A DNA stretch of 64,000 bases from positions 1-64,000 of the forward strand of contig JAILLQ010000037.1 in the NCBI GenBank assembly GCA_024693045.1, written 5' to 3'. The notes under the pieces were generated by a model, which searched no databases, was not told the DNA's origin, and was given only the letters and a program-made list of their open reading frames with translations. Origin of the DNA: Treponema sp. (GTDB lineage: Bacteria; Spirochaetota; Spirochaetia; Treponematales; Treponemataceae). Below, piece by piece: positions 1 through 64,000 of the stretch. The position numbers were made by a program, and so were the translations under genes. How positions within the stretch are numbered: position 1 is the first letter of the stretch; every line of letters starts with the position of its first letter.

Positions 1-303
1 AATTATTATTACAGAAAAGAGAAAAAAGGTGTATTTTAATCGTTTACTTTTATTCAGAATAATGTAAATTATACTTTCTATAATTCCTACAAGGCTAAAG
101 ATAATTAAAGCCGTATCTGTGATACCGATTACACTGATTAGAAGAGAGAGGGATGAATCCAAGTAATTAAGGTAGTTTCCTGTAAGATAAAAAAAGCAGA
201 AAACAATAACAGACAGAAATAAGAAGAGGACAGCCCTTAATGTGAGTCTGTAAAGGATTGAAGAGGAGATTTTTTTGCCTTTTTCTTTTCTTGCAGTAAA
301 CAT
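1..303 (-). CDS. Partial membrane protein, cut by left window edge
   Basis: An open minus-strand frame begins at ATG 303 and runs without a stop to base 1, so only the first 101 residues are visible. It opens with a basic stretch (MFTARKEKGKK) followed by two hydrophobic segments at about residues 21-41 and 52-83, and a short basic stretch (NKSKRLK) before a third hydrophobic run at the edge. That is the pattern of an integral inner-membrane protein with a cytoplasmic N-terminus. It is divergent from the SPFH-like gene at 353 with only 49 bases between starts, so the two probably share a promoter region. The family cannot be named from this fragment. Confidence 0.6.
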   Translation of the reverse strand, partial: MFTARKEKGKKISSSILYRLTLRAVLFLFLSVIVFCFFYLTGNYLNYLDSSLSLLISVIGITDTALIIFSLVGIIESIIYIILNKSKRLKYTFFLFSVIII

Positions 304-352
304 AAAGCATTGTTATACTAAAAATTGTATTTTTTACCGTCAAGGGGCTAAA

Positions 353-1060
353 ATGAAAAAATTTTTAAAGAATTTATTTGCATGCTTCATTATCCTTTCT
401 GTATTTGCTGCAGTACTTTTCTTTCTGGGATGGACACAGTTCAAGGTACCTTCTGATGGTTTTGGCGTGATTGTCTCTAAAACGGGGGGAATTTCAAAAC
501 AGATAGTTGAACCCGGAGTTTTTTCCTGGCACTGGGAATTTTTGATTCCTTCCAATGCTCAAATGAAAATTTTTAAAATTAAGCATTACAAACTTAAAAA
601 AAATATTTCTTATACTGTGCCAAACGGTGATTTTTATGGATCCTTACTTTCTTCGGACACTGATTTTAGTGCAAATTATGATTTTACTGCAGATGCTTTT
701 ATTTCTCGTGAAAATATTCTTGAGTTATTTTCAAGTTCGAAGATATCCAATGAAGAAGAAATTGAAGAATACATAAATAATGATTTTCAGGAACTTTGCG
801 GTAAAATAGTAACTGCCATGCAGATTAAGGTTGAAAAAGGTGATTTAATTCTGCCTGAACTTTTAACTTCAGAAGATCTTCTTAAACTTGCCGGTTATAA
901 AAAGGACTCAATGATTGAATATTCTACAATCAAACTGTCTGATGTTACCATTCCTGATTTCAGATTATTTAAAATTGTAAGAGATAAGTATATTGAAAAG
1001 CAGAAACTTACTCCTGACTTTTTAAAGGAAGCCGAGGAAGAAAGTGCAGCTGTTAATTAA
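353..1060 (+). CDS. SPFH/band 7-like membrane-anchored protein
   Basis: The chosen start is ATG 353, preceded by AAGGGG at 342-347; a longer reading from 275 would add 26 residues with no ribosome site. The 235-residue product has one N-terminal membrane segment (about 8-28) and then a region resembling the start of SPFH/prohibitin domains: the run FKVPSDGFGVIVSKTGG followed by EPGVFSWHWEFLIP recalls the 'vp.ge.gVv...G' and 'pG.h...P' pattern of that fold. The rest is acidic and mixed alpha/beta. SPFH proteins usually organise membrane microdomains or protease complexes, but no partner is visible here. The gene sits 18 bases before the chorismate mutase gene, suggesting co-transcription. Family placement is tentative. 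Confidence 0.5.
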   Translation: MKKFLKNLFACFIILSVFAAVLFFLGWTQFKVPSDGFGVIVSKTGGISKQIVEPGVFSWHWEFLIPSNAQMKIFKIKHYKLKKNISYTVPNGDFYGSLLSSDTDFSANYDFTADAFISRENILELFSSSKISNEEEIEEYINNDFQELCGKIVTAMQIKVEKGDLILPELLTSEDLLKLAGYKKDSMIEYSTIKLSDVTIPDFRLFKIVRDKYIEKQKLTPDFLKEAEEESAAVN

Positions 1061-1078
1061 AAAATAAAGGATTAAAAA

Positions 1079-1456
1079 ATGAAAAGACTTTACGGCATTC
1101 GTGGTGCAATTACTTGTGAAAATACAAAGGAGTCAATTTCTGAAAAGACTTTGGAAATGTGTTCTCTTTTGTTATCAGAAAATAAATTACAGCCCGAGGA
1201 TTTCGTTTCCATGCAGTTTACTCTTACAAAAGATTTGGATGAAATGAACCCTTGCGCTGCTTTTCGCCGGCTTTACAAGGAAGCTGATGTTTCCTGTATA
1301 CCTTTATTTTGTAGCCAGGAGGCTTATATCAAGGGCGGGCTTGAAAAAGTTATCCGAGTATTAGCCACTGTCTATATGGAAGAAGGTTCTGTTCCTCAAA
1401 ATGTTTATCTTGGTGGTGCAAGCCTTTTACGTCCAGATCTTAAGGGAAGATTGTAA
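1079..1456 (+). CDS. aroH: Chorismate mutase, AroH type
   Basis: The 125-residue length and the opening RLYGIRGAITCENTKESI match the monofunctional AroH-type chorismate mutases, trimeric enzymes that convert chorismate to prephenate for phenylalanine and tyrosine synthesis. The conserved Arg near residue 8, the segment SMQFTLTKDLDEMNPCAAFR with its Arg, and IPLFCSQE line up with the family pattern (Arg7, 'T.Dl...fPA..aR', 'Pl.c..Em'). The C-terminal part (VYLGGASLLRPDL) matches the 'H.YL.gA..LRpDl' ending, including its Arg. An AAAGGA site precedes the ATG. Its stop lies 4 bases before glgA, so the two are translationally close although their pathways differ. Confidence 0.85.
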   Translation: MKRLYGIRGAITCENTKESISEKTLEMCSLLLSENKLQPEDFVSMQFTLTKDLDEMNPCAAFRRLYKEADVSCIPLFCSQEAYIKGGLEKVIRVLATVYMEEGSVPQNVYLGGASLLRPDLKGRL

Positions 1457-1460
1457 GTTT

Positions 1461-3050
1461 ATGAAAATCTGGCTTTTGTCAATGGAATGTGCAGGAATTG
1501 CAGAGGCTGGCGGTGTAAAGGATGTAACATATGCTCTGGCAAAAGGCTTTGCTAAGTCAGGAAACAAAGTAACTCTTTTTATGCCATTTTACGGTTGCAC
1601 AAGGACGGATAAGTTAAACTCTCTTTGTCGCAATGTTATAAGGGATGTTCCCGTAAATATCTGCGGAAAAAAAGAATATGTTTCTTTTTCTAAAGCTTTG
1701 TTTTGTAAAGATAGTGTAGAAGTCGTTTTTGTTGAGCATAAATCATTTGCAGAAAAAGATGCTGTATATGTTTACACCCAAAAAGAAGAAAAAGAAAATC
1801 CCCTTCACAAAAGGGGTAAGGGGCATGAAGATTATCTTTTTATTGATGCCCTTTTTTCAAAAGCTATTGCTCTATATTCAAAATCTCTTTCTAAAGATTT
1901 TGCACCAGATATCGTTCACTGCCATGATGCTTCTACAGCCATTTTTCCCTGTTATGCAAAGATAGAGAATCAAAACTTTTTTGAAAAATCACGACACATA
2001 GTTACCATTCATAATGCAGGACCAGCTTATCATCATGAGTTTAAAGATATGGATCAAGCTGCTTATATTACAGGTCTTGATTCTGCTTTGCTAAGAACCG
2101 CTCTAAATGGAAACAGAGTAGAACCATTTTTGCTTGCTGCAAACAATGCATTGATAACGACTGTTTCAACTTATTATGCAGAAGAACTTTCTAATCCAGG
2201 CAATTACGAACTTACCGATGGGCTTTCCTTACAGTTTTACCAGAAGGCAATTCCCATAACAGGGATTACGAATGGTATTGACTACAGTCTTTATAGACCT
2301 GAAAAGAAAAAGGTTTCTCTTTTACCGCACTCTTACAGTCCAAGAAAGGGGCTTTTGAGGGGAAAGAAAAAAAACCGCAATTATTTCCTTTCTTTGTGCA
2401 AAAAGGTTCTTTCGGAAAAGAAACAGAAATCTATTTATCTTGAAGGAATTAAAAGGTATGGTTCAATTGATTTGGACAGCATAAATAAAAAAACTGTTTG
2501 TTTTATGTATCACGGTAGACTTGTATCTCAGAAAGGTCTTCCTCTTTTGTTGGAGGCTCTACCTGTTTTGTTAAAAGAAATTCCTCAGGCAAAGTTTTTT
2601 ATTGTGGGGCAGGGGGAACCAAGCATAGAAGAAGAGCTTAAAAGGGTTGCAAAAAAATACGATGGCCAGCTTGTTTTCTTCAATGGATACAATGCGCCTA
2701 TTTCAAGACTTGTAGCTTCTGCTGCTGATTTTGCTTTAATTCCAAGTTTCTTTGAACCTTGCTGTCTTGAAGATTTGATTTGTCAGGTATTTGGAACTAT
2801 TCCTGTTGCTCATTCTACAGGGGGCCTAAAAAAAATACTTGATGAAAAATCAGGTTTCCTATTTATGCATAATGATTCTGAAAGCCTCATAAGAAGTATG
2901 AAAAGAGCAATTGAATTTTTTGAAGATAAAAAGCGTTTTAAAAATATGATTTCATGGACAGCAGAATATGTTTATAACATCTATTCATGGGATTATGTAA
3001 TCAAAAAAAATTATTTAAAATTTTTCAAAAAAAGTCTTTTAAGCTATTGA
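1461..3050 (+). CDS. glgA: Glycogen/starch synthase-like GT5 glycosyltransferase
   Basis: The 529-residue protein has the GT-B layout of bacterial glycogen synthases, which add glucose from ADP-glucose to alpha-1,4-glucan. The N-terminal half includes VTIHNAGPAYHH (the GT5 'TiHN..yqG' region) and the C-terminal half has YHGRLVSQKGLPLL, with the conserved Arg and Lys, and PSFFEPCCLEDL with the donor-site Glu, then STGGL. ATG 1461 is preferred to an upstream start at 1401 that would overlap aroH. Two oddities: the ADP-glucose-binding K-x-G-G-L near residue 15 reads E-A-G-G-V, and a short GC-rich inverted repeat at 1800-1823 encodes a basic linker (NPLHKRGKGHE). Activity is probable but not certain. 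Confidence 0.8.
   Translation: MKIWLLSMECAGIAEAGGVKDVTYALAKGFAKSGNKVTLFMPFYGCTRTDKLNSLCRNVIRDVPVNICGKKEYVSFSKALFCKDSVEVVFVEHKSFAEKDAVYVYTQKEEKENPLHKRGKGHEDYLFIDALFSKAIALYSKSLSKDFAPDIVHCHDASTAIFPCYAKIENQNFFEKSRHIVTIHNAGPAYHHEFKDMDQAAYITGLDSALLRTALNGNRVEPFLLAANNALITTVSTYYAEELSNPGNYELTDGLSLQFYQKAIPITGITNGIDYSLYRPEKKKVSLLPHSYSPRKGLLRGKKKNRNYFLSLCKKVLSEKKQKSIYLEGIKRYGSIDLDSINKKTVCFMYHGRLVSQKGLPLLLEALPVLLKEIPQAKFFIVGQGEPSIEEELKRVAKKYDGQLVFFNGYNAPISRLVASAADFALIPSFFEPCCLEDLICQVFGTIPVAHSTGGLKKILDEKSGFLFMHNDSESLIRSMKRAIEFFEDKKRFKNMISWTAEYVYNIYSWDYVIKKNYLKFFKKSLLSY
1800..1823. repeat. Small GC-rich inverted repeat inside glgA
   Basis: CCCCTT at 1800-1805 pairs with AAGGGG at 1811-1816, and a second AAGGGG-like block (TAAGGGG, 1817-1823) follows directly. 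The C/G runs stand out from the AT-rich neighbourhood and fall in a hydrophilic linker of the encoded protein, so they may be an in-frame palindromic insertion. No second copy was found in this window, so a dispersed family is not shown. Confidence 0.35.
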
Positions 3051-3075
3051 CCTTTTTTTTCGTATTTTGTATATT
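3047..3075 (+). promoter_or_regulatory. Promoter for tRNA-Thr/tRNA-Tyr
   Basis: TTGACC (3047-3052) and TATATT (3070-3075) are separated by 17 bases. The -35 overlaps the TGA stop of glgA. The expected start point near 3082 is about 23 bases before tRNA-Thr. Confidence 0.7.
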
Positions 3076-3104
3076 AATTACACGTTCGACACAACGAACG
3101 ACTT

Positions 3105-3177
3105 GCTGCCTTAGCTCAGTTGGTAGAGCACGTGATTTGTAATCTCGGGGTCGAGGGTCCGAGTCCTTCAGGCAGCT
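3105..3177 (+). tRNA. trnT: tRNA-Thr (anticodon TGT)
   Basis: A full cloverleaf can be drawn: acceptor GCTGCCT/AGGCAGC, D arm GCTC...GAGC, anticodon loop TTTGTAA with anticodon TGT, a 5-base variable loop and a T arm GAGGG/CCTTC. The discriminator base is T; CCA is not encoded. Two features are unusual: the anticodon stem has a T-T mismatch in its middle pair (positions 29-41), and the T loop reads TCCGAGT, with C where nearly all tRNAs have U55 (pseudouridine). Confidence 0.93.
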
Positions 3178-3182
3178 TATCC

Positions 3183-3261
3183 GGGAAGTTGGCACAGTGG
3201 GACTGCGGGAGACTGTAAATCTCTTGGGCAACCGGATGGGGTTCGATTCCCTGACTTCCCA
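3183..3261 (+). tRNA. trnY: tRNA-Tyr (anticodon GTA)
   Basis: Acceptor GGGAAGT pairs with ACTTCCC, the anticodon loop is CTGTAAA (anticodon GTA), a long class II variable arm follows, and the T loop is a normal TTCGATT. The discriminator is A. It lies 5 bases after tRNA-Thr and shares its promoter. Confidence 0.93.
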
Positions 3262-3268
3262 AGCTTGT

Positions 3269-3304
3269 AAAACCTAATTTCGAAAGAGATTAGGTTTTTT
3301 TAAT
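3269..3304 (+). terminator. Intrinsic terminator after the tRNA pair
   Basis: AAAACCTAAT pairs with ATTAGGTTTT across a short loop (TTCGAAAGAG) and is followed by a T run. It ends the tRNA transcript before the rnf promoters. Confidence 0.85.
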
Positions 3305-3322
3305 TTTAAATACATTCATCAA

Positions 3323-3351
3323 TTGATTGGTTAGAAGTAACTAACTATAAT
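3323..3351 (+). promoter_or_regulatory. rnf promoter P1
   Basis: TTGATT (3323-3328) and TATAAT (3346-3351) are 17 bases apart. Predicted initiation near 3358 would give a leader of about 48 bases before rnfC. Confidence 0.65.
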
Positions 3352-3364
3352 TTTCCCAAAAAAA

Positions 3365-3393
3365 TAGACTACTTTTTTAATCCCCACTATAAT
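3365..3393 (+). promoter_or_regulatory. rnf promoter P2, short-leader
   Basis: TAGACT (3365-3370) and TATAAT (3388-3393) are 17 bases apart. Predicted initiation near 3400 leaves only about 6 bases before the rnfC ATG at 3406, and no Shine-Dalgarno sequence is visible, so transcripts from P2 would be nearly leaderless. Confidence 0.6.
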
Positions 3394-3405
3394 TTTCATG
3401 TAATT

Positions 3406-4782
3406 ATGAAACTGCATACTTTTAAGGGTGGAATTCATCCTCAAGAAAACAAAGAATTAAGTAATCAATGTCCTATTACAGATGCATTTCCTGCGTCTAA
3501 TACTGTAACTATTCCAGTTACTATGGGTGGTGCTCCTAACCAGCCGGTGGTAAAGGTCGGAGATTTAGTAAGTAAAGGGCAGGTTATTGCTACTGGTGAT
3601 AAATTTATGAACTGTCCTGTTCATTCGTCTGTATCGGGAAAGGTAAAGAAAATTGCTTCATCTCTGGTAACAGGGAATGGAATGGCTCCTTGTATTGTAA
3701 TTGAAGCCGATGATGAAAATCGTACTTCTTTTATGGAGCCTTTGGACCCTTTTACCTGCACTAAAGAAGAAGCTTTGGCCCGAGTCAAGGAAGCCGGTAT
3801 CGTTGGTATGGGAGGAGCTTCTTTCCCAGCTCATGTCAAACTTAATCCTCCTAAAGATAAAAAGATAGATTATGTTCTTGTTAATGCCGCAGAGTGTGAG
3901 CCTTATCTTACCTGTGATGAAAGAACGATGATTGAAAGTCCTGAAAGATTAATAGATGGGCTTTCTATTATACTTAAAATTTCAGGTGGACTTGGTTTAA
4001 TTGCTCTTGAAGATAACAAAGCCTATATAAAATCAATTCTCGAAGCAGAAATTGCCAAAAAAGATCTTAAGAAAAAGATTTCTGTTTGCCTTGTAAAAAC
4101 AAAATATCCTCAAGGTTCTGAAAAATTTATAGTAGCTTCTTGTTTGGGAATTGAAATTCCTAGTGCAAAACTTCCCGCTGATGCAGGCTGTATCATTTCG
4201 AATGTTGGTACCGTTTGTGCAATAAGTGACGCTTTCAGATTGGGAAAACCTCTTATCGAAAGAGCTCTGACTATTTCTGGTGGAGCTGTAGAAAAGCCAT
4301 GCAATTTAAGAGTTCCTGTCGGTACTTTAGTGAGTGATTTAACTCCTTCTTTCTTTAATATAAAAGAAGGGCAGGCTGTTAAATGTATTTCCGGCGGACC
4401 TATGATGGGATTTGCCATGTCTTCTTACGCTTTTCCTGTAGCAAAGGGTACTAGTGGTGTTACTTTCCTTACAGAAAAGGAAACCTATCTAACTCAGGAA
4501 GATCCATGTATTTCTTGTGGACGCTGTGTTTCGACCTGTGCAATGAGACTTTCTCCTGTCTTAATCGTTAGAGAATTGAAGGCTGGAAATATAGACAAAG
4601 CTAGAAAATTCGGTTTGATGGATTGTATTGAATGTGGATGCTGTGCTTTTGTCTGTCCGGCAAATATTCGCCTTGTACAGAGAATACGTCTTGGTAAAGG
4701 TATCGTTAGAATGAAAATGGCAGAGGAAAGGGCTAAAGCCGAAGCTCTGAAAAAACTTGAAGAAAATAAGAAGGAGCAGTAA
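3406..4782 (+). CDS. rnfC: Rnf electron transport complex subunit C
   Basis: RnfC is the peripheral NADH-side subunit of the Rnf complex, which couples electron transfer between ferredoxin and NAD to Na+ or H+ transport. The 458-residue protein has the N-terminal barrel-sandwich region, the glycine-rich GMGGASFPAHVKL nucleotide/flavin-binding segment near residue 135, an SLBB-like region, and two ferredoxin clusters at Cys368-371-374-378 and Cys407-410-413-417. It is first in rnfCDGEAB, the order common in anaerobes with a pumping Rnf. The start ATG has no visible ribosome site. The C-terminus is a short Lys/Glu-rich tail, without the long repeat extension of some proteobacterial RnfC. Confidence 0.95.
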   Translation: MKLHTFKGGIHPQENKELSNQCPITDAFPASNTVTIPVTMGGAPNQPVVKVGDLVSKGQVIATGDKFMNCPVHSSVSGKVKKIASSLVTGNGMAPCIVIEADDENRTSFMEPLDPFTCTKEEALARVKEAGIVGMGGASFPAHVKLNPPKDKKIDYVLVNAAECEPYLTCDERTMIESPERLIDGLSIILKISGGLGLIALEDNKAYIKSILEAEIAKKDLKKKISVCLVKTKYPQGSEKFIVASCLGIEIPSAKLPADAGCIISNVGTVCAISDAFRLGKPLIERALTISGGAVEKPCNLRVPVGTLVSDLTPSFFNIKEGQAVKCISGGPMMGFAMSSYAFPVAKGTSGVTFLTEKETYLTQEDPCISCGRCVSTCAMRLSPVLIVRELKAGNIDKARKFGLMDCIECGCCAFVCPANIRLVQRIRLGKGIVRMKMAEERAKAEALKKLEENKKEQ

Positions 4783-4784
4783 AA

Positions 4785-5831
4785 ATGGCAGAAAACAGAT
4801 TTCATATTTCATCAAGCCCTCATTTTACTTTTGGAAGTTCTACTCAAAAAATAATGCTTGCAGTTTTGATAGCACTTCTTCCTGAAACTGTAGCTGGAAT
4901 TGTTATTTTTGGTCTTCCAGCTTTGATTACAATTCTTGTTTCCCTGATTGGAGCTGTTGCTTTTGAAGCACTCTTTCAGAAAGTTACAGGGCAGAAAGTA
5001 ATAGTAAATAACCTTTCGGCTGCAGTAAGCGGTCTTCTTATCGCTCTAGTTTTGCCTTCGACAACTCCTTTCTGGATGGTTTTGCTTGCCGATGCAGTTG
5101 CTGTAGTAATAGCTAAAGGTTTGTTTGGCGGTTTGGGAAGCAATGTATTTAATCCAGCTTTAACTGGACGAGCTGTTCTTTTTATAAGTTTTCCGGCTGC
5201 AATAGGTGCAAACTGGTATAATCCTGCTTTGTCTCTTGATTCTCTTACAGAAAAAACAGATGCAATAAGTCAGGCTACGGTTTTGTCTCAGATAAAAAAT
5301 GGAAGTCTTGAAAGTTTCGATTACATGCAGTTTTTCCTTGGAAACAGAGCTGGTTGTATAGGGGAAACTTCTATTATTTTAATTTTGATTTCTTTTCTTT
5401 TCCTTTTGATAACAAAAATAATTGACTGGAGAGCACCTCTTACTATGCTTTTTACTGTTGCTCTTCTAACTTTTCTTTCTGGACTATCAAACGGAATTAA
5501 TCTTGCAGCTTTGGACATGCTAAAAGCTCTTCTTACAGGTGGGCTTGTTTTTGGAGCTACATTCATGGTTACAGATTACGCTACAACTCCTGTAACAAAG
5601 CCAGGGCGATTGATTTTTGGCTTTGGATGTGGTCTTATAACTTTTTTAATTCGAAAATTCGGCGGTTATCCGGAAGGAGTTATGTTTAGTATTCTTATTA
5701 TGAATGCAATTGCTCCTCATTTGAATAATTTTACCGTAAGAATGTACGGTTACGGCAAGAAAGGCAATCGAAAGGCTGATTTGAAAAAAATCAACCAAGA
5801 ATTTGGCCTTGAAGGAGATGAAAATGAATGA
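4785..5831 (+). CDS. rnfD: Rnf complex membrane subunit D
   Basis: This 348-residue NqrB/RnfD-family protein has about ten hydrophobic segments and is part of the membrane ion-pumping core. AAGGAG of the rnfC 3' end serves the ATG at 4785, two bases after the rnfC stop. RnfD carries FMN on a Thr in an S/T-x-A-T motif; here the candidate is D-A-I-S-Q-A-T just before residue 165, with Gln where Gly is common. TDYATTPVTKPGRLIFGFGCG and a long amphipathic C-terminus match the family. It overlaps rnfG by 8 bases. Confidence 0.95.
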   Translation: MAENRFHISSSPHFTFGSSTQKIMLAVLIALLPETVAGIVIFGLPALITILVSLIGAVAFEALFQKVTGQKVIVNNLSAAVSGLLIALVLPSTTPFWMVLLADAVAVVIAKGLFGGLGSNVFNPALTGRAVLFISFPAAIGANWYNPALSLDSLTEKTDAISQATVLSQIKNGSLESFDYMQFFLGNRAGCIGETSIILILISFLFLLITKIIDWRAPLTMLFTVALLTFLSGLSNGINLAALDMLKALLTGGLVFGATFMVTDYATTPVTKPGRLIFGFGCGLITFLIRKFGGYPEGVMFSILIMNAIAPHLNNFTVRMYGYGKKGNRKADLKKINQEFGLEGDENE

Positions 5832-6414
5832 GACTTTTAAGCTGGGCTTTTCACTTGCCTTGTATGCCCTTGTTTCATGTACTGTACTTGCTATGGTGAA
5901 TAATTTTACTTCTCCAAAAATCGCTAATAATCAGATTGAAAAAGTGAACAATGCCATGAAAGATTTTTTTCCAGAAGAAGGTGTTACTGCTGAAACTCTT
6001 TCTGAATTTCATGGTAAGTCTTATGGGACAAGCAAAATAGAAAAAATTATTCTGGCAAAAAATATAACTGATGGCCAGATTGTAGGTGGAGCCGTTCAGG
6101 TTTCAGGACCTACATATGACACAGGAACTATTCTTCTTGGTATGCAAAAAGATGGAATTATCCGTGGCCTTAAGTTTCTAAAATTAACGGATTCTCCTGG
6201 ATTTGGCTTAAAGGCAAATGATCCAACATATAAACTGGAAAACGGTAAAACTTTTTATCAACAGTTTGAAGGCAAAAATGCCAATGATGGTTTTGAAGCA
6301 GGAAAGAATTTTGACGCGATTTCCGGAGCTACAATTACTTCAAATGGTATTGCGTCCCTTATGGAACTAGGATGCCGTGAACTATCTTCTTATCTGGGAG
6401 GAAGCAATGAATAA
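5824..6414 (+). CDS. rnfG: Rnf complex flavoprotein subunit G
   Basis: RnfG is a periplasm-facing subunit with one N-terminal membrane helix (about residues 7-24) and an FMN-binding domain. The flavinylation motif FDAISGATITSNG, whose Thr receives FMN, lies near the C-terminus. ATG 5824 is chosen because AAGGAG at 5812-5817 sits 6 bases upstream; ATG 5818 would directly abut it. Length 196 residues is normal. The gene overlaps rnfD and rnfE, indicating tight translational coupling. Covalent FMN transfer would need an ApbE, not seen in this window. Confidence 0.94.
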   Translation: MNETFKLGFSLALYALVSCTVLAMVNNFTSPKIANNQIEKVNNAMKDFFPEEGVTAETLSEFHGKSYGTSKIEKIILAKNITDGQIVGGAVQVSGPTYDTGTILLGMQKDGIIRGLKFLKLTDSPGFGLKANDPTYKLENGKTFYQQFEGKNANDGFEAGKNFDAISGATITSNGIASLMELGCRELSSYLGGSNE

Positions 6415-7126
6415 GCAGCTTCAGATTTTTACAAATGGGTTTATTAAAGAAAATCCTCTCTTGGTTTTGAATATAGGTTTGTGCTCATCTCTTGGAGTAA
6501 CAACAAGTATTTTTAACGGACTTGGAATGGGTATGGGTATGCTTTTCGTTTTACTTATGAGCGAAATTGTTATCAGTATTTTCAGAAAATTAATTCCTTC
6601 TGCAATTCGTCTGCCTGTATTTATTATCATTATTGCCGCATTTACAACAATCGTACAGTTAGTTTTACAGGCTTATGTAGAGAGTTTGTATGATGCCCTT
6701 GGTGTATTTCTTCCCCTTATCGTTGTAAATTGTATCATCATGGGAAGAGTTGAAGCCTTTGCTTCAAAAAATAACACCGGTAATTCTATTCTAGACGCAC
6801 TTGGAATGGGATTAGGTTATACTTTTGTTCTCGTTCTTATTTCATTTTTCCGTGAACTGTTGGGAGGAGGAACATTGATGAGTGGAACTCCTCTTATGAT
6901 AACTCTTATTCCTGAAAATTACAGAATTGGTATGTTTAATAGTGCTCCAGGTGGATTTTTAGTATTTGGATTCCTGGCTGCAATTGTACAGTTTGTAAAA
7001 TATATTCTGGCTAAGAAAGAAGGCAAAAAACTTGCTCCTCCAAAGGTTCATGATTGTTCTGCATGTTCTTCAGCCTGTGGATTACAGAAGAATAAAGAGA
7101 ATGTCGAAAAGGAGGAAAGTAAATGA
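6407..7126 (+). CDS. rnfE: Rnf complex membrane subunit E, cysteine-rich tail
   Basis: RnfE and RnfA are paralogous six-helix membrane subunits inserted in opposite orientations that together bind an iron-sulfur centre in the membrane. This 239-residue protein has the expected NCIIMGR and GGGTLMSG-type segments. The start ATG 6407 follows GGGAGG and overlaps the rnfG stop. After the last helix it has an extra hydrophilic tail containing C-S-A-C-S-S-A-C (about residues 218-225), three closely spaced cysteines beyond the membrane core. The tail could bind a metal centre; this is inference. Confidence 0.93.
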   Translation: MNKQLQIFTNGFIKENPLLVLNIGLCSSLGVTTSIFNGLGMGMGMLFVLLMSEIVISIFRKLIPSAIRLPVFIIIIAAFTTIVQLVLQAYVESLYDALGVFLPLIVVNCIIMGRVEAFASKNNTGNSILDALGMGLGYTFVLVLISFFRELLGGGTLMSGTPLMITLIPENYRIGMFNSAPGGFLVFGFLAAIVQFVKYILAKKEGKKLAPPKVHDCSACSSACGLQKNKENVEKEESK

Positions 7127-7701
7127 TTGACTTACTTAAACTTTTTATAAAATCAGCTGTTGTAGATAATGTAGTATTCATTCAATATCTTGCTATCTGT
7201 CCTTTTGTAGGAATGACAAGTGATACATCAAAGGCTACTGGTATGGGAATTGCAACAAGTTTTGTAATTATTCTTGCTACAGCAGTAACATGGCCTTTAT
7301 ATAAATTTGTTATGCTTCCTTTTGGTCTTGAATTTTTACAGACACTTTTTTTCATCCTTGTAATTGCATCCTTGGTTCAGATGGTAGAATTTTTCCTTAA
7401 AAAATCTATCCCTTCTTTGTACAAATCAATGGGTGTTTATCTTGCTTTGATTACAACTAACTGTGCTGTTCTTGGTGTAACCATCAACTGTATCAGCAAA
7501 GATTACGGATATGTAGAAAGCCTTGTTTATGCCTTGGGTTCTGCAGCAGGTTTTCTTTTAAGTATGGTTGTAATGGCTGGTGTTAGGGAAAGAGCAAAAA
7601 TTGCTGTAATTCCAAAAAGTTTTCAGGGAACTCCAATTCTATACATTGCAGCAGGACTTTTGAGCCTTGCTTTCCTTGGTTTCAAGGGTTTGATTAAATA
7701 G
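7123..7701 (+). CDS. rnfA: Rnf complex membrane subunit A
   Basis: This 192-residue protein is the RnfA/NqrE homologue: six hydrophobic helices, the conserved cysteines in CPFVG (helix 1) and TTNCAVLGV (helix 4) that contribute to the intramembrane FeS centre, and a typical length. It begins in an ATGA overlap with the rnfE stop and has GGAGG upstream at about 7110. It forms the ion-conducting membrane core with RnfD and RnfE. Confidence 0.95.
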   Translation: MIDLLKLFIKSAVVDNVVFIQYLAICPFVGMTSDTSKATGMGIATSFVIILATAVTWPLYKFVMLPFGLEFLQTLFFILVIASLVQMVEFFLKKSIPSLYKSMGVYLALITTNCAVLGVTINCISKDYGYVESLVYALGSAAGFLLSMVVMAGVRERAKIAVIPKSFQGTPILYIAAGLLSLAFLGFKGLIK

Positions 7702-7711
7702 AGGAAAGAAA

Positions 7712-8515
7712 ATGACTTTGATTATTTATACAATGATTTCTGCTGTTGTAATTGGCTTTCTTCTAGGCGTTTTACTGGGATTTTTTAAAAAGATTTTTGC
7801 TGTAAAAGTAGATCCTAAAGTTCAGGAAGTTAGAGATGCTTTAAGTGGTGCTAACTGTGGTGGTTGTGGGTATGCAGGTTGTGATGCCTTTGCCGAAGCG
7901 GTAGTAAAAGGTGAAGCTCCTGTATCAGGATGTGTTGCTGGTGGAGCCGCATGTGCAGCTAAAGTTGCCGCTATAATGGGTGTAAGTGCAGGTGGCTCAG
8001 AAAAAAAAGTTGCTTTTCTAGCGTGTCATGGTACCAAAGAATGTGCTTCTTCAAAGGGTGTATATGAAGGGGTTAGAACTTGCGCTGCTGCACAGCTTAC
8101 AATGAATGGAACCAAAAACTGTGCCTTTGGTTGTATAGGTTTTGGAGATTGTGCAGCTGCCTGTCCTTTTGGAGCCATTACCATGGGCGAAGATGGTCTT
8201 CCTTCTGTTGATAGAGAAAAGTGTGTTGGATGTGGAAAGTGTGTAAAATCTTGTCCTAAGCATCTATTTGTTTTGATTAATGCAAATACAAAAGGGGCTA
8301 TCGCACGCTGTTCTAACCGTAGTGATAACAAACCTCAGATTAAAAAAGATTGTGCTGAAGGCTGCTTTAAATGCGGTATATGTGCAAAAAAGTGTCCAAA
8401 AGGATGTATCGATATTTCAAGTGGAATACCACAGATAGATTATTCTCAGTGTATAAGCTGCGGACTTTGTGTGAAGAGTTGTCCAGATCATGTATTGATT
8501 ATGTTGGGTAAATAA
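7712..8515 (+). CDS. rnfB: Rnf complex ferredoxin-type subunit B
   Basis: RnfB is the multi-cluster subunit that accepts electrons from ferredoxin. The 267-residue protein has an N-terminal membrane helix, a Fe4S4-type domain (CGGCGYAGCDAFAE with a later Cys), and then several ferredoxin motifs, CVGCGKCVKSCP, CFKCGICAKKCP and CISCGLCVKSCP, preceded by a CIGFGDCAAACP cluster. A GAGGAAAG site lies just upstream of the ATG. It closes the six-gene operon. No terminator directly follows; the hairpin at 8640-8682 could end read-through transcripts. Confidence 0.95.
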   Translation: MTLIIYTMISAVVIGFLLGVLLGFFKKIFAVKVDPKVQEVRDALSGANCGGCGYAGCDAFAEAVVKGEAPVSGCVAGGAACAAKVAAIMGVSAGGSEKKVAFLACHGTKECASSKGVYEGVRTCAAAQLTMNGTKNCAFGCIGFGDCAAACPFGAITMGEDGLPSVDREKCVGCGKCVKSCPKHLFVLINANTKGAIARCSNRSDNKPQIKKDCAEGCFKCGICAKKCPKGCIDISSGIPQIDYSQCISCGLCVKSCPDHVLIMLGK

Positions 8516-8553
8516 AAAAAAATGAATTATTGATAAATTTTATCAAAAAAGAC

Positions 8554-8581
8554 TTGACTATTTCTTAATCTGTGATATATT
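8554..8581 (+). promoter_or_regulatory. Promoter of the structured leader
   Basis: TTGACT (8554-8559) and TATATT (8576-8581) are 16 bases apart. Initiation near 8588 would give a roughly 100-base leader before the methyltransferase gene. Confidence 0.6.
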
Positions 8582-8586
8582 AAAGT

Positions 8587-8688
8587 CAGCTTGTAAATAA
8601 GCTGATAAACTCTCTCCGATGTCCGTGAAAATCGGACGGCTAGGGCTCTGGATAACGTTGTTGTTCGGGGCCCTAGTTTTTTATAATT
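8587..8688 (+). promoter_or_regulatory. Structured 5' leader, possible attenuator or riboswitch
   Basis: Three hairpins follow the promoter: CAGCTT/AAGCTG (8587-8604), GTCCG/CGGAC (8621-8637; an alternative CCGAT/ATCGG pairing at 8616-8635 competes with it), and the terminator-like CTAGGGCTCT/GGGGCCCTAG (8640-8676) followed by six T. The methyltransferase ATG is only 6 bases past the T run, so the terminator must be bypassed to express the gene. That is the layout of an attenuator. The sequence does not match any riboswitch consensus I can recall, so the ligand, if any, is unknown. Confidence 0.45.
8640..8682 (+). terminator. Intrinsic terminator in the leader
   Basis: A ten-pair stem with three G-T wobbles closes an apical region of 17 bases and is followed by TTTTTT. 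It may end rnf read-through, attenuate the downstream gene, or both. Confidence 0.7.
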
Positions 8689-9297
8689 ATGACTCAGTTA
8701 ATTGATATAAAAAAAAGTGCCAGAAAGTATGCTGTTCCCATTTTAAAAGACAGTGGACTTATTTTTATTTGTGAATATATAAAAAAACACAATGTAAAAA
8801 GAATATTGGAAATAGGAACCGCAGTCGGCTATTCTGCAATCAATTTTGCCCTTTTGGATGAAGATATTTCCGTTTCTTCAATTGAAAACGATATAGAAAG
8901 ATATCATGAAGCCGTAAAAAATATCAATGATATGGAATTATCAGACAGAATTACACTTTATTTAGGTGACGCCCTGAATTTCAATATAGATGACAAATTC
9001 GATTTAATTTTTATAGATGCTGCAAAGGCACAGTATATTAAGTTTTTTGAACGCTATAAGAATAATCTGACTGAAAACGGTGCGATAATTGCAGATAACA
9101 TATATTTTCACGGGATGGTTCAGGATCTGTCTTTGACTCATAATTACAGTACAAAAAAATTGGTCAAAAAGATTAGAAAATTCATAGATTTTTTAAAAGC
9201 AAATAAAGAGTTCACTACCGTTTTTTACGACGATGGAGACGGTATTTCTGTTTCTAAAAGGTCATCTTCTACAAATATAGATAATTCATTAGAATAG
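8689..9297 (+). CDS. SAM-dependent O-methyltransferase, possibly TrmR-like
   Basis: The 202-residue protein is a class I methyltransferase of the O-methyltransferase family 3 (catechol/caffeoyl-CoA type). Visible are the SAM-binding motif ILEIGTAVGYSAI at residues 39-51, an acidic ribose-binding position in SSIENDIERY, the metal/substrate segment LIFIDAAKAQY and AIIADNIYFHG. Bacterial members of this size include TrmR, which methylates 5-hydroxyuridine in tRNA, so that is a reasonable guess, but the substrate cannot be read from the sequence. The ATG lacks a Shine-Dalgarno sequence and sits just behind the leader terminator. Confidence 0.75.
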   Translation: MTQLIDIKKSARKYAVPILKDSGLIFICEYIKKHNVKRILEIGTAVGYSAINFALLDEDISVSSIENDIERYHEAVKNINDMELSDRITLYLGDALNFNIDDKFDLIFIDAAKAQYIKFFERYKNNLTENGAIIADNIYFHGMVQDLSLTHNYSTKKLVKKIRKFIDFLKANKEFTTVFYDDGDGISVSKRSSSTNIDNSLE

Positions 9298-9301
9298 AAA
9301 A

Positions 9302-9562
9302 ATGACTTTTAAAGATTTGGCTGTTATAAAAAAATGTTTATATGAGAAACTTTCCTCCTTTGAAGGCAGTGTTAGCCAAAAGCAGGAAATTGATAACGCA
9401 TATCTTTCAATTGTCGATTTTTTATCTAAGGCTAAGGTTCAGATTTCTTCGGCAGATCTTAATTTTAATGAAATTGAAAATCTTGATGTCAGTCTTTCTT
9501 TTAATCTGGAAGCTGCAATAATAGAAAAAATGAATAAAGATAATCTTACCTTAGATTTTTAA
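9302..9562 (+). CDS. Small protein of unknown function
   Basis: An 86-residue protein that starts 4 bases after the methyltransferase stop and so is probably in the same transcript. It is predicted mostly helical, with no cysteines beyond one near the N-terminus, no signal peptide and no membrane segment. I do not recognise the family. Convergent with the zinc-ribbon gene, with two bases between stops. Confidence 0.55.
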   Translation: MTFKDLAVIKKCLYEKLSSFEGSVSQKQEIDNAYLSIVDFLSKAKVQISSADLNFNEIENLDVSLSFNLEAAIIEKMNKDNLTLDF

Positions 9563-9564
9563 TG

Positions 9565-9936
9565 TTATTTTATACAGCTGTAAATTCCAAATACAACAAT
9601 GCACAAAAGAGAAAATGTAAAAGCATAAATCCATACAGGTAAGGATTCGCTGTGTTTTACGGCTTTTTGATTACTATAAGCTTTTGCGTTTGAAAACATC
9701 ATATTCAAGGCCTTAGCTCTGTCTGTTGTTGTAAAGGCAGTTTGCTTTTTTTTGCCCATTGCATACCCACATTGGGGACAACCTTCTTTAAATTCCTTAG
9801 AGGTTCCTGTATATCCACAGGAAGGGCAGCGGACACTTATAAAAAACTTACCACATTTTGTACAGAGTTTTGCATTTTCAGGAACTTCAGAACCGCAATT
9901 CTGACAAAAAAATTTAGCTTTTGTATTTTTAGCCAT
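9565..9936 (-). CDS. Double zinc-ribbon protein with C-terminal membrane anchor
   Basis: This 123-residue protein carries four CxxC pairs (Cys11/14, 25/28, 37/40 and 53/56), spaced as two zinc ribbons, then a polar linker and a single hydrophobic C-terminal segment (about 99-119). It is probably anchored in the membrane with the zinc ribbons in the cytoplasm. AGGAGC precedes the ATG. Its start overlaps the end of the pseudo-receiver gene by 8 bases. The function is unknown; zinc-ribbon/TM proteins of this sort are common but poorly characterised. Confidence 0.7.
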   Translation of the reverse strand: MAKNTKAKFFCQNCGSEVPENAKLCTKCGKFFISVRCPSCGYTGTSKEFKEGCPQCGYAMGKKKQTAFTTTDRAKALNMMFSNAKAYSNQKAVKHSESLPVWIYAFTFSLLCIVVFGIYSCIK

Positions 9937-10762
9937 ATAGCTCCTGAATTTTTGCTAAGAGAGAATGTTTTCTTTTTCCAGCTGCCGTATTTTCGAAGAC
10001 ATAATCAACAGTCGGAATAGAAGTTTCTTCAAGACTTTCAACAGAAGGTGTAAAATCAGGAATCAACATGTCTACACTTGGAATCACTGATGATTCTGCA
10101 AGAATGTTATCTACATTTGGCAGGGAAGTTGAAACAAAGTTTTCACTTTTACTTTTTTCTTCAGTAACAAGCTCTTCAACTTCATTTTCGACAGTAATGT
10201 CTTGTGTTTTATCTTCCTTCATTTCTTTATGAATATCTTCGAACATTAAAAGGTTATCAACAGAAGGAATGTTTATTGAATCTGCTTTGCAGTTTAAAAT
10301 GTCAGATACAGAAGGAATCGGGCAGTCTACTAAATTAGAATCAGCTTTTGTATTTTGAGAAAGCTTTCTTTCTTCCTTTACGCTGACTTCTTCTTGCGCC
10401 TTAGAAGTCCTTTCTTCTTTTAACAGTTCTTCCAGATGATTGCTAACAAAATTTGTGAAAACTCCTTTTATTCCAAGAGCTTTTTCTTTATTTAATTCTT
10501 CTTCAGAAATGTCATCATTTCGATAAAGGATAAATTCCGGGCATTTTTTCAAAATTCCAGATTTGCAGTATTGTACAAGCGTTTTCCAGTGGCGGGGATA
10601 TTCTGCTGCACTGATTATAACCAAATCAGGGCTGATTTCTTCAATGTTATCCAAAGCTTTTAATAGCCAACGGTAGTATATTGCATCAATATTTGCTTTT
10701 TCCAGAGATTTTTTAATTTTTTCAACTACGCTGTCATTATCCGCAATAACTAGTGTTTTCAT
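9929..10762 (-). CDS. Pseudo-receiver protein with repeated IPSVD motifs
   Basis: Residues 1-115 look like a CheY-type receiver fold: TLVIADND with two acidic residues after strand 1, and PDLVIISAAEYP at strand 3, but the phosphoacceptor Asp expected after that strand is missing. The rest is acidic and low-complexity and contains six copies of a short motif close to I-P-S-V-D-x-L-L (IPSVSDIL, IPSVDNLL, LPNVDNIL, IPSVDMLI, TPSVESLE, IPTVDYVF). Such repeats suggest a multivalent docking tail. The gene begins in a TAATG overlap with the preceding exported-protein gene. Function unknown. Confidence 0.65.
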   Translation of the reverse strand: MKTLVIADNDSVVEKIKKSLEKANIDAIYYRWLLKALDNIEEISPDLVIISAAEYPRHWKTLVQYCKSGILKKCPEFILYRNDDISEEELNKEKALGIKGVFTNFVSNHLEELLKEERTSKAQEEVSVKEERKLSQNTKADSNLVDCPIPSVSDILNCKADSINIPSVDNLLMFEDIHKEMKEDKTQDITVENEVEELVTEEKSKSENFVSTSLPNVDNILAESSVIPSVDMLIPDFTPSVESLEETSIPTVDYVFENTAAGKRKHSLLAKIQELYG

Positions 10763-11739
10763 TACTCAGTCCCCAAATTTGTAACGCTATAGTCATAAAT
10801 CTGCCAGATTCCTTCTCTCTGACGAACTTTATATACATAACTCTTTTTTTCATGGTAATTAGGATATTTAAACCACTCTGTTACTGTAACAGTTCCTTCT
10901 GTCTTTGTATAAACAGTCTTTTCGATTTCAAATTTTTCAGGAACAGCTACAACATCATTGTCAATTTTTTCTTCCATAAGGTCTGCTTTGTAGTTTTTAA
11001 GCATTCTATTTCTTTCTTCCGCTGATACGGTGATGTATTTTCTTTTTTGAGATGAATTTCTTAAAAGCAGAGCTTCTACATCAAGATAAAGGAAATATTG
11101 ATCCCATAGAGATTTCTGTCTTGCGATAATTGTTTGTTCAACTACTTTATCAGGACTTATTTCTTCTGGTTTTAAAAGTTCTGTGGTTTTATTTTTTACA
11201 GGAAGTATATTTGAAGCGGCTGCTGTTGGGGAAGGTTTTACTTCCAGTGTCAGACGGTTTGAACTCTTTGAGATATATTTTGATTTATAAAGTTCTGGGT
11301 AGAAGGTCAATTCAACGTAGTAAACGCTTGGATCTTTTATATCTATGTAGTCTTTAAGGTTTTCTACAAATGAATATTCTTCACCTGTTTCAAGGCTTAT
11401 TTCACGGAAATAAACAGTCTGGTTTGTTGTTCTTTTACTTATTATAGTTTTTGTTGCTTCAAGCTGAGTATTTTTTACTGTAAAGACATTAAAATCGCAG
11501 CTGAACATTCTGTCATCTGCAAGCTTAAATCGCAAAGTTTTTGGAGAGTTATTTCTGATTGAAATATGTACATAAACAGGATTTGTGTCTGGATTTCCAG
11601 GGTAGTACATTGTTTTGTCAAAATAACGAATAGAAAGACTCATTTCGTCAAATGCAGAAGGATTAACTTTATTCTGCCCAAAAGCAATCTGTCCAAAAAG
11701 CATTAAAAAAGCTATAATCATCAGTGATGTGCGTTTCAA
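10762..11739 (-). CDS. Exported protein of unknown function, TTG start
   Basis: The likely start is TTG at 11739-11737, because GGAGAAA lies 7-10 bases upstream and the first residues form a clear signal peptide (hydrophobic core about 6-18, cleavage after FGQ or nearby). The 325-residue protein is rich in predicted beta strands in its first half (a possible immunoglobulin-like or BsuPI-like fold) and ends in a segment rich in aromatic residues resembling the DUF4440/SnoaL-like pattern WFKYPNYHEKKSYVYKVRQREGIWQIYDY. I do not recognise a named family. First gene of a three-gene minus-strand operon. Confidence 0.65.
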   Translation of the reverse strand: MKRTSLMIIAFLMLFGQIAFGQNKVNPSAFDEMSLSIRYFDKTMYYPGNPDTNPVYVHISIRNNSPKTLRFKLADDRMFSCDFNVFTVKNTQLEATKTIISKRTTNQTVYFREISLETGEEYSFVENLKDYIDIKDPSVYYVELTFYPELYKSKYISKSSNRLTLEVKPSPTAAASNILPVKNKTTELLKPEEISPDKVVEQTIIARQKSLWDQYFLYLDVEALLLRNSSQKRKYITVSAEERNRMLKNYKADLMEEKIDNDVVAVPEKFEIEKTVYTKTEGTVTVTEWFKYPNYHEKKSYVYKVRQREGIWQIYDYSVTNLGTE

Positions 11740-11832
11740 TTTATTTCTCCTTCTGATATATTTTGAACTCGTGGTGAGACGGGATTTTTATATTTTTTTC
11801 CCTATATCTTTTTATAATATCGGCATTTTTTT

Positions 11833-14800
11833 ATGAATACATTATTACCAAATTTCATTCAGCAAAAACTTCATTCCTGGCAGACATTTCGGGATGCTGC
11901 TAATTTTATTGCATCTGAAAACTGCAAGGGAATTACAGATCTCTTTGGAATCAAGGGGTCTTTATCCAGTTTTTTTATTGCAGAATACTTTGAAGCAAAC
12001 AAAGCTTTCTGGCTGAATTACTTAAAATATAGCAGAGCAGGCTATTCTTCTCAAGCAATTAAACTTTCCCAAGGAAAAGAATTTACTTCAGGTGCTCAAA
12101 AATTACTTATCGTTGTACCAGGGGATAGAGAAGCTGAAACCTTGAGGGGGGATCTAGAAACAAATTTTAGTCAGGCAATGGTAAATGTCATTCCTTCCTG
12201 GGGAACATTACCTTATCGACCTGTAAATATAGGTAACAGGCTGTTCGGAAAAAGAGCAGGGGCACTATCAAAGCTTCTTATTCAAAATCAAGATCTTGCA
12301 GAAAGCTTTAAACTGAAACCCCAGATATTTATTGTTCCTGAAAGAGTTTGCGAAACGCCTCTTCCCGATCCAGAATATCTGGCTGCTTTTATTTTTTCTT
12401 TAAAAAAAGGCGACTCTCTTGATACTTTAAAAATAGCAGAAAAATTAGCAAAGATTGGTTATACAAGAGTTCCTAAAGTAGGGCTTCCGGGAGAATTTAG
12501 TTTAAGAGGTGAAGTTTTAGATATTTTTCTTCCGGCTGAAGAAAATGCCCATCGAATTCTCTTTGATTTTGACACCATTGAAGAAATTAAATCTTTTGAA
12601 ACCGAAACTCAGACTACTATAAAAAAATTGGACTCAATTCTTGTTTACCCAATGAAGGAAGTAATCTGGAATGAAGAATTAATAACAAAACTTGAAGAAA
12701 AACTGAAAGATCCAGATGGAAGTAATCCTCTCAGACTGCCATTTTCAGAAGAAGCTCAAAAAATTAGGAAAAACCTTATCTCTGGCTTAAAAAGTTTTTC
12801 TGAGTTTGAAGGAGAAGAACTTTTCTATCCTTTGCTTTGGGACAAGTCTTTTTCGATTTTTGATTATATAGACTCTAATACAAAAGTTTTTTTCATGGAT
12901 TACGATAGAATCGAAAATTCCAGTGACAACAGTGAAAGGGAAATTACAGGAATGTTCAGAAAAGTCCGTTTGGAATACCCTGTGCTTCCTCCTGAAGAAG
13001 TATATTTTAAATTTGATTTTGTAAAAAATGCATGTAAAAATTGCGTTCGCTTTAGAAGTCTTATGGCAGCAGAAGATGAAAATGCTGTCCAGGAAGATAA
13101 TAAAGAAAATCCTGATAAACTTAACATTATTCAAATTCCTTCTGAACCGGCTCAAAGTTTTTTTGGAAATATAAATTTTTTGAAGGAACAACTGAAGAAT
13201 CTCTTTGACGAAGGTTGGAAAGTATTTATTTTTGCAGATAACGATAATCAGTCTTTTAGAATTAAAGAAATTTTAAAAGATTTTCCTGATTTGCAGATTC
13301 TTGGTCAGGCAATTTCAGAAGGATTTTCTATACCAGATTTAAAGCTTAGAGTAATTCAGGAAAATGAAATTTTTGGAAGAAGAAAATATGTACCTAAATC
13401 TCTTCATAAGGCAAAAAGCCAGGTAATCGACACTTTTGTAGAATTAAATCCAGGTGATTATGTTGTACATGTAAATTACGGTATCGGTCTTTTTAAGGGA
13501 ATCGAACGCGTAAAAACTATGGGAAATGAAAGGGATTACATAAAACTTGAATACGCTGATGAGGAATATGTATTTGTTCCAATTGAACAGGTAAATCTTG
13601 TTCAGCGGTATATCGGAAATGAAGGGGAAAAGCCTTCACTTGACCGCTTGGGAAGCAAAGCCTGGGAAAACCGTAAGAATAAAGTAAAAAAAGCAGTAGA
13701 AGATCTGGCAGAAAAATTGATAACCCTTTATTCAAGGCGAAAAGCTGCAAGAGGCTTTCCTTTTCCAAAAGATACAGAGTGGCAGACAACTTTTGAAGCT
13801 GCCTTTCCATATGAAGATACTCCAGATCAGATCAGTGTGACTAAAGAAATCAAGGAAGATATGGAAAAAGCCGTTCCTATGGACCGATTGGTCTGCGGAG
13901 ATGTAGGTTATGGAAAAACTGAAATTGCTATGCGGGCAGCTTTTAAAGCTGTAATGGGAGGAAAACAAGTTGCTTTTCTAGCACCAACCACAATTCTTGC
14001 TGAACAGCATTACGAATCTTGTATTGAACGCTTTAGAAATTTCCCTGTAAAAATCGCCCATATGAGTCGTTTTGTCAGTATTTCAGAACAGAAAAAAATT
14101 CTTGCTTCTTTAAAGGAAGGTCAGATTGATATTCTGATTGGTACTCACAGAATAATACAGAAGGATGTCGTTTTTAAGAATTTAGGTCTGATGATTATCG
14201 ACGAAGAACAAAGATTCGGTGTAAAGGATAAAGAAAAACTAAAGGCTTTAAAAAATAATATTGACTGTCTTGCAATGTCGGCAACTCCTATTCCTAGGAC
14301 TTTGCACATGAGCCTTTTGAAAATCCGCGATATGAGTCTTTTAACAACTCCACCTCAGATTCGAAAACCAATTGAAACGATAATTGATGAATATAGCGAT
14401 GATAAAGTATGCGCTGCTATCCGCAAAGAAGTAGAAAGAGGTGGACAGGTCTTTTTCCTTCATAACCGCGTTGAATCCCTAAATGAAATAAGGTTGAAAC
14501 TCGAAAGGCTTATGCCAGAGATGATGATTGACGTTGCTCACGGGCAGATGACCAGCGACGAATTAGATGATATTTTCCGACGTTTTAAAATGGGTGGATT
14601 CCATGTACTTGTTGCTACGACAATTATTGAAAATGGAATTGATATACCAAATGTTAACACAATAATTATCGACCGCGCTGATATGTACGGTATAAGCCAG
14701 CTTTATCAGTTGAGGGGGCGTGTAGGGCGGAGTGACAGAAAAGCTTATGCCTATATGCTTTACCCTGGAAATAAATCTTTAAGTGAAATTGCAATGAAAA

Positions 14801-15441
14801 GACTTCAGGTTATCAGTGATTTTACAGAGTTAGGAAGTGGATTTAAAATTGCAATGAAAGACATGGAAATCAGAGGTGCTGGAAATCTATTGGGAAGAGA
14901 TCAGTCTGGTTCAGTTTACTCAGTAGGTTTTGACATGTACATGAGACTTTTAAATGACGCGGTAAATCATCTTGTTTCCCAGGAAGATTACAAAAGTCAG
15001 ACAGAAACTCTCATGGAACTTGAGTACACAGGCTTTATTCCAGAATCCTATGTTCAAAATCCTCAGACTAAAATGGAAATTTACAAAAAAATTGCTGCTG
15101 TTGAAAATCATGAAGAACTTGACGGGGTTGTTCTTGAACTTCTTGACCGTTTTGGCCCTATTCCGGATGAAGTATCCAGTCTTCTTTCTCTGGCGGAAAT
15201 AAGAATTCTCTGTAAAAAACTTAATATTTCTTCAATAAAAGAAAGAAAGGGACTTGTAGCCGTTGAATTTGCTAGGGTAAGTGACATTTCTATAGACAAG
15301 GTTTTGAGATTAATTGCAGAGGCAGCCGGTAATGTAAAACTTGATGCGACTAAGCCGAATATGATTTTATTAAATGTTGGTAAAATCGGACTAAGAGAAA
15401 AAAGTGAATTTATCCGTGAAAATCTGGAAAAGATTTCCTAA
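11833..15441 (+). CDS. mfd: Transcription-repair coupling factor
   Basis: Mfd removes RNA polymerase stalled at DNA lesions and recruits UvrA. The 1202-residue protein has the UvrB-like N-terminal region, the RNA-polymerase-interaction domain near residue 540 (GDYVVHVNYGIGLFKGIE), a RecG-like SF2 motor with Walker A CGDVGYGKTE at about 687-696, DEEQRFGV near 791 and QLRGRVGRSDR near 959, and the C-terminal TRCF domain. No Shine-Dalgarno sequence precedes ATG 11833; TATAAT at 11813-11818 is 14 bases upstream, but no convincing -35 accompanies it. Divergent from the exported-protein operon. Confidence 0.97.
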   Translation: MNTLLPNFIQQKLHSWQTFRDAANFIASENCKGITDLFGIKGSLSSFFIAEYFEANKAFWLNYLKYSRAGYSSQAIKLSQGKEFTSGAQKLLIVVPGDREAETLRGDLETNFSQAMVNVIPSWGTLPYRPVNIGNRLFGKRAGALSKLLIQNQDLAESFKLKPQIFIVPERVCETPLPDPEYLAAFIFSLKKGDSLDTLKIAEKLAKIGYTRVPKVGLPGEFSLRGEVLDIFLPAEENAHRILFDFDTIEEIKSFETETQTTIKKLDSILVYPMKEVIWNEELITKLEEKLKDPDGSNPLRLPFSEEAQKIRKNLISGLKSFSEFEGEELFYPLLWDKSFSIFDYIDSNTKVFFMDYDRIENSSDNSEREITGMFRKVRLEYPVLPPEEVYFKFDFVKNACKNCVRFRSLMAAEDENAVQEDNKENPDKLNIIQIPSEPAQSFFGNINFLKEQLKNLFDEGWKVFIFADNDNQSFRIKEILKDFPDLQILGQAISEGFSIPDLKLRVIQENEIFGRRKYVPKSLHKAKSQVIDTFVELNPGDYVVHVNYGIGLFKGIERVKTMGNERDYIKLEYADEEYVFVPIEQVNLVQRYIGNEGEKPSLDRLGSKAWENRKNKVKKAVEDLAEKLITLYSRRKAARGFPFPKDTEWQTTFEAAFPYEDTPDQISVTKEIKEDMEKAVPMDRLVCGDVGYGKTEIAMRAAFKAVMGGKQVAFLAPTTILAEQHYESCIERFRNFPVKIAHMSRFVSISEQKKILASLKEGQIDILIGTHRIIQKDVVFKNLGLMIIDEEQRFGVKDKEKLKALKNNIDCLAMSATPIPRTLHMSLLKIRDMSLLTTPPQIRKPIETIIDEYSDDKVCAAIRKEVERGGQVFFLHNRVESLNEIRLKLERLMPEMMIDVAHGQMTSDELDDIFRRFKMGGFHVLVATTIIENGIDIPNVNTIIIDRADMYGISQLYQLRGRVGRSDRKAYAYMLYPGNKSLSEIAMKRLQVISDFTELGSGFKIAMKDMEIRGAGNLLGRDQSGSVYSVGFDMYMRLLNDAVNHLVSQEDYKSQTETLMELEYTGFIPESYVQNPQTKMEIYKKIAAVENHEELDGVVLELLDRFGPIPDEVSSLLSLAEIRILCKKLNISSIKERKGLVAVEFARVSDISIDKVLRLIAEAAGNVKLDATKPNMILLNVGKIGLREKSEFIRENLEKIS

Positions 15442-15471
15442 AATACTAAATGATTGACCTTGTATAATTAA

Positions 15472-16857
<1,386 letters not shown>

Positions 16858-16874
16858 TTTATAACTAGATGATG

Positions 16875-16910
16875 AAAAAGCTCTGGATTTTTCCAGAGCT
16901 TTTTTTTTAT
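16875..16910 (+). terminator. Intrinsic terminator of eno
   Basis: AAAAAGCTCTGGA pairs perfectly with TCCAGAGCTTTTT across a TTTT loop, followed by a T run. The hairpin starts 18 bases after the eno stop. Confidence 0.92.
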
Positions 16911-16963
16911 TTTATAAGTCAGTGCTTGCAAAGAACTTTTAAATTATGAATTTGAAAAATAAT

Positions 16964-17203
16964 TCAGTTTTCTTTTTTCGTAAGTGGTAGACCGGTATGG
17001 TTATCAATAAAATCAATCTGAAGCCTACAGTCAAGAACTGATGCAATATGTTCCAGGTCAGAAATTTTCATGTCGTTTCTTTTATATTTATTTCCCAGGT
17101 TTTGTCTTGTAATTCCCAATCGCCCCGCGAGTTCTGAACTGTTTAATTCCCTGATAGAAAGGCACTTTTTTATAAACTTGGTTAAATCAATTTTTTCAAA
17201 CAT
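16964..17203 (-). CDS. Small XRE-like helix-turn-helix regulator
   Basis: A 79-residue protein with a helix-turn-helix of the Cro/C1 type: LNSSELAGRLGITRQNLGNKYKR followed by KISDLEHIASVLDC. ATG 17203 is preferred over a TTG at 17239, because that TTG is itself the -35 hexamer TTGACA of a good promoter. The -10 (17215-17210) lies 6 bases before the ATG, so the mRNA is predicted to be leaderless. A single-domain regulator next to a tRNA gene is typical of accessory DNA, but no phage or integrase gene is present. Targets unknown. Confidence 0.75.
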   Translation of the reverse strand: MFEKIDLTKFIKKCLSIRELNSSELAGRLGITRQNLGNKYKRNDMKISDLEHIASVLDCRLQIDFIDNHTGLPLTKKEN

Positions 17204-17209
17204 GTTCTC

Positions 17210-17239
17210 AACATACACTAATAAGTGAACTTTTGTCAA
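17210..17239 (-). promoter_or_regulatory. Promoter of the HTH regulator, predicted leaderless
   Basis: On the minus strand, TTGACA (17239-17234) and TATGTT (17215-17210) are 18 bases apart, and the gap from the -10 to the ATG at 17203 is exactly 6 bases (GAGAAC). Initiation at or next to the A of the ATG is expected. Confidence 0.7.
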
Positions 17240-17477
17240 AGAGTAAATCGAAACAGGTAAAAATCAATTATATAAAGTTTAATCGACTCTCATGAAGAAA
17301 AGATAGCACAGCCAGTACTCAGGGAATGTATACCCCTTCCCCAGAAACAGCCAGTTCATCACCCTACAAGCAAGTCAAAATAGATGTATCCTAAATTCAA
17401 AAAAAAAGTCTAATTACCGCTAAAAAAAATCAATAAAATAAAAACTGATTCGATAGAACTATAATGATAATAGTTAT
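17240..17477. other. Intergenic stretch without a recognised gene
   Basis: About 240 bases between the HTH regulator and tRNA-Leu. Bases 17305-17390 are less AT-rich than the flanks and contain a 26-codon minus-strand frame (start MNWLFLGKGYTFPEYW) with no convincing ribosome site. I see no repeat, RNA fold or known gene here; it may be a decayed gene remnant. Confidence 0.4.
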
Positions 17478-17560
17478 TACCCGGCACGAGATTTGAACTC
17501 GCAAGAGCAAAGCTCACCTGGACCTGAACCAGGCGCGTCTACCAATTCCGCCAACCGGGC
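17478..17560 (-). tRNA. trnL: tRNA-Leu (anticodon CAG)
   Basis: Acceptor GCCCGGT pairs with GCCGGGT (G-T at both ends), anticodon stem CCTGG/CCAGG holds the loop TTCAGGT (anticodon CAG), a long class II variable arm (TGAGCTTTGCTCTT) follows, and the T loop is TTCAAAT. Discriminator A; CCA not encoded. Length 83. Confidence 0.93.
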
Positions 17561-17567
17561 GAATGAA

Positions 17568-17596
17568 ATTATACTATCAAACTTGCTCTATTTAAT
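17568..17596 (-). promoter_or_regulatory. Probable tRNA-Leu promoter
   Basis: TATAAT (17573-17568) lies 7 bases before the tRNA 5' end. The best-spaced -35 is only ATTAAA (17596-17591, 17-base spacer). A perfect palindrome, ATCAATTAAATTGAT (17595-17609), overlaps its upstream side and could be an operator. Confidence 0.45.
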
Positions 17597-17705
17597 CAAT
17601 TAAATTGATGTATTTTATTTTAAACTTAATTTGAGAATTTTTTGTATATTTTTTTTCTTCCATTATAGAATCATTCTGGTTGATCAAATTAGAAATTGAA
17701 TACCG

Positions 17706-17734
17706 TTGACCAAAGATTTTTTGAACTATATGAT
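17706..17734 (+). promoter_or_regulatory. Promoter of the envelope cluster
   Basis: TTGACC (17706-17711) and TATGAT (17729-17734) are separated by 17 bases; initiation near 17741 gives a leader of about 39 bases holding a GAGGT ribosome site. It probably drives the genes from 17780 to 23803. Confidence 0.75.
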
Positions 17735-17779
17735 GGTAGGGTAGCTTTTTATTCAATAAAAGTAGTTAAGAGGTAATGT

Positions 17780-18667
17780 ATGTCAGATTATGTACAGAAT
17801 GAAACAGAAGATGAAATATCTTTAATTGAACTTTTTGCAGTTCTATTAAAATTTAGAAAACTTATTGTCATTGGGACAGCAGTTGTTACTTTTTTGGCTG
17901 GAACATATTTATTTGTTCTTCCAAAAATTATTCCTGCATTAAGCAAGGATAAAGTTACCGTTACATACAATATACGAGTAAAACCTTTATCATCTAGACT
18001 TTCTGGAGGCCTTTCTACTATCGGTTCTGATATTAATATTCATGCTTCTCTTGTGTCTAGTTTTAAGAATCTCCCGGTTGTATCTGTTAAATACAAGGAT
18101 TATCCTTTCTTAGGTTCTGACTATCCTGAAAATCCTGATATGTATAATATGTTTATTAGCAGAAAATTTGATGATGAATCAAAGCTTATAAGCGTAAAGG
18201 GGTCTTTAATTCCAAATACCTATGAGGTAAGTATAAAACTTCTTAGAGAAAATCTTGACTACGCAGAATCTTTTGTAAAGGAAATGGTGAAACTTACTGA
18301 TCAGTCTCTTACTGGTAGAATTGCAGAAGCTTTACCACTTTTACAGGCTAATACAGAAGAATCTATTAAGCGTATCGATACTTCCAATGCTCAGATTAAC
18401 GATATTTCTACTATTCAGTATCTTCATGATTTACTTTTTGAAATTAATAAATATCAAAAACAAAAAGATAAATCTTTATTAGAATTTCAAACTGATAAAT
18501 TTGTAATTGGTACAGCAAAGGGGAGAGTAAAAAAATTAATTATATCAATGTTTGCTTCTTTCTTCTGTTTTGTATTTATTGCCTTTGTAAAAGCAGGAAT
18601 TAACTCTGTTATGACAAATCCATCATCTAAAAAAATAATTGTAGATGCATGGGAAGAAGGTAAGTAA
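17780..18667 (+). CDS. Wzz-like (chain-length determinant) membrane protein
   Basis: This 295-residue protein has the topology of polysaccharide co-polymerases: an N-terminal motif EISLIELFAVLLKFRK, a membrane helix at about 31-50, a long periplasmic section with a helical region (about 165-235), and a second membrane helix near 252-272. Wzz proteins set polysaccharide chain length, but no glycosyltransferase, flippase or polymerase gene is nearby; instead it leads a Lol-like transporter cluster with 9 bases before the first permease. Its job here may be different. The C-terminal Pro-rich motif of classical Wzz is not obvious. Confidence 0.65.
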   Translation: MSDYVQNETEDEISLIELFAVLLKFRKLIVIGTAVVTFLAGTYLFVLPKIIPALSKDKVTVTYNIRVKPLSSRLSGGLSTIGSDINIHASLVSSFKNLPVVSVKYKDYPFLGSDYPENPDMYNMFISRKFDDESKLISVKGSLIPNTYEVSIKLLRENLDYAESFVKEMVKLTDQSLTGRIAEALPLLQANTEESIKRIDTSNAQINDISTIQYLHDLLFEINKYQKQKDKSLLEFQTDKFVIGTAKGRVKKLIISMFASFFCFVFIAFVKAGINSVMTNPSSKKIIVDAWEEGK

Positions 18668-18676
18668 CTAGAGTTT

Positions 18677-20101
18677 ATGATTATAAAACTTGCATTAAAA
18701 AATATTCTCGCGCGAAAAAGTTCTATAGTTATTGTGCTTTTTATTGCCTTCAGTGTTGCTCTTTTTGTAATTACAAATTCCATTTTTGATAGTACCGAAA
18801 ATGGAATTCAAGAAACTTATGTTTCAAGTTTTACAGGAGATATTTTAATCAGACCTAAAAATGAATCTCCTTTGAGCATTCTAGGTGATGAAACTCCTGT
18901 AACAGGAACTTTTTCCGAAACTCCAATATTGAGTCCCTATTTGGATATAGTTGATTTTATTCAAGAAAATCCAAATATTGATTCTTTTTGTCCTCTCATA
19001 AGTGGTTTTGTCGCTCTTGAATACAAAAACCAGAAATTTCCTTGTATTATTTTTGGTGTGAATGCAGAAGACTACCTGAACATAATGAATGCAATAAAAA
19101 TTGAGCAAGGAAAGCCTTTTGAAAACGATAAAGAAGGCATTATGCTTTCAACTCAGATTTCAAAACATTTAAATGCGGATATCGGTAGTGACATTCAGTT
19201 TGTTGTTGCCAGAGGTTTATCAGCTAGAATTAGAACTGCACCTATTACAGCAATTTATTCATATCCTGTTGAAAATTCAATTTTTGACGAAATTGTTATT
19301 ATCTCACATGAGATAGCAAGAGAATTATTAGATATTGCAGGAATGTATGATAGTGACGATGTTGTTCTTGAAGAAGATTTGGAAAATCTTCTTTCTGATT
19401 TTGATTTAGAATCAATGTTTGAAGAAGCTGAAGATGTAGGTCAGATTACCAAAGAAAACTCAGTTTTTGTTAGCAGCGATGATAATTCTTTTCAAGAAAA
19501 TGAAGCAAAAGCATCTTCTTGGAATTTTATTACTTGTAAAGTTAAAAATAAAAAAGAAGTAAAACATACGATAAGAATGTTGAACCGATATTTTAAGAAT
19601 AATTCTTGGCCGGTAGAAGCTGTAAACTGGAGACATGCAGCAGGAAGTAATGCTATGTATCTTTATTTCCTTCGTTTAATTATGAATATTGGAATTTTCA
19701 TTATTCTTTTTGCTGGATTTATCGTAATCAATAACACGCTCATAATAAACATTTTGGATAGAACTTGCGAAATTGGAACAATGAGAGCTATCGGTACAAC
19801 AAAGAAGTTTGTAAGTTTGGAATGTATGTCTGAAACTCTCATCATTTCAATTATTGCTGGATTTATTGGTTGTTTAATGGGTGTAATTCTTAGTTATATA
19901 ATTTCACAATCAAACATAGCTTTAACGAATGCTTTCTTAATTCAATTGTTTGGTTGTAACAAACTTGTTACTCTTATTACAGCAAAAAATCTCTTTTCTA
20001 GTTTTTGCGTTTCCCTTTCTATTGGCGTTGTTGCATGGATTTATCCTGTACTGGCAGCGCTAAAAACAAGTCCGGTTGTTGCAATGCAGGGGGGTAAATA
20101 A
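18677..20101 (+). CDS. FtsX/LolC-type ABC transporter permease 1
   Basis: A 474-residue MacB/LolC/LolE-family permease: helix 1 at about 16-35, a large periplasmic domain (about 36-325), then three C-terminal helices, with EIGTMRAIGTTKK as the coupling segment between helices 2 and 3. Such permeases use ATP to extract lipoproteins or push substrates in the periplasm (mechanotransmission) rather than pumping across the membrane. The periplasmic domain carries an unusual acidic insert (about 225-281) with D-F-D-L-E-S-M-F-E-E-A-E-D at 241-253, matched in the barrel protein at 22184. Its stop overlaps the next start by one base. Confidence 0.85.
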   Translation: MIIKLALKNILARKSSIVIVLFIAFSVALFVITNSIFDSTENGIQETYVSSFTGDILIRPKNESPLSILGDETPVTGTFSETPILSPYLDIVDFIQENPNIDSFCPLISGFVALEYKNQKFPCIIFGVNAEDYLNIMNAIKIEQGKPFENDKEGIMLSTQISKHLNADIGSDIQFVVARGLSARIRTAPITAIYSYPVENSIFDEIVIISHEIARELLDIAGMYDSDDVVLEEDLENLLSDFDLESMFEEAEDVGQITKENSVFVSSDDNSFQENEAKASSWNFITCKVKNKKEVKHTIRMLNRYFKNNSWPVEAVNWRHAAGSNAMYLYFLRLIMNIGIFIILFAGFIVINNTLIINILDRTCEIGTMRAIGTTKKFVSLECMSETLIISIIAGFIGCLMGVILSYIISQSNIALTNAFLIQLFGCNKLVTLITAKNLFSSFCVSLSIGVVAWIYPVLAALKTSPVVAMQGGK

Positions 20102-21384
20102 TGGTTGAATCTGTTTTGGCCTTTCGTTCTCTTTTGTTTAGAAAAAAGCAATATGCATCTCTTTTTTTTATTTGTCTTTTTGGAACAGCAGTTTCTCTCT
20201 TTTCTATTTTCTTGAGTACAGGGATGATTGCTTCTCTTTCTGAAAAAGCTCTAATTTATTATGGTGGTGAATTTGTAATAATGAGTTCAGAGATTGATGA
20301 AAGGGTTATTCCCGATGTTGACTCAAAAGTTGAGCTTTTAAAGACTCTTTTGCCAGAAGATGCTGTAATTACAACTCGTTACGATTTTGGTTCTGGTATG
20401 AATACCTGCTTCTATTATGAAGGGGAAGAAGTTTTGCAGAGAGTTTTTAAAGGGGTTTCTTTTAAGGAAGAATCGTTCCTTTTTGATAAACTAAACTTTT
20501 TGAAGGGAAATTATGATATTCCAAAAGGTTCTAATAAAATTCTCATCAGCGAGCCTATTGCGAAAAAATTAGGTGCCGGAATAGGTGACGAAATTACTTT
20601 GTACATGAGAAATATCAATGGTTATATTAATACTCTTCCTGTTGAGATTAATGGTATTTTTCAGGATTCAAGTGTTTTTGGAATGTTTACAACCTATATC
20701 GATAAAGAGTTTTTACTAAAGGCTTATGGAAGAACTTCTGATTTTGCTAATAGAATTTGCGTTGAATTTCCAAAAAGAAAAAAAATCTCTGATTCTTTTT
20801 ATAAAGATCTTCAAAGTAACCTAGAAAAGCATTTAAAAATGTTTCCAATTGTGCCAGATAAGAACACTTTTTATTTTTCAGGTTGTTCACCTGATACTTA
20901 TGCTATTATTCCGTTAAAATCAAATTTGAATGATATAAAAATTATAAAAAGTGCAATGACTTTAGTAATAAGTATCATTATTTTATTCTTGATTATTATA
21001 ATAGTTGCCGGAATTGGTAGTACATATAAAGTACTGGTCATGAAAAGAATAAATGAAATTGGAATCTATATGGCTATTGGCATGAAAAAAAATGCTATTA
21101 TGAAAAGCCTCCTCTACGAAACTCTTTTTCTTTTGTTGAGCGGCTGTTTTTCAGGCTTTGTATTAAGTTTAATTCTTTGTGGAATAGTAAGAATTATTAA
21201 GTTTAATTTTATACCTGCTTTTTCAATATTCCTGAGTAAAGGTTATATACAGCCTGCTATTAATTTACCAATAATGTTTGCCATACTTGTTATTATAATA
21301 TCTGTAACATTGATTACGGTTTGCAATTCAGTGAAGAAATGTGTTAATATTATGCCTTGTAAGGCTATTTCTAGCAACGAATGA
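20101..21384 (+). CDS. FtsX/LolC-type ABC transporter permease 2
   Basis: The second FtsX-family permease (427 residues) presumably pairs with the first as in LolCE. It has helix 1 (about 19-40), a periplasmic domain to about 280, and three C-terminal helices with NEIGIYMAIGMKKNAIM as the coupling segment. It lacks the acidic insert of permease 1, so the two are not interchangeable. TAATG coupling to the upstream gene and a 4-base-scale link to the downstream LolA-like gene argue for one complex. Confidence 0.85.
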   Translation: MVESVLAFRSLLFRKKQYASLFFICLFGTAVSLFSIFLSTGMIASLSEKALIYYGGEFVIMSSEIDERVIPDVDSKVELLKTLLPEDAVITTRYDFGSGMNTCFYYEGEEVLQRVFKGVSFKEESFLFDKLNFLKGNYDIPKGSNKILISEPIAKKLGAGIGDEITLYMRNINGYINTLPVEINGIFQDSSVFGMFTTYIDKEFLLKAYGRTSDFANRICVEFPKRKKISDSFYKDLQSNLEKHLKMFPIVPDKNTFYFSGCSPDTYAIIPLKSNLNDIKIIKSAMTLVISIIILFLIIIIVAGIGSTYKVLVMKRINEIGIYMAIGMKKNAIMKSLLYETLFLLLSGCFSGFVLSLILCGIVRIIKFNFIPAFSIFLSKGYIQPAINLPIMFAILVIIISVTLITVCNSVKKCVNIMPCKAISSNE

Positions 21385-21392
21385 GAGGATTT

Positions 21393-22184
21393 ATGAAAAA
21401 AATTATTACAGTACTTTGTTTAGTGTTTACATCAGCTTTTCTTAATGCTGAAGTTAATATGGATCAAGCAAAAGAGTTACTTCAGTCAGCTGAAGATAGC
21501 ACTTGTTTTTATAATACAGATATGAAGGGTGATTATCAGATTGTACACGATAAGCCGGGTGAAGGTCGAAATGTGCTTAGCGCTATTTTGTATAGACGTG
21601 ATTCACAACGTAAGTGGACAATTTTAATAACAGGTCCTGATTCGGATAAGGGTAAAGGGTATCTGCAGTTTGATTCAAATATTTGGTTTTTTGATCCAAG
21701 TGATAAGCGTTTTACATTTAGCTCCGCAAGGGATAAATTTCAAAATACAAATGCAAATACCAGTGACTTTGCTCCCCAGCTTTATGCACAGGACTATGAA
21801 ATTTCTGCTTACAAAGAAAGTAAATTAGGAAAATTTGACTGTATTCTTTATTTATTAAAAGCTGTTTCAAAAGATGTTGCATACCCGGAAATAAAATTGT
21901 GGGTTAGTAAGGCCGATGGACTTATGAGAAAAAGGGAAGATTACAGTCTTTCCAGCCAGAGATTAAGAACCATTGCTGTTCCTTCTTATCAAAAAATTAC
22001 AAACAAAGATAAAGAATATTCAGTTCCTGTAAATATGATTATTCAGGATCACTTGAGAGGAAAGAAAATTGACGGAAAAATGCAGTACGAAAAAACTGTA
22101 ATTTCAATTAGTAACCTTGTATTTAATAAAGTAGACGATATTGTTTACACAAAGCCTTATCTTGAAATGATGAGCGTAAAATAA
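21393..22184 (+). CDS. LolA-like outer-membrane lipoprotein-sorting protein
   Basis: ATG 21393 follows GAGAGGA and starts a signal peptide without a lipobox cysteine (MKKIITVLCLVFTSAFLNA), so the 263-residue protein should be a soluble periplasmic protein. The rest fits the LolA/COG2834 family: alternating strands forming a half-barrel, with LQFDSNIWFFDPSDKRF and KIDGKMQYEKTVISIS typical of its 'd..W.Y.p....' pattern. LolA proteins carry lipids or lipoproteins across the periplasm. Being encoded between the permeases and an outer-membrane barrel suggests that it shuttles their substrate. Confidence 0.75.
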   Translation: MKKIITVLCLVFTSAFLNAEVNMDQAKELLQSAEDSTCFYNTDMKGDYQIVHDKPGEGRNVLSAILYRRDSQRKWTILITGPDSDKGKGYLQFDSNIWFFDPSDKRFTFSSARDKFQNTNANTSDFAPQLYAQDYEISAYKESKLGKFDCILYLLKAVSKDVAYPEIKLWVSKADGLMRKREDYSLSSQRLRTIAVPSYQKITNKDKEYSVPVNMIIQDHLRGKKIDGKMQYEKTVISISNLVFNKVDDIVYTKPYLEMMSVK

Positions 22185-23803
22185 TGAAGTGTGATCATTT
22201 AAAAAATATAATTCTACTCAATTTTTTTCTATTTTCATTTTCTTCTATATTTGCCGAAAGTAATTCATCTTCGCAAGAGACTAGAAGTGGTTTGTTATCT
22301 GACAATTTAGAAGGAAATGAAGCTATTAATACAAATAGTCTGGATGATGAGTTTAGCAGTGTTGATGAAGAAATAGATGCACTATTTGCTGCAGATGAAT
22401 TTGAATTCTTTGATGACGATTTTGATTCTATGTTTGAAGATGTAGAAGATACAGAAATCGTAGTTGAGGAAGAAAGCAAGAATGAGCCTTCATTTTTGGA
22501 TTTTAAGGCCTTACCAGTTACTTTTACAGGTAGTCTAACCTCTGATATTGGTTTAGGTTATATTTATGAATCTACTGCAATTATAGATGAATATGTAAGA
22601 AGATTTGAGCAGTATAACTATTACACGTCATGTCTGAATTCTGGTACCATTACAAGAGACGAATTTGTTTATTTAATGGCTTATCATAATATAACAAATA
22701 ATCCCGACCAGCTGTTTACCGCCGATGAATTGCTTGATTTTGCTCTGAGGAAATCTTCTGTTTCTAGCCAGGCAAATAAACTTACAGGATATTTTACCTT
22801 TTCAAATACTCTTAATATCAATGCTCGTCCAAGTAAAGATTTTGCACTTCACGGTTCTATAAATATAACTTTTCCTGGCTATACCTGGGGGTTAAGTGAA
22901 TGTTATTTTGACTTGATTGTAAGAAACAGTATTTGTTTTACAGTTGGTAAAAAAGCAACAACTTGGGGTTATACAAGGCTTTTTAGTCAATCAACAAATT
23001 CTACGAAGGAATATGAAGTTGGCGGAGAAAACACAAATATTCTCTCTGATACAGGTTCCGGAACAAGTCTTATGCTTAGAATTCCTTTTTGGACAGGTAC
23101 TATTTCTGCTCTTGCCGTATATACAGGGAGTTCTTCAACACCAAACTTTGATGAAATGTTCTTTGCAGGCTCTGTTGAACTGGTCGTAAAAAAAGTTTCA
23201 ATTAATTTGTTTGGAAGAAAAGAAAATGTTGAAACAGGTGAAACACTAGGGCCTTTACTAGGTCTTGAAATGAAAAGAACGATTTTTGATGCAGATGTTT
23301 ATGGGCAATTTTTAGCAAGAACCGATAATGACGAAGCTTTTGAAGATATTCTAAAAGGAGATGCGGATTATAAAAACTTCCAGCAGTTTATTTTTACTGG
23401 CGGTTTATATCGCTGGTGGGATAAGCATGATCCGAATTTCGGTTTTAATATTGAATATCAGGGAGCCTGTGCTTTATATACCGTAGAGGAAGAAAATCCT
23501 TATTATTCTTATATTCCTGGTCAGGAACAGTACAAAGAAGTTTTACAAACAACAATAAATCATCGCATTGCATATGATGTTGGTGTAAAAAGACTTGGAA
23601 AAAATCACAATATAAAAATCGGTGTTGAAGGAAGTCATGATCTTTCTGACAAAACAGGTTATGTTAAACCTGGTATAAAAATTAGCGGAATATTCCCATA
23701 CTGCGACTGGAACACCGGGGTTAAGTGGGAGTATGGGGAATCTCTTCCGACTCAAGGCAGATTCACAATAGGCTCTTATATAAGCCTTTCTGCAAGCTAC
23801 TAG
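22184..23803 (+). CDS. Outer-membrane beta-barrel protein with acidic N-terminus
   Basis: This 539-residue protein has a signal peptide (about 1-24), an acidic low-complexity segment (about 25-100) and then a long series of amphipathic strands alternating aromatic and small residues (e.g. LYRWWDKHDPNFGFNIEYQG, GSYISLSASY at the C-terminus), as expected for an outer-membrane barrel ending in an aromatic residue (Tyr). The acidic segment contains D-F-D-S-M-F-E-D-V-E-D at 79-89, close to the acidic insert of permease 1. It starts in a TAATG overlap with the LolA-like gene. Likely the outer-membrane acceptor or exit of the system; the family is not recognised. Confidence 0.65.
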   Translation: MKCDHLKNIILLNFFLFSFSSIFAESNSSSQETRSGLLSDNLEGNEAINTNSLDDEFSSVDEEIDALFAADEFEFFDDDFDSMFEDVEDTEIVVEEESKNEPSFLDFKALPVTFTGSLTSDIGLGYIYESTAIIDEYVRRFEQYNYYTSCLNSGTITRDEFVYLMAYHNITNNPDQLFTADELLDFALRKSSVSSQANKLTGYFTFSNTLNINARPSKDFALHGSINITFPGYTWGLSECYFDLIVRNSICFTVGKKATTWGYTRLFSQSTNSTKEYEVGGENTNILSDTGSGTSLMLRIPFWTGTISALAVYTGSSSTPNFDEMFFAGSVELVVKKVSINLFGRKENVETGETLGPLLGLEMKRTIFDADVYGQFLARTDNDEAFEDILKGDADYKNFQQFIFTGGLYRWWDKHDPNFGFNIEYQGACALYTVEEENPYYSYIPGQEQYKEVLQTTINHRIAYDVGVKRLGKNHNIKIGVEGSHDLSDKTGYVKPGIKISGIFPYCDWNTGVKWEYGESLPTQGRFTIGSYISLSASY

Positions 23804-24531
23804 GATTCAAGAATAGTTCCGTCTTTTATCTTTATTACATGATTTGCCATTGCAACAATTTTGGCATCATGTGTAGAAAAGACGAATGTTGTTTTTAATT
23901 CTTCATTCAACTTTTTCATTAGTTCAAGAATTTGGGTACCGTTCTTGCTGTCAAGGTTTGCAGTAGGTTCATCGGCAAGAATTATAGGTGCTTTTGTAAC
24001 AAGTGCTCTGGCAACTGCAACTCTCTGTCTCTGTCCGCCACTTAATTCGCTAGGTTTATGTTTTTTCCATGCAGTAAGACCTACTGTTTCAAGTAAAAAA
24101 TCTATCCATTCCTTTCTTTCTGCAGGACTCATAGAGTCATATGCAGGAGATGAACCAATTTTTAGTGGAAATTCAACGTTTTCAAAAACATTTAAAACTG
24201 GAATTAAGTTAAAAGTCTGGAATATAAAACCTAAGTTTCTTCTTCTTAATTCAGTAAGCTTTACATCTAATTTATGAGGAATTTTAGTGTCCTTAGTTAT
24301 TTTTATATCTTTATAAACATCTGTTCCGTTTAAAATTATTTTCCCGGAAGTTGGCAAATCTATTAAACCAATCATGTTTAAAAGAGTACTTTTCCCTGAA
24401 CCACTAGGACCTGAAATAGCTGCAAATTCTCCTTCTTGAATAGTAAAATTTGCATCGGCAACAGCATGGACTTCAACCTTGTCCATCTGGTAAGTTTTGT
24501 AAACATTTTGCAATTCAATTACTGATTTCAT
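23800..24531 (-). CDS. LolD/MacB-type ABC transporter ATPase
   Basis: A 243-residue ATPase with Walker A GPSGSGKST, Q-loop FIFQTFNLIPVLNV, signature LSGGQRQRVAVARAL, Walker B IILADEPTANLD and the switch His in STHD. These are the LolD-type features that pair with FtsX-family permeases, so it almost certainly energises the two permeases on the other strand, although it is transcribed convergently and overlaps the barrel gene by 4 bases at the stops. A stretch of about 15 residues rich in Lys/Thr is inserted between Walker A and the Q loop. Confidence 0.88.
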   Translation of the reverse strand: MKSVIELQNVYKTYQMDKVEVHAVADANFTIQEGEFAAISGPSGSGKSTLLNMIGLIDLPTSGKIILNGTDVYKDIKITKDTKIPHKLDVKLTELRRRNLGFIFQTFNLIPVLNVFENVEFPLKIGSSPAYDSMSPAERKEWIDFLLETVGLTAWKKHKPSELSGGQRQRVAVARALVTKAPIILADEPTANLDSKNGTQILELMKKLNEELKTTFVFSTHDAKIVAMANHVIKIKDGTILES

Positions 24532-24537
24532 TCTTTT

Positions 24538-24566
24538 ATTATAACATTTTTTTTATTCGACTGGAA
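24538..24566 (-). promoter_or_regulatory. Promoter of the LolD-like ATPase gene, predicted leaderless
   Basis: TATAAT (24543-24538) ends exactly 6 bases before the ATG at 24531. The -35 is weak (TTCCAG, 24566-24561, 17-base spacer). No Shine-Dalgarno sequence is present between -10 and ATG. Confidence 0.5.
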
Positions 24567-24600
24567 GAGTATTGTTTTTTGCGTTATTATTTAAAGGAAT

Positions 24601-25662
24601 ATGAATAAAACAAAAAAAATTATAATTTTGATTTTGAGTCTCTTACTTCTGTTCGTTATATCAAGTTTTACAATTACTGTAATTTCTGTTAGTCCTCTTT
24701 CATCTAATTCAACAAGCATTCAAAAAAGAATAGAAGTTCCCTCTGGTACGAGTGTAAAAGAAATCTCTTATAAATTAAAAGCTGAAAATCTTATTAGAAG
24801 TCAACTGGCTTTTTATCTTTTAGCAAGGTTTCCATCTGTCCGAACTTTTGTCCTTGGTACAAATATTAATTTCAACCTAAAGAGCGGAGTCTATCAAATT
24901 TCACCATCAATGAACTTAAGTGAAATATTTCAGGTTCTTTCTTCGGGTAAGCAAGAATATATAAAAGTTTCAATACCTGAAGGTTTAACAATTTCAAAAA
25001 TCGCACAAAAACTTGAATCAAGGGGCGTATGTAAGGCTCAGGATTTTATACTAATTTCAAAAGATAAAGATTTACTTTCCGAATACAATATTAATGCTGA
25101 AAATTTTGAAGGCTACCTCTTTCCTGATACTTACTTTTTTACACCTATGATGCAGGCTGAAGAATGCCTTTCGCTTATGGCTGATAACTTTTTTGAAAAA
25201 ATTAAGAGCATAGAAGGATATCAGGGGCTTTCTTCTGAAGAATTACATTATTTTGTTACTTTAGCTTCGATTATAGAAAGGGAATACCGAATAAAAGAAG
25301 AAGCTCCTTTAATTGCAAGTGTTTTTAAAAATCGTCTAGCTCACAATATCGGTCTTTATTCGTGTGCAACAATTGAATACATTTTAACAGAAATTCAAGG
25401 AAAAGATCATCCTGATGTAATAACTTATGCAGATCTTGCAATTGATAATCCATACAACACCTATAAATGGGCAGGCCTGCCTCCTGGTCCAATTTCTAAT
25501 CCGGGAATCACAGCCTTGTCTGCTGCAAAAAATCCTGCAGATACCAATTTTTATTATTTCAGGTTAGTAAATCCAGAAGAAGGAAGACATTCTTTTTCAA
25601 AAGATTTTTCTACCCATATTACAGAAGGATATATTTATAATACAAAAAAGAGTAGTAAGTAG
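24601..25662 (+). CDS. mltG: Endolytic murein transglycosylase MltG
   Basis: MltG cuts nascent peptidoglycan strands at the outer face of the inner membrane and sets glycan length. The 353-residue protein has an N-terminal membrane helix (about 7-28), a LysM-like segment (IEVPSGTSVKEISYKL), and the YceG domain with the catalytic Glu in LASIIEREYR, followed by YNTYKWAGLPPGPISNPG, the hallmark of the family. AAAGGA precedes the ATG. Its stop codon shares one base with the dnaG GTG start. Confidence 0.95.
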   Translation: MNKTKKIIILILSLLLLFVISSFTITVISVSPLSSNSTSIQKRIEVPSGTSVKEISYKLKAENLIRSQLAFYLLARFPSVRTFVLGTNINFNLKSGVYQISPSMNLSEIFQVLSSGKQEYIKVSIPEGLTISKIAQKLESRGVCKAQDFILISKDKDLLSEYNINAENFEGYLFPDTYFFTPMMQAEECLSLMADNFFEKIKSIEGYQGLSSEELHYFVTLASIIEREYRIKEEAPLIASVFKNRLAHNIGLYSCATIEYILTEIQGKDHPDVITYADLAIDNPYNTYKWAGLPPGPISNPGITALSAAKNPADTNFYYFRLVNPEEGRHSFSKDFSTHITEGYIYNTKKSSK

Positions 25663-27446
25663 TGAGCGGATATATATCAAAGGAAACAATTGACGCTGTA
25701 AACAATACAGTTGATATTGTCAGCATTATCGGAGAATACACAAAGTTAACTGCTAGAGGAAATGACTGGTGGGGTTGTTGTCCATTTCACGGAGAAAAAA
25801 CAGCTTCTTTTCATGTTGATGCAGATAAAAAGTTTTATCATTGTTTTGGCTGTGGTGCTGGTGGAAATGTAATAAAATTTGTAATGGAGCAGGAAAAGCT
25901 TTCTTTTGCTGAAGCTGTAGAACTTTTAGCAAAAAAAAGTGGGATAACTGTTAAGTATGAAGCAGGGTACAATCCTGATAAAGAAGATCCTAAAATAAAA
26001 CTTATTGACCAATATATCGAACTTTATACAAGAACCGGTTCTATGTTTCACTATCTTTTAACGGAAACGGAGCAGGGGAAAGGTGCTTTGAAATATATAA
26101 TGGACAGAGGCCTTAGCGAAGAAACTATAAAGAAATTTAAGCTGGGCTACGCACCAAAAGAAAGAAAGTGGTTAAAAGATTTTCTATTAAAAAAGAATTT
26201 TAGTCAGGAATTCCTTTCAAATTCTGGCCTTTTTAGTAAAAAATATCCTGATATCGCTTTTTTTTCAAACCGTTTAATTTTTCCTATTTTTAATCGTCAG
26301 GGGCAAATGGTAGCTTTTGGGGGCAGGCAATTAGATAATGATCCTAATAGCCCGAAATACCTGAACTCAGGTGATTTGCTTCAGTACAAAAAAGGCGAAA
26401 CTTTATATGCTTTTAATTTTGCAAAAAAAGCTATAAAGGAAAATAAAAAAGTTATTTTTTGCGAAGGGTATATGGACTGTATTGCCTACCATCAATGTGG
26501 TATTGAATATGCAGTAGCTCCCTTAGGAACATCTCTTACAGAAGATCAAATTAAAATAATAAAACCTTTTGTCGAAGAAGTTCTGCTGTCATTTGATTCA
26601 GATGGAGCGGGCCAGAAAGCAACCTTAAGAGCTATCTATATGTTAAGAAAAGCTTCTCTTTCTGTCAGAGTTATAAGAATTCAAGGTGGAAAAGACCCTG
26701 CTGAAATTATGCTAAATTTTGGCAAAGAAATATTGACGAATTCTGTTTCTAATGCTATATTGGATAGCGACTTTTTACTATCTAAACTAGGGAGAGAGTA
26801 TCCTATTGATACACCAGAAGGGAAAATTCGTGCTTCGCTTGAATATTTCCCTTATTTGGACTCCCTGCAGTCGGATATATTAAAAGAGTCTTGTCTGGAA
26901 CAGATGTGCCAGGCATTTAAGTTAAAGCCGGAGGCAGTAAAGAGGGATTATAATAATCGCGATCAAGCTCGAAACAGATTGAATATCCGGCAGCCAGATA
27001 AAAAAATCAGCCAGCCTATCAGAAGAAACCTAGAACTGGGCTGTATACTGGCAATAATAGCCGACCTGAACAAATATAACTTAATCCGAACAGAACTTTC
27101 ATCCGATGATTTTGATGACCCTTTCGCCAAGCAGCTTTTTACTATTTTGGAAGAATGCTTTAAAGCTGATTCTTTGACATTGTCAACGATTTTATCGCGT
27201 TGCGAGGACTCTCGATTGTCCAATATGGTTACAGCCTCATTATCTGAGGGAGAATACAGTATCAATACTGAAGAGACTATTCGAGATGCCGTAAAGAGAA
27301 TAAAAAGAAAATCTCTTGAAAAGCAGAGGGATAAAATAATGGAAAGAGTAAAAGATTTCCATTGTGTTACAGACAGTGATAGGGAAGAACTTTCTAAGTT
27401 GATTTCAGAAAAAGTTAATTTGGATAAAAGAATTAAAAGTTTATAA
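25662..27446 (+). CDS. dnaG: DNA primase, GTG start
   Basis: DnaG synthesises the RNA primers for replication. The 594-residue protein starts at GTG 25662 directly after mltG and shows the N-terminal zinc finger (CCPFHGEKTASFHV...HCFGCG), the RNA-polymerase core (NRLIFPIFNRQG, FGGRQLD), the TOPRIM motifs FCEGYMDCIA and SFDSDGAGQKA, and a variable C-terminal helicase-interaction domain. It lies in the mltG-dnaG-rpoD order, a variant of the macromolecular synthesis operon without rpsU. Confidence 0.96.
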   Translation: MSGYISKETIDAVNNTVDIVSIIGEYTKLTARGNDWWGCCPFHGEKTASFHVDADKKFYHCFGCGAGGNVIKFVMEQEKLSFAEAVELLAKKSGITVKYEAGYNPDKEDPKIKLIDQYIELYTRTGSMFHYLLTETEQGKGALKYIMDRGLSEETIKKFKLGYAPKERKWLKDFLLKKNFSQEFLSNSGLFSKKYPDIAFFSNRLIFPIFNRQGQMVAFGGRQLDNDPNSPKYLNSGDLLQYKKGETLYAFNFAKKAIKENKKVIFCEGYMDCIAYHQCGIEYAVAPLGTSLTEDQIKIIKPFVEEVLLSFDSDGAGQKATLRAIYMLRKASLSVRVIRIQGGKDPAEIMLNFGKEILTNSVSNAILDSDFLLSKLGREYPIDTPEGKIRASLEYFPYLDSLQSDILKESCLEQMCQAFKLKPEAVKRDYNNRDQARNRLNIRQPDKKISQPIRRNLELGCILAIIADLNKYNLIRTELSSDDFDDPFAKQLFTILEECFKADSLTLSTILSRCEDSRLSNMVTASLSEGEYSINTEETIRDAVKRIKRKSLEKQRDKIMERVKDFHCVTDSDREELSKLISEKVNLDKRIKSL

Positions 27447-27465
27447 AAAATAAGGTGAGTTTGAA

Positions 27466-29262
27466 ATGGATCAGGAATTAAATCCTTCAATTCAGAAAAT
27501 ATTGGACTATGCATCTGGTAAATCTGTAATTACTTACGATGAAGTTACTGTTCTTGTTGGACAGGACTTTATTAACTCTCCGGAATGGGAAACTGTTTTA
27601 CAACTTCTAGCCAAGAAAGAAATTCAGTTAGTAGAACCTGGAATCGAAGAAGAAGACGATGATGTCGGAGTCGAGGATGATGAAGATGAATCTTTAATGG
27701 ATTCAGATGATGAATCTGTTGATGATGAAGATCTTGAAAAAGATGATGATAAAGTTCGTCTTGTTAACGGAGATAAAGATTCTAATGTTGACGATCCGAT
27801 TCGCCTTTATCTTCGCGAAATAGGTAAAGAAAATCTTCTTACTGCTGAACAGGAAGTTACTCTTTCTAAAGAAATGGAAGACGGTAACAATATTATCAAG
27901 GAAGTTGTAATCAATTCTGGTATAATGATTCCAGAATTCTTTGACATTGCTTTAAAAGCCTTTACAAGAATAGACCAGCATGAACCTGGAAAAGCTCGTA
28001 AAGAAATTAACGAAGAAATGGCTGAAAAACGACGTCTCAAGAGTTGCTATGGGGAAATCATTAAGCCGGTTCTTCCTGAAATGAAACAGTATAAGCTTTT
28101 AAAGGATCAGATTTTTAAAACTGATCAGGTAAGCAAGATTTTTGCAGATCCTCAGCTTCTTGAACTTCGCAATAAAATTCATACTCAGCTTCAGAAAACA
28201 GACATTCAGACAGAAGAATTAGATAAATTCACATCAAAATTCCTTGAGGCAACTAAAAAAATTGAAGAATATCGCCAGAAGCAGGAAAAGAAAATGAAGG
28301 AACTTCGCATTTCAAATGCAAGTGAACTTCGTATGCTGGGACGAAGAATTTCTATGCGTTCTGAAGCAACAAAAATAGAAGAAGAACTCAATATGTCAAC
28401 AGATGATATCCGTGATATTTATACACAGATTCAAAAAATTGACAGAAAGTTAAATCGTCTCGAATTTGAGTTTGAAAATACAATCGATGAAATTCAGGAA
28501 AAAGCAAAAGAAATTCGTCGTGGTGCAAAGATGATGGAAAAGGCAAAAAACCGCCTTATCAATGCAAACCTGCGTCTTGTAGTTTCTATTGCAAAAAAAT
28601 ATACAAACCGCGGTTTACAGTTCTTTGATTTGGTTCAGGAAGGTAACATCGGTCTTATAAAAGCTGTAGAGAAGTTTGAATATCGTAAGGGATTCAAATT
28701 TTCAACCTATGCGACATGGTGGATTAGACAAGCAATTACTCGTTCAATTTCTGACCAGGCAAGAACTATTCGTGTACCAGTTCACATGATTGAGCAGATT
28801 AATAAAGTTGTTCGTGAAAGTCGTCAGCTTATGCAGAAACTTGGTCGTGAACCTACTGATGAAGAAATTGCACAGCAGCTGGGTTGGCCTTTAGCAAGAG
28901 TAAAACAGGTAAAAAATGTTGCTCGAGAACCTATTTCTTTGGAAACTCCAATAGGAGAAGAAGAAGATTCTTCACTGGGAGACTTCATCGAAGATAAGGA
29001 AGTTGAAAATCCTGCAACACAGACTTCTTACAAACTTCTTCAGGAACAACTTAGACAAGTTCTTGGAACTTTGCCTCCACGAGAACAGGAAGTTTTGAAG
29101 ATGCGTTTCGGTTTGGACGATGGTTATTCGCTTACTCTTGAGGAAGTTGGACTATACTTCAATGTAACAAGGGAACGAATCCGACAGATTGAAGCTAAAG
29201 CCCTTCGAAGACTTCGCCATCCTCGCAGAGCAAATGGTCTTAGAGATTTTGTTGAAACCTAG
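27466..29262 (+). CDS. rpoD: Primary sigma factor (sigma-70)
   Basis: The 598-residue protein is the housekeeping sigma factor. It has region 1.1, a very acidic linker (about 63-105), [12 protein letters not shown] (region 1.2), a non-conserved region of about 240 residues, then region 2 with the -10 binding helix ([20 protein letters not shown]), region 3 and region 4 with the -35 helix-turn-helix ([29 protein letters not shown]). AAGGTGA precedes ATG 27466. The numerous TTGAC(N)-TATAAT sites in this window fit its expected specificity. Confidence 0.97.
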
Positions 29263-29275
29263 TTTTTTATCTTTA

Positions 29276-29304
29276 TAGACAGAAAACTGTATTTAAGATA
29301 ATAT
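29276..29304 (+). promoter_or_regulatory. Possible promoter of the zinc-ribbon gene and rnpB
   Basis: TAGACA (29276-29281) and TAATAT (29299-29304) are 17 bases apart in the short rpoD/29334 gap. A transcript from here would also cover rnpB. Confidence 0.5.
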
Positions 29305-29333
29305 TTTACTAATTTACATATAAGGAATATGAA

Positions 29334-30224
29334 ATGGAAACTATTGAGATTTTTGACAGACTAAAAAGTCTTCAAGTTATTCTTGGAAGAAAGTATGAAC
29401 TTGAATCAAAAATTGAAGAAGCTCCTAAACAATTGAGCTCTCAGGATGAACTTCTTTCTCGAATGAAAAAAGAATTCATTGAAAAAAACAAATCTTATGA
29501 AGAAGTTAAAGAAAAAGTAGCTCAGATAAAAACAGAACTTGATGCTTGTATTAAACTTCGTGAAGACAGCGAAAAAGCAATGGACAACATTACTACAAAT
29601 CGTGAATTTGAAGTTCTTAGCAAGCAGATTTCTGATGCTTCCGACAAAGAAGCTAATTTGAGAAAAGACCTTCAAAAAGCAGAAGGTAGTCTTCTTGAAT
29701 TAAATGATTCTATGAAAACAATGGAATCAATGATTAATTCTCAGGAAAGCGATTTTAATGCTAGTAAAGCAACTTTGGATTCAGAAATGAATTCATATAA
29801 AGAAGAACTTGCTGGATTAAAGGTAAAGGAAGAAGAAATTACACCTGGTCTTGATCAGGAAATACTTTTTAAATTCCAAAGAATTATCCAGAGAAATGCA
29901 GAAGGTATCGTTGCTGTTAAAAACGGAGTTTGTACTGGTTGTCACATGATTTTGCCAGCTCAGTTTGCAAATGAAGTTCGTGATGGTAGTGAAATCTTGT
30001 TCTGTCCATATTGTAGCCGTATTCTTTTCTATGAAAAGGGAGATGATGAAGAAGAAAAAGCATTCTTCAATGCATCAGGCAGCTTGGCAGACTTTGAAGA
30101 CGATTTCGGCGATGACGACTACGATGATGATTCTGATGATTACGATGTTGATGAAAACTCAGATGATATGTCTGACGATCAGGATGATGAAGACATCGAT
30201 GAATCAGATGATTCTGAAAACTAG
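29334..30224 (+). CDS. Coiled-coil protein with C4 zinc ribbon (DUF164 type) and acidic tail
   Basis: Residues 1-170 form a long charged coiled coil, followed by a C4 zinc ribbon (CTGCHMILPAQ...FCPYCSRILFYE at about 202-237), the arrangement of the DUF164/CT398 family, often encoded near rpoD or flagellar genes and linked to transcription or flagellar export in other bacteria. The last 55 residues are an almost pure Asp/Glu/Ser tail. AAGGA lies upstream of the ATG. Its exact role is unknown; binding to RNA polymerase or sigma is an inference from context. Confidence 0.8.
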   Translation: METIEIFDRLKSLQVILGRKYELESKIEEAPKQLSSQDELLSRMKKEFIEKNKSYEEVKEKVAQIKTELDACIKLREDSEKAMDNITTNREFEVLSKQISDASDKEANLRKDLQKAEGSLLELNDSMKTMESMINSQESDFNASKATLDSEMNSYKEELAGLKVKEEEITPGLDQEILFKFQRIIQRNAEGIVAVKNGVCTGCHMILPAQFANEVRDGSEILFCPYCSRILFYEKGDDEEEKAFFNASGSLADFEDDFGDDDYDDDSDDYDVDENSDDMSDDQDDEDIDESDDSEN

Positions 30225-30232
30225 GAATTAAT

Positions 30233-30622
30233 GCAGACAGGACTTAACCGCTCTTTATTTTCTGATGATAGAAAGGGAAAGGGAGGAAAGTCCGGGCTCC
30301 TTCGGAAAAGACGCCGGATAATTACCGGGCGAAAAAAGGTAGATGCAGATATTCTGTATATCCCTTCTTTTTGACAGATAGCGCAACAGAAATAAACCGC
30401 CTGCCTTGCAGGTAAGGGTGAAAAGGTGATGTAAGAGACCACCGTGTTTCTGGTAACAGAAATAGCTATGCAAGCCTCGTCTGGAGCAAAATTAAGCAAA
30501 AGTTTGGTATTCCGACCTTATACTTTGGGTAAATTGCTAAAGTCATTCAGTAATGAATGATTCGGATAGATGGTTAAGTATTGTTTACAATACGACAGAA
30601 CTCGGCTTATTGTCCTGTCTGC
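30233..30622 (+). ncRNA. rnpB: RNase P RNA (class A)
   Basis: The catalytic RNA of RNase P, which matures tRNA 5' ends. The universally conserved blocks are present: GAGGAAAGTCCGGGCTCC, the ACAGAAATAAACCGCC and GGTAAGGGTGAAAAGGTG core, AGAGACCACCG, and the 3' ACGACAGAACTCGGCTTATTG. P1 is an eleven-pair helix formed by GCAGACAGGAC and GTCCTGTCTGC at the ends, which fixes the boundaries. It starts 8 bases after the zinc-ribbon gene with no clear promoter of its own. A short T run follows P1. Confidence 0.96.
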
Positions 30623-30636
30623 TTTTATAAAAAAAG

Positions 30637-31578
30637 ATGGAAAAGAGTAATATAGTAAGACGGAAGTCAAATTATCTAAAAAAAATAATTATCACCTTTT
30701 TATCAATCTCTGTTCTTATTATAGCAGTATTATTTCTTTCAAAACTAATCAATAAAAATTCACAAACCAGAGTTTCAGCTTCGGATGTAGTAAAAGCCTG
30801 GTCAATATATGATTACGAAGAAGTTTATAATCTTTCTTCTGTGCTATTAGAAAAAAATCCTATTAATAATTTAGCTTTGATTTATCACGGATATGCTTCA
30901 TTTTATTTGGCACTAGCCCAATTAGATGCAACTTCGAGCCAGAATTATCTGGATGAAGCAATAAACTGTCTTAGAATTGCTTTATACGATTCAAAAAATA
31001 AAAATAGACCTCAAATCGAATACATTTTAGGAAAATCCTATTTCTATAAAAATACAGTATCTTCTTATTATTACGCTGATTCTGCAATCAATTATTTAAA
31101 CAGTGCAAAAGAGCACGGCTACAAGGCCGATGATATTTATGAATATCTGGGCTTGAGTTATGCTGCACTTAATATGACGATGGAAAGTATTTCTGCTTTT
31201 ACAGAGGCTCTGCTTGTAAGAGAATCTTTTTCTTTACTTCTTTCTATAGGTGAGCAGTATTATAAACTGGGACAGTACAATATTGCTCGTCAATATTTAT
31301 TTCGTATCATAAATGAATGCAAGGATGATGGACTTTTAAATAAAAGTTTAAATCTTCTTGGTTCAATTTTTATAGAAGAAAAGAATTATTCAGAAGCAAA
31401 GAAAACTTTTGAATCAATTTTGCAAAAAAATCAAAATTCTGCTGACGCATACTATGGTCTTGGTGTAATATATGAAAAGCAGGGCGATTTAGTAAAAGCT
31501 AGAGCAGAATGGAGAAAAGCCTTGAAATTGAATGTTAATCATTCAGAAGCAATGGCTAAATTTACAGCATATAATTAA
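30637..31578 (+). CDS. Membrane-anchored TPR protein
   Basis: The 313-residue protein has an N-terminal membrane helix (about 14-36) followed by tetratricopeptide repeats, best seen at IYEYLGLSYAALNMTMESISAF, LNLLGSIFIEEKNYSEAKKTF and AYYGLGVIYEKQGDLVKARAEW. The domain should face the periplasm and act as a protein-binding scaffold. It is 21 bases before mreB and in the same direction, so a role in wall elongation is plausible. No catalytic motif is visible. Confidence 0.8.
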   Translation: MEKSNIVRRKSNYLKKIIITFLSISVLIIAVLFLSKLINKNSQTRVSASDVVKAWSIYDYEEVYNLSSVLLEKNPINNLALIYHGYASFYLALAQLDATSSQNYLDEAINCLRIALYDSKNKNRPQIEYILGKSYFYKNTVSSYYYADSAINYLNSAKEHGYKADDIYEYLGLSYAALNMTMESISAFTEALLVRESFSLLLSIGEQYYKLGQYNIARQYLFRIINECKDDGLLNKSLNLLGSIFIEEKNYSEAKKTFESILQKNQNSADAYYGLGVIYEKQGDLVKARAEWRKALKLNVNHSEAMAKFTAYN

Positions 31579-31599
31579 TTTAAAAATCCGGGAGGATTT

Positions 31600-32637
31600 A
31601 TGGGATTTTTTGATAGATTTTCGACTGATATTGGTATTGATCTTGGAACTTGTAACACATTGATTTATGTTCGTGGCAAAGGAATTGTTGTTGACGAACC
31701 ATCTGTTGTTGCAGTTGAAAAAGGAACAAAAAGAATTCTTGCAGTAGGTGCAGAAGCAAAAAATATGCTTGAAAAAACACCTAGTAATATTATTGCAATT
31801 AGACCTCTTTCTGATGGTGTTATTTCTGATATAGACAGCACAGAAAGAATGATTAAATATTTTATTCAAAAAATTACACCTCGACATCAGTTATTTAAAT
31901 CAACTCGTATGAAAATTGGTATTCCTTCATGTATTACTGATGTAGAAAGACGCGCTGTAATTGAAGCAGCTTTGAAAGCTGGCGCAAAGGAAGTTGAAGT
32001 TATTGCAGAGTCTTTGGCTGCCGCTATCGGAGCTAAAATTCCAATTTACGAACCAGCAGGTCATATGGTTTGCGACATTGGTGGTGGTACTGCAGAAGTT
32101 TCTGTAATTTCACTTGGTGGAATGGTAGTAACTAGTTCAATTCGCGTAGGTGGTGATAAATTTAACGATGCTCTTGTAAAACATGTTAAGAGTGTTCATA
32201 ACCTTATCATCGGTCACCAGGCTGCAGAAAGACTTAAGATTCAGATTGGAAATGCAACTCCAGACAAGACAATCGAAAAAATGGAACTTAAAGGTACTGA
32301 TGCTATAACAGGTCTTCCAAGACGACTTGAAATTGATAGTGTTGAAGTTCGAGAAGCATTAAAAGAACCTGTCAAAATGATTGTCGAAGAAATTAAAAAT
32401 GTAATCAGCCAGACACCGCCAGAGCTTGCTTCAGATATTATCGATCGTGGTATCGTAATGACCGGTGGTGGATCAATGTTAAAAGGTCTTCCAAAACTTA
32501 TTTCAAAAGAAACTGGAGTTCCTGTAATTCTTGTTGAAAATCCACTTGAATGTGTAGCTTTGGGAGCTGGAGAAGCATTCGAATTATTTAGAGATATGTC
32601 ATCTGACCGCTCAGTATACGATAGTTTGAACGACTAG
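31600..32637 (+). CDS. mreB: Rod-shape-determining actin homologue MreB
   Basis: MreB forms membrane-bound filaments that guide lateral peptidoglycan synthesis. The 345-residue protein has the amphipathic N-terminus GFFDRF, phosphate 1 loop DIGIDLGTCNTLIY, CDIGGGTAEVSVISLGG (phosphate 2) and TGGGSMLKGLPKLI (adenosine site). GGGAGGA precedes the ATG. First of the mreBCD-pbp2-rodA cluster. Confidence 0.97.
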   Translation: MGFFDRFSTDIGIDLGTCNTLIYVRGKGIVVDEPSVVAVEKGTKRILAVGAEAKNMLEKTPSNIIAIRPLSDGVISDIDSTERMIKYFIQKITPRHQLFKSTRMKIGIPSCITDVERRAVIEAALKAGAKEVEVIAESLAAAIGAKIPIYEPAGHMVCDIGGGTAEVSVISLGGMVVTSSIRVGGDKFNDALVKHVKSVHNLIIGHQAAERLKIQIGNATPDKTIEKMELKGTDAITGLPRRLEIDSVEVREALKEPVKMIVEEIKNVISQTPPELASDIIDRGIVMTGGGSMLKGLPKLISKETGVPVILVENPLECVALGAGEAFELFRDMSSDRSVYDSLND

Positions 32638-32641
32638 TATT

Positions 32642-33508
32642 ATGGCTGCAAATAATAGATTTTCTTTTAAGCTACCTGAATTTCTCTTAGTTTTATTCAT
32701 AATTTTTTCCGGAATTATGCTTACTTTTAGTTCCGGTAGTTTTGTATTGAACTTTAAAAATATTGGATTTTCAATACTAGGTGGATTTCAGAACATAACT
32801 CATTCTGTCGTTTTTGGTATTGGGTCTTCTTTTGATGCTGTTAGGGAACTTTCTCAGTTACGAAAGGATTACGAGGAACTTACAAAGAAGCTTTCCGATT
32901 ACGAACAGATGCGTCGTTCTAATGCTGATATCCGTAAGGAAAATGAACGCTTAAAAGAACAGTTGGGTTTTACAAACTCAATGGAAGAAAAGAACTATCC
33001 TGCTAGAATTATAGCTAGGGATAGTGATAATCTTTATGCATCTCTTACAATTGATAAGGGAAGTGTTCATGGTATTAAGAAAAACATGCCAGTTATCGCC
33101 TATCAGAATGGTAATTCAGGCCTAGTTGGTAAAGTTGTTCAGGTTGGTGCTTTTAACAGTCTTGTTATGCCAATTTATAACCTAAACTGCACAGTATCTT
33201 GTAGAATACAGAATACACGAGATTTAGGTCTAGTTACCGGAAACGGCAATTCTGAAGCAGCCTTAAAATTACAGTACATTCGTAAAAGAGTTTTAGAAGA
33301 TTTACACTATGGTGATATTGTTGTAACTTCCGGAGAAAACAATAACTATATGAATGATATCGCTGTAGGAACAATTTCTAAAATTACAACAGTAACTTAT
33401 AACTCTCTCCTGGATATTGAATTAACTCCGGTAATAGATTTTTCTAGACTGGAAAATGTAGTTGTTGTAAACATGAGGGAAATCAACGAGGAAAAAAGTA
33501 GGAAATGA
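32642..33508 (+). CDS. mreC: Rod-shape-determining protein MreC
   Basis: MreC links MreB to the periplasmic synthases. This 288-residue protein has an N-terminal membrane helix (about 12-32), a coiled coil (about 65-110) and the two beta-domains with YPARIIARDSDNLYASLTIDKGS and VITTS-like VVTSGENNNYMNDIAVGTI. It begins 4 bases after mreB without a good ribosome site, so it is probably coupled to mreB translation. Confidence 0.93.
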   Translation: MAANNRFSFKLPEFLLVLFIIFSGIMLTFSSGSFVLNFKNIGFSILGGFQNITHSVVFGIGSSFDAVRELSQLRKDYEELTKKLSDYEQMRRSNADIRKENERLKEQLGFTNSMEEKNYPARIIARDSDNLYASLTIDKGSVHGIKKNMPVIAYQNGNSGLVGKVVQVGAFNSLVMPIYNLNCTVSCRIQNTRDLGLVTGNGNSEAALKLQYIRKRVLEDLHYGDIVVTSGENNNYMNDIAVGTISKITTVTYNSLLDIELTPVIDFSRLENVVVVNMREINEEKSRK

Positions 33509-34011
33509 CAAAATCAATATTTTTTTCTGTAATAATTTTATTAGTAATAAGTGTTTTCGATTCTGCAATTCTTTCTAATATTACTTTTTTGCCAGCCGTT
33601 CCAGATTTTCTTATGCTGGCCGTAATTTATATGTCATTGAAGAACGGAAGAGGTTATGGAACTACAGTTGGATTTATTTCAGGCTTGTTCTGGGATTCTC
33701 TAACCGGCTGTCCCTTTGGTTTTAATTGTCTTTTAAGATCTCTTCTTGGTTATTTCCCAGGTTTTTTCTCTAAAACTATAAATTATTCAGGCTTTTTTAT
33801 CCCAGCAGCCTTTGGACTTTTGGCAACTATATCAAAAATTTTTGCAACATGGATAATTTCATTATTTTATCCAAACTTAATTGTTAATTATGACATTTTA
33901 AGTTTTTCTTTACTCTTCGAATTATTGTGCAATACTTTCTTAGCTCCTTTAGTTTTCAAAATTCTTGGTTATTTTTCTAAGTATTTTACTTTAAATGATG
34001 GAGAAATATAA
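33505..34011 (+). CDS. mreD: Rod-shape-determining protein MreD
   Basis: A 168-residue, nearly all-hydrophobic protein with five or six membrane helices and the MreD-type segment PDFLMLAVIYMSLKNGRGYGTTVGFISGLFWDSLTG. It overlaps mreC by four bases (ATGA) and pbp2 by one. It is a membrane partner in the elongasome. Confidence 0.9.
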   Translation: MTKSIFFSVIILLVISVFDSAILSNITFLPAVPDFLMLAVIYMSLKNGRGYGTTVGFISGLFWDSLTGCPFGFNCLLRSLLGYFPGFFSKTINYSGFFIPAAFGLLATISKIFATWIISLFYPNLIVNYDILSFSLLFELLCNTFLAPLVFKILGYFSKYFTLNDGEI

Positions 34012-35894
34012 TGTCTTTTAGAAATACTCGTTCAGCTCGAAACTCATCAATTGATAGAAACACCCGAGTTTTGTTTTTAGCGGTATTTTTGACATTTTCT
34101 TTTGCATTTTATTTATATAAACTTTTTTCCTTGCAAATTGTTCAGGGTAATGAATATCGATCAAAATCAAAAACTATTTCAAGTCAAGTTAATACAATTC
34201 CTGCTCAGAGGGGAGAAATTTTTGACAGAAATGCAAAACTCCCAATGGTAATTAACACAGAATCTTTTGCTGTTGAAATTACACCTGGAGAAATTCCTTC
34301 TGGACATTATGATACTGTTGCGACAAAACTTGCATCAATGCTTGGAATTTCAAAATTCGACATCGATAAAAAAGTTCCTTCTTCAATAAGAAGATCTTAT
34401 ACAACAATTCAAATCCGTTCAAATGTACCTTTTTCTGTGATTTCAAATATTGCAGAAAATAAAACTGATTTACCAGGAGTTTCATGGGTATCCAAGCCTA
34501 TTAGAAACTATGTTGAAACAGGTTCTCTTTCTCACGTAATTGGTTATGTTGGTGATATTACAAAAGAAGAAATGAACGTTATGTTCAACAAAGGATACAC
34601 CCGCAAAAGTATTGTTGGTAAAACAGGCATTGAAAAACAATATGACTCCCTTTTACAGGGGATTCCTGGGCAGGAAAGCCGAACTGTAGATGTAAGAGGC
34701 CGTATTATTTCTGATACTCCTATTATTACTCCACCTCAGATGGGAAAGAATCTGGTTCTTACAATTGATTCAGATATTCAAAAACTTGCAGAAAAAACTT
34801 TAGGAAACCGAGTAGGGGCAGTTGTAGTCTTAAAGCCTTCTAATGGTGAAATTCTTGCAATGGTATCCTACCCATATTATGACGCAAATATCTTTAACAC
34901 CGATGAAGCCGGTGAATATTACCAGACTTTAATCGAAGATGAAAAAAATCAGCCTTTAGTAAACCGTGTTGTTAATGCGGTTTATCCACCAGCTTCGACA
35001 TTCAAAATAATTATGAGTGCTGCCATGCTCCAGGAAGATGTATTTCCTATCAACAAAAAAATTGAATGTAAGGGATACCTACGATATGGTGGACGAGTAT
35101 TCCATTGCCACGTTCATGCTCCCGGTCATGGCTGGCTGGATATGAATGGTGGTTTAGGGCAGTCCTGTGACGTATATTACTGGACTATTGGTCGAGATTA
35201 TCTAGGAATAAGTAAAATTGCTGCCTATGCAAAAGAGTTTGGATTTGGTCAAAGCGCTCAAATTGACCTTCCTAGCCAGCAAACAGGTTTCGTTCCTACT
35301 GCAGAATGGAAGGAACGCCGCTATCATGAAAAGTGGCTTGGTGGTGATACTATGTCTGCTTCAATCGGGCAGGGCTACATGCTTGCAACACCTTTACAGG
35401 TTGCAAATATGGCTGCCATGGTAACTAATGAAGGTATAATTTACAAACCTCACTTATTAAAAGAGGTTAGAAATCCAGTTACTAACGAAAAAGAAAAAGA
35501 AATTGAACGAGAAGTTTTGTTCAAATCGAATATTTCACCTGAAGTGTGGAAAAAGGTAAAAGAAGCTATGCTTTTTACCATTACTGACGGTACACCTCAG
35601 TATCCTATGCACAATAAGATTGTACAGGCAGCCGGAAAAACAGGTACAGCCGAAGTAGCTCCATACAAAACCAGCTGGCACTCCTGGATGGTAGCTTATG
35701 CTCCTTATGATGCTCCTGTTGAAGATCAGGTGGTTGTAGCGACTATTGTCGAAGCCTGTAACCCATGGGAATGGTGGTCTCCTTACGCAACAAATATTAT
35801 TCTTCAGGGAATATTTGCAAAACAGACTTACGAAGAAGCTGTACAGGCCCTTGGATTCAATTATCTTATGAAAAATCGAGCAAGACAGGAGTAG
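34011..35894 (+). CDS. mrdA: Penicillin-binding protein 2 (transpeptidase)
   Basis: PBP2 is the class B transpeptidase of cell elongation. The 627-residue protein has an N-terminal membrane helix (about 24-44), the dimerisation domain starting at IPAQRGEIFDRN, and the transpeptidase motifs S-T-F-K (in YPPASTFKIIM), S-C-D and K-T-G (AAGKTGTAEV). Downstream rodA encodes its glycosyltransferase partner. Overlap TAATG with mreD. Confidence 0.96.
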   Translation: MSFRNTRSARNSSIDRNTRVLFLAVFLTFSFAFYLYKLFSLQIVQGNEYRSKSKTISSQVNTIPAQRGEIFDRNAKLPMVINTESFAVEITPGEIPSGHYDTVATKLASMLGISKFDIDKKVPSSIRRSYTTIQIRSNVPFSVISNIAENKTDLPGVSWVSKPIRNYVETGSLSHVIGYVGDITKEEMNVMFNKGYTRKSIVGKTGIEKQYDSLLQGIPGQESRTVDVRGRIISDTPIITPPQMGKNLVLTIDSDIQKLAEKTLGNRVGAVVVLKPSNGEILAMVSYPYYDANIFNTDEAGEYYQTLIEDEKNQPLVNRVVNAVYPPASTFKIIMSAAMLQEDVFPINKKIECKGYLRYGGRVFHCHVHAPGHGWLDMNGGLGQSCDVYYWTIGRDYLGISKIAAYAKEFGFGQSAQIDLPSQQTGFVPTAEWKERRYHEKWLGGDTMSASIGQGYMLATPLQVANMAAMVTNEGIIYKPHLLKEVRNPVTNEKEKEIEREVLFKSNISPEVWKKVKEAMLFTITDGTPQYPMHNKIVQAAGKTGTAEVAPYKTSWHSWMVAYAPYDAPVEDQVVVATIVEACNPWEWWSPYATNIILQGIFAKQTYEEAVQALGFNYLMKNRARQE

Positions 35895-35899
35895 AGGAT

Positions 35900-37210
35900 A
35901 TGAAGTCATCTTTTATAGAACGATTTGATTATATTTTACTATTGTGCGTTATAATTCTTTGTTCCCTTGGAATTGCCTTTATTTATTCATCAGGTATCAA
36001 TTCAGAAGGTGTATTAGTTACAAAAGAGTATATTAAGCAGATTGTTTGGACTGGAATTGGATTATCTTTTTTGTTTTTCTTTGCCTTATATGACTACAGA
36101 AAATATGAAAGGATTGGCTATTATTTTTACCTTTTAATGATACTAATTCTGATTTACACTAGAATTTTTGGTCGATATGTAAATGGAGCTCGAAGCTGGC
36201 TTGGTATAGGAGATTTCGGTGTTCAGCCTTCTGAATTCTGTAAAATATTTTTTACAATAGTTTTAGCAAAATATTTAGATGAATCTCTAAATGAAAATCA
36301 ATTAAAACGCTTTATAACAGCTATAATGATTTTCATAGTTCCTTTCGGTTTGATTTTAATTCAGCCGGATTTGGGAACTGCAACCGTATATATTCCGATT
36401 TTCTTCGTAATGTGTTTCATTGCGGGTATTCCGATACGTTATATCATTTTTACGCTAGGAATTGGCCTTTCTATGATTATTTTTACAATTCTTCCGGTTT
36501 GGAATGAATTTATTATGCACAATTCAATAATTTTCGTTAGTGCCTTTACTAATATGAAGTTAAAAATGATTCTTATACTTGCAACAGTATCAATCAGTTT
36601 AATTTCAATTATTGTACGACATTACTTTCATGGTTCTAAATATTATTATTGGATTTCATTTGTTTTTTCTATAATCGCAATCGGTTTAGTTCTATCTACT
36701 GGTGCTTCAAAATTTCTAAAAGACTATCAGATTAAACGTTTGATTGTTTTTATGGATCCTTATGTTGACTATCGAGGTTCTGGTTGGAACATTATTCAGT
36801 CAAAAATTGCAATTGGATCTGGAGGTCTATTTGGTCGCTCCTTCTTGCACGGAACTCAGAGTCACTACCGATTTTTGCCACAGCAGTCTACAGACTTCAT
36901 TTTCAGTATTTTATCTGAAGAAATTGGTTTTGTAGGCGGTGTTCTGGTATTTACTCTTTATTTTATAATCATGTTTAGAATTCTATTTATTCTTAAAAAT
37001 ACTTCTAATAGATTCGGTTTGTATATTGCTGCAGGTTTTTTAGGAATGTTCATGATTCACTTTTTTATCAATGTTGGTATGGTTATGGGTATTATGCCAA
37101 TTACAGGTATTCCACTTTTATTCCTGTCTTATGGAGGCTCTTCATTATTGACAGCAATGACTGCAATCGGAATATTGATGAGTATTAATGCACGAAAACT
37201 AGAATTTTAA
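35900..37210 (+). CDS. rodA: Peptidoglycan glycosyltransferase RodA
   Basis: A SEDS-family polymerase (436 residues, about ten helices) that extends glycan strands with PBP2. Conserved segments are NGARSWLGIGDFGVQPSEF, IQPDLGTATVY, the GSGWNIIQSKIAIGSGGLFG region, QQSTDFIFSILSEEIGF and TGIPLLFLSYGGSSL. ATG 35900 is preferred to a start at 35765 inside pbp2; AGAGGA precedes it. About 60 residues longer than common RodA because of an extra pair of helices in the middle (about 205-275). Confidence 0.94.
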   Translation: MKSSFIERFDYILLLCVIILCSLGIAFIYSSGINSEGVLVTKEYIKQIVWTGIGLSFLFFFALYDYRKYERIGYYFYLLMILILIYTRIFGRYVNGARSWLGIGDFGVQPSEFCKIFFTIVLAKYLDESLNENQLKRFITAIMIFIVPFGLILIQPDLGTATVYIPIFFVMCFIAGIPIRYIIFTLGIGLSMIIFTILPVWNEFIMHNSIIFVSAFTNMKLKMILILATVSISLISIIVRHYFHGSKYYYWISFVFSIIAIGLVLSTGASKFLKDYQIKRLIVFMDPYVDYRGSGWNIIQSKIAIGSGGLFGRSFLHGTQSHYRFLPQQSTDFIFSILSEEIGFVGGVLVFTLYFIIMFRILFILKNTSNRFGLYIAAGFLGMFMIHFFINVGMVMGIMPITGIPLLFLSYGGSSLLTAMTAIGILMSINARKLEF

Positions 37211-37293
37211 TTTCCTATAGGCTAGTGAATTTAAAAAGGGGAAGTTTTTAACGAGTTCTTACTATTAGGTAGACAGAATACATATTATAAAAA

Positions 37294-37307
37294 CCTAACT
37301 AGTTAGG
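37294..37307. repeat. 14-base perfect palindrome at the rodA/rluA-like convergence
   Basis: CCTAACTAGTTAGG lies where the plus-strand cell-shape cluster meets the minus-strand operon and overlaps the stop of the pseudouridine synthase gene. It has no long T run on either side, so it is a weak terminator candidate or a protein-binding site. Confidence 0.35.
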
Positions 37308-38022
37308 ATAGTGTATAAATTTCCCTTAAATTTTTAATTGGATTAGAAAACGAAAGCTCTGTAGCTTTAAATTTTAATTCCTGGTCATTCTTATAAGACG
37401 CATTGTATAGTTTATCACCAAAAATTGGAAAGCCGGTCCACGCTAAATGACAGCGAACCTGATGTCTGTATCCTTGACTTATGGTGCATTTTGCTTGAAA
37501 GTTTTTGTTTATAATAATTTTTGTTGTATATATTTTTTTATTTCCAATTTTTTTTAATGCTGCCTTGCCACTTTTTTCAGTTACAGGTCTTACGGATTTG
37601 AAGCCTTGTCCGTAATTTCTAAAATATGATGATATTTGATTTTCTCTTCCAAGTAAAATTTCTTCTCTGGGCGGAAAAGCTTCTAATTTTATTGAATTAT
37701 CTAAATCTTTTTCACATTGAGCCTGATAAGTTTTTAAAAAACGGCCTTCTTTTTGTTCAATTTGCATAAAATCATAAAAGGACTGATTTGCTGCAACTAG
37801 TAAAAGCCCTTCTGTTTCCGTGTCTAACCTATGAAGGAGTCCATATTCAATGTCTTTTTTTCCGCTTACATTTTTTAATTGCGGAAAACTGCAAATAAGC
37901 TGATAAAGAGCATTATCAAAATCGGTACTGCTTAAGGGAGCTGAAGGAAGTCCTTTTGGCTTTGAAATTACAAAAAATGGCTTATCAGAAGAAGCTTCTT
38001 CAATTATTGTTATTTTTTGCAT
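37303..38022 (-). CDS. RluA-family pseudouridine synthase, short form
   Basis: The 239-residue protein has the RluA-family catalytic loop YGLLHRLDTETEGLLLVA with the catalytic Asp, and a C-terminal RNA-binding segment QGYRHQVRCHLAWTGFPIFGDKLY (family 'tGR.HQiRvHl...G.pi.GD'). It has no S4 domain. It probably modifies uridines in rRNA or tRNA; the site cannot be assigned. It overlaps the neighbouring RluD-like gene by 13 bases. Confidence 0.88.
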   Translation of the reverse strand: MQKITIIEEASSDKPFFVISKPKGLPSAPLSSTDFDNALYQLICSFPQLKNVSGKKDIEYGLLHRLDTETEGLLLVAANQSFYDFMQIEQKEGRFLKTYQAQCEKDLDNSIKLEAFPPREEILLGRENQISSYFRNYGQGFKSVRPVTEKSGKAALKKIGNKKIYTTKIIINKNFQAKCTISQGYRHQVRCHLAWTGFPIFGDKLYNASYKNDQELKFKATELSFSNPIKNLREIYTLS

Positions 38023-39002
38023 AGGGCTTTAACCTTGGGCATAACTTCCCTCTGATATTTATTTTTTAAAATTCTAAGGGTTTCTATAAATCTTAAAGGA
38101 AGTGGAGCTCTAAATCTTCTGTATTTTTCAAAACCTGGAAGTTTAATTATCATCTGTCTTGAATGAAGCATCAATGTTGCATTCGGAAAAACAGGATCAT
38201 TTCTTCCGTATATTGAATCACCTAGAATTGGACAACCTAAATAGCGCATATGAACACGAATTTGGTGGGTTCTTCCGGTTTTTATTCTAACTCTCATTAT
38301 TGAATAAGGACCATAGCAGGCAATGCAATGATAAATTGTTCTTGCAAATTTTCCCTCTGTGGTAGCTGTTACAGCCTTAAATCTTTTGCGATTTTTTATA
38401 TCACGGACAATATTTGTTTTTACATCGCCACTTGAAGCTGGTGGTCGACCTGTACATATACAGATGTATTCTTTCTGGATCAAACGATCCTTAAATTGAC
38501 GGCAAAGATATTCTTCCGACTCCCGGTTTCGAGCAGTTATAATAATACCAGAAGTGTCTTTGTCCAGGCGATGAACTATTCCCGGTCGACGGTGTTTTAG
38601 GATTTCATTGTCAGACCCTTCTTTAAGCTGAGGAACGGCCTGCATACCCCAGTGGTAAAGAAGAGCATTTACCAAAGTCCCCTGCCAGTTTCCTGCCGCA
38701 GGATGAGTTACCATGCCTTGTGGTTTGTTGACAACAGTTACATTATTGTCTTCGTACAAAATTTTTATTGGAATATTTTGAGGTTCGATGTTATCTGGTA
38801 TACAATCTTCCCATACAATATCGATTATATCTTTAGCCTTTACCTTTGTTGAAAACTTTGCATTTTTTCCATTTACTAATAATTCCTGAGCCCCACTTTT
38901 TAATTTAGAACGATTCATTCCAGAAGGAAGAGATGCAATATATTGATCTAGGCGCACAGAGCCTTCAAAATCTTTTGGAACTATATAATTAATCGAACTC
39001 AT
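38010..39002 (-). CDS. rluD: RluD-family pseudouridine synthase with S4 domain
   Basis: A 330-residue protein with an N-terminal S4 RNA-binding domain (about 12-75: RLDQYIASLPSGMNRSKLKSG), catalytic HRLDKDTSGIIITAR and KTGRTHQIRVHMRYLGCPILGD. The size and S4 domain fit RluD, which modifies helix 69 of 23S rRNA, or its relatives. ATGA overlap with the upstream gene of unknown function. The gene symbol is the best match, not proven. Confidence 0.88.
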   Translation of the reverse strand: MSSINYIVPKDFEGSVRLDQYIASLPSGMNRSKLKSGAQELLVNGKNAKFSTKVKAKDIIDIVWEDCIPDNIEPQNIPIKILYEDNNVTVVNKPQGMVTHPAAGNWQGTLVNALLYHWGMQAVPQLKEGSDNEILKHRRPGIVHRLDKDTSGIIITARNRESEEYLCRQFKDRLIQKEYICICTGRPPASSGDVKTNIVRDIKNRKRFKAVTATTEGKFARTIYHCIACYGPYSIMRVRIKTGRTHQIRVHMRYLGCPILGDSIYGRNDPVFPNATLMLHSRQMIIKLPGFEKYRRFRAPLPLRFIETLRILKNKYQREVMPKVKALCKK

Positions 39003-39565
39003 TTCTTACCTGCCGGAATAACTTCTTCGTCATTTGGAATATCAACAGTGGAATTATATATAGTTTCGTCATTTTTTTCATTTGTAATCGGAATTTTTAC
39101 AGCTTCAGGATCTTCTTTTATTGGATTAATCTTGATTGGACCGTTTTGTTTTATCTTTTTTTTGCGGAATGCAGAATTTCTTTTTGCTGCGTGTACAATG
39201 AAGTCTGTGAGCCCAATACCAGTGCTAATGGCAAGAGAAGTTATTATAATTGCCATCTGTTCATCTGTAGTATAAGCGTTTGAATCAGATGAGTTAGCAA
39301 ATGGATTTACAAAATAATTAGAATCAAAGCCATGCATCGCATAAGAAGCAAATGAATAACCCAGGGAAATATTAAAAGTAACAAAAGGCATTGCACCAAG
39401 AGTAATTATTTCAGCTCGTCTTAAATCATGCATCCAGCCAGGAAATTCTTCGGCCTTATAGGGTTCTGCAGTATTTTTAGTTGAAGACTCTGCAAATAAA
39501 GACCCTCCGCTGGAAAAAATAAGAGAAACTAGTATAAATGATGCAAATACCTTTTTAAACTTCAT
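38999..39565 (-). CDS. Exported/membrane protein of unknown function
   Basis: The 188-residue product begins with a signal peptide (cleavage near SLFAES), then PGWMHDLRRAEIITLGAMPFVTFNISLGYS and a second hydrophobic stretch (about 107-122) before a basic patch (AAKRNSAFRKKKIKQNG) and a hydrophilic acidic tail. It probably sits in the inner membrane with a cytoplasmic tail. No family recognised. It lies within the eight-gene minus-strand operon, with an ATGA overlap to the rluD-like gene. Confidence 0.6.
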   Translation of the reverse strand: MKFKKVFASFILVSLIFSSGGSLFAESSTKNTAEPYKAEEFPGWMHDLRRAEIITLGAMPFVTFNISLGYSFASYAMHGFDSNYFVNPFANSSDSNAYTTDEQMAIIITSLAISTGIGLTDFIVHAAKRNSAFRKKKIKQNGPIKINPIKEDPEAVKIPITNEKNDETIYNSTVDIPNDEEVIPAGKK

Positions 39566-39567
39566 GC

Positions 39568-40284
39568 TTATTTATCTTTATTATAATTTCTTTCTCCAAA
39601 AATTGCCGTTCCGACTCTCACTTGAGTTGATCCTTCTTTAATTGCAATCGGGAAATCTCCGCTCATTCCCATAGACAATTCTGATAGCTCTAGTTCAGGA
39701 TAAACTTCTTTAGCTTTCTTAGAAAGTTTTATCAATCTACGGAAAGATGCCTGAATCTTTTCTTTGTCGTCCGTAAAGGGAGCCATAGTCATAAACCCCT
39801 TAGGAATTATGTGAGGAGTCTTTCCTTTTGAACAGAAATCAATTGCTTTAAGAAGCTCTTCTTCGGATGCAAAACCGGATTTTGAATCTTCTCCGGTTAA
39901 TAATTCAAAATATACCTGAACTTCTTTTTGCATAGCAGCAGCGTGTTTTTCAATTTCTTCAAGCAATTCTATTCTATCGATTGATTCAATTACACTAGCA
40001 ATCTCAATGGCTTTTTTTACTTTATTTCTTTGTAATTGACCAATTATATGAACTTCCAAGTCGGGATAAGTTTTTTTCAAGTTTGAAAATTTTGAGTATG
40101 CTTCCTGAACCCTGTTTTCGCCAAAGGCTTTTTGACCGGCCTTTATAGCTTCCTCAATTTCTTCTTCAGAATGAAATTTACTTACTGCAAGTAGTTTTAC
40201 ACTACCCGCCTTTCGCCCACAGGCTTTTACCTCTGCTTCAATTTCTTCTTTTATTTTATTTAGGTTTTCTCGTACTTCACTCAT
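39568..40284 (-). CDS. yggS: YggS-family PLP homeostasis protein
   Basis: This 238-residue protein is a fold type III PLP-binding protein without known catalytic activity that buffers pyridoxal phosphate. KLLAVSKFHSEEEIEEAI contains the PLP-binding Lys (the usual 'AVSKt'), followed by FGENRVQEAYSK, HIIGQLQRNKVKKAI, and SMGMSGDFPIAIKEGSTQVRVGTAIFGER. Two bases separate its start from the rsmA stop, and no ribosome site is visible. Confidence 0.93.
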   Translation of the reverse strand: MSEVRENLNKIKEEIEAEVKACGRKAGSVKLLAVSKFHSEEEIEEAIKAGQKAFGENRVQEAYSKFSNLKKTYPDLEVHIIGQLQRNKVKKAIEIASVIESIDRIELLEEIEKHAAAMQKEVQVYFELLTGEDSKSGFASEEELLKAIDFCSKGKTPHIIPKGFMTMAPFTDDKEKIQASFRRLIKLSKKAKEVYPELELSELSMGMSGDFPIAIKEGSTQVRVGTAIFGERNYNKDK

Positions 40285-40287
40285 AAT

Positions 40288-41160
40288 TTACTTTATTATA
40301 TCAGTTAGAATGTCTGACAACAATAGAATCTTTTCAACTGGTAATACTTCTGCTCTTAAAGAAAAGTCAATGCCTGCTTCTTTTAAAGCATTTTCGGCCA
40401 CTTCACCGTTACATAAATAATTAGTTAAATTGTTTCTAACATTTTTTCTTCTTGAAGAAAATAAAGCTCTCTGAACTTTTACAAAGAGCTGTGGATTTTT
40501 ACATTCTGGAAAAGCTGCCTTTTTTGTCATAGCAAAGGCTTTTGAATCTACATTTGGACGCGGCCAAAAGCAGGAACCTGAAAGTTCCATTAAGGGAGTT
40601 AAATCATAGGCCCACTGACAGAGCAAACTGAAAGATGAATAATCATCACTTCCGCATTTTGCACAAGCCCTAAGAGCTACTTCCTTTTGAACTGTAAAAA
40701 GGGCTCTTTCAAAACGAACTCCTTTTTCAATTGTATCTGCAATTAATGTAGCAGCAATATTATAAGGAAGATTTCCAAAAAATCTGTCTGGTATTCCATT
40801 TTCGTCGACTGCTTTTTTCCAATTTTTTAAAACATCGCCTTCGATAATTCGAAAATTCCCCTTTTCTTCATAATCTGCAAAAAATCCATGTAAAAAATTA
40901 ATAAATCCTCTATCAATCTCAAAAACTGTTAAATTTGCACCTCTTTTTAAAATTTCAGAAGTCATCGCTCCAAGTCCAGGACCTACTTCCCAAACACTTG
41001 TTCCCGGACCAATATCGAGTTCATCTATCAGTTTAATTCTTGCCTTTTCATTTATTAAAAAATTCTGGCCAAACTTTTTTTGCATTGCCATGGAACTTTT
41101 TTCCATAAAATCTTTTAAAGCTGAAGGTGAATTGTAATCAGGGTGTTCAATTTTCTGCAT
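40288..41160 (-). CDS. rsmA: 16S rRNA dimethyladenosine transferase
   Basis: RsmA (KsgA) dimethylates two adenosines in helix 45 of 16S rRNA. The 290-residue protein has the N-terminal MQKKFGQNFLINEKARIKL, the SAM motif VWEVGPGLGAMTSEIL, FEIDRGF, and the catalytic NLPYNIA; the C-terminal helical domain includes FSSRRKNVRNNL. AGGAG precedes ATG 41160. Confidence 0.95.
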   Translation of the reverse strand: MQKIEHPDYNSPSALKDFMEKSSMAMQKKFGQNFLINEKARIKLIDELDIGPGTSVWEVGPGLGAMTSEILKRGANLTVFEIDRGFINFLHGFFADYEEKGNFRIIEGDVLKNWKKAVDENGIPDRFFGNLPYNIAATLIADTIEKGVRFERALFTVQKEVALRACAKCGSDDYSSFSLLCQWAYDLTPLMELSGSCFWPRPNVDSKAFAMTKKAAFPECKNPQLFVKVQRALFSSRRKNVRNNLTNYLCNGEVAENALKEAGIDFSLRAEVLPVEKILLLSDILTDIIK

Positions 41161-41178
41161 TTATAACTCCTGTCTAAT

Positions 41179-42435
41179 TTAATTAGCATTACCAATACAT
41201 GGAAATGCTGCAAAAAAGAAGACGAATTCTTTAATTACATTATACTGAATATTCAATAAAAATGAAGAGAATGGAACTAAAAGTGGAAAAATCAAGCAAA
41301 TAATTATACACAAAAGCCCTGAATAAATAAAAATCGTAATCAAAGGAGAGATAAAAACCGTAGAAATAATTCCAATTGGTGAAAGCATATTAAAAAACTT
41401 AATTGTCAAAGGTGCAGTAAAAAACTGAGCGCCCGTACTGGCTCCCAAAGAAGCAGAAATACTGGTAGGAAAAAGAGAAATATTTACAAGAGACCAGAAT
41501 TCTCCAAATATCAATATTCCTGCCAGAGCCCCATAACTCAACATAAAAGATAGAGTATAAATATCTGCACCTCTTAATGAAACATGAATCAAAAAAGATA
41601 AACTTAAAACTGAAAGCATTTTTATCTGGTTTATTTTTAGCAAGGACATAAAAAGGATAAGTAATGAACAAAGCATAGCCCTAAAAAGTGATGGAGAAAG
41701 TCCTGCAAACCAAACAAATGCAAGGATGGCAAATATTTGAAAGGAAAGAGCTAATTTTTGTCCTAAAAACTTATTGCTTTTTTTAAACAAACCTGAAAAC
41801 AAAGAAAGATGCATTCCTGAAAGAGCAAGTACATGAGAAAGTCCGCTTTTTCTAAAGGCGTCGGAAAGATTTTTTTCCGTATAATCTCGAATACCGGACA
41901 ATAAAGCCAAAAGCAAGCCTCCTGCCCTGTCCCAGGAAAACATAAGTCTTCTAAAATTTATCCGGCTCAAAGCTCTTACTTTTTTGATTTTTCCTAAAAA
42001 ACTTAAATCATGACTTTCTAGGCTCTCTACACTTTTGGCAAAAAAAATGTCGGAAGTGTATTTTCCCCTGAGCAGAAGTCTTTGCCCTGCTTCACATAAA
42101 AATGAATTATTTTTAGCTCGGGAATAAAGTTTCCCTGGAAGGTATGCTTCTGCAAATTCAGATGGAAAATAAACCAAAAGCTCTCCTTTTGAATCTGAAG
42201 TAAAACCGTTTTTATTTTTTACCCTATTTATTTTTACTCTAGCCTTGTAATTATTTCCATCTTGAGATGCCGACAAATTCGAACTGATATAACCTTCGAC
42301 TTCAACAATATTTTCATTGTTTAAAAGTGAATAAAAGTTCTTAAAATTCCTAACCTTATCTGGAAAGGAATATAAGAATACTGCCGAGATTATTGCTGAA
42401 AGAATTAAAGGGTTTATTTTTAGTTTTTCTACCAT
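41179..42435 (-). CDS. ComEC/Rec2-like membrane protein lacking the nuclease domain
   Basis: The 418-residue protein has the ComEC competence-domain pattern: an N-terminal OB-like part, then GLLLALLSGIRDYTEKNLSDAFRKSGLSHVLALSGMHLSLFSGL and FVWFAGLSPSLFRAMLCSLL, followed by several membrane helices. Full ComEC proteins are about 650-800 residues and end in a metallo-beta-lactamase-like domain; here the gene stops after the membrane channel. A role in DNA uptake is therefore doubtful. It overlaps the upstream gene by 7 bases. Confidence 0.75.
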   Translation of the reverse strand: MVEKLKINPLILSAIISAVFLYSFPDKVRNFKNFYSLLNNENIVEVEGYISSNLSASQDGNNYKARVKINRVKNKNGFTSDSKGELLVYFPSEFAEAYLPGKLYSRAKNNSFLCEAGQRLLLRGKYTSDIFFAKSVESLESHDLSFLGKIKKVRALSRINFRRLMFSWDRAGGLLLALLSGIRDYTEKNLSDAFRKSGLSHVLALSGMHLSLFSGLFKKSNKFLGQKLALSFQIFAILAFVWFAGLSPSLFRAMLCSLLILFMSLLKINQIKMLSVLSLSFLIHVSLRGADIYTLSFMLSYGALAGILIFGEFWSLVNISLFPTSISASLGASTGAQFFTAPLTIKFFNMLSPIGIISTVFISPLITIFIYSGLLCIIICLIFPLLVPFSSFLLNIQYNVIKEFVFFFAAFPCIGNAN

Positions 42436-43601
42436 TTCAGTTTTGCCAGAGCATCTCTTGCTGCGGCAATAACTGTATTTGAATATTCGTAATATGTAAC
42501 TCCAAGAAGAGCGTCAAAAGCATTTTTATCACCTACAGAACCTAATGCAGAAATAAGGGAAAGAACAACATTTTCCGCAGGTGTATAAGATTTATCTTCC
42601 ATTAGCTGATTAAGGGAAACCAGATAAGAAGAAAGTGGCTGTATAGAAGCTATTGGGGAAACAATAGGAATTGAAGTGATTATTGAACAAAAGTCGTCTT
42701 CTTTAATCACACCATTTTTGTATTCTCTAGCAGCCTGCTCAAAGTACTTAACAGCTGTATTAGAAGCACGTGTCCACTGGAGGTTTTTTAAAAGAGCCAG
42801 AGCTTCCTGTTGCAGTACTGGTAAATCCTCACCTGCAGAAGATGAGTTATCTATAATATAAATACTGCGTAAAAGGACATTTTCTGCAATTTCTGCAGAA
42901 AAATTTTTTGAATTTTCATCATTTTTTGCAATTAAATCGAAAATAGTTCTTAGTTCAAGAGGATTTCCTTTGCTTATCAATTCAAGGGTAAGATTCTGAT
43001 TATCACTCAAAAGCATTTTAAAAGATTTTTCCAGATCACCTCTTAAAAGTTCCCAATCCTTTTTTGGAATAGCTTCAAAAAGAATTCCAAAGGAATCTGC
43101 ATCTCCTATGTTTCCTATAGTCTGTATTATTGTTTTTACCAAAGCCATGTCATAGGAAGCTGGATTTTCAGTTTTAATAAAATCATTTAAGGTTGAGGTA
43201 AAGGCACTTCCGTTTAAAGAACAACTTGAGATTTTATTTAAAACAGTTATCTTTACAGTGTTGTCATCGAATATTTTATAGACTTGAAGAAATTTTTCAG
43301 AAAGCAATTTTTTTTCTGAATCAGGAGCTTCTTCTATATAAGACTGAGGAATAGCAATTATACCTGCAACAGCAAGAGCAGAAAGCTCTCTGTCATCCCC
43401 CATGATGTCTTTGTAATTTATTGAAAATTCTACAGCTGCCTTGGAAAGATCTACAACTTCTGCTTCAGAGGCTTCTTTTACGCTCGTTGTTTTATCTTTT
43501 AAGTTTCCGCCAACAAATCTTTTTTGGTTATTACTTCCTTCAGCCCAAAGAATAAGAGAAGTAAAAGAGAGCAAGAAAATATTCAATAAAAGTTTTTTCA
43601 T
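42429..43601 (-). CDS. Exported helical-repeat protein of unknown function
   Basis: A 390-residue protein with a signal peptide (cleavage near LILWAEG) and a body of repeated short helices with regularly spaced Leu/Ala, such as VVLSLISALGSVGDKNAFDALLGVTY and ALVKTIIQTIGNIGDADSFGILFEAI, which look like HEAT-type repeats. That suggests a periplasmic binding scaffold. I do not recognise a named family. A GAGG site precedes the ATG; overlaps both neighbouring genes by a few bases. Confidence 0.65.
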   Translation of the reverse strand: MKKLLLNIFLLSFTSLILWAEGSNNQKRFVGGNLKDKTTSVKEASEAEVVDLSKAAVEFSINYKDIMGDDRELSALAVAGIIAIPQSYIEEAPDSEKKLLSEKFLQVYKIFDDNTVKITVLNKISSCSLNGSAFTSTLNDFIKTENPASYDMALVKTIIQTIGNIGDADSFGILFEAIPKKDWELLRGDLEKSFKMLLSDNQNLTLELISKGNPLELRTIFDLIAKNDENSKNFSAEIAENVLLRSIYIIDNSSSAGEDLPVLQQEALALLKNLQWTRASNTAVKYFEQAAREYKNGVIKEDDFCSIITSIPIVSPIASIQPLSSYLVSLNQLMEDKSYTPAENVVLSLISALGSVGDKNAFDALLGVTYYEYSNTVIAAARDALAKLKW

Positions 43602-44842
43602 ATTTTGACCTCATTATTAATTTCGGGAAGTTCAGAAACCTTTAACTCTTCAATCTCCTTAAGATCTTCTGGACTCATTTCTTCAGCTTTAGCTTCTTTT
43701 TCAATAAAAAGATCATCAGTATCACTTATTTTTCCATCAAGTCTTTCTGCAGGAGAAAGGTTTTCTTCTGATTTATCAGTCTTATTTTCTGTAGTATCAG
43801 TTTTCTCTTCGTCAGTATCAGTTAAAGACAAAGCTTCGTAAATTTCCTTTTCCTTTTCTGGAAGAATGTTGAAAACATAACTTAAAACTATATTTTTCAT
43901 TACAGGTTCAATGTGTACACACTCAAAATGAAGCCTGGACTGTTTCAATTCTGCATTATACTCAACTGTTCTCACAATACCGAACATTACAACAAGCCTT
44001 GAATCAAGTTGAAATTGAAGTCTAATCTGAATATTTGCCAGCCCTTTTCCACCGATTCTAATCATAGCTCCGTTTTCAGAAATATCTTCCAAAAGACATT
44101 TCAACCCAGGCTGGCTGCTGATTTCATTATAGTTTACAACCTTTTCCTTCAAGATATAAAGATTCGCTAAAATGTGACATTTTGCACGAATAGCATTTCT
44201 TTTTTGCGTTCGAACAAGATTATTAGATTGCTCAAGATTGATGCAGGCTTTTCCAAGGAATACACCTTCTCCCACAACTTTTGTATCGAAAACGTATCGA
44301 GCGTCACCTACTCTCCACAGATAAACGCTAACTGATTCCCCTATCCACTTTTTGCCTTCAATGGTAATTTGACCTTTCTGAGTTGGAACCCTAATGGTCA
44401 TAAGTTTACCATTGTTCATAATTTCCGAAGAAAATACACCCTTGCCAGGTAAAATTATTCTAAGTTTTTGATGATCAGATAAAGAGCGACTTGATTCCAA
44501 TCCTCTTTTTTTATCAGCATTTTTTTCAATTTTATTTCTGAATTCGTAAAGTTTTGAAAGCATGTGCTGAGTTTTCGAATTATTAATTTCACCTTCGTTT
44601 TCAGCCTTAGTTTTAATATGGGAAATACACCTGGAAAGAGATGGCAATGAATAATAAAGAGAAATTGGCTCTTCAAGTCCGCAAGCCTGGCTTACATTCC
44701 AGAGCAAATTAATTTCGTTTCCGCTAAAACCTTCATCAGTTCCCCGGAAGAAAAAGTCAATTCTGACTTTATAGAGAGAATAAATTTTTCCTGCAGCAAG
44801 AATTACAAGAGCTGCAATAATTAAAATTACGATTAAACTCAT
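43598..44842 (-). CDS. PilZ domain c-di-GMP-binding protein
   Basis: This 414-residue protein has an N-terminal membrane helix (2-24), a YcgR-like N domain (LRIILPGKGVFSSEIM, LMTIRVPTQKGQ) and a PilZ domain with the c-di-GMP motifs RTQKRNAIRAKC (R-x3-R) and DISENGAMIRIGG (D-x-S-x2-G), followed by an acidic low-complexity tail. PilZ proteins in treponemes affect motility and virulence, which is known for the family. It is first in the eight-gene minus-strand run and divergent from the CPBP gene at 44888. Confidence 0.9.
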   Translation of the reverse strand: MSLIVILIIAALVILAAGKIYSLYKVRIDFFFRGTDEGFSGNEINLLWNVSQACGLEEPISLYYSLPSLSRCISHIKTKAENEGEINNSKTQHMLSKLYEFRNKIEKNADKKRGLESSRSLSDHQKLRIILPGKGVFSSEIMNNGKLMTIRVPTQKGQITIEGKKWIGESVSVYLWRVGDARYVFDTKVVGEGVFLGKACINLEQSNNLVRTQKRNAIRAKCHILANLYILKEKVVNYNEISSQPGLKCLLEDISENGAMIRIGGKGLANIQIRLQFQLDSRLVVMFGIVRTVEYNAELKQSRLHFECVHIEPVMKNIVLSYVFNILPEKEKEIYEALSLTDTDEEKTDTTENKTDKSEENLSPAERLDGKISDTDDLFIEKEAKAEEMSPEDLKEIEELKVSELPEINNEVKI

Positions 44843-44846
44843 TTTC

Positions 44847-44875
44847 TATACAATTTATTTATACCTTATTATAAT
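44847..44875 (+). promoter_or_regulatory. Promoter of the CPBP protease gene, short-leader
   Basis: TATACA (44847-44852) and TATAAT (44870-44875) are 17 bases apart. The start point near 44882 leaves about 6 bases before ATG 44888, with no Shine-Dalgarno sequence. Confidence 0.55.
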
Positions 44876-44887
44876 AGCATATAGATT

Positions 44888-45565
44888 ATGAAAAAACATT
44901 ATTTTTTCTTCGAAATTACCCTTAATTTATTAATTTTTTTTCTCTGGATTCTTCCAAATGTATTTTCAAGTCCTTCTAATTTAACAGCCTTTTCAAAATG
45001 GTCTTTTCCGCTGAATAACTTAATATTTCTGATTTTGGCATTTTTAATCTCTTTTGTAGAAATAAAAAATAATGAAGATAGTTTTAAGAATTTATTTAAA
45101 ATAAATAAACTTCCCGGTAAAATCCTAACTACATTGGTTTCTTTACTCTTACTTTTTCTAATAGAAACTGGACTGCAGTTTATTGCTGTCAAAGTTCAAT
45201 ATCAGAGACCGGAAGCTAAGGTCAAAATCCCTGAAGATATGCTTGAATTTTGCTTTTGCAGCCTGACTTTTTTCTTTGCTGCTTTTTTTGAAGAATTGAT
45301 TTTCAGATTTTATGAACCATATTCCCTTGGAAAAATTTCACTTCTTTTACCGAAAAATAATCAGAAAAAATGGATTTCTGAACTTGTAACTGCCCTTTTA
45401 TTTTCTGTGTGTCATTTCTACCTTGGAATCTTTGCAACAATAAATGCCTTTGCAGCCCATTTTGTTTTAAGATACTGCTTTAAAAAGACAAGTTCTATAA
45501 TTTTTCCACTTGCAGCACATTTCTTTTATAATTTGTTGAGTTTGTATATTTTTATGACTTTATAA
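44888..45565 (+). CDS. CPBP-family intramembrane metalloprotease
   Basis: A 225-residue, mostly hydrophobic protein with the CPBP/Rce1 motifs EELIFRFYE (EExxxR), a His in FSVCHFYLGIF and AAHFFYNLLSLY (HxxxN). These residues form the zinc site of intramembrane CAAX-type proteases. Bacterial substrates are largely unknown. Its stop overlaps that of the DUF4340 gene by 6 bases on the opposite strand. Confidence 0.85.
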   Translation: MKKHYFFFEITLNLLIFFLWILPNVFSSPSNLTAFSKWSFPLNNLIFLILAFLISFVEIKNNEDSFKNLFKINKLPGKILTTLVSLLLLFLIETGLQFIAVKVQYQRPEAKVKIPEDMLEFCFCSLTFFFAAFFEELIFRFYEPYSLGKISLLLPKNNQKKWISELVTALLFSVCHFYLGIFATINAFAAHFVLRYCFKKTSSIIFPLAAHFFYNLLSLYIFMTL

Positions 45566-46447
45566 GCCAAAAAGTTCCCTAATATTTTTGTAGGTCCAGT
45601 TTGAAATTTTTACAGAATATGAAAAAGATTTATCTATCTGGTAGCTTAATACTTTTTCTTCCTCATTAAGTGTATAGATGTCAATTATAAGTTCTTTTCC
45701 GCCGGAAGTTATAATTTTTAGTTTGCCTTCATAGTTTTCCTTTTCTGGCTGACTGCACAGATGTCCGTGGCGCAATTGAAGAATTGAAGAGTATTTTTCA
45801 GAGGAAAGCTGAAGAGTCTTATAATTATCAGTGTACAAAATGGCTGAAAGATCTTCTTCATTTAGTGAATTTTTTAAATTGCGGGGAATGATATAAGGGT
45901 CATACCAGAAAGAGGACAAGCTTGAAAGATAGATTTCAAAATCGGCTTCGGTCTTATAAATTGAGTTTTTTTCATCATTTAGCTGAATATATCTCATTGT
46001 TTTCGAAAAATCTTTCTTTCCTATAGCAAAGGAAGTTTCTCTTCCATCGGTAAACTGATAAAAAATAGTAAATTCTGTATCAAAGTGTTTAATATTTTTG
46101 TCATTATTGTATACTATTTTATACAACCTACGAACATTTTTAATTGTATCAAGAAATTTTATGAATTGTGACTGAATAATTGGAAATGTACATTTACTCC
46201 CATCTGCAAAAAAATTGGAAGACTTCCAGATTCCATCTTCATAAACAAAAGTTATGTTTTCTCCCCCGCTAGAAATAATGGAAATGTTTTTCAGCTGGGA
46301 AATTTTATCAGGATTGATAAATGCGGTTTTTACATAAGGTAGTTTTTCATCTTTGGAATTAAAAGAAAAAGATAAACCGTATAATATAATCAAGAAAATA
46401 CAAATTATTTCTAAAAGAATTTTTTGAGTGAAATGTATTTTATTCAT
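45560..46447 (-). CDS. DUF4340 protein of the Gld-type ABC system
   Basis: ATG 46447 is preferred because AAGGGGAAAAG lies upstream; the reading from 46486 adds 13 residues overlapping the previous gene. The 295-residue protein has one N-terminal membrane helix (about 8-27) and a periplasmic domain with repeated beta segments including FYQFTDGRETSFAIGKKD and SIYKTEADFEIYLSSLSSFWYD, as in DUF4340 proteins that regularly follow GldG-type genes. It overlaps the GldFG gene by 8 bases and so is probably part of the same complex. Confidence 0.72.
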   Translation of the reverse strand: MNKIHFTQKILLEIICIFLIILYGLSFSFNSKDEKLPYVKTAFINPDKISQLKNISIISSGGENITFVYEDGIWKSSNFFADGSKCTFPIIQSQFIKFLDTIKNVRRLYKIVYNNDKNIKHFDTEFTIFYQFTDGRETSFAIGKKDFSKTMRYIQLNDEKNSIYKTEADFEIYLSSLSSFWYDPYIIPRNLKNSLNEEDLSAILYTDNYKTLQLSSEKYSSILQLRHGHLCSQPEKENYEGKLKIITSGGKELIIDIYTLNEEEKVLSYQIDKSFSYSVKISNWTYKNIRELFGL

Positions 46448-48632
46448 TTTCTTTTCCCCTTCTGATTTTGAAAAATAGCAAGGCAAGAATAATTATTGAA
46501 AGTGGAAGTATGATAAAAAGGCAAATCTGGCTTCTGTTTTTTGCCGAAGTAAATAATTGCGAATCATAAGTTTTAAAAAATCCCTTATTAGCCAGGGAGT
46601 AAGATTTTTCAAGTAAAGAAGCAAGATCATTTTCACCAATTAACTGAAACAAGGAAGTTGAAACAAAATCCAGGTTTGTAAAAGCCTTTTGACTTTCTGA
46701 TAAATACCCAAGCATTAGTGAATGAATAAAATATTGATCTGGCACAAGAACAATATTTTTTGAAGAAAGAACAAGGGGGATACTTTCTTTTGTTTTGGGA
46801 ATTTCCATATTATTGAGTTCGAATGGATTTGTCGTAAATAATGAAAGTGGATTATTTATATCTTCTTTTACACTCCAGGCAGCGGGACTTGAAATACATG
46901 CAACAGAAACATCCTTGGATGAGGAAGCGATTCCAGATGGCCAAAATAAAGTAATTCCTTGTTTTGCTTTTTCCTGAGGTAAAGCATAAGGCCAAAGAGT
47001 ATAATTAAATACCTTAGAAATTGAATTATTATTTCCTTTTTCGTCGTTTTCACTCTGCATTATTATTCTGGATGACGAAATATCGGCTGTGATAGAATCA
47101 GTAAATTCAAAACCGTAATTAGAAAGCAGAGAAATAAAATTTGTATTAGTACTCTTTTGTATTGACCAGCTGTTTTCGATGTCAGCGTTATAAGGACTTA
47201 TGCAAGCAAATAGTAAGCCTCCCTTATCAAGAAAAGCACTGATTTTTTCTACATATAGTGGAGACAGATTTTCGTGCCCAATTAAGAGCAAAGGTATTTT
47301 ACTGGAAAGTTCATAGTCTATATTGTTAGGATCAAGAACAGATGTTTTAAAACCTTCTCTATTTAGCCAGGGAATAAGATAAGAATAATCGATGTCTAAG
47401 TTCATCGAATTTGCAAGGAGAATGTTTACCTGTATTTCTTTTTGCATAATCAGTTTTGCAAGTTTTATATCACTTTCGAATTCAAGAGATGATGAAGAAA
47501 GAACAAAAGGCAATACTTCATAGTTACCCGCGTATTCAAATACAATGGCTGAATAAACTCTGGTATATTCCATTCCATTTTCTTTGTTTAATCTAAAATC
47601 TCTGCCATATATTCCGTATTCTTCAAGATTTTTCTGTATTTCTAAATCATCCGCATTGGAAACTTTAAAGATTACATTTTTATGTCTGGAAAGTTCCCTG
47701 TAAAATTCTAAAACAGCTCTTTCTTTAGGATAAAAATTTTGAAGAAGTTTGCTTTTATAATAGGTAATAAGAATTTTGTCTTCCGCTTGAGAAAGCAAAT
47801 CCTGGGTATATTGGGATATAGCTAGTCGCCCGGTTAGAGAGATATCTTTTCTTAAATAATAGCACCTTGCGTTAAGACTGGAGAAAATTATTATAACACA
47901 AATGTAAAAAATGATTCTTTTTTCTGATTTTGTAAATTTTTTACCGGCCTTTTTTAAGGAAATTAAAAGGGTCAGCAAAATGAAAATACATGAAAAAATA
48001 ATAAAATAAAGGAAATCACGACTGTCAAAAATCCCCATTTGAGAAGCAGATGAATGATAGCTTAAGCACAAACTTTTTAACAAAAAAATTAGTGGAGAAT
48101 TTTGGTTTATGTGATTTATAAAAATATTTCCAGCATACAATAAAGCCAGAATCAGAATGTTCAAAAGAAGAGATAATGTTTGATTTTCACTTGCTTCACA
48201 AATAAACAGACAGAGGCTTGCTGCAGAAATAGCAAATAAATAGGAATTAAGAAAAGCACAGAAAAGAATTCCCCAGTCAACCTGACCAAAAAGATTTACA
48301 CAGGCAGGAATTAATAAAAGCGGCAGGAAAATGATTAGAATTTGCAGTGCCAGTGCCAAAAAGTCAGTAATAACTTTTTCTAAAAAAGACAAAGGAATAG
48401 ATTCTTCCATTTTTGTTTTTTTTGAGTTTACAAGAAGTAAAGGAATCAAAAATACCGATAAAAGTGGAATAATATTAAAAAGATTATAAAGCGAAGTACC
48501 AGAAATTCCTGTGAAAAAGCCTTTGATTATAAAAAAGTATAGAGCAGAAAGTAGATTGAAAATAATTGCTGAAGCATAAAAAAAAGGATTTATTAAAACT
48601 AAAAAGAGTTTGTATTTAAAATAGTTTTTCAT
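46440..48632 (-). CDS. Fused GldF-type permease and GldG-type protein
   Basis: The 730-residue protein joins two parts that are separate genes in Bacteroidetes: six N-terminal helices of an ABC-2 permease (about 1-225, GldF-like) and, after a helix near 240, a large extracytoplasmic domain (about 265-690) of the GldG/ABC_transp_aux type, with DKILITYYKSKLLQNF, VNILLANSMNLDIDYSYLIPWL and FLDKGGLLFACISPYNAD, followed by a last helix (about 702-722) and a basic end. The ATPase is encoded directly upstream with a 17-base overlap. Substrate unknown. Confidence 0.82.
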   Translation of the reverse strand: MKNYFKYKLFLVLINPFFYASAIIFNLLSALYFFIIKGFFTGISGTSLYNLFNIIPLLSVFLIPLLLVNSKKTKMEESIPLSFLEKVITDFLALALQILIIFLPLLLIPACVNLFGQVDWGILFCAFLNSYLFAISAASLCLFICEASENQTLSLLLNILILALLYAGNIFINHINQNSPLIFLLKSLCLSYHSSASQMGIFDSRDFLYFIIFSCIFILLTLLISLKKAGKKFTKSEKRIIFYICVIIIFSSLNARCYYLRKDISLTGRLAISQYTQDLLSQAEDKILITYYKSKLLQNFYPKERAVLEFYRELSRHKNVIFKVSNADDLEIQKNLEEYGIYGRDFRLNKENGMEYTRVYSAIVFEYAGNYEVLPFVLSSSSLEFESDIKLAKLIMQKEIQVNILLANSMNLDIDYSYLIPWLNREGFKTSVLDPNNIDYELSSKIPLLLIGHENLSPLYVEKISAFLDKGGLLFACISPYNADIENSWSIQKSTNTNFISLLSNYGFEFTDSITADISSSRIIMQSENDEKGNNNSISKVFNYTLWPYALPQEKAKQGITLFWPSGIASSSKDVSVACISSPAAWSVKEDINNPLSLFTTNPFELNNMEIPKTKESIPLVLSSKNIVLVPDQYFIHSLMLGYLSESQKAFTNLDFVSTSLFQLIGENDLASLLEKSYSLANKGFFKTYDSQLFTSAKNRSQICLFIILPLSIIILALLFFKIRRGKENE

Positions 48633-49380
48633 TCTGGTCCTCTACACTTGCATTAGAAGTTATTTCTAAAAAAGCTTTATCCAATGAATTTGTATGAGTT
48701 GTCTCTAAAAGTTCTTCTTTTGTACCCGAAAAGGCAATCTTTCCTTGAGATAAAATGTAAAGATTATCACACAAGGCTTCAACTTCCTGCATTAAATGGG
48801 TTGAAAGCAAGAGTGTTTTATTTGCCGACAGTTTTTTTATTACTTTTCGGAACTCCATAATTTGAAGAGGATCAAGGCCATTTACAGGTTCGTCAAGAAC
48901 AATATTTTCGGGATTATGAAGCAAGGCCTGGGCAAGATTAAGTCTCTGTCTGAAACCTTTAGATAGTTTTTTTATTTTACAATTCTGAACTTCATCTAAA
49001 GCACATTCTTTTAATATTTCTTTAAGACTTATTTCTTTATCACAATTATAGGGTGCGAACATAGATTTAGAAAATCTAAGATATTCCACAACTGTTAAAT
49101 TTTCCGGAAATATAGGATTTTCACTCATATATCCAATCATTCTTTTTGCTTTTCCATTTGATAAGGATATATCTAGCTTTTCCTCACCATTTGAAATGAG
49201 CACTTTACCCTTACTTGCAAAATGAATTCCACAAATAGCTTTTATGATTGTTGTTTTTCCCTGACCGTTCAAACCTAAAAGAGCTGTTACTTTTCCAGGA
49301 AGAGCTTTTAAATTTATATTTTCTACAACGTATTGAGATTTTTTATCATATCTCTTTGAAAATTCTTCTAGTTCTATCAT
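48616..49380 (-). CDS. GldA-type ABC transporter ATPase
   Basis: A 254-residue ATPase with Walker A GLNGQGKTT, signature LSKGFRQRLNLAQAL, Walker B NIVLDEPVNGLD and STHLMQE (switch His). The order ATPase, ABC-2 permease/GldG fusion, DUF4340 defines the transporter. Similar systems support gliding in Bacteroidetes but are found in many non-gliding bacteria. RNase Z lies 5 bases upstream in the same direction, so the two may be co-transcribed. Confidence 0.88.
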   Translation of the reverse strand: MIELEEFSKRYDKKSQYVVENINLKALPGKVTALLGLNGQGKTTIIKAICGIHFASKGKVLISNGEEKLDISLSNGKAKRMIGYMSENPIFPENLTVVEYLRFSKSMFAPYNCDKEISLKEILKECALDEVQNCKIKKLSKGFRQRLNLAQALLHNPENIVLDEPVNGLDPLQIMEFRKVIKKLSANKTLLLSTHLMQEVEALCDNLYILSQGKIAFSGTKEELLETTHTNSLDKAFLEITSNASVEDQNEKLF

Positions 49381-49385
49381 TAGCT

Positions 49386-50312
49386 TTATTCTTCGTATGG
49401 AATTTCTATATGCATTCTGTCACGGGATAATTCAGCCTTAGGGAAGATTTCCTGAGCTTCTTCCAGTAATTTCTGTAATTCTTTATCAGTATAACGAGGA
49501 GAATAATGAATCATGCACATTCTTTTAACATTGGCATCAAGTGCAATTCTAGCAGCCTGTTTGGCAGTCATGTGTTTTTTTTCTCTCGCCTGATCAATTA
49601 AAGCTTCTTCAAACATGCCTTCACAAACAAGAAAATCTGAATCTTTTACTTCTTTTGCTATATTTTCTTTGTACAAGGTATCAGTTACAAAACTGAACTT
49701 GCGGCCTTTTCTTTTTGCACCCATAACATCTTCTGGTTTTACAATAGTTCCGTCAGTAGTCTGAACTTCAAATCCTTTCTGAAGTTTTCCCCACAAAGGA
49801 CCAGCTGGCAGACCAAATGAAAAAGCTTTTTCAGGATTAAATTCACCAGGTCGGTCTTCTTCTTCAAGGGTATATCCTACGCAGGTTTTCGTATGATCCA
49901 AAGGGAAACAGCGTACAGAAAATCCTTCCCCCTTATGAACTATACAAGGTGCTGTAATTTCTTTTACTACAATAGGATAATTAATATACATATCCAGAAC
50001 CCTGCGGCTGCTTTCGATATATTCAGCAATCTTTGGAGGTCCGTATATGTAGAGGGGCTCCTTTCTTTCAACCTGAGCAGAAAGCATAAGTATTCCTGGA
50101 AGTCCTGTTACATGGTCAGCATGAGTATGTGAAACAAAAATTGCACTTATTTTTTTCCATTTAAGATTTAATCGCTTTAAAGAAACCTGAGTGCCCTCTC
50201 CCCCGTCAAATAAAAACAAATCTCCGTCCCGTCTGAGCAAAACTGATGTTAAATGTCTGTAAGGCAAAGGCATCATACCTCCGCACCCCAGGATAAAAGC
50301 TTCCATATTCAT
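49386..50312 (-). CDS. rnz: Ribonuclease Z
   Basis: RNase Z trims tRNA 3' ends. The 308-residue protein has the metallo-beta-lactamase zinc motif FVSHTHADHVTGLPG, GGEGTQ, a C-terminal His in MIHYSPRYT, and the FPLDHTKTCVGYTLEE segment. No CCA is encoded on the tRNA genes here, in line with RNase Z maturation. The ATG at 50312 (a second one follows two codons later) has no ribosome site and is 6 bases after a good -10, so its mRNA is predicted to be leaderless. Confidence 0.93.
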   Translation of the reverse strand: MNMEAFILGCGGMMPLPYRHLTSVLLRRDGDLFLFDGGEGTQVSLKRLNLKWKKISAIFVSHTHADHVTGLPGILMLSAQVERKEPLYIYGPPKIAEYIESSRRVLDMYINYPIVVKEITAPCIVHKGEGFSVRCFPLDHTKTCVGYTLEEEDRPGEFNPEKAFSFGLPAGPLWGKLQKGFEVQTTDGTIVKPEDVMGAKRKGRKFSFVTDTLYKENIAKEVKDSDFLVCEGMFEEALIDQAREKKHMTAKQAARIALDANVKRMCMIHYSPRYTDKELQKLLEEAQEIFPKAELSRDRMHIEIPYEE

Positions 50313-50318
50313 GTTTTT

Positions 50319-50347
50319 ATTTTACTAAAATAAAGCTCTTTACTCAA
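50319..50347 (-). promoter_or_regulatory. Promoter of rnz, predicted leaderless
   Basis: On the minus strand, TTGAGT (50347-50342) and TAAAAT (50324-50319) are 17 bases apart, and AAAAAC (6 bases) separates the -10 from ATG 50312. Confidence 0.7.
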
Positions 50348-50418
50348 TGAATTCCATTTTCAATAACAATTTAAAAAAAATCATGTTCTTAGATTTTTAT
50401 TTGTGATAAACTTTTTTT

Positions 50419-51741
50419 ATGAAGATTCTTTTTTACAGTACTAACTCAAATGTCTTTAATGGTTCAGACTGGAATTATTTTACTTATCCAAGCGTAAAGG
50501 ATCAATTTGACAATTATTGCAGTAAACACCCAGAAAATGAATACATTGTTCTAACTCAGCTTCCAGGATTGTTTCTTCTAGATGTAAAAGACTCTTCGAT
50601 AGAAAAGAAAAGTTCTTTTGTAAAATATGAACTTTTGCAAGATGATAATATTGACGCTATTGTTGAAAAAATTGCCTCTTTCAGCCCCGATTTAGTTATA
50701 GCTTTTTCTTTCTGGCTTGCTCCATTCGACTGGTTATGTCTAAAAGATTCTGTGATTGGAGAAAAATTAAAAGCAAGGGGGATAAAAACCCTGGCAAATC
50801 CATCAGAAACTAGTCTTATAAGTTTTGATAAAAATCTTACCCATAACTTTCTAAAAGAACATGGTTTTAATGTAAAAAAGGCAGTATATGTAAATCACGA
50901 ATTATTCTTTAAAAGTAAAAAAGAAATAAAAGAAAACGTTTACAAAACTGCCATTCTTTATGAAATTTCAAAGATGCATTATCCAATTGTCGTAAAAGAT
51001 ACAACCGGGTTAAGTTCTTTTGCCATGGATGTTTGTCATTCATACCAGGAAGCAGAAAAACTACTGCTTTCAAAAAGGAACAATTCCGACCGACTTGTTG
51101 AAGAATACATACAAGGACTTCACTTCGGAACAGAGATTTATGGAAGCCAGGGAAGTTACCGAATAATGCCCCCTTTCCTGCTTTCCTTGAACAAATATGG
51201 CATTACTAGTCCAAAACAGAGTATAAAAATTGGTCCTGTTAGCTCTTCAGCATTTAAAATAGAGGAATTAAATAAAGAACTTGAAAGACTTGCTAACCTT
51301 ATGAACTTTTCTGGAATCGCTCAAACAGATTTAGTTTTTGACGGAAAAAATTGGTTTATTGTAGATATAAATCCCCGCCTTTCAGGAATAAGTGGAACCT
51401 ACTCAGTCAGCAGCGGAAAAAGTATTTTTGAGCTAGTTCTGGACAAGGAATATCCAAAAACGGAATGTGCATTGAATTTCAAATTTCCCCTTCTTACGGA
51501 AGAACAAATTGAATCAATTAAAAAACTCCCATTTACAAAAGCAATCCGTCAGTTTGAAAACAAAGCTGCAAAACAGGATCGAGAAGTCGGCTATTGCGAA
51601 GTAATTTTTGGAAGCACAAAAAAAATCCAGGAGCTGGAAGGCTACCTGGACTATCTTAATGAAAACTTTCCCCAAATTGTAGAACCCTTATTTTACAGCC
51701 GGGGAAAAGAATTGTTTAGAATGTTAGAAAAAATTGAATGA
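50419..51741 (+). CDS. Orphan ATP-grasp enzyme
   Basis: The 440-residue protein has an N-terminal pre-ATP-grasp region with MKILFYSTNSNVFNGSDW and the central ATP-grasp fold: PIVVKDTTGLSSFAMDV (with the ATP-binding Lys), RLVEEYIQGLHFGTEIYG, and the metal site DINPRLSGISGTYS (the usual 'e.NpR.sG'). ATP-grasp ligases join a carboxylate to an amine or similar nucleophile. There is no neighbouring biosynthesis gene to hint at the substrate. The ATG lacks a Shine-Dalgarno sequence; GATAAA ends 8 bases upstream. Convergent with the pullulanase gene, 4 bases apart. Confidence 0.75.
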   Translation: MKILFYSTNSNVFNGSDWNYFTYPSVKDQFDNYCSKHPENEYIVLTQLPGLFLLDVKDSSIEKKSSFVKYELLQDDNIDAIVEKIASFSPDLVIAFSFWLAPFDWLCLKDSVIGEKLKARGIKTLANPSETSLISFDKNLTHNFLKEHGFNVKKAVYVNHELFFKSKKEIKENVYKTAILYEISKMHYPIVVKDTTGLSSFAMDVCHSYQEAEKLLLSKRNNSDRLVEEYIQGLHFGTEIYGSQGSYRIMPPFLLSLNKYGITSPKQSIKIGPVSSSAFKIEELNKELERLANLMNFSGIAQTDLVFDGKNWFIVDINPRLSGISGTYSVSSGKSIFELVLDKEYPKTECALNFKFPLLTEEQIESIKKLPFTKAIRQFENKAAKQDREVGYCEVIFGSTKKIQELEGYLDYLNENFPQIVEPLFYSRGKELFRMLEKIE

Positions 51742-51745
51742 ATGC

Positions 51746-54700
51746 TTAATTACTACAGAAAATTGTAACCCCTGTTCCTTCACAAGTTGTGCTGCTTGAG
51801 TTTACGATACCTGACTTATTAAATACCTGTGTTCCACCACCAGAATATGTAATGTTACTTCCAGGATTTAATACACATGTAAGTTTTGTTCCATTAGAAT
51901 CTGCAACTTTATAATAAATTGTCATTCCGTCAGAAGAAGCCTGTACAGAACCGTTATAGAAACCATCATGAGATTTCTTAAATTCAATCAAATCTTTATT
52001 ATATTTAAACAAATCGTTGTAAGTAACCTTACGACTCCAGTCAATTTTATTCATTCCTTGGCCAAACATATAACTGTTTTCTTTTGCAGTTCTAGTATCA
52101 ATCTTAAATTCACTCCAGGTATCGCCAGTCTTTGTACGTAGGAAGTCGTCTCCACCATGAATAAAGGTTACACCCTGAGAAAGAGTAATAATTCCGTGTC
52201 CAAACTTCACAATTGCCTGAGCATAAGAAGAACTTGTAACTCCCGCAGTTGTAATCTTATCGTACAAACAAAGGTTATCATGAGCAGAAAGATAATTTAC
52301 AGCCTGATAAGGACTTGCAGTAAAGTAACGGGTCCATACGCCTTCATTATCATTACCAAGACCTGAACCGGAACCTTTCAATCCAACCATTACGTTTCCT
52401 ACTGTTGCAGAACCATCTTTATCTGTTGAATTAAAAATATATCCCTTAACTGCATCATCACTTCCACCCTTAAGAGTTTCACGATATTTATGAGCAAATC
52501 CACCTACTCCGGCATAATTTAATCCAGGAATTGCATTTGCATATGCATAGCCGGAAGTATCAGAGTTATCAGCTTTATAAGGTTCACCGTACAAAAGCAA
52601 AGTTCTGTCTGAATATTTATTATTTAAGTATTGTCCCCAGCTGCCAATTGCACTGCTTGTATAAATACCCATAAGGTCAAAACGGAAACCGTCAAGATTA
52701 AAGGTTTCTGCCCAGTATTCAAGACTGTCGCGAACCATTCGGCTTACCATTGCATTAGAAACATCAATACTGTTTCCACATCCGGAATAATCTTTAGTTG
52801 TGTAATACTTTGAAGTAATCTTGCTGAACATTTCACCATCGAAAGAATGGTTGTATACAACGTCCATAATTACCCGAATTCCATTCTGATGAAGTACGTT
52901 TACAAGATCCTTTACTTCACGGATTCTTTCTTCATAATCTCTTGGATCCATTGCAAAACGGTCTTCAGGAACGTTGTAATTTACCGGGTCATATCCCCAG
53001 TTATAATATTCTCCAACAGTATGATTAACTTTTGTTGCATAATCATACATAGGCATAATCTGAACATGTGTAACACCAAGTTCAACAAGATGATCAAGAC
53101 CAGTTTTTACAGTTTTTCCGCCACTGGAATATGTTGTTCCTGATTCGATAAATCCTCTGAATTTACCCTTCTTTGAAGAAGTTCCACCCCATGTAGAGTC
53201 GCAGGTAAAGTCACCAACGTGGATTTCATAAACAACCGATTTAGCTCTATTAGCAAGAGCTGGTCTGTCATACCATGAACCTACAGTCGGCAAAATACTA
53301 TCTACATCAACAACGATATTTATAGAAGAACCTGCATAACTTGAAACTGTACAATTACTTTCGGCGTAGTTTGCTTTAATCAAATTAGTTTTAGCATCAT
53401 CATCTTCGTATTTAACCATGCGACCATAAGGATCGCGAACTGCTTTTCCATTGATATAGAACTGGTATTCAGCAAGGTTACAGTCCCCCATTACAGTTAC
53501 ACCGTAAATGTTGCTTGTGTCAGAATATCCGCCGTCAACAGTAAAACCTTTTGTACAGGTATAAGTTGTAAAGTCAGATTCGCCCTGCTTTTTAACTGCA
53601 ACTTTTACAGTGCTGTAAGTTGGCGACCAGATACTGAAGCTTGTAGCGCATCTTTCATAGAAAGCCCCAAGGCGGGTTGGTGTACTTGGAGTTGCATCAA
53701 TCAGATTCAATGAGATTGGGCCAAGTACAGCTGTGCCTTTTTCATTTGTAACAGTAGCAGAAAGAGAAATAGTCTGTCCTGCAGAAAGACCTGACGGAAG
53801 CTCTACCTTATTTGTTCCAAGAGATAAAGTTCCTGATTTACTTCCAACAGTATAGGTTCCGCTTGTAAGCGCTGTATTTTCGCTTGTTACAGTAAAGGTT
53901 ACAGTTCCAGTTGTAGAAATTTCTTCTCCATCTGTGTAATCACAAGTTACTGTCGGAGGCATAGGAATTTCAGGATTTGTAACATTTACCGAAAGGCTTT
54001 CTTCAACAGTTGCCTTTTCAAAGTTGCTTGAAATAGAAGCACCTGTAGTATCTAAAGTACCAGAGGCACCGCCGATGTAGTTCCATTCACCTTCTGTGAT
54101 ATAGAGGTCAGCAGTCTGACCATTTCCGGCTGTAGAACCTGCCTGATTTTTATTGAAAATAACACATGCTGAAGTAACACCATCGAGAGTATAATCATAA
54201 TAATCACCATTTTTTATCATGGTTTTTCCAGGCCATGTTCCACCGGTGTAATTAGTTTCATCTGAAGTCGTAGACCACGCCCAGATATATTTATATCCCA
54301 AACTTTCTGGAACATGCACAATAATCTTTCCGGTAACCGGAGTGCCGCCTTCAATATGAACAATATCAACAGTGCTTGTTAACTTTTCAGCTACCGCAAT
54401 AGTTTTTACATAATCAGATTTAAGATTGTTATTTTCATCATAAACCCAAACTTTCCAGCTTCCAGGATATGCCTTAAGACTAAAAGACTGGCTGTCACTT
54501 GTAATGCTGGTTACTTCAGAAGCGATATCAGTAATCTGAACTTTAAATCCACTACAGCCGCTTGTATTTACAGTAACTCTACCATAATCACTAATATAAT
54601 CATCCGCAGTCATAGAAGAAGCAGAATAGTTTGCAGACTTAAAATCACTTGCAAAAGTTTCTGCATCAAAAAGAGCTGGATGAACATCAGGAATCTTTTC

Positions 54701-55183
54701 CGAGAAAGAATCTGATTCTATTGAAGAAACATCAGCACCAGCTTTTATAAGATAGTAGTAAACATTAGCTACAGCAGTAGAATCCCAGTTTACAGTAACA
54801 TCGTTTGAACCAGAAGCAATATCACAAACAGCCCTAATAACAGCCCCGTCAACATTACTCTTTAAAGTTACAACCCGATTAGAACCAACAGGAATATTTT
54901 CTACAGTAGCAGTACCAGAGCCCTGACCAGAAGACAAGGTAACACTACCAGTAACATCAGACATACCGTAACCGCTGACAGTTACAGATGCACTAGTAAT
55001 TGTAGAAAGGTCAAGCGCTCTTGCAGAATCATTAGAAATCACAATCGAACCGTATTTTACTGCAGAATTCTGAATCAAAGCGGAAAGATAAAGAGTTTCA
55101 TTTTTTTCTGTAATAGAATTTGAACAGGAAAAAAAGCCAAGAGACAATACAGCCCCTAAGAAGAATTTAAAAACTTTTTTCAT
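51746..55183 (-). CDS. Surface lipoprotein pullulanase (GH13_14, type I) with starch-binding module
   Basis: The 1145-residue protein starts with a lipoprotein signal peptide (LGFFSC, loose lipobox). A domain shared with the gene at 55459 fills about residues 40-160, a CBM26-like starch-binding module with aromatic residues (YKYIWAWS, GGTWPGK) follows at about 285-380, then linkers and a CBM48-type strand domain. The catalytic (beta/alpha)8 domain has YNWGYDP near residue 730, the mark of type I pullulanases, nucleophile Asp836 (DGFRFD), acid/base Glu867 (LYGEPY) and Asp969 (SAHDN). It should cut alpha-1,6 branches of starch or pullulan at the cell surface. Confidence 0.92.
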   Translation of the reverse strand: MKKVFKFFLGAVLSLGFFSCSNSITEKNETLYLSALIQNSAVKYGSIVISNDSARALDLSTITSASVTVSGYGMSDVTGSVTLSSGQGSGTATVENIPVGSNRVVTLKSNVDGAVIRAVCDIASGSNDVTVNWDSTAVANVYYYLIKAGADVSSIESDSFSEKIPDVHPALFDAETFASDFKSANYSASSMTADDYISDYGRVTVNTSGCSGFKVQITDIASEVTSITSDSQSFSLKAYPGSWKVWVYDENNNLKSDYVKTIAVAEKLTSTVDIVHIEGGTPVTGKIIVHVPESLGYKYIWAWSTTSDETNYTGGTWPGKTMIKNGDYYDYTLDGVTSACVIFNKNQAGSTAGNGQTADLYITEGEWNYIGGASGTLDTTGASISSNFEKATVEESLSVNVTNPEIPMPPTVTCDYTDGEEISTTGTVTFTVTSENTALTSGTYTVGSKSGTLSLGTNKVELPSGLSAGQTISLSATVTNEKGTAVLGPISLNLIDATPSTPTRLGAFYERCATSFSIWSPTYSTVKVAVKKQGESDFTTYTCTKGFTVDGGYSDTSNIYGVTVMGDCNLAEYQFYINGKAVRDPYGRMVKYEDDDAKTNLIKANYAESNCTVSSYAGSSINIVVDVDSILPTVGSWYDRPALANRAKSVVYEIHVGDFTCDSTWGGTSSKKGKFRGFIESGTTYSSGGKTVKTGLDHLVELGVTHVQIMPMYDYATKVNHTVGEYYNWGYDPVNYNVPEDRFAMDPRDYEERIREVKDLVNVLHQNGIRVIMDVVYNHSFDGEMFSKITSKYYTTKDYSGCGNSIDVSNAMVSRMVRDSLEYWAETFNLDGFRFDLMGIYTSSAIGSWGQYLNNKYSDRTLLLYGEPYKADNSDTSGYAYANAIPGLNYAGVGGFAHKYRETLKGGSDDAVKGYIFNSTDKDGSATVGNVMVGLKGSGSGLGNDNEGVWTRYFTASPYQAVNYLSAHDNLCLYDKITTAGVTSSSYAQAIVKFGHGIITLSQGVTFIHGGDDFLRTKTGDTWSEFKIDTRTAKENSYMFGQGMNKIDWSRKVTYNDLFKYNKDLIEFKKSHDGFYNGSVQASSDGMTIYYKVADSNGTKLTCVLNPGSNITYSGGGTQVFNKSGIVNSSSTTCEGTGVTIFCSN

Positions 55184-55212
55184 ATGCTACCAACTTTTTA
55201 TAATATGACTAT

Positions 55213-55240
55213 ATTTTACAATGGAATCTCAATAAGTCAA
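55213..55240 (-). promoter_or_regulatory. Pullulanase promoter
   Basis: On the minus strand, TTGACT (55240-55235) and TAAAAT (55218-55213) are separated by 16 bases; the spacer begins TATTGAGATT. Nearly the same layout and spacer occur at the 61448-61475 promoter of the other starch gene. Confidence 0.7.
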
Positions 55241-55270
55241 ATTTTTTGTGCGCAAATTTATTTGAAACGG

Positions 55271-55350
55271 TCCTTTCACAGCCCGCTAACGCTCGGTCTT
55301 TGCAGGCAAAGCCAGCCTTCGGCTCTGTTCCAGCACCGCGCAGCCCCCTT
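55271..55350. repeat. GC-rich hairpin element between the two starch genes
   Basis: This 80-base segment is clearly richer in G and C than its AT-rich surroundings. It holds CTTTGC/GCAAAG (55298-55311) and AGCC/GGCT (55314-55324) hairpins and ends in a C-rich tract. No frame is long enough to be a gene. It looks like an intergenic repeat or REP/MITE-like element; only one copy is in the window. Confidence 0.5.
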
Positions 55351-55394
55351 CTTCATCGATATTATTTTGAAAATATTTAGCCGATTGTTTTTTC

Positions 55395-55430
55395 TAAAAA
55401 AAATCCCGCTGGAAAAGTCCAACGGGATTT
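55395..55430 (-). terminator. Terminator of the large amylase gene
   Basis: Read on the minus strand, AAATCCCGTTGGA pairs with TCCAGCGGGATTT, interrupted by one mismatch, followed by a T run. It lies about 30 bases past the stop at 55459. Confidence 0.88.
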
Positions 55431-55458
55431 AGAATTAGTTTACACTATTATTATAATC

Positions 55459-58400
55459 TTATGACGGACTATAATCACTGAAGTTTGTAGAATAACTTGT
55501 AGTACCGCTAGCATAAGTTATATCTCCAGACTTATTGTAGATTCTTCCTGCATTATCTCCTGTAGCTTCCCAGTCAGGTTCCGTAGTTCCTGAAGGACAG
55601 CGAACTAAAAGCAAACCTGTTGTATCAGCAGGAACTGTTACATTTACAGTTGTATCAGAACCTGTACATTCAATCCATTCTCCAGTGCTAGAACTTCCCC
55701 ATACCCAGGCAAAGACTTTCACTCCTCCAGACCAAGTCCAGCTATCCGCAGTAACAGTAAGCTGAACGCCTGCTGTATATGTTTTTGATACGACACTAGA
55801 ATCTTCCAATCCCGACTTACTTGCATATGCCTTTACAGTAGTTCCTGCTTCAACAGTGAATGCAGAAGAATAAGTTGAATAAGTTGAACCGCCGTCTGTT
55901 GAATACTTGATTGTAGCTCCGTCAGTAGCACAAGTGATTGTTACACTTCCAGAAGAAATTGAAATAACAGGAGCAGCACAAACTGTATCTGTGTAGATTG
56001 CAAAGTTATCACCACTGTATGTCAATGTGAATGATGAATCACTCTGAGTATAACCTGAACCAATTACAACAATGGCATTTCCGTTTTCACCTGTAATTTT
56101 TGCAGCATAATACGAAGATGATGTTGCCAAAGTAGTTCTTGTACTGTCATAGCCAATTCCAAGGCTCTGCCTCAAAGAAATAAGGTAATCAATGTGTTCA
56201 CGCAGGCTATTGCTTGTTCCGCTTACAGTATTAGAAGCAAGATACTGGTCGCTTCCGTTTGCAGCTGTTAATCCATTATTCGTATAACTTTCTGCATAGC
56301 TAAAGTAGTGCTGCCATGCTACACATGGGTAACCAGGATGGGTAAGAATCAGAGCATAGGCCGTTCCTACATCATCTGGGTCAAGATACCAGTGAGCCTG
56401 AGTTGAACCTGTATCGTGGTTATCAACAAAGGTAACAGCATATTCCGGCTGGCTAATATAGAAGTTAGAAGAATCTGCAAGCAAAGCATAATTTGAATTG
56501 CTTACACTAGAAGCATTGCAGCCGAATACACTATTCATTGCACCTTTAAGAGTAAAGTCGAATACCTTTGACTTATAACCGCCGCTTTCTGTTGCAGAAA
56601 CCCAGCTGTTAATTTCGTTATACCAGCTGCTAGGATTAGAAGAAGAATATCCGTCTGTAGGCCAGTATTCCCCAACACTGAATTCACAGTCACTTGCCGC
56701 ATCATACATACCTACATAATTACCGCTGTAACCTTTTACATAGTCGTAACGCCAGCCCACAAAGCCCGCAGGTTTTAATACATTGTTCATCCAGTCGATA
56801 ATTCCCTGCTGAACAGTTGAACTTGTATGGTCTAGGTCACGATAAGCAGCATAAGAAGCACCAGTATCTGCCGCTCCAGTAGAAGTTGCGCCATACATTG
56901 GGCTTGATGTGTTAGTAAATCCTTCATCATCAGAACAGATTACTGGATATGATTTTGTATCAGGATCACAGCCCCAATCAGGTTCTGTAAAATCACCCCA
57001 GCTTGTAGTTCCTGCACGGTGGTTTACAACGATATCAGCAATTGCCTTTGCAGGACTGATAGCAGAAATCATTGCAGTAAGCTCGGCTGCTGTTCCATAG
57101 CAGTTGTTTAAGTCATTAAGTAAAGTTGGTGCATATCCTTCAGAAGAAGCTGTATCTGTTCTGCTTGGAGGAGGACACCACATATATTCAAAAGTATTTC
57201 CAATCTGAGTAGCATTAGCTGTTACAATTCCATACCACTTCTGCCAGTATGGACTCTTACTGTTCCAGTTATAATCAGAATCCCTTGGTGCCGAATCCCA
57301 GTTAAATCCTTGCAGCATTACACCACTCTTACTGCTTGAAGTTGCAAGTGTAAATGTTTTACTTACAACAGAGGAATTATCATAACCAGAAAGTATTCCT
57401 ATAGCCTTAACAGTTGTAGTCGAAGTAAGAGAAATTGCAGAAGAGTACAAAGTTCCGTTTGAAGCAGAAGGAGTACTTCCGTCTGTAGTATAGTAAATGC
57501 TTGCGCCACTTGTTGAACAGGTGATAGTTACACTTGTGCTTTCTGTAAATCTTGTAGTTCCAGAAATTACAGGATTTGCAACAGTTGGACTTGTTTTTGT
57601 AAATATTGAACTAGAAACAGAAGAATTATTGTAGCCGTCAAGAATTGCTATTGCTTTTACTGTAGTTGTTGAAGTAAGAGTAATTGCTGAAGAGTACAAA
57701 GTTCCGTTTGTAGCAGAAGGTGTTGTACCATCTGTTGTATAGTAAATACTTGCTCCGCTTGTTGTAGAAGTAATTGTAACGCTTGTTGAATCAGTGAAGT
57801 TGTCTGTTCCGCTGATTACAGGACTTGCACAGGTTGGAGTTGATTCCCCTGCCTTCATTACTACGATTCGGTATGGACCTACACCGTAAGTAGCCTCTGC
57901 TTCCCATGCAGTAGAATAATCCCAACAGTTATAAGCGGTTTCTGCCCAGTTACCTGTATCGATGATTCGTTTCCATACTCCGCTAGGAGCAGTTGGAACA
58001 GTAAAGGTAACTTCTGCATCAGTCATGTTTATCATCATATAGTAGATGCCACCGTTAAGACTTCCGTCACCGTTGATAAGAATTGCTTTTTTACAACCTT
58101 CATCGCCCCATCCGGAAGAGCCGTCAACCTTATACCATGTGAAAGCGGCTCCTGTAAGCTGCCTTAAACTTGCATTGTTAGCTCTTTCGTTCATTACATA
58201 TTTTGCAAACTCAAAGTTAGCGTTCTTTCCGTCATTTCCTTCGGAAGTTCCAAGCATATTAACATAAGAACCATTTTCCTGAGAAATTGAAGAAGAACCG
58301 CAGCTTACAGCCTGAGGACTAGAACTTGCTATCATATTGTAGTTGTTCCAGGTTGCTACAGAATCCAGATTGTAAGGATTGTTGTTTCCGTTCTGAGTTC

Positions 58401-61386
58401 GTCCAAACTCATCACCGTATACAATCATAGGAATTCCGGCACTGAACATCTGCATTGTAAAGTAGTTTCGGATTCTCTGTCGTCGGCTTGCAGGCTCATC
58501 CAAAGAGCCATTAACATAAATATTAGTTGAAATAGAATTCTGGTCACCGTTACCGCCGTCGCTTGGTCCAAATGGCCATTCTCTTACCGTGTTATAGTAG
58601 TTACCTGCACCAGAATAACTTGCAAGGTCAGCAAGCGTAAAGCCGTCGTGGGCACAGATAAAGTTTATAGAAGGATCGGCTGTTCCAAAGTGAGAAAGGT
58701 CTCCATAAAGGGCATCTGTATAACTTATGCTGGCAGATGCTGTCGCGTTTCCAACAAAGCCCCTCATTGTGTCTCTGTAGTAGCCGTTCCAGCCAGCCCA
58801 ACCGTCAGGGAAGTTTCCTACCTGGTAAGAGTTTCCACCGCAGTCCCAGCTTTCTGCAATCATTTCAACATTTTTGCTTGTTCCTAGACTTGCAATCTGA
58901 GTTGTAGTTGTAGCTGAAGCATTATAATCCCAGCTTGTTGTTGAAGAAGAATATTCACGGCCAAGAACAGTTGCAAGGTCAAAGCGGAAGCCGTCAACAC
59001 CCATTGTATCAATCCAGTAAGTCAATGAATCAATAATAAACTGGCGAACATAAGAATTATCACACTGAAGGTTATTACCACAGCCACTGGTTTCCCAGTA
59101 TGCCGATTTATCACTGCTTACAAGGCTGTAATAAGTTGAATTATCAATACCACGCATACTTACAAGAGTACACTGCTGGTTTGAATCAGTATCCCCATTC
59201 CAAGGACCGCCTTCTCCAGAGTGGTTATAAACAACGTCAAGGTATACTTCCATTCCGGCATCGTGGAAGGCTTTTACCATTTCCTTAAACTCTTTTGTAG
59301 GACCACCGCAAGACTTATCGCTTGAATATCGTCTGTCAGGGGCAAAATAGTCAAAGGTCATGTAGCCCCAGAAGTTTCCTCCTGGACCGTCATCAGGATT
59401 TGCGTCGTTATCAGTTTCATGAACAGGCAAAAGTTCGATTGTATTAATTCCGATTGCCTTGAGATAAGGAATCAAGTAAGTAGCACCCTTGTAGGTACCC
59501 CGGTAGTTTTCAGGAATATCAGAAACACTTGCATAATCAGAAAGCAAAGTAGAAAGATTTGCTGTAGAAGAATGTTTTGTAATTCCTCGAACATGAGCTT
59601 CATAAATAATTGCATCTTTCTGAGCAATTGCAGGTTTTGTTCCAAAACTTGTTGAATCTGTAATTACATAACCTTTTGGAGCAATAGTTGCAGAGTCATA
59701 ATATCTGTAAGTTTCCCCAGAAGTCATGATTCCGTAAACAGGAGTTTCAAGAGCATAGCCAGAATTAGAACTTGTGTAAGCAGCTATAGAAGTTGCATTA
59801 CTTGGGTCATGAGTCATTTCTCGTGCATAAGGGTCGTAAAGAACTTTATTTGGATTGAATCTGTTTCCGCTAGAATCGCAGTCAGAAATGAAGCCTGCTG
59901 TAGAACCACCTCGAGTCCAAGTTGAATTAAAGGTCCAGTTAGGTCCCCAGCAGCGGAAGGCGTAAATTGCACCAGTCAAATCACCGCTTAATTCTGCACG
60001 CCAGATATCGTCGCTTCCCTTAACCAGCCAGTAGTCGTAGAGAGCGTCTGCACCGTAGGCAGAACCGTATATTTCAAGAAGAATTTTTGTTGCATTCTTT
60101 GAATAAAGGGCAAATGTTGTTGTAGAAGTACCTACATTTGCACCAAGACTACTAGTCAGACTTCCCCAGTCAGCTTCACTAACAGGACTGTATTTTCCAC
60201 TAGAAGGATGCTGTTGTCCCAAAGAAGGAAGAGCAAATGTCCATGAAGAAACATCTGAATCCAAAAGACCATCGCATATAGCAATTGCCTTAACTGTCGT
60301 TCCTACAGAAACAGAAATGCCGCTTGATGTGTAAAGAGTACTTGAAGAAGAAGGTGATGTGCCATCTGTAGTATAGTAGATTTTTACGCCGGAAGGTTCT
60401 TCTTCCCCGTCATAAGTGCGTGCCTTAAGGTAAACTGTTGTAGCAGAAGAAATAAATTCAGAAATAGCAGTTCCACTTGAATTTTCAAGGCGTGGAGCTG
60501 GTGTTTTAAACTGAATACTTCCTAAATTTACAGTAGCTCCACTTGCAAAAGTTGAACTAGAAGAATAAACAACGGTAGAACCGTTCACAAGACCAAAGAT
60601 TTTCCAGCTGCCAGGAGCGATACCAGTAATTGTGTTAGTTCCGCTTGAAATAGATTCACGTATTTGAGAAGCAGGATCGCAAACCTGAACTTTAATCGAA
60701 GAAGATGTAACATCAGAGGTAAAAGTAAGACTTGCTGCGGATAAAACATAATCAGAGGAATCCTTACTAGTATAAGTTCCGTCTTTAATATCTTTTGCAA
60801 TTGAATCAGTATCTATTAAACTTGCATGGCACTGGTCAGAAAGTAAAGTTTGAACCGTTGAAGGACTAAGGGATGAAATATCGTAAGAATAATTTTTAAG
60901 GAGTTTATAATAAACAGCTCCTTTTGCCGAAGACGCCCAGTTTACAGTAACACTGTTGCTACCTGCTACAATATCAGTTACAGCATACAAAACAGCACCG
61001 GCAACCTTGCTTTCAATGTTATCTTTATCTGTTAAAGCTTCAATTCTGATTACCCTGTTACTACCAACAGGTATATTTTCAATTGTAACGTCTCCAGCAC
61101 CTTCCGTTACAGTAACAGAATTTTTATTAATGTCAGTCATGTTGTAACCAGAAACTGTTACATTAGCACCGGCAATGCTTCCTATTTCAAGAGAACGAGA
61201 ATTATCTTGAACTATAGTTAATGAACCGTATTCGATTGTATTTTCAGATGAATTATTATTAGAAAGAGCATTCTGTAGTATAAATAATTGTAAAGGTTCA
61301 ATTTTATTTGAAAGATTGTTTTGGCAAGAAGAAAGAAATGCTAAAGAGGAAATTAAGATTAATGCCTTCTTTAAGATTTTATTCAT
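55459..61386 (-). CDS. Giant bifunctional starch lipoprotein (isoamylase-type plus alpha-amylase)
   Basis: The 1975-residue protein has a lipoprotein signal peptide (LAFLSSC), the shared N-terminal domain (about 45-170), a CHB_HEX-like FN3-fold repeat (about 315-380), a CBM48-type domain, an isoamylase/GlgX-type catalytic domain with Asp803 (DGFRFD), Glu845 (AESWD) and Asp914 (CAHDG), two tandem CHB_HEX repeats (1183-1346), a second catalytic domain of the plant-like alpha-amylase type with Asp1548 (GWRYDY), Glu1573 (VGEYW) and Asp1658 (DNHD), a fourth repeat (about 1810-1870) and a C-terminal possible starch-binding module (about 1880-1975). It should debranch and hydrolyse starch in one chain. 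GGAGG precedes the ATG. Confidence 0.9.
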   Translation of the reverse strand: MNKILKKALILISSLAFLSSCQNNLSNKIEPLQLFILQNALSNNNSSENTIEYGSLTIVQDNSRSLEIGSIAGANVTVSGYNMTDINKNSVTVTEGAGDVTIENIPVGSNRVIRIEALTDKDNIESKVAGAVLYAVTDIVAGSNSVTVNWASSAKGAVYYKLLKNYSYDISSLSPSTVQTLLSDQCHASLIDTDSIAKDIKDGTYTSKDSSDYVLSAASLTFTSDVTSSSIKVQVCDPASQIRESISSGTNTITGIAPGSWKIFGLVNGSTVVYSSSSTFASGATVNLGSIQFKTPAPRLENSSGTAISEFISSATTVYLKARTYDGEEEPSGVKIYYTTDGTSPSSSSTLYTSSGISVSVGTTVKAIAICDGLLDSDVSSWTFALPSLGQQHPSSGKYSPVSEADWGSLTSSLGANVGTSTTTFALYSKNATKILLEIYGSAYGADALYDYWLVKGSDDIWRAELSGDLTGAIYAFRCWGPNWTFNSTWTRGGSTAGFISDCDSSGNRFNPNKVLYDPYAREMTHDPSNATSIAAYTSSNSGYALETPVYGIMTSGETYRYYDSATIAPKGYVITDSTSFGTKPAIAQKDAIIYEAHVRGITKHSSTANLSTLLSDYASVSDIPENYRGTYKGATYLIPYLKAIGINTIELLPVHETDNDANPDDGPGGNFWGYMTFDYFAPDRRYSSDKSCGGPTKEFKEMVKAFHDAGMEVYLDVVYNHSGEGGPWNGDTDSNQQCTLVSMRGIDNSTYYSLVSSDKSAYWETSGCGNNLQCDNSYVRQFIIDSLTYWIDTMGVDGFRFDLATVLGREYSSSTTSWDYNASATTTTQIASLGTSKNVEMIAESWDCGGNSYQVGNFPDGWAGWNGYYRDTMRGFVGNATASASISYTDALYGDLSHFGTADPSINFICAHDGFTLADLASYSGAGNYYNTVREWPFGPSDGGNGDQNSISTNIYVNGSLDEPASRRQRIRNYFTMQMFSAGIPMIVYGDEFGRTQNGNNNPYNLDSVATWNNYNMIASSSPQAVSCGSSSISQENGSYVNMLGTSEGNDGKNANFEFAKYVMNERANNASLRQLTGAAFTWYKVDGSSGWGDEGCKKAILINGDGSLNGGIYYMMINMTDAEVTFTVPTAPSGVWKRIIDTGNWAETAYNCWDYSTAWEAEATYGVGPYRIVVMKAGESTPTCASPVISGTDNFTDSTSVTITSTTSGASIYYTTDGTTPSATNGTLYSSAITLTSTTTVKAIAILDGYNNSSVSSSIFTKTSPTVANPVISGTTRFTESTSVTITCSTSGASIYYTTDGSTPSASNGTLYSSAISLTSTTTVKAIGILSGYDNSSVVSKTFTLATSSSKSGVMLQGFNWDSAPRDSDYNWNSKSPYWQKWYGIVTANATQIGNTFEYMWCPPPSRTDTASSEGYAPTLLNDLNNCYGTAAELTAMISAISPAKAIADIVVNHRAGTTSWGDFTEPDWGCDPDTKSYPVICSDDEGFTNTSSPMYGATSTGAADTGASYAAYRDLDHTSSTVQQGIIDWMNNVLKPAGFVGWRYDYVKGYSGNYVGMYDAASDCEFSVGEYWPTDGYSSSNPSSWYNEINSWVSATESGGYKSKVFDFTLKGAMNSVFGCNASSVSNSNYALLADSSNFYISQPEYAVTFVDNHDTGSTQAHWYLDPDDVGTAYALILTHPGYPCVAWQHYFSYAESYTNNGLTAANGSDQYLASNTVSGTSNSLREHIDYLISLRQSLGIGYDSTRTTLATSSSYYAAKITGENGNAIVVIGSGYTQSDSSFTLTYSGDNFAIYTDTVCAAPVISISSGSVTITCATDGATIKYSTDGGSTYSTYSSAFTVEAGTTVKAYASKSGLEDSSVVSKTYTAGVQLTVTADSWTWSGGVKVFAWVWGSSSTGEWIECTGSDTTVNVTVPADTTGLLLVRCPSGTTEPDWEATGDNAGRIYNKSGDITYASGTTSYSTNFSDYSPS
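57349..57840. repeat. Tandem 246-base repeat encoding CHB_HEX-type domains
   Basis: Two adjacent copies of 82 codons encode residues 1183-1264 and 1265-1346 of the large amylase. They share sequence such as GASIYYTTDG, NGTLYSSAI and LTSTTTVKAI, and remain highly similar in DNA, so the duplication is recent. They lie between the two catalytic domains as a spacer. Confidence 0.85.
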
Positions 61387-61437
61387 GTATCGCCTCCATA
61401 ATTTAAATAATAACTTTAAATGATGATAAGCTCTCCA

Positions 61438-61456
61438 ACTTAAAAATATTTTAAGT
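61438..61456. promoter_or_regulatory. Inverted repeat overlapping the amylase -10
   Basis: ACTTAAAA-ATA-TTTTAAGT is an 8-base perfect inverted repeat with a 3-base centre, covering the -10 box (61453-61448) and the expected start point. It is a possible repressor operator; in such AT-rich DNA chance cannot be excluded. Confidence 0.4.
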
Positions 61457-61475
61457 CAAAATTTCAATATGTCAA
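61448..61475 (-). promoter_or_regulatory. Promoter of the large amylase gene
   Basis: On the minus strand, TTGACA (61475-61470) and TAAAAT (61453-61448) are 16 bases apart, with a spacer starting TATTGAAATT. The leader is about 55 bases and carries GGAGG. Confidence 0.72.
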
Positions 61476-61539
61476 TTTTTTTATAGAAAAAATCTCATCA
61501 AAAAGATAAAATGAAGTAATTTTTTTATAAGGATTGTAT

Positions 61540-62958
61540 ATGGGCGGCATTTTCGGTGTTACGTCAAAGAGCGACTGTTCTTTGGATTTATTTTTCGGGG
61601 TTGATTATCATTCTCATTTGGGAACAAGAAGAGGTGGTCTGTGTGTTCTAAACGAACAGAATATATTTAAAAGATCCATTCACAACATTCAAAATTCACC
61701 ATTCCGAACAAAATTCGAAAATGACATTGAAGAAATGCATGGAAAAATGGGTATCGGCTGTATCAGCGATTACGAAGCCCAGCCACTTTTAGTTCACTCG
61801 CACCTTGGAACTTATTCAATTACAACTGTTGGCGTAGTTACTAATAAGGATGAACTTGTAAAAGAAGTTCTTGCTGATGGACATACCCACTTTTTGGAAA
61901 TGAGTGGAGGCGAAATCAACCAGACAGAACTTGTTGTTGCCCTGATTAATCAGAAAAAATCTATTCTTGAAGGAATTCAGTCTGTTCAGCAGAAAATAAA
62001 GGGCTCTCTAACCCTCCTAATTATGACTGAAGAAGGTATTTACGGCGCACGAGATAAATTTGGTCGAACTCCTCTTCAAATCGGTCATAAAGATGGAGCT
62101 TTCTGCCTTTCATTTGAAAGTTTCGCCTATATAAATTTAGGTTACCAGGATTACAAAGAATTAGGACCTGCAGAAATCGTATTTGTCACTTCAGATAAAG
62201 TTGAAGTTTTACAAAAGCCACAAAAAGAAATGAAAATCTGTACCTTCCTTTGGATTTACTATGGCTATCCAACCGCCTGCTATGAAGGAGTAAATGTTGA
62301 AGCAATGCGCTACAACTGCGGAAAATTTCTTGCAAGGCGAGATAAGGACGCAAATATTCACCCGGATTGTGCTGCCGGAGTTCCTGATTCAGGTACTGCA
62401 CACGCTGTAGGTTATGCAAATGAAGCCGGCATTCCTTTTACCCGTCCATTTATCAAATACACTCCTACATGGCCACGTTCTTTTATGCCTACAAGTCAGG
62501 ATCAGAGAAACTTAATTGCCCACATGAAACTGATTCCTATTCAGCAGCTGATAAAAGACAGAAGCATTCTTTTAATCGATGATTCAATCGTTAGAGGTAC
62601 CCAGCTTAGAGAAACCACAGACTTTTTGTACCAGAGCGGAGCAAAAGAAGTTCATGTACGCCCAGCCTGCCCTCCTATCATGTTTGGCTGCAAGTACCTT
62701 AATTTTTCTCGCTCAAAATCAGAAATGGATTTAATTGCCCGTCGGGTTGTGCGTCAGTTTGAAGGTGAAAATGTAAGCCAGGAAACACTTGCAAAATACT
62801 GCGACCCTGACACTCCTGAATACGAAAAAATGCAGGAAGAAATCAGAAAACAACTGCATTTTACAACTTTAAGATTCCACCGCCTTGACGACATGCTAGA
62901 CAGTACAGGTTTAGACCATTGCAAACTTTGTACTTACTGCTGGAACGGAAAAGAATAA
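61540..62958 (+). CDS. PurF-like phosphoribosyltransferase without the glutaminase cysteine
   Basis: The protein (472 residues from ATG 61540; TAAGGA at 61528-61533) is homologous to amidophosphoribosyltransferase along its length: a class II amidotransferase-type N-domain with GVDYHSHLGTRRGG, and a PRTase domain with the PRPP loop ILLIDDSIVRGTQL. Cysteines in FGCKY and HCKLCTYC may bind the Fe-S cluster known in Bacillus-type PurF. The nucleophilic Cys that should follow the initiator Met is Gly (MGGIFG), so it should not hydrolyse glutamine. It may use ammonia or have another role. No other pur gene is nearby. Confidence 0.82.
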   Translation: MGGIFGVTSKSDCSLDLFFGVDYHSHLGTRRGGLCVLNEQNIFKRSIHNIQNSPFRTKFENDIEEMHGKMGIGCISDYEAQPLLVHSHLGTYSITTVGVVTNKDELVKEVLADGHTHFLEMSGGEINQTELVVALINQKKSILEGIQSVQQKIKGSLTLLIMTEEGIYGARDKFGRTPLQIGHKDGAFCLSFESFAYINLGYQDYKELGPAEIVFVTSDKVEVLQKPQKEMKICTFLWIYYGYPTACYEGVNVEAMRYNCGKFLARRDKDANIHPDCAAGVPDSGTAHAVGYANEAGIPFTRPFIKYTPTWPRSFMPTSQDQRNLIAHMKLIPIQQLIKDRSILLIDDSIVRGTQLRETTDFLYQSGAKEVHVRPACPPIMFGCKYLNFSRSKSEMDLIARRVVRQFEGENVSQETLAKYCDPDTPEYEKMQEEIRKQLHFTTLRFHRLDDMLDSTGLDHCKLCTYCWNGKE

Positions 62959-62960
62959 AA

Positions 62961-63003
62961 ATACTAAAAAAGGTGATTCAACTTGAATCACCTTTTTTAG
63001 TAT
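62961..63003. terminator. Bidirectional terminator
   Basis: A perfect 20-base inverted repeat (62961-62980 with 62984-63003) closes a 3-base loop; the outer part of each arm is A/T-rich (TTTTTTAGTAT on either strand), so it can end both the PurF-like transcript and the convergent minus-strand genes. Confidence 0.9.
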
Positions 63004-63013
63004 CTGAAAAATT

Positions 63014-63235
63014 TTACAAATCAGGAATTATTTCTCTAAAAAATGAATTTTCAATTTTGGCTTCATTCATAAATTCTCCCCAGGAATAAAAACGCTGGGG
63101 TTCGTACAGTCGCCCAAAGGCAAGGTATTCACCCTTTTGGTCTTTTCCATAGGTTAGACTATATTTTATGCCCTTAAAATCAAATTCATAATTTTTTTTG
63201 CAGTCTACTAAAAATCGAAAGTCTTCTATTTTCAT
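63014..63235 (-). CDS. Small protein of unknown function
   Basis: A 73-residue protein encoded one base after the FemAB-like stop, with GGAAGG serving as ribosome site. It is polar and rich in aromatic residues (YSLTYGKDQKGEYLAFGRLYEPQRFYSWGEFMNEAKIE) and probably a small beta/alpha fold. The pattern resembles short proteins found in many Treponema and Lachnospiraceae, but I cannot name it. It may be co-translated with the FemAB-like gene. Confidence 0.6.
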   Translation of the reverse strand: MKIEDFRFLVDCKKNYEFDFKGIKYSLTYGKDQKGEYLAFGRLYEPQRFYSWGEFMNEAKIENSFFREIIPDL

Positions 63236-63236
63236 C

Positions 63237-64000
63237 CTACCTTCCGCGAATCTTTTTTAAGACTTTTTTGTGCCAGAATGCACGACTTTTTTCTGCAAAG
63301 CTATAGAATTTGTAAAGAAATTTTAGCTGGTAATCAAAACTGCCAATACGGTGAATATTTTTTCCTCCAAAACCTGTCTTAAAAAGATAAAGACCATGCA
63401 TTGGATGATTTTCGTCATCAGTAGGAGGCATACCGTACATGTCATAATATCGGCTTCCATAAGCTTTTGCATCTTTCATAGCAGTCCACTGTAATAGAAA
63501 ATTAGGCATTAAATTTCTTTTCACATTAGAAGAACAACCGTATAGGTAAATTGCTTCATCCTTACTAAATAAGGTTATAATAGAACCAAGCCAATCTTCT
63601 TCATGTCGAGCCAGATACAAGGAAATCACAGGAACGTCATTGCCAGCTTTTATTTCTTCTGCGGATTTTTTTATAAGATCTAGATAATAAGACTTAGCAT
63701 GAACCGCAATTCCGTCTCTTTCTGCAGTAATTCCGTAAAGGCTATAAAAAATGTCCAGGTATTCTTCAAGTTTTGGATCATCTCCAAGAACACGAATGAT
63801 TTCAACGCCTTTTCTTGCACTCAAATTTACATTATAACGCCATTTGGTTTTCATGTTTGCAAGAATGTCGCTCTCTTCAGGCTGTAAATCAATTTGAGTA
63901 GAATCTGGCGGCTGAATATCTACAGCAGCTTTCTTTAATTTTAGTCTGTCGGCAAAGGCAATCAACTTAGAACCGCGCACGAAGTCATCTCTTTCTTCAG
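63237..64000 (-). CDS. FemAB-type peptidoglycan bridge aminoacyltransferase, cut by right edge
   Basis: The frame is open to base 64000 (a GTG at 63980 is internal), so the N-terminus is missing. The visible part has the lipid II FemAB/GNAT-like pattern: TKWRYNVNLSARKGVEIIR, YGITAERDGIAVHAKSYY, LYGCSSNVKRNLMPNFLLQWTAMKDAKAYGSRYYDMYGMPP and LYLFKTGFGGKNIHRIGSFDY. Members use aminoacyl-tRNA to add residues to the peptide bridge of lipid II. A long coiled-coil insert is not visible. The downstream small gene may be its partner. Confidence 0.85.
   Translation of the reverse strand, partial: EERDDFVRGSKLIAFADRLKLKKAAVDIQPPDSTQIDLQPEESDILANMKTKWRYNVNLSARKGVEIIRVLGDDPKLEEYLDIFYSLYGITAERDGIAVHAKSYYLDLIKKSAEEIKAGNDVPVISLYLARHEEDWLGSIITLFSKDEAIYLYGCSSNVKRNLMPNFLLQWTAMKDAKAYGSRYYDMYGMPPTDDENHPMHGLYLFKTGFGGKNIHRIGSFDYQLKFLYKFYSFAEKSRAFWHKKVLKKIRGR

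Follow-up and report, generated by a model that had tools for sequence, protein, structure and literature searches.

Two questions are raised by positions 17780-24531 of the window, i.e. the 64,000-nucleotide stretch of DNA that was analysed: which cargo a set of six neighbouring genes of a Treponema species handles, and by which feature its periplasmic carrier might recognise a partner in each membrane. The host is a rumen-type Treponema, and the set is of the lipid-export type, comprising a pump, a shuttle protein and an outer-membrane barrel. For periplasmic lipid shuttles, recognition of the right partner in either membrane has been worked out mainly for LolA and LolC, and the assembly of the spirochaete outer membrane is poorly understood.

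Five of the genes are located on the forward strand. They are predicted to encode a Wzz-like protein (295 aa; 17780..18667), the LolC/E-type permease 1 (474 aa; 18677..20101; FtsX E 8e-16, MacB_PCD E 2.7e-9), the LolC/E-type permease 2 (427 aa; 20101..21384; FtsX E 1.8e-12), a LolA-like periplasmic carrier with a signal peptide and a pI of 8.8 (21381..22184; PF17131, LolA_like, E 2.5e-29) and a porin-like outer-membrane barrel (539 aa; 22184..23803) with a signal peptide and an acidic N-terminal extension. A LolD-like ABC ATPase is encoded on the reverse strand (23800..24531; ABC_tran E 3.4e-34). The six ORFs and the identities assigned to them in a previous sequence-only reading of the window were borne out by the ORF list, Pfam, NCBIfam and AlphaFold, and the reality of the gene set and its conservation are solid. 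The genes had also been described as encoded together, which holds for their adjacency; the ATPase gene, however, is convergent with the other five, overlapping by 4 bp at the stops, and is thus not part of the same transcript in the window. Judging from the sequence, the probable start of the carrier is the second ATG (21393), with an ordinary signal peptide as the result.

According to a Foldseek search the best matches for the AlphaFold model of permease 1 were LolE and LolC (best E 4.4e-20), and the LolC/E-type assignment of permease 2 is taken from its FtsX Pfam match alone. The models of the barrel and permease 1 have pTM values of 0.60 and 0.62 and are read at the level of the fold only. 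Both permeases scored below the cut-off of the curated lolCE model of NCBIfam (68 and 33 bits, cut-off 362), as did the other LolC/E pair of the genome (205 and 170 bits), and the ATPase scored below that of the curated LolD model (208.8 bits, cut-off 307.75). The carrier, which has a solved relative in 3buu (E 4.7e-10), belongs to PF17131 and not to the LolA family PF03548. Foldseek placed the barrel model, for which a 16-row alignment was also available, closest to MOMP, DcaP and OmpF (E 3e-9 to 5e-8); BamA and TamA were absent among the 50 PDB matches listed, which were mostly porins, plus AlgE and FimD. An assignment to DUF1302 or another Pfam family was rejected for the window barrel, which gave zero matches, and likewise for eight order-level barrels, which gave nothing except one weak DUF4231 match.

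The genome furthermore encodes another LolC/E-type pair, which is separate from this one and encloses an ATPase gene (L069), two PF03548 LolA matches and LptF/LptG homologues, so that the present set comes on top of the standard machinery. Three more PF17131 carriers were detected: one after an RND/MMPL exporter (L066), one before a second barrel (L067) and one in an MMPL2-carrier-barrel set (L068). In relatives the L066-type exporter is often encoded in one operon with a carrier and the second barrel.

The gene order permease 1, permease 2, carrier and barrel was compared across Treponema loci (L031-L047, plus the same-genus loci L002-L030 and L070-L085) and is repeated where the fetched stretch is long enough. 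The few exceptions are due to contig ends or broken ORFs, examples being L033 with its split barrel and L084, in which no permease was recognised. In most Treponema loci the ATPase gene is found near the set, either convergent, co-directional or upstream. At the order level 18 loci were sampled, selected for a permease adjoining a PF17131 gene; here the ATPase gene usually heads the operon and is followed by two permeases and the carrier, and then in most loci by a barrel-type ORF. The barrels of the two groups resemble each other only distantly (hhalign P-value 0.0017 at a probability of 15%; E 2.6e-4 for the best same-genus system barrel), so that orthology between them is probable but unproven. 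The conservation of the barrel beside the permeases and the carrier, on which the sequence-only reading was made to depend, was observed: in the Treponema loci compared the barrel adjoins the carrier, and in most order-level operons a barrel-type ORF comes after it; this recurrence argues that the barrel belongs to the set.

The surroundings of the set in relatives give an indication of the cargo. They include genes for WecA-type transferases, ABC2-type exporters with their ATPase, Wzi and a polysaccharide flippase as well as for an EpsG-family protein, ManC, RmlA and RmlC types, an NDP-sugar epimerase and glycosyltransferases. A polysaccharide-gene neighbour was scored in 10 of 25 loci versus one of 20 same-genus LolC/E control loci (Fisher p=0.012), using queries from other loci only and excluding Wzt and Wzz; since the query families were chosen from the test loci, this amounts to moderate evidence. 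The neighbours also occur in a minority of the loci, which counts against a glycan-linked reading. On this moderate evidence the neighbourhood favours a glycolipid or a polysaccharide-linked lipid as putative cargo. Of the trans-envelope route for a lipid, lipoprotein or glycan that had been proposed for the locus, the lipid or glycan route is the part that reads best.

With regard to partner recognition, permease 1 and the barrel share an acidic tag of about 20 residues (DDxDSLFxDAED). In permease 1 the tag covers aa 237-258 (NLLSDFDLESMFEEAEDVGQIT; 19385..19450, forward strand) and lies inside the only long low-confidence stretch of the model (aa 225-276, pLDDT below 50), an insert which is probably disordered as far as the prediction goes. 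The main tag of the barrel (aa 73-94, FEFFDDDFDSMFEDVEDTEIVV; 22400..22465, forward strand) is located just behind the signal peptide in the low-confidence N-terminal extension, with D79, D81, F84 and D89 invariant in the alignment, and is preceded by a weaker first copy around EIDALF (aa 57-71; 22352..22396, forward strand). One short helix is predicted for each copy (58-67 and 77-82). Both tags would be periplasmic if the usual topologies hold.

A PSSM of 22 residues, whose training set consisted solely of 41 barrel windows, gave a mean of 18.3 bits on the permease 1 proteins of 27 loci, the best window starting at aa 236-283 in all 27; the tag of the window's permease 1 scored 15.1 bits, and low scorers were L037 (-0.6) and L070 (4.9). 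Among 236 other ORFs used as control the mean was -6.4 (sd 5.2) and the maximum 14.1, a value which belongs to a tagged RND exporter and is exceeded by 20 of the 27 permease 1 proteins. Shuffled permease-1 segments reached up to 15.0 (99th percentile 10.4). Permease 2 scored at most 3.0 over the 27 loci, and the PSSM was negative for the carrier, ATPase and Wzz-like proteins of the set loci and for the other LolC/E proteins of the genome.

Searched in the window's genome, profile A4, which contains the window's own sequences and is therefore partly circular, recovered permease 1 (E 1.6e-7) and the barrel (E 2e-5), the next best match being no better than 0.83. The held-out profile A5, made from barrels only and to which the searched genomes contributed no rows, was applied to 20 genomes, including 16 of the same genus. 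Permease 1 and the barrel of one locus were its best matches in four of these 16 (G042, G020, G049 and G012, in the last of which position and ORF length alone identify the permease). In the window's genome A5 detected the barrel (E 8.4e-5) and missed permease 1 at E 1; it gave zero matches in five same-genus genomes, and unrelated acid-rich cytoplasmic ORFs reached E 0.002-0.01 in G021 and G044. The misses in the window's genome and the five others, together with acid-rich ORFs at E 0.002, count against the tag reading. As a matter of sequence the shared tag is solid across the genus and weaker genome by genome. A limited literature search found no precedent for a paired exporter/barrel tag or docking motif, and, as far as titles and abstracts show, none of the papers listed for PF17131 with MMPL or Treponema appeared relevant.

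Another tag type (DFDDFG) is shared by the RND exporter and its barrel. The acidic loop of the exporter carries repeats, for example LPAFDDFSAFED, DDFGDFGDF or DDWGDS, and the barrels of this line show QDFDDFESYDE, QDFDDFGSFGDF or QDDWGSDG after the signal peptide. The proportion of F/W-containing 3-mers common to exporter and barrel was 0.286 within the same genome versus 0.169 for mismatched pairs (p 5e-5, 21 genomes), a comparison in which some barrel segments are cut imprecisely and relatedness is uncontrolled. An F-to-W matching between the tags of exporter and barrel, striking in single genomes, was discarded, since neither an initial correlation nor a crude test made later reached significance. 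The barrels of 18 MMPL2-type sets lack an acidic N-terminal tag and their exporters lack a tag array (0-3 regex hits per protein), which rules out the tag as a general barrel feature. In all three lines (ABC, RND and MMPL2) the tag is present on both partners or on neither. The order-level ABC sets do without the tag, which was accordingly dropped as a feature of these sets, and this absence counts against a docking role.

That the tag serves as the dock of the carrier is a hypothesis of roughly even standing, derived from sequence comparison. In all 27 loci the tagged ABC sets have a basic carrier (mean net charge +4.6, pI 8.8); the mean net charge is -0.4 in the untagged order-level sets, and the MMPL2 carriers are mostly neutral or acidic. 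In the tagged RND sets the carriers have net charges between -5 and +11 and are not consistently basic, so that a basic carrier was abandoned as a rule for all tagged sets, holding for the ABC sets and being mixed in the RND sets. Genome composition may contribute to the charge pattern. In the ABC sets the permease tag and the barrel tag of one locus resemble each other more closely than tags taken from different loci (p 0.0007), also in 20 dereplicated loci (p 0.0001). A likeness beyond that predicted from species relatedness was not found, and co-evolution of the two tags beyond relatedness is thus unsupported. Their similarity rises with relatedness, as expected for a common partner of both tags and also for lineage-specific composition.

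It is conceivable, if on the whole unlikely, that the tags bind some other partner, for instance metal ions, the barrel-assembly machinery or a general chaperone of the periplasm, and that exporter and barrel gained them independently. Acidic disordered stretches are common, and the E value of 0.002 reached by unrelated acid-rich ORFs and the mixed charge of the RND carriers would fit this explanation; however, it agrees poorly with the untagged MMPL2-linked barrels, with the occurrence of the tag on both partners or on neither, and with the rise of tag similarity with relatedness. Carried over to all lines, docking of the carrier would amount to a periplasmic address code, which we advance tentatively from the sequences and with somewhat more doubt than belief: the exporter and the barrel of a line would show one acidic-aromatic tag, the LolA-like carrier would read both, and the tags would differ by line, with DxDSLFxDAED for the ABC line and DFGDF or DWGD repeats for the RND line. 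If true, line-specific tags would keep the cargoes apart.

The explanation we prefer for the locus as a whole, giving it slightly less than even weight, is an extra specialised Lol-like export line with a glycolipid-type cargo, in which the tag is the carrier dock on permease 1 and on the barrel. The two permeases and the ATPase would pull a lipid-anchored molecule out of the inner membrane and hand it to the LolA-like carrier, which would cross the periplasm and deliver it to its own outer-membrane barrel. As cargo, a glycolipid or a lipid linked with surface polysaccharide is the likeliest. The acidic-aromatic tag would act as the docking site, the loading and the unloading station presumably bearing the same label. 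We infer the direction of transport, the cargo and the binding of the tag by the carrier; homology and neighbourhood make the export of a lipid or glycolipid likely. The tag common to exporter and barrel provides a simple hypothesis, testable in vitro by means of peptides, and a sequence signature by which exporters can be matched with their barrels across genomes.

That the set represents a lineage-specific lipoprotein line instead, its barrel helping a subset of lipoproteins to the surface as suggested for Borrelia BBJ23-29 and its tag possibly still docking the carrier, appears rather improbable. The fold of permease 1 is closest to lipoprotein-bound LolE, the carrier has the LolA fold, and the published description of a similar spirochaete set contains such a proposal (PMC13078400). 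However, homologues of LolC/E, LolA and LptF/G are available elsewhere in the genome, the carrier is a member of PF17131 rather than PF03548, and the neighbours indicate polysaccharide rather than lipoproteins.

The Wzz-like gene is an optional member of the locus. Its product has hydrophobic segments near both ends, and its N-terminal domain (aa 11-49) exceeds the curated PF02706 cut-off (26.5 versus 25.5 bits). Its conservation beside the permeases, on which the sequence-only reading was likewise made to depend, mostly fails, since it adjoins the set in six of 25 loci, which excludes it as a core member. In the relative L047 an EpsG-family gene is located upstream. The promoter proposed for the Wzz-like gene (TTGACC-17-TATGAT, 17706-17734) matches 10 of 12 consensus bases, yet such sites occur at or below the chance rate in the region (27 observed versus 33 expected in shuffles), and it was therefore dismissed as operon evidence. 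That the Wzz-like protein takes an active part in the machine, whether by setting the length of glycans or by holding the exporter complex, is highly doubtful: the gene is the sole PF02706 match of the genome and in the six loci, which come from several branches, lies directly upstream of permease 1 (gap 6-18 bp where measured), but it is missing beside 19 of 25 sets that retain everything else.

Export or removal of toxic small molecules or peptides rather than envelope building is very improbable, given the LolA-fold carrier, which suggests a lipid cargo, the polysaccharide neighbours and the lack of a MacA-type adaptor or a TolC-type factor in the set, even though MacB, HrtBA and YbbAP are among the Foldseek matches of permease 1 and the best-scoring NCBIfam model for the ATPase is DarD, under its cut-off and with LolD also close.

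Compared with the canonical LolCDE-LolA-LolB system, the set shares the LolC/E fold of permease 1, a LolD-like ATPase and a LolA-fold carrier; it differs in having its own barrel and a PF17131 carrier, in that LolB was not recognised in the set, and in the separate LolC/E and LolA homologues of the genome. In E. coli LolA is, by the published account, recruited by the Hook of LolC (PMC10865981). Permease 1 may lack this Hook, judging from a very short turn between strands (179-182) as read off the model alone. MacAB-TolC consists of a fused ATPase-permease, MacA and TolC, whereas the ATPase of the window is a separate gene and neither a MacA-type adaptor nor a TolC-type factor was found among the six encoded proteins with Pfam and NCBIfam.

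A dedicated barrel, considered unusual for a Lol-like set in the sequence-only reading, is not unique to the window, as seen from the published descriptions of Borrelia BBJ23-29 (PMC13078400) and AmeABCD (PMC6394551) and from the RND-type versions in the same genome. BBJ23-29, proposed in 2026 as an ABC transporter with a LolA-like protein and a barrel in a spirochaete, is described as a cluster that joins an ABC transporter of the MacB/LolE type to a LolA-like protein and a barrel of the outer membrane. As described there, its own features are an Omp85-type barrel, a homodimeric permease and two TPR proteins; the window has a porin-like barrel, two different permeases and the shared tag, and Pfam and NCBIfam revealed no TPR protein among the six genes. 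AmeABCD and related cassettes likewise combine an inner-membrane exporter, a LolA-superfamily periplasmic protein and a barrel according to their description, using RND, DUF1329 and DUF1302 components in place of the ABC transporter, the PF17131 carrier and the barrel without Pfam match of the window. The RND(MMPL)-LolA_like-barrel sets of the same genus share the PF17131 carrier and a barrel, and one of their two kinds is also tagged on exporter and barrel; they differ by the RND exporter and by the tag type, which is DFDDFG or none. As BBJ23-29 and AmeABCD show, the general architecture is already known, and the set in the window may be regarded as a variant of that kind.

In the window the set is flanked on both sides by housekeeping genes; the stretch separating the Wzz-like gene from enolase contains a small helix-turn-helix-like ORF (16964-17239, minus strand) and a tRNA-Leu (CAG) gene (17478-17560, minus strand).

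The same genome (G000) encodes a second tag pair of the exporter/barrel kind, namely an RND/MMPL exporter with acidic tags of the FDDF type in tandem (L066 6031-8895; G000:C36:16030-18894) and a second barrel starting with QDFDDFESYDE (L067 10140-11780; G000:C38:68139-69779). Both genes are located apart in G000 (C36 vs C38) and form a single operon in several relatives. The MMPL2-LolA_like-barrel set (L068 6870-11307, G000:C38), which is free of tags, served as negative control.

In genome G020 the tag matches of barrel and permease scored identically on contigs C13 and C18, reflecting either a duplication or an assembly artefact. Tag look-alikes (DFDSLFENLSDE) were detected within large acid-rich proteins encoded close to a Sua5-like gene (L166 2234-3781; L167 3327-6395), which are the likely source of false tag matches.

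The N-termini of the L117 and L118 barrels carry SFGSFDDD or SSEDDF in long repeats, reminiscent of an FG-like multivalent region.
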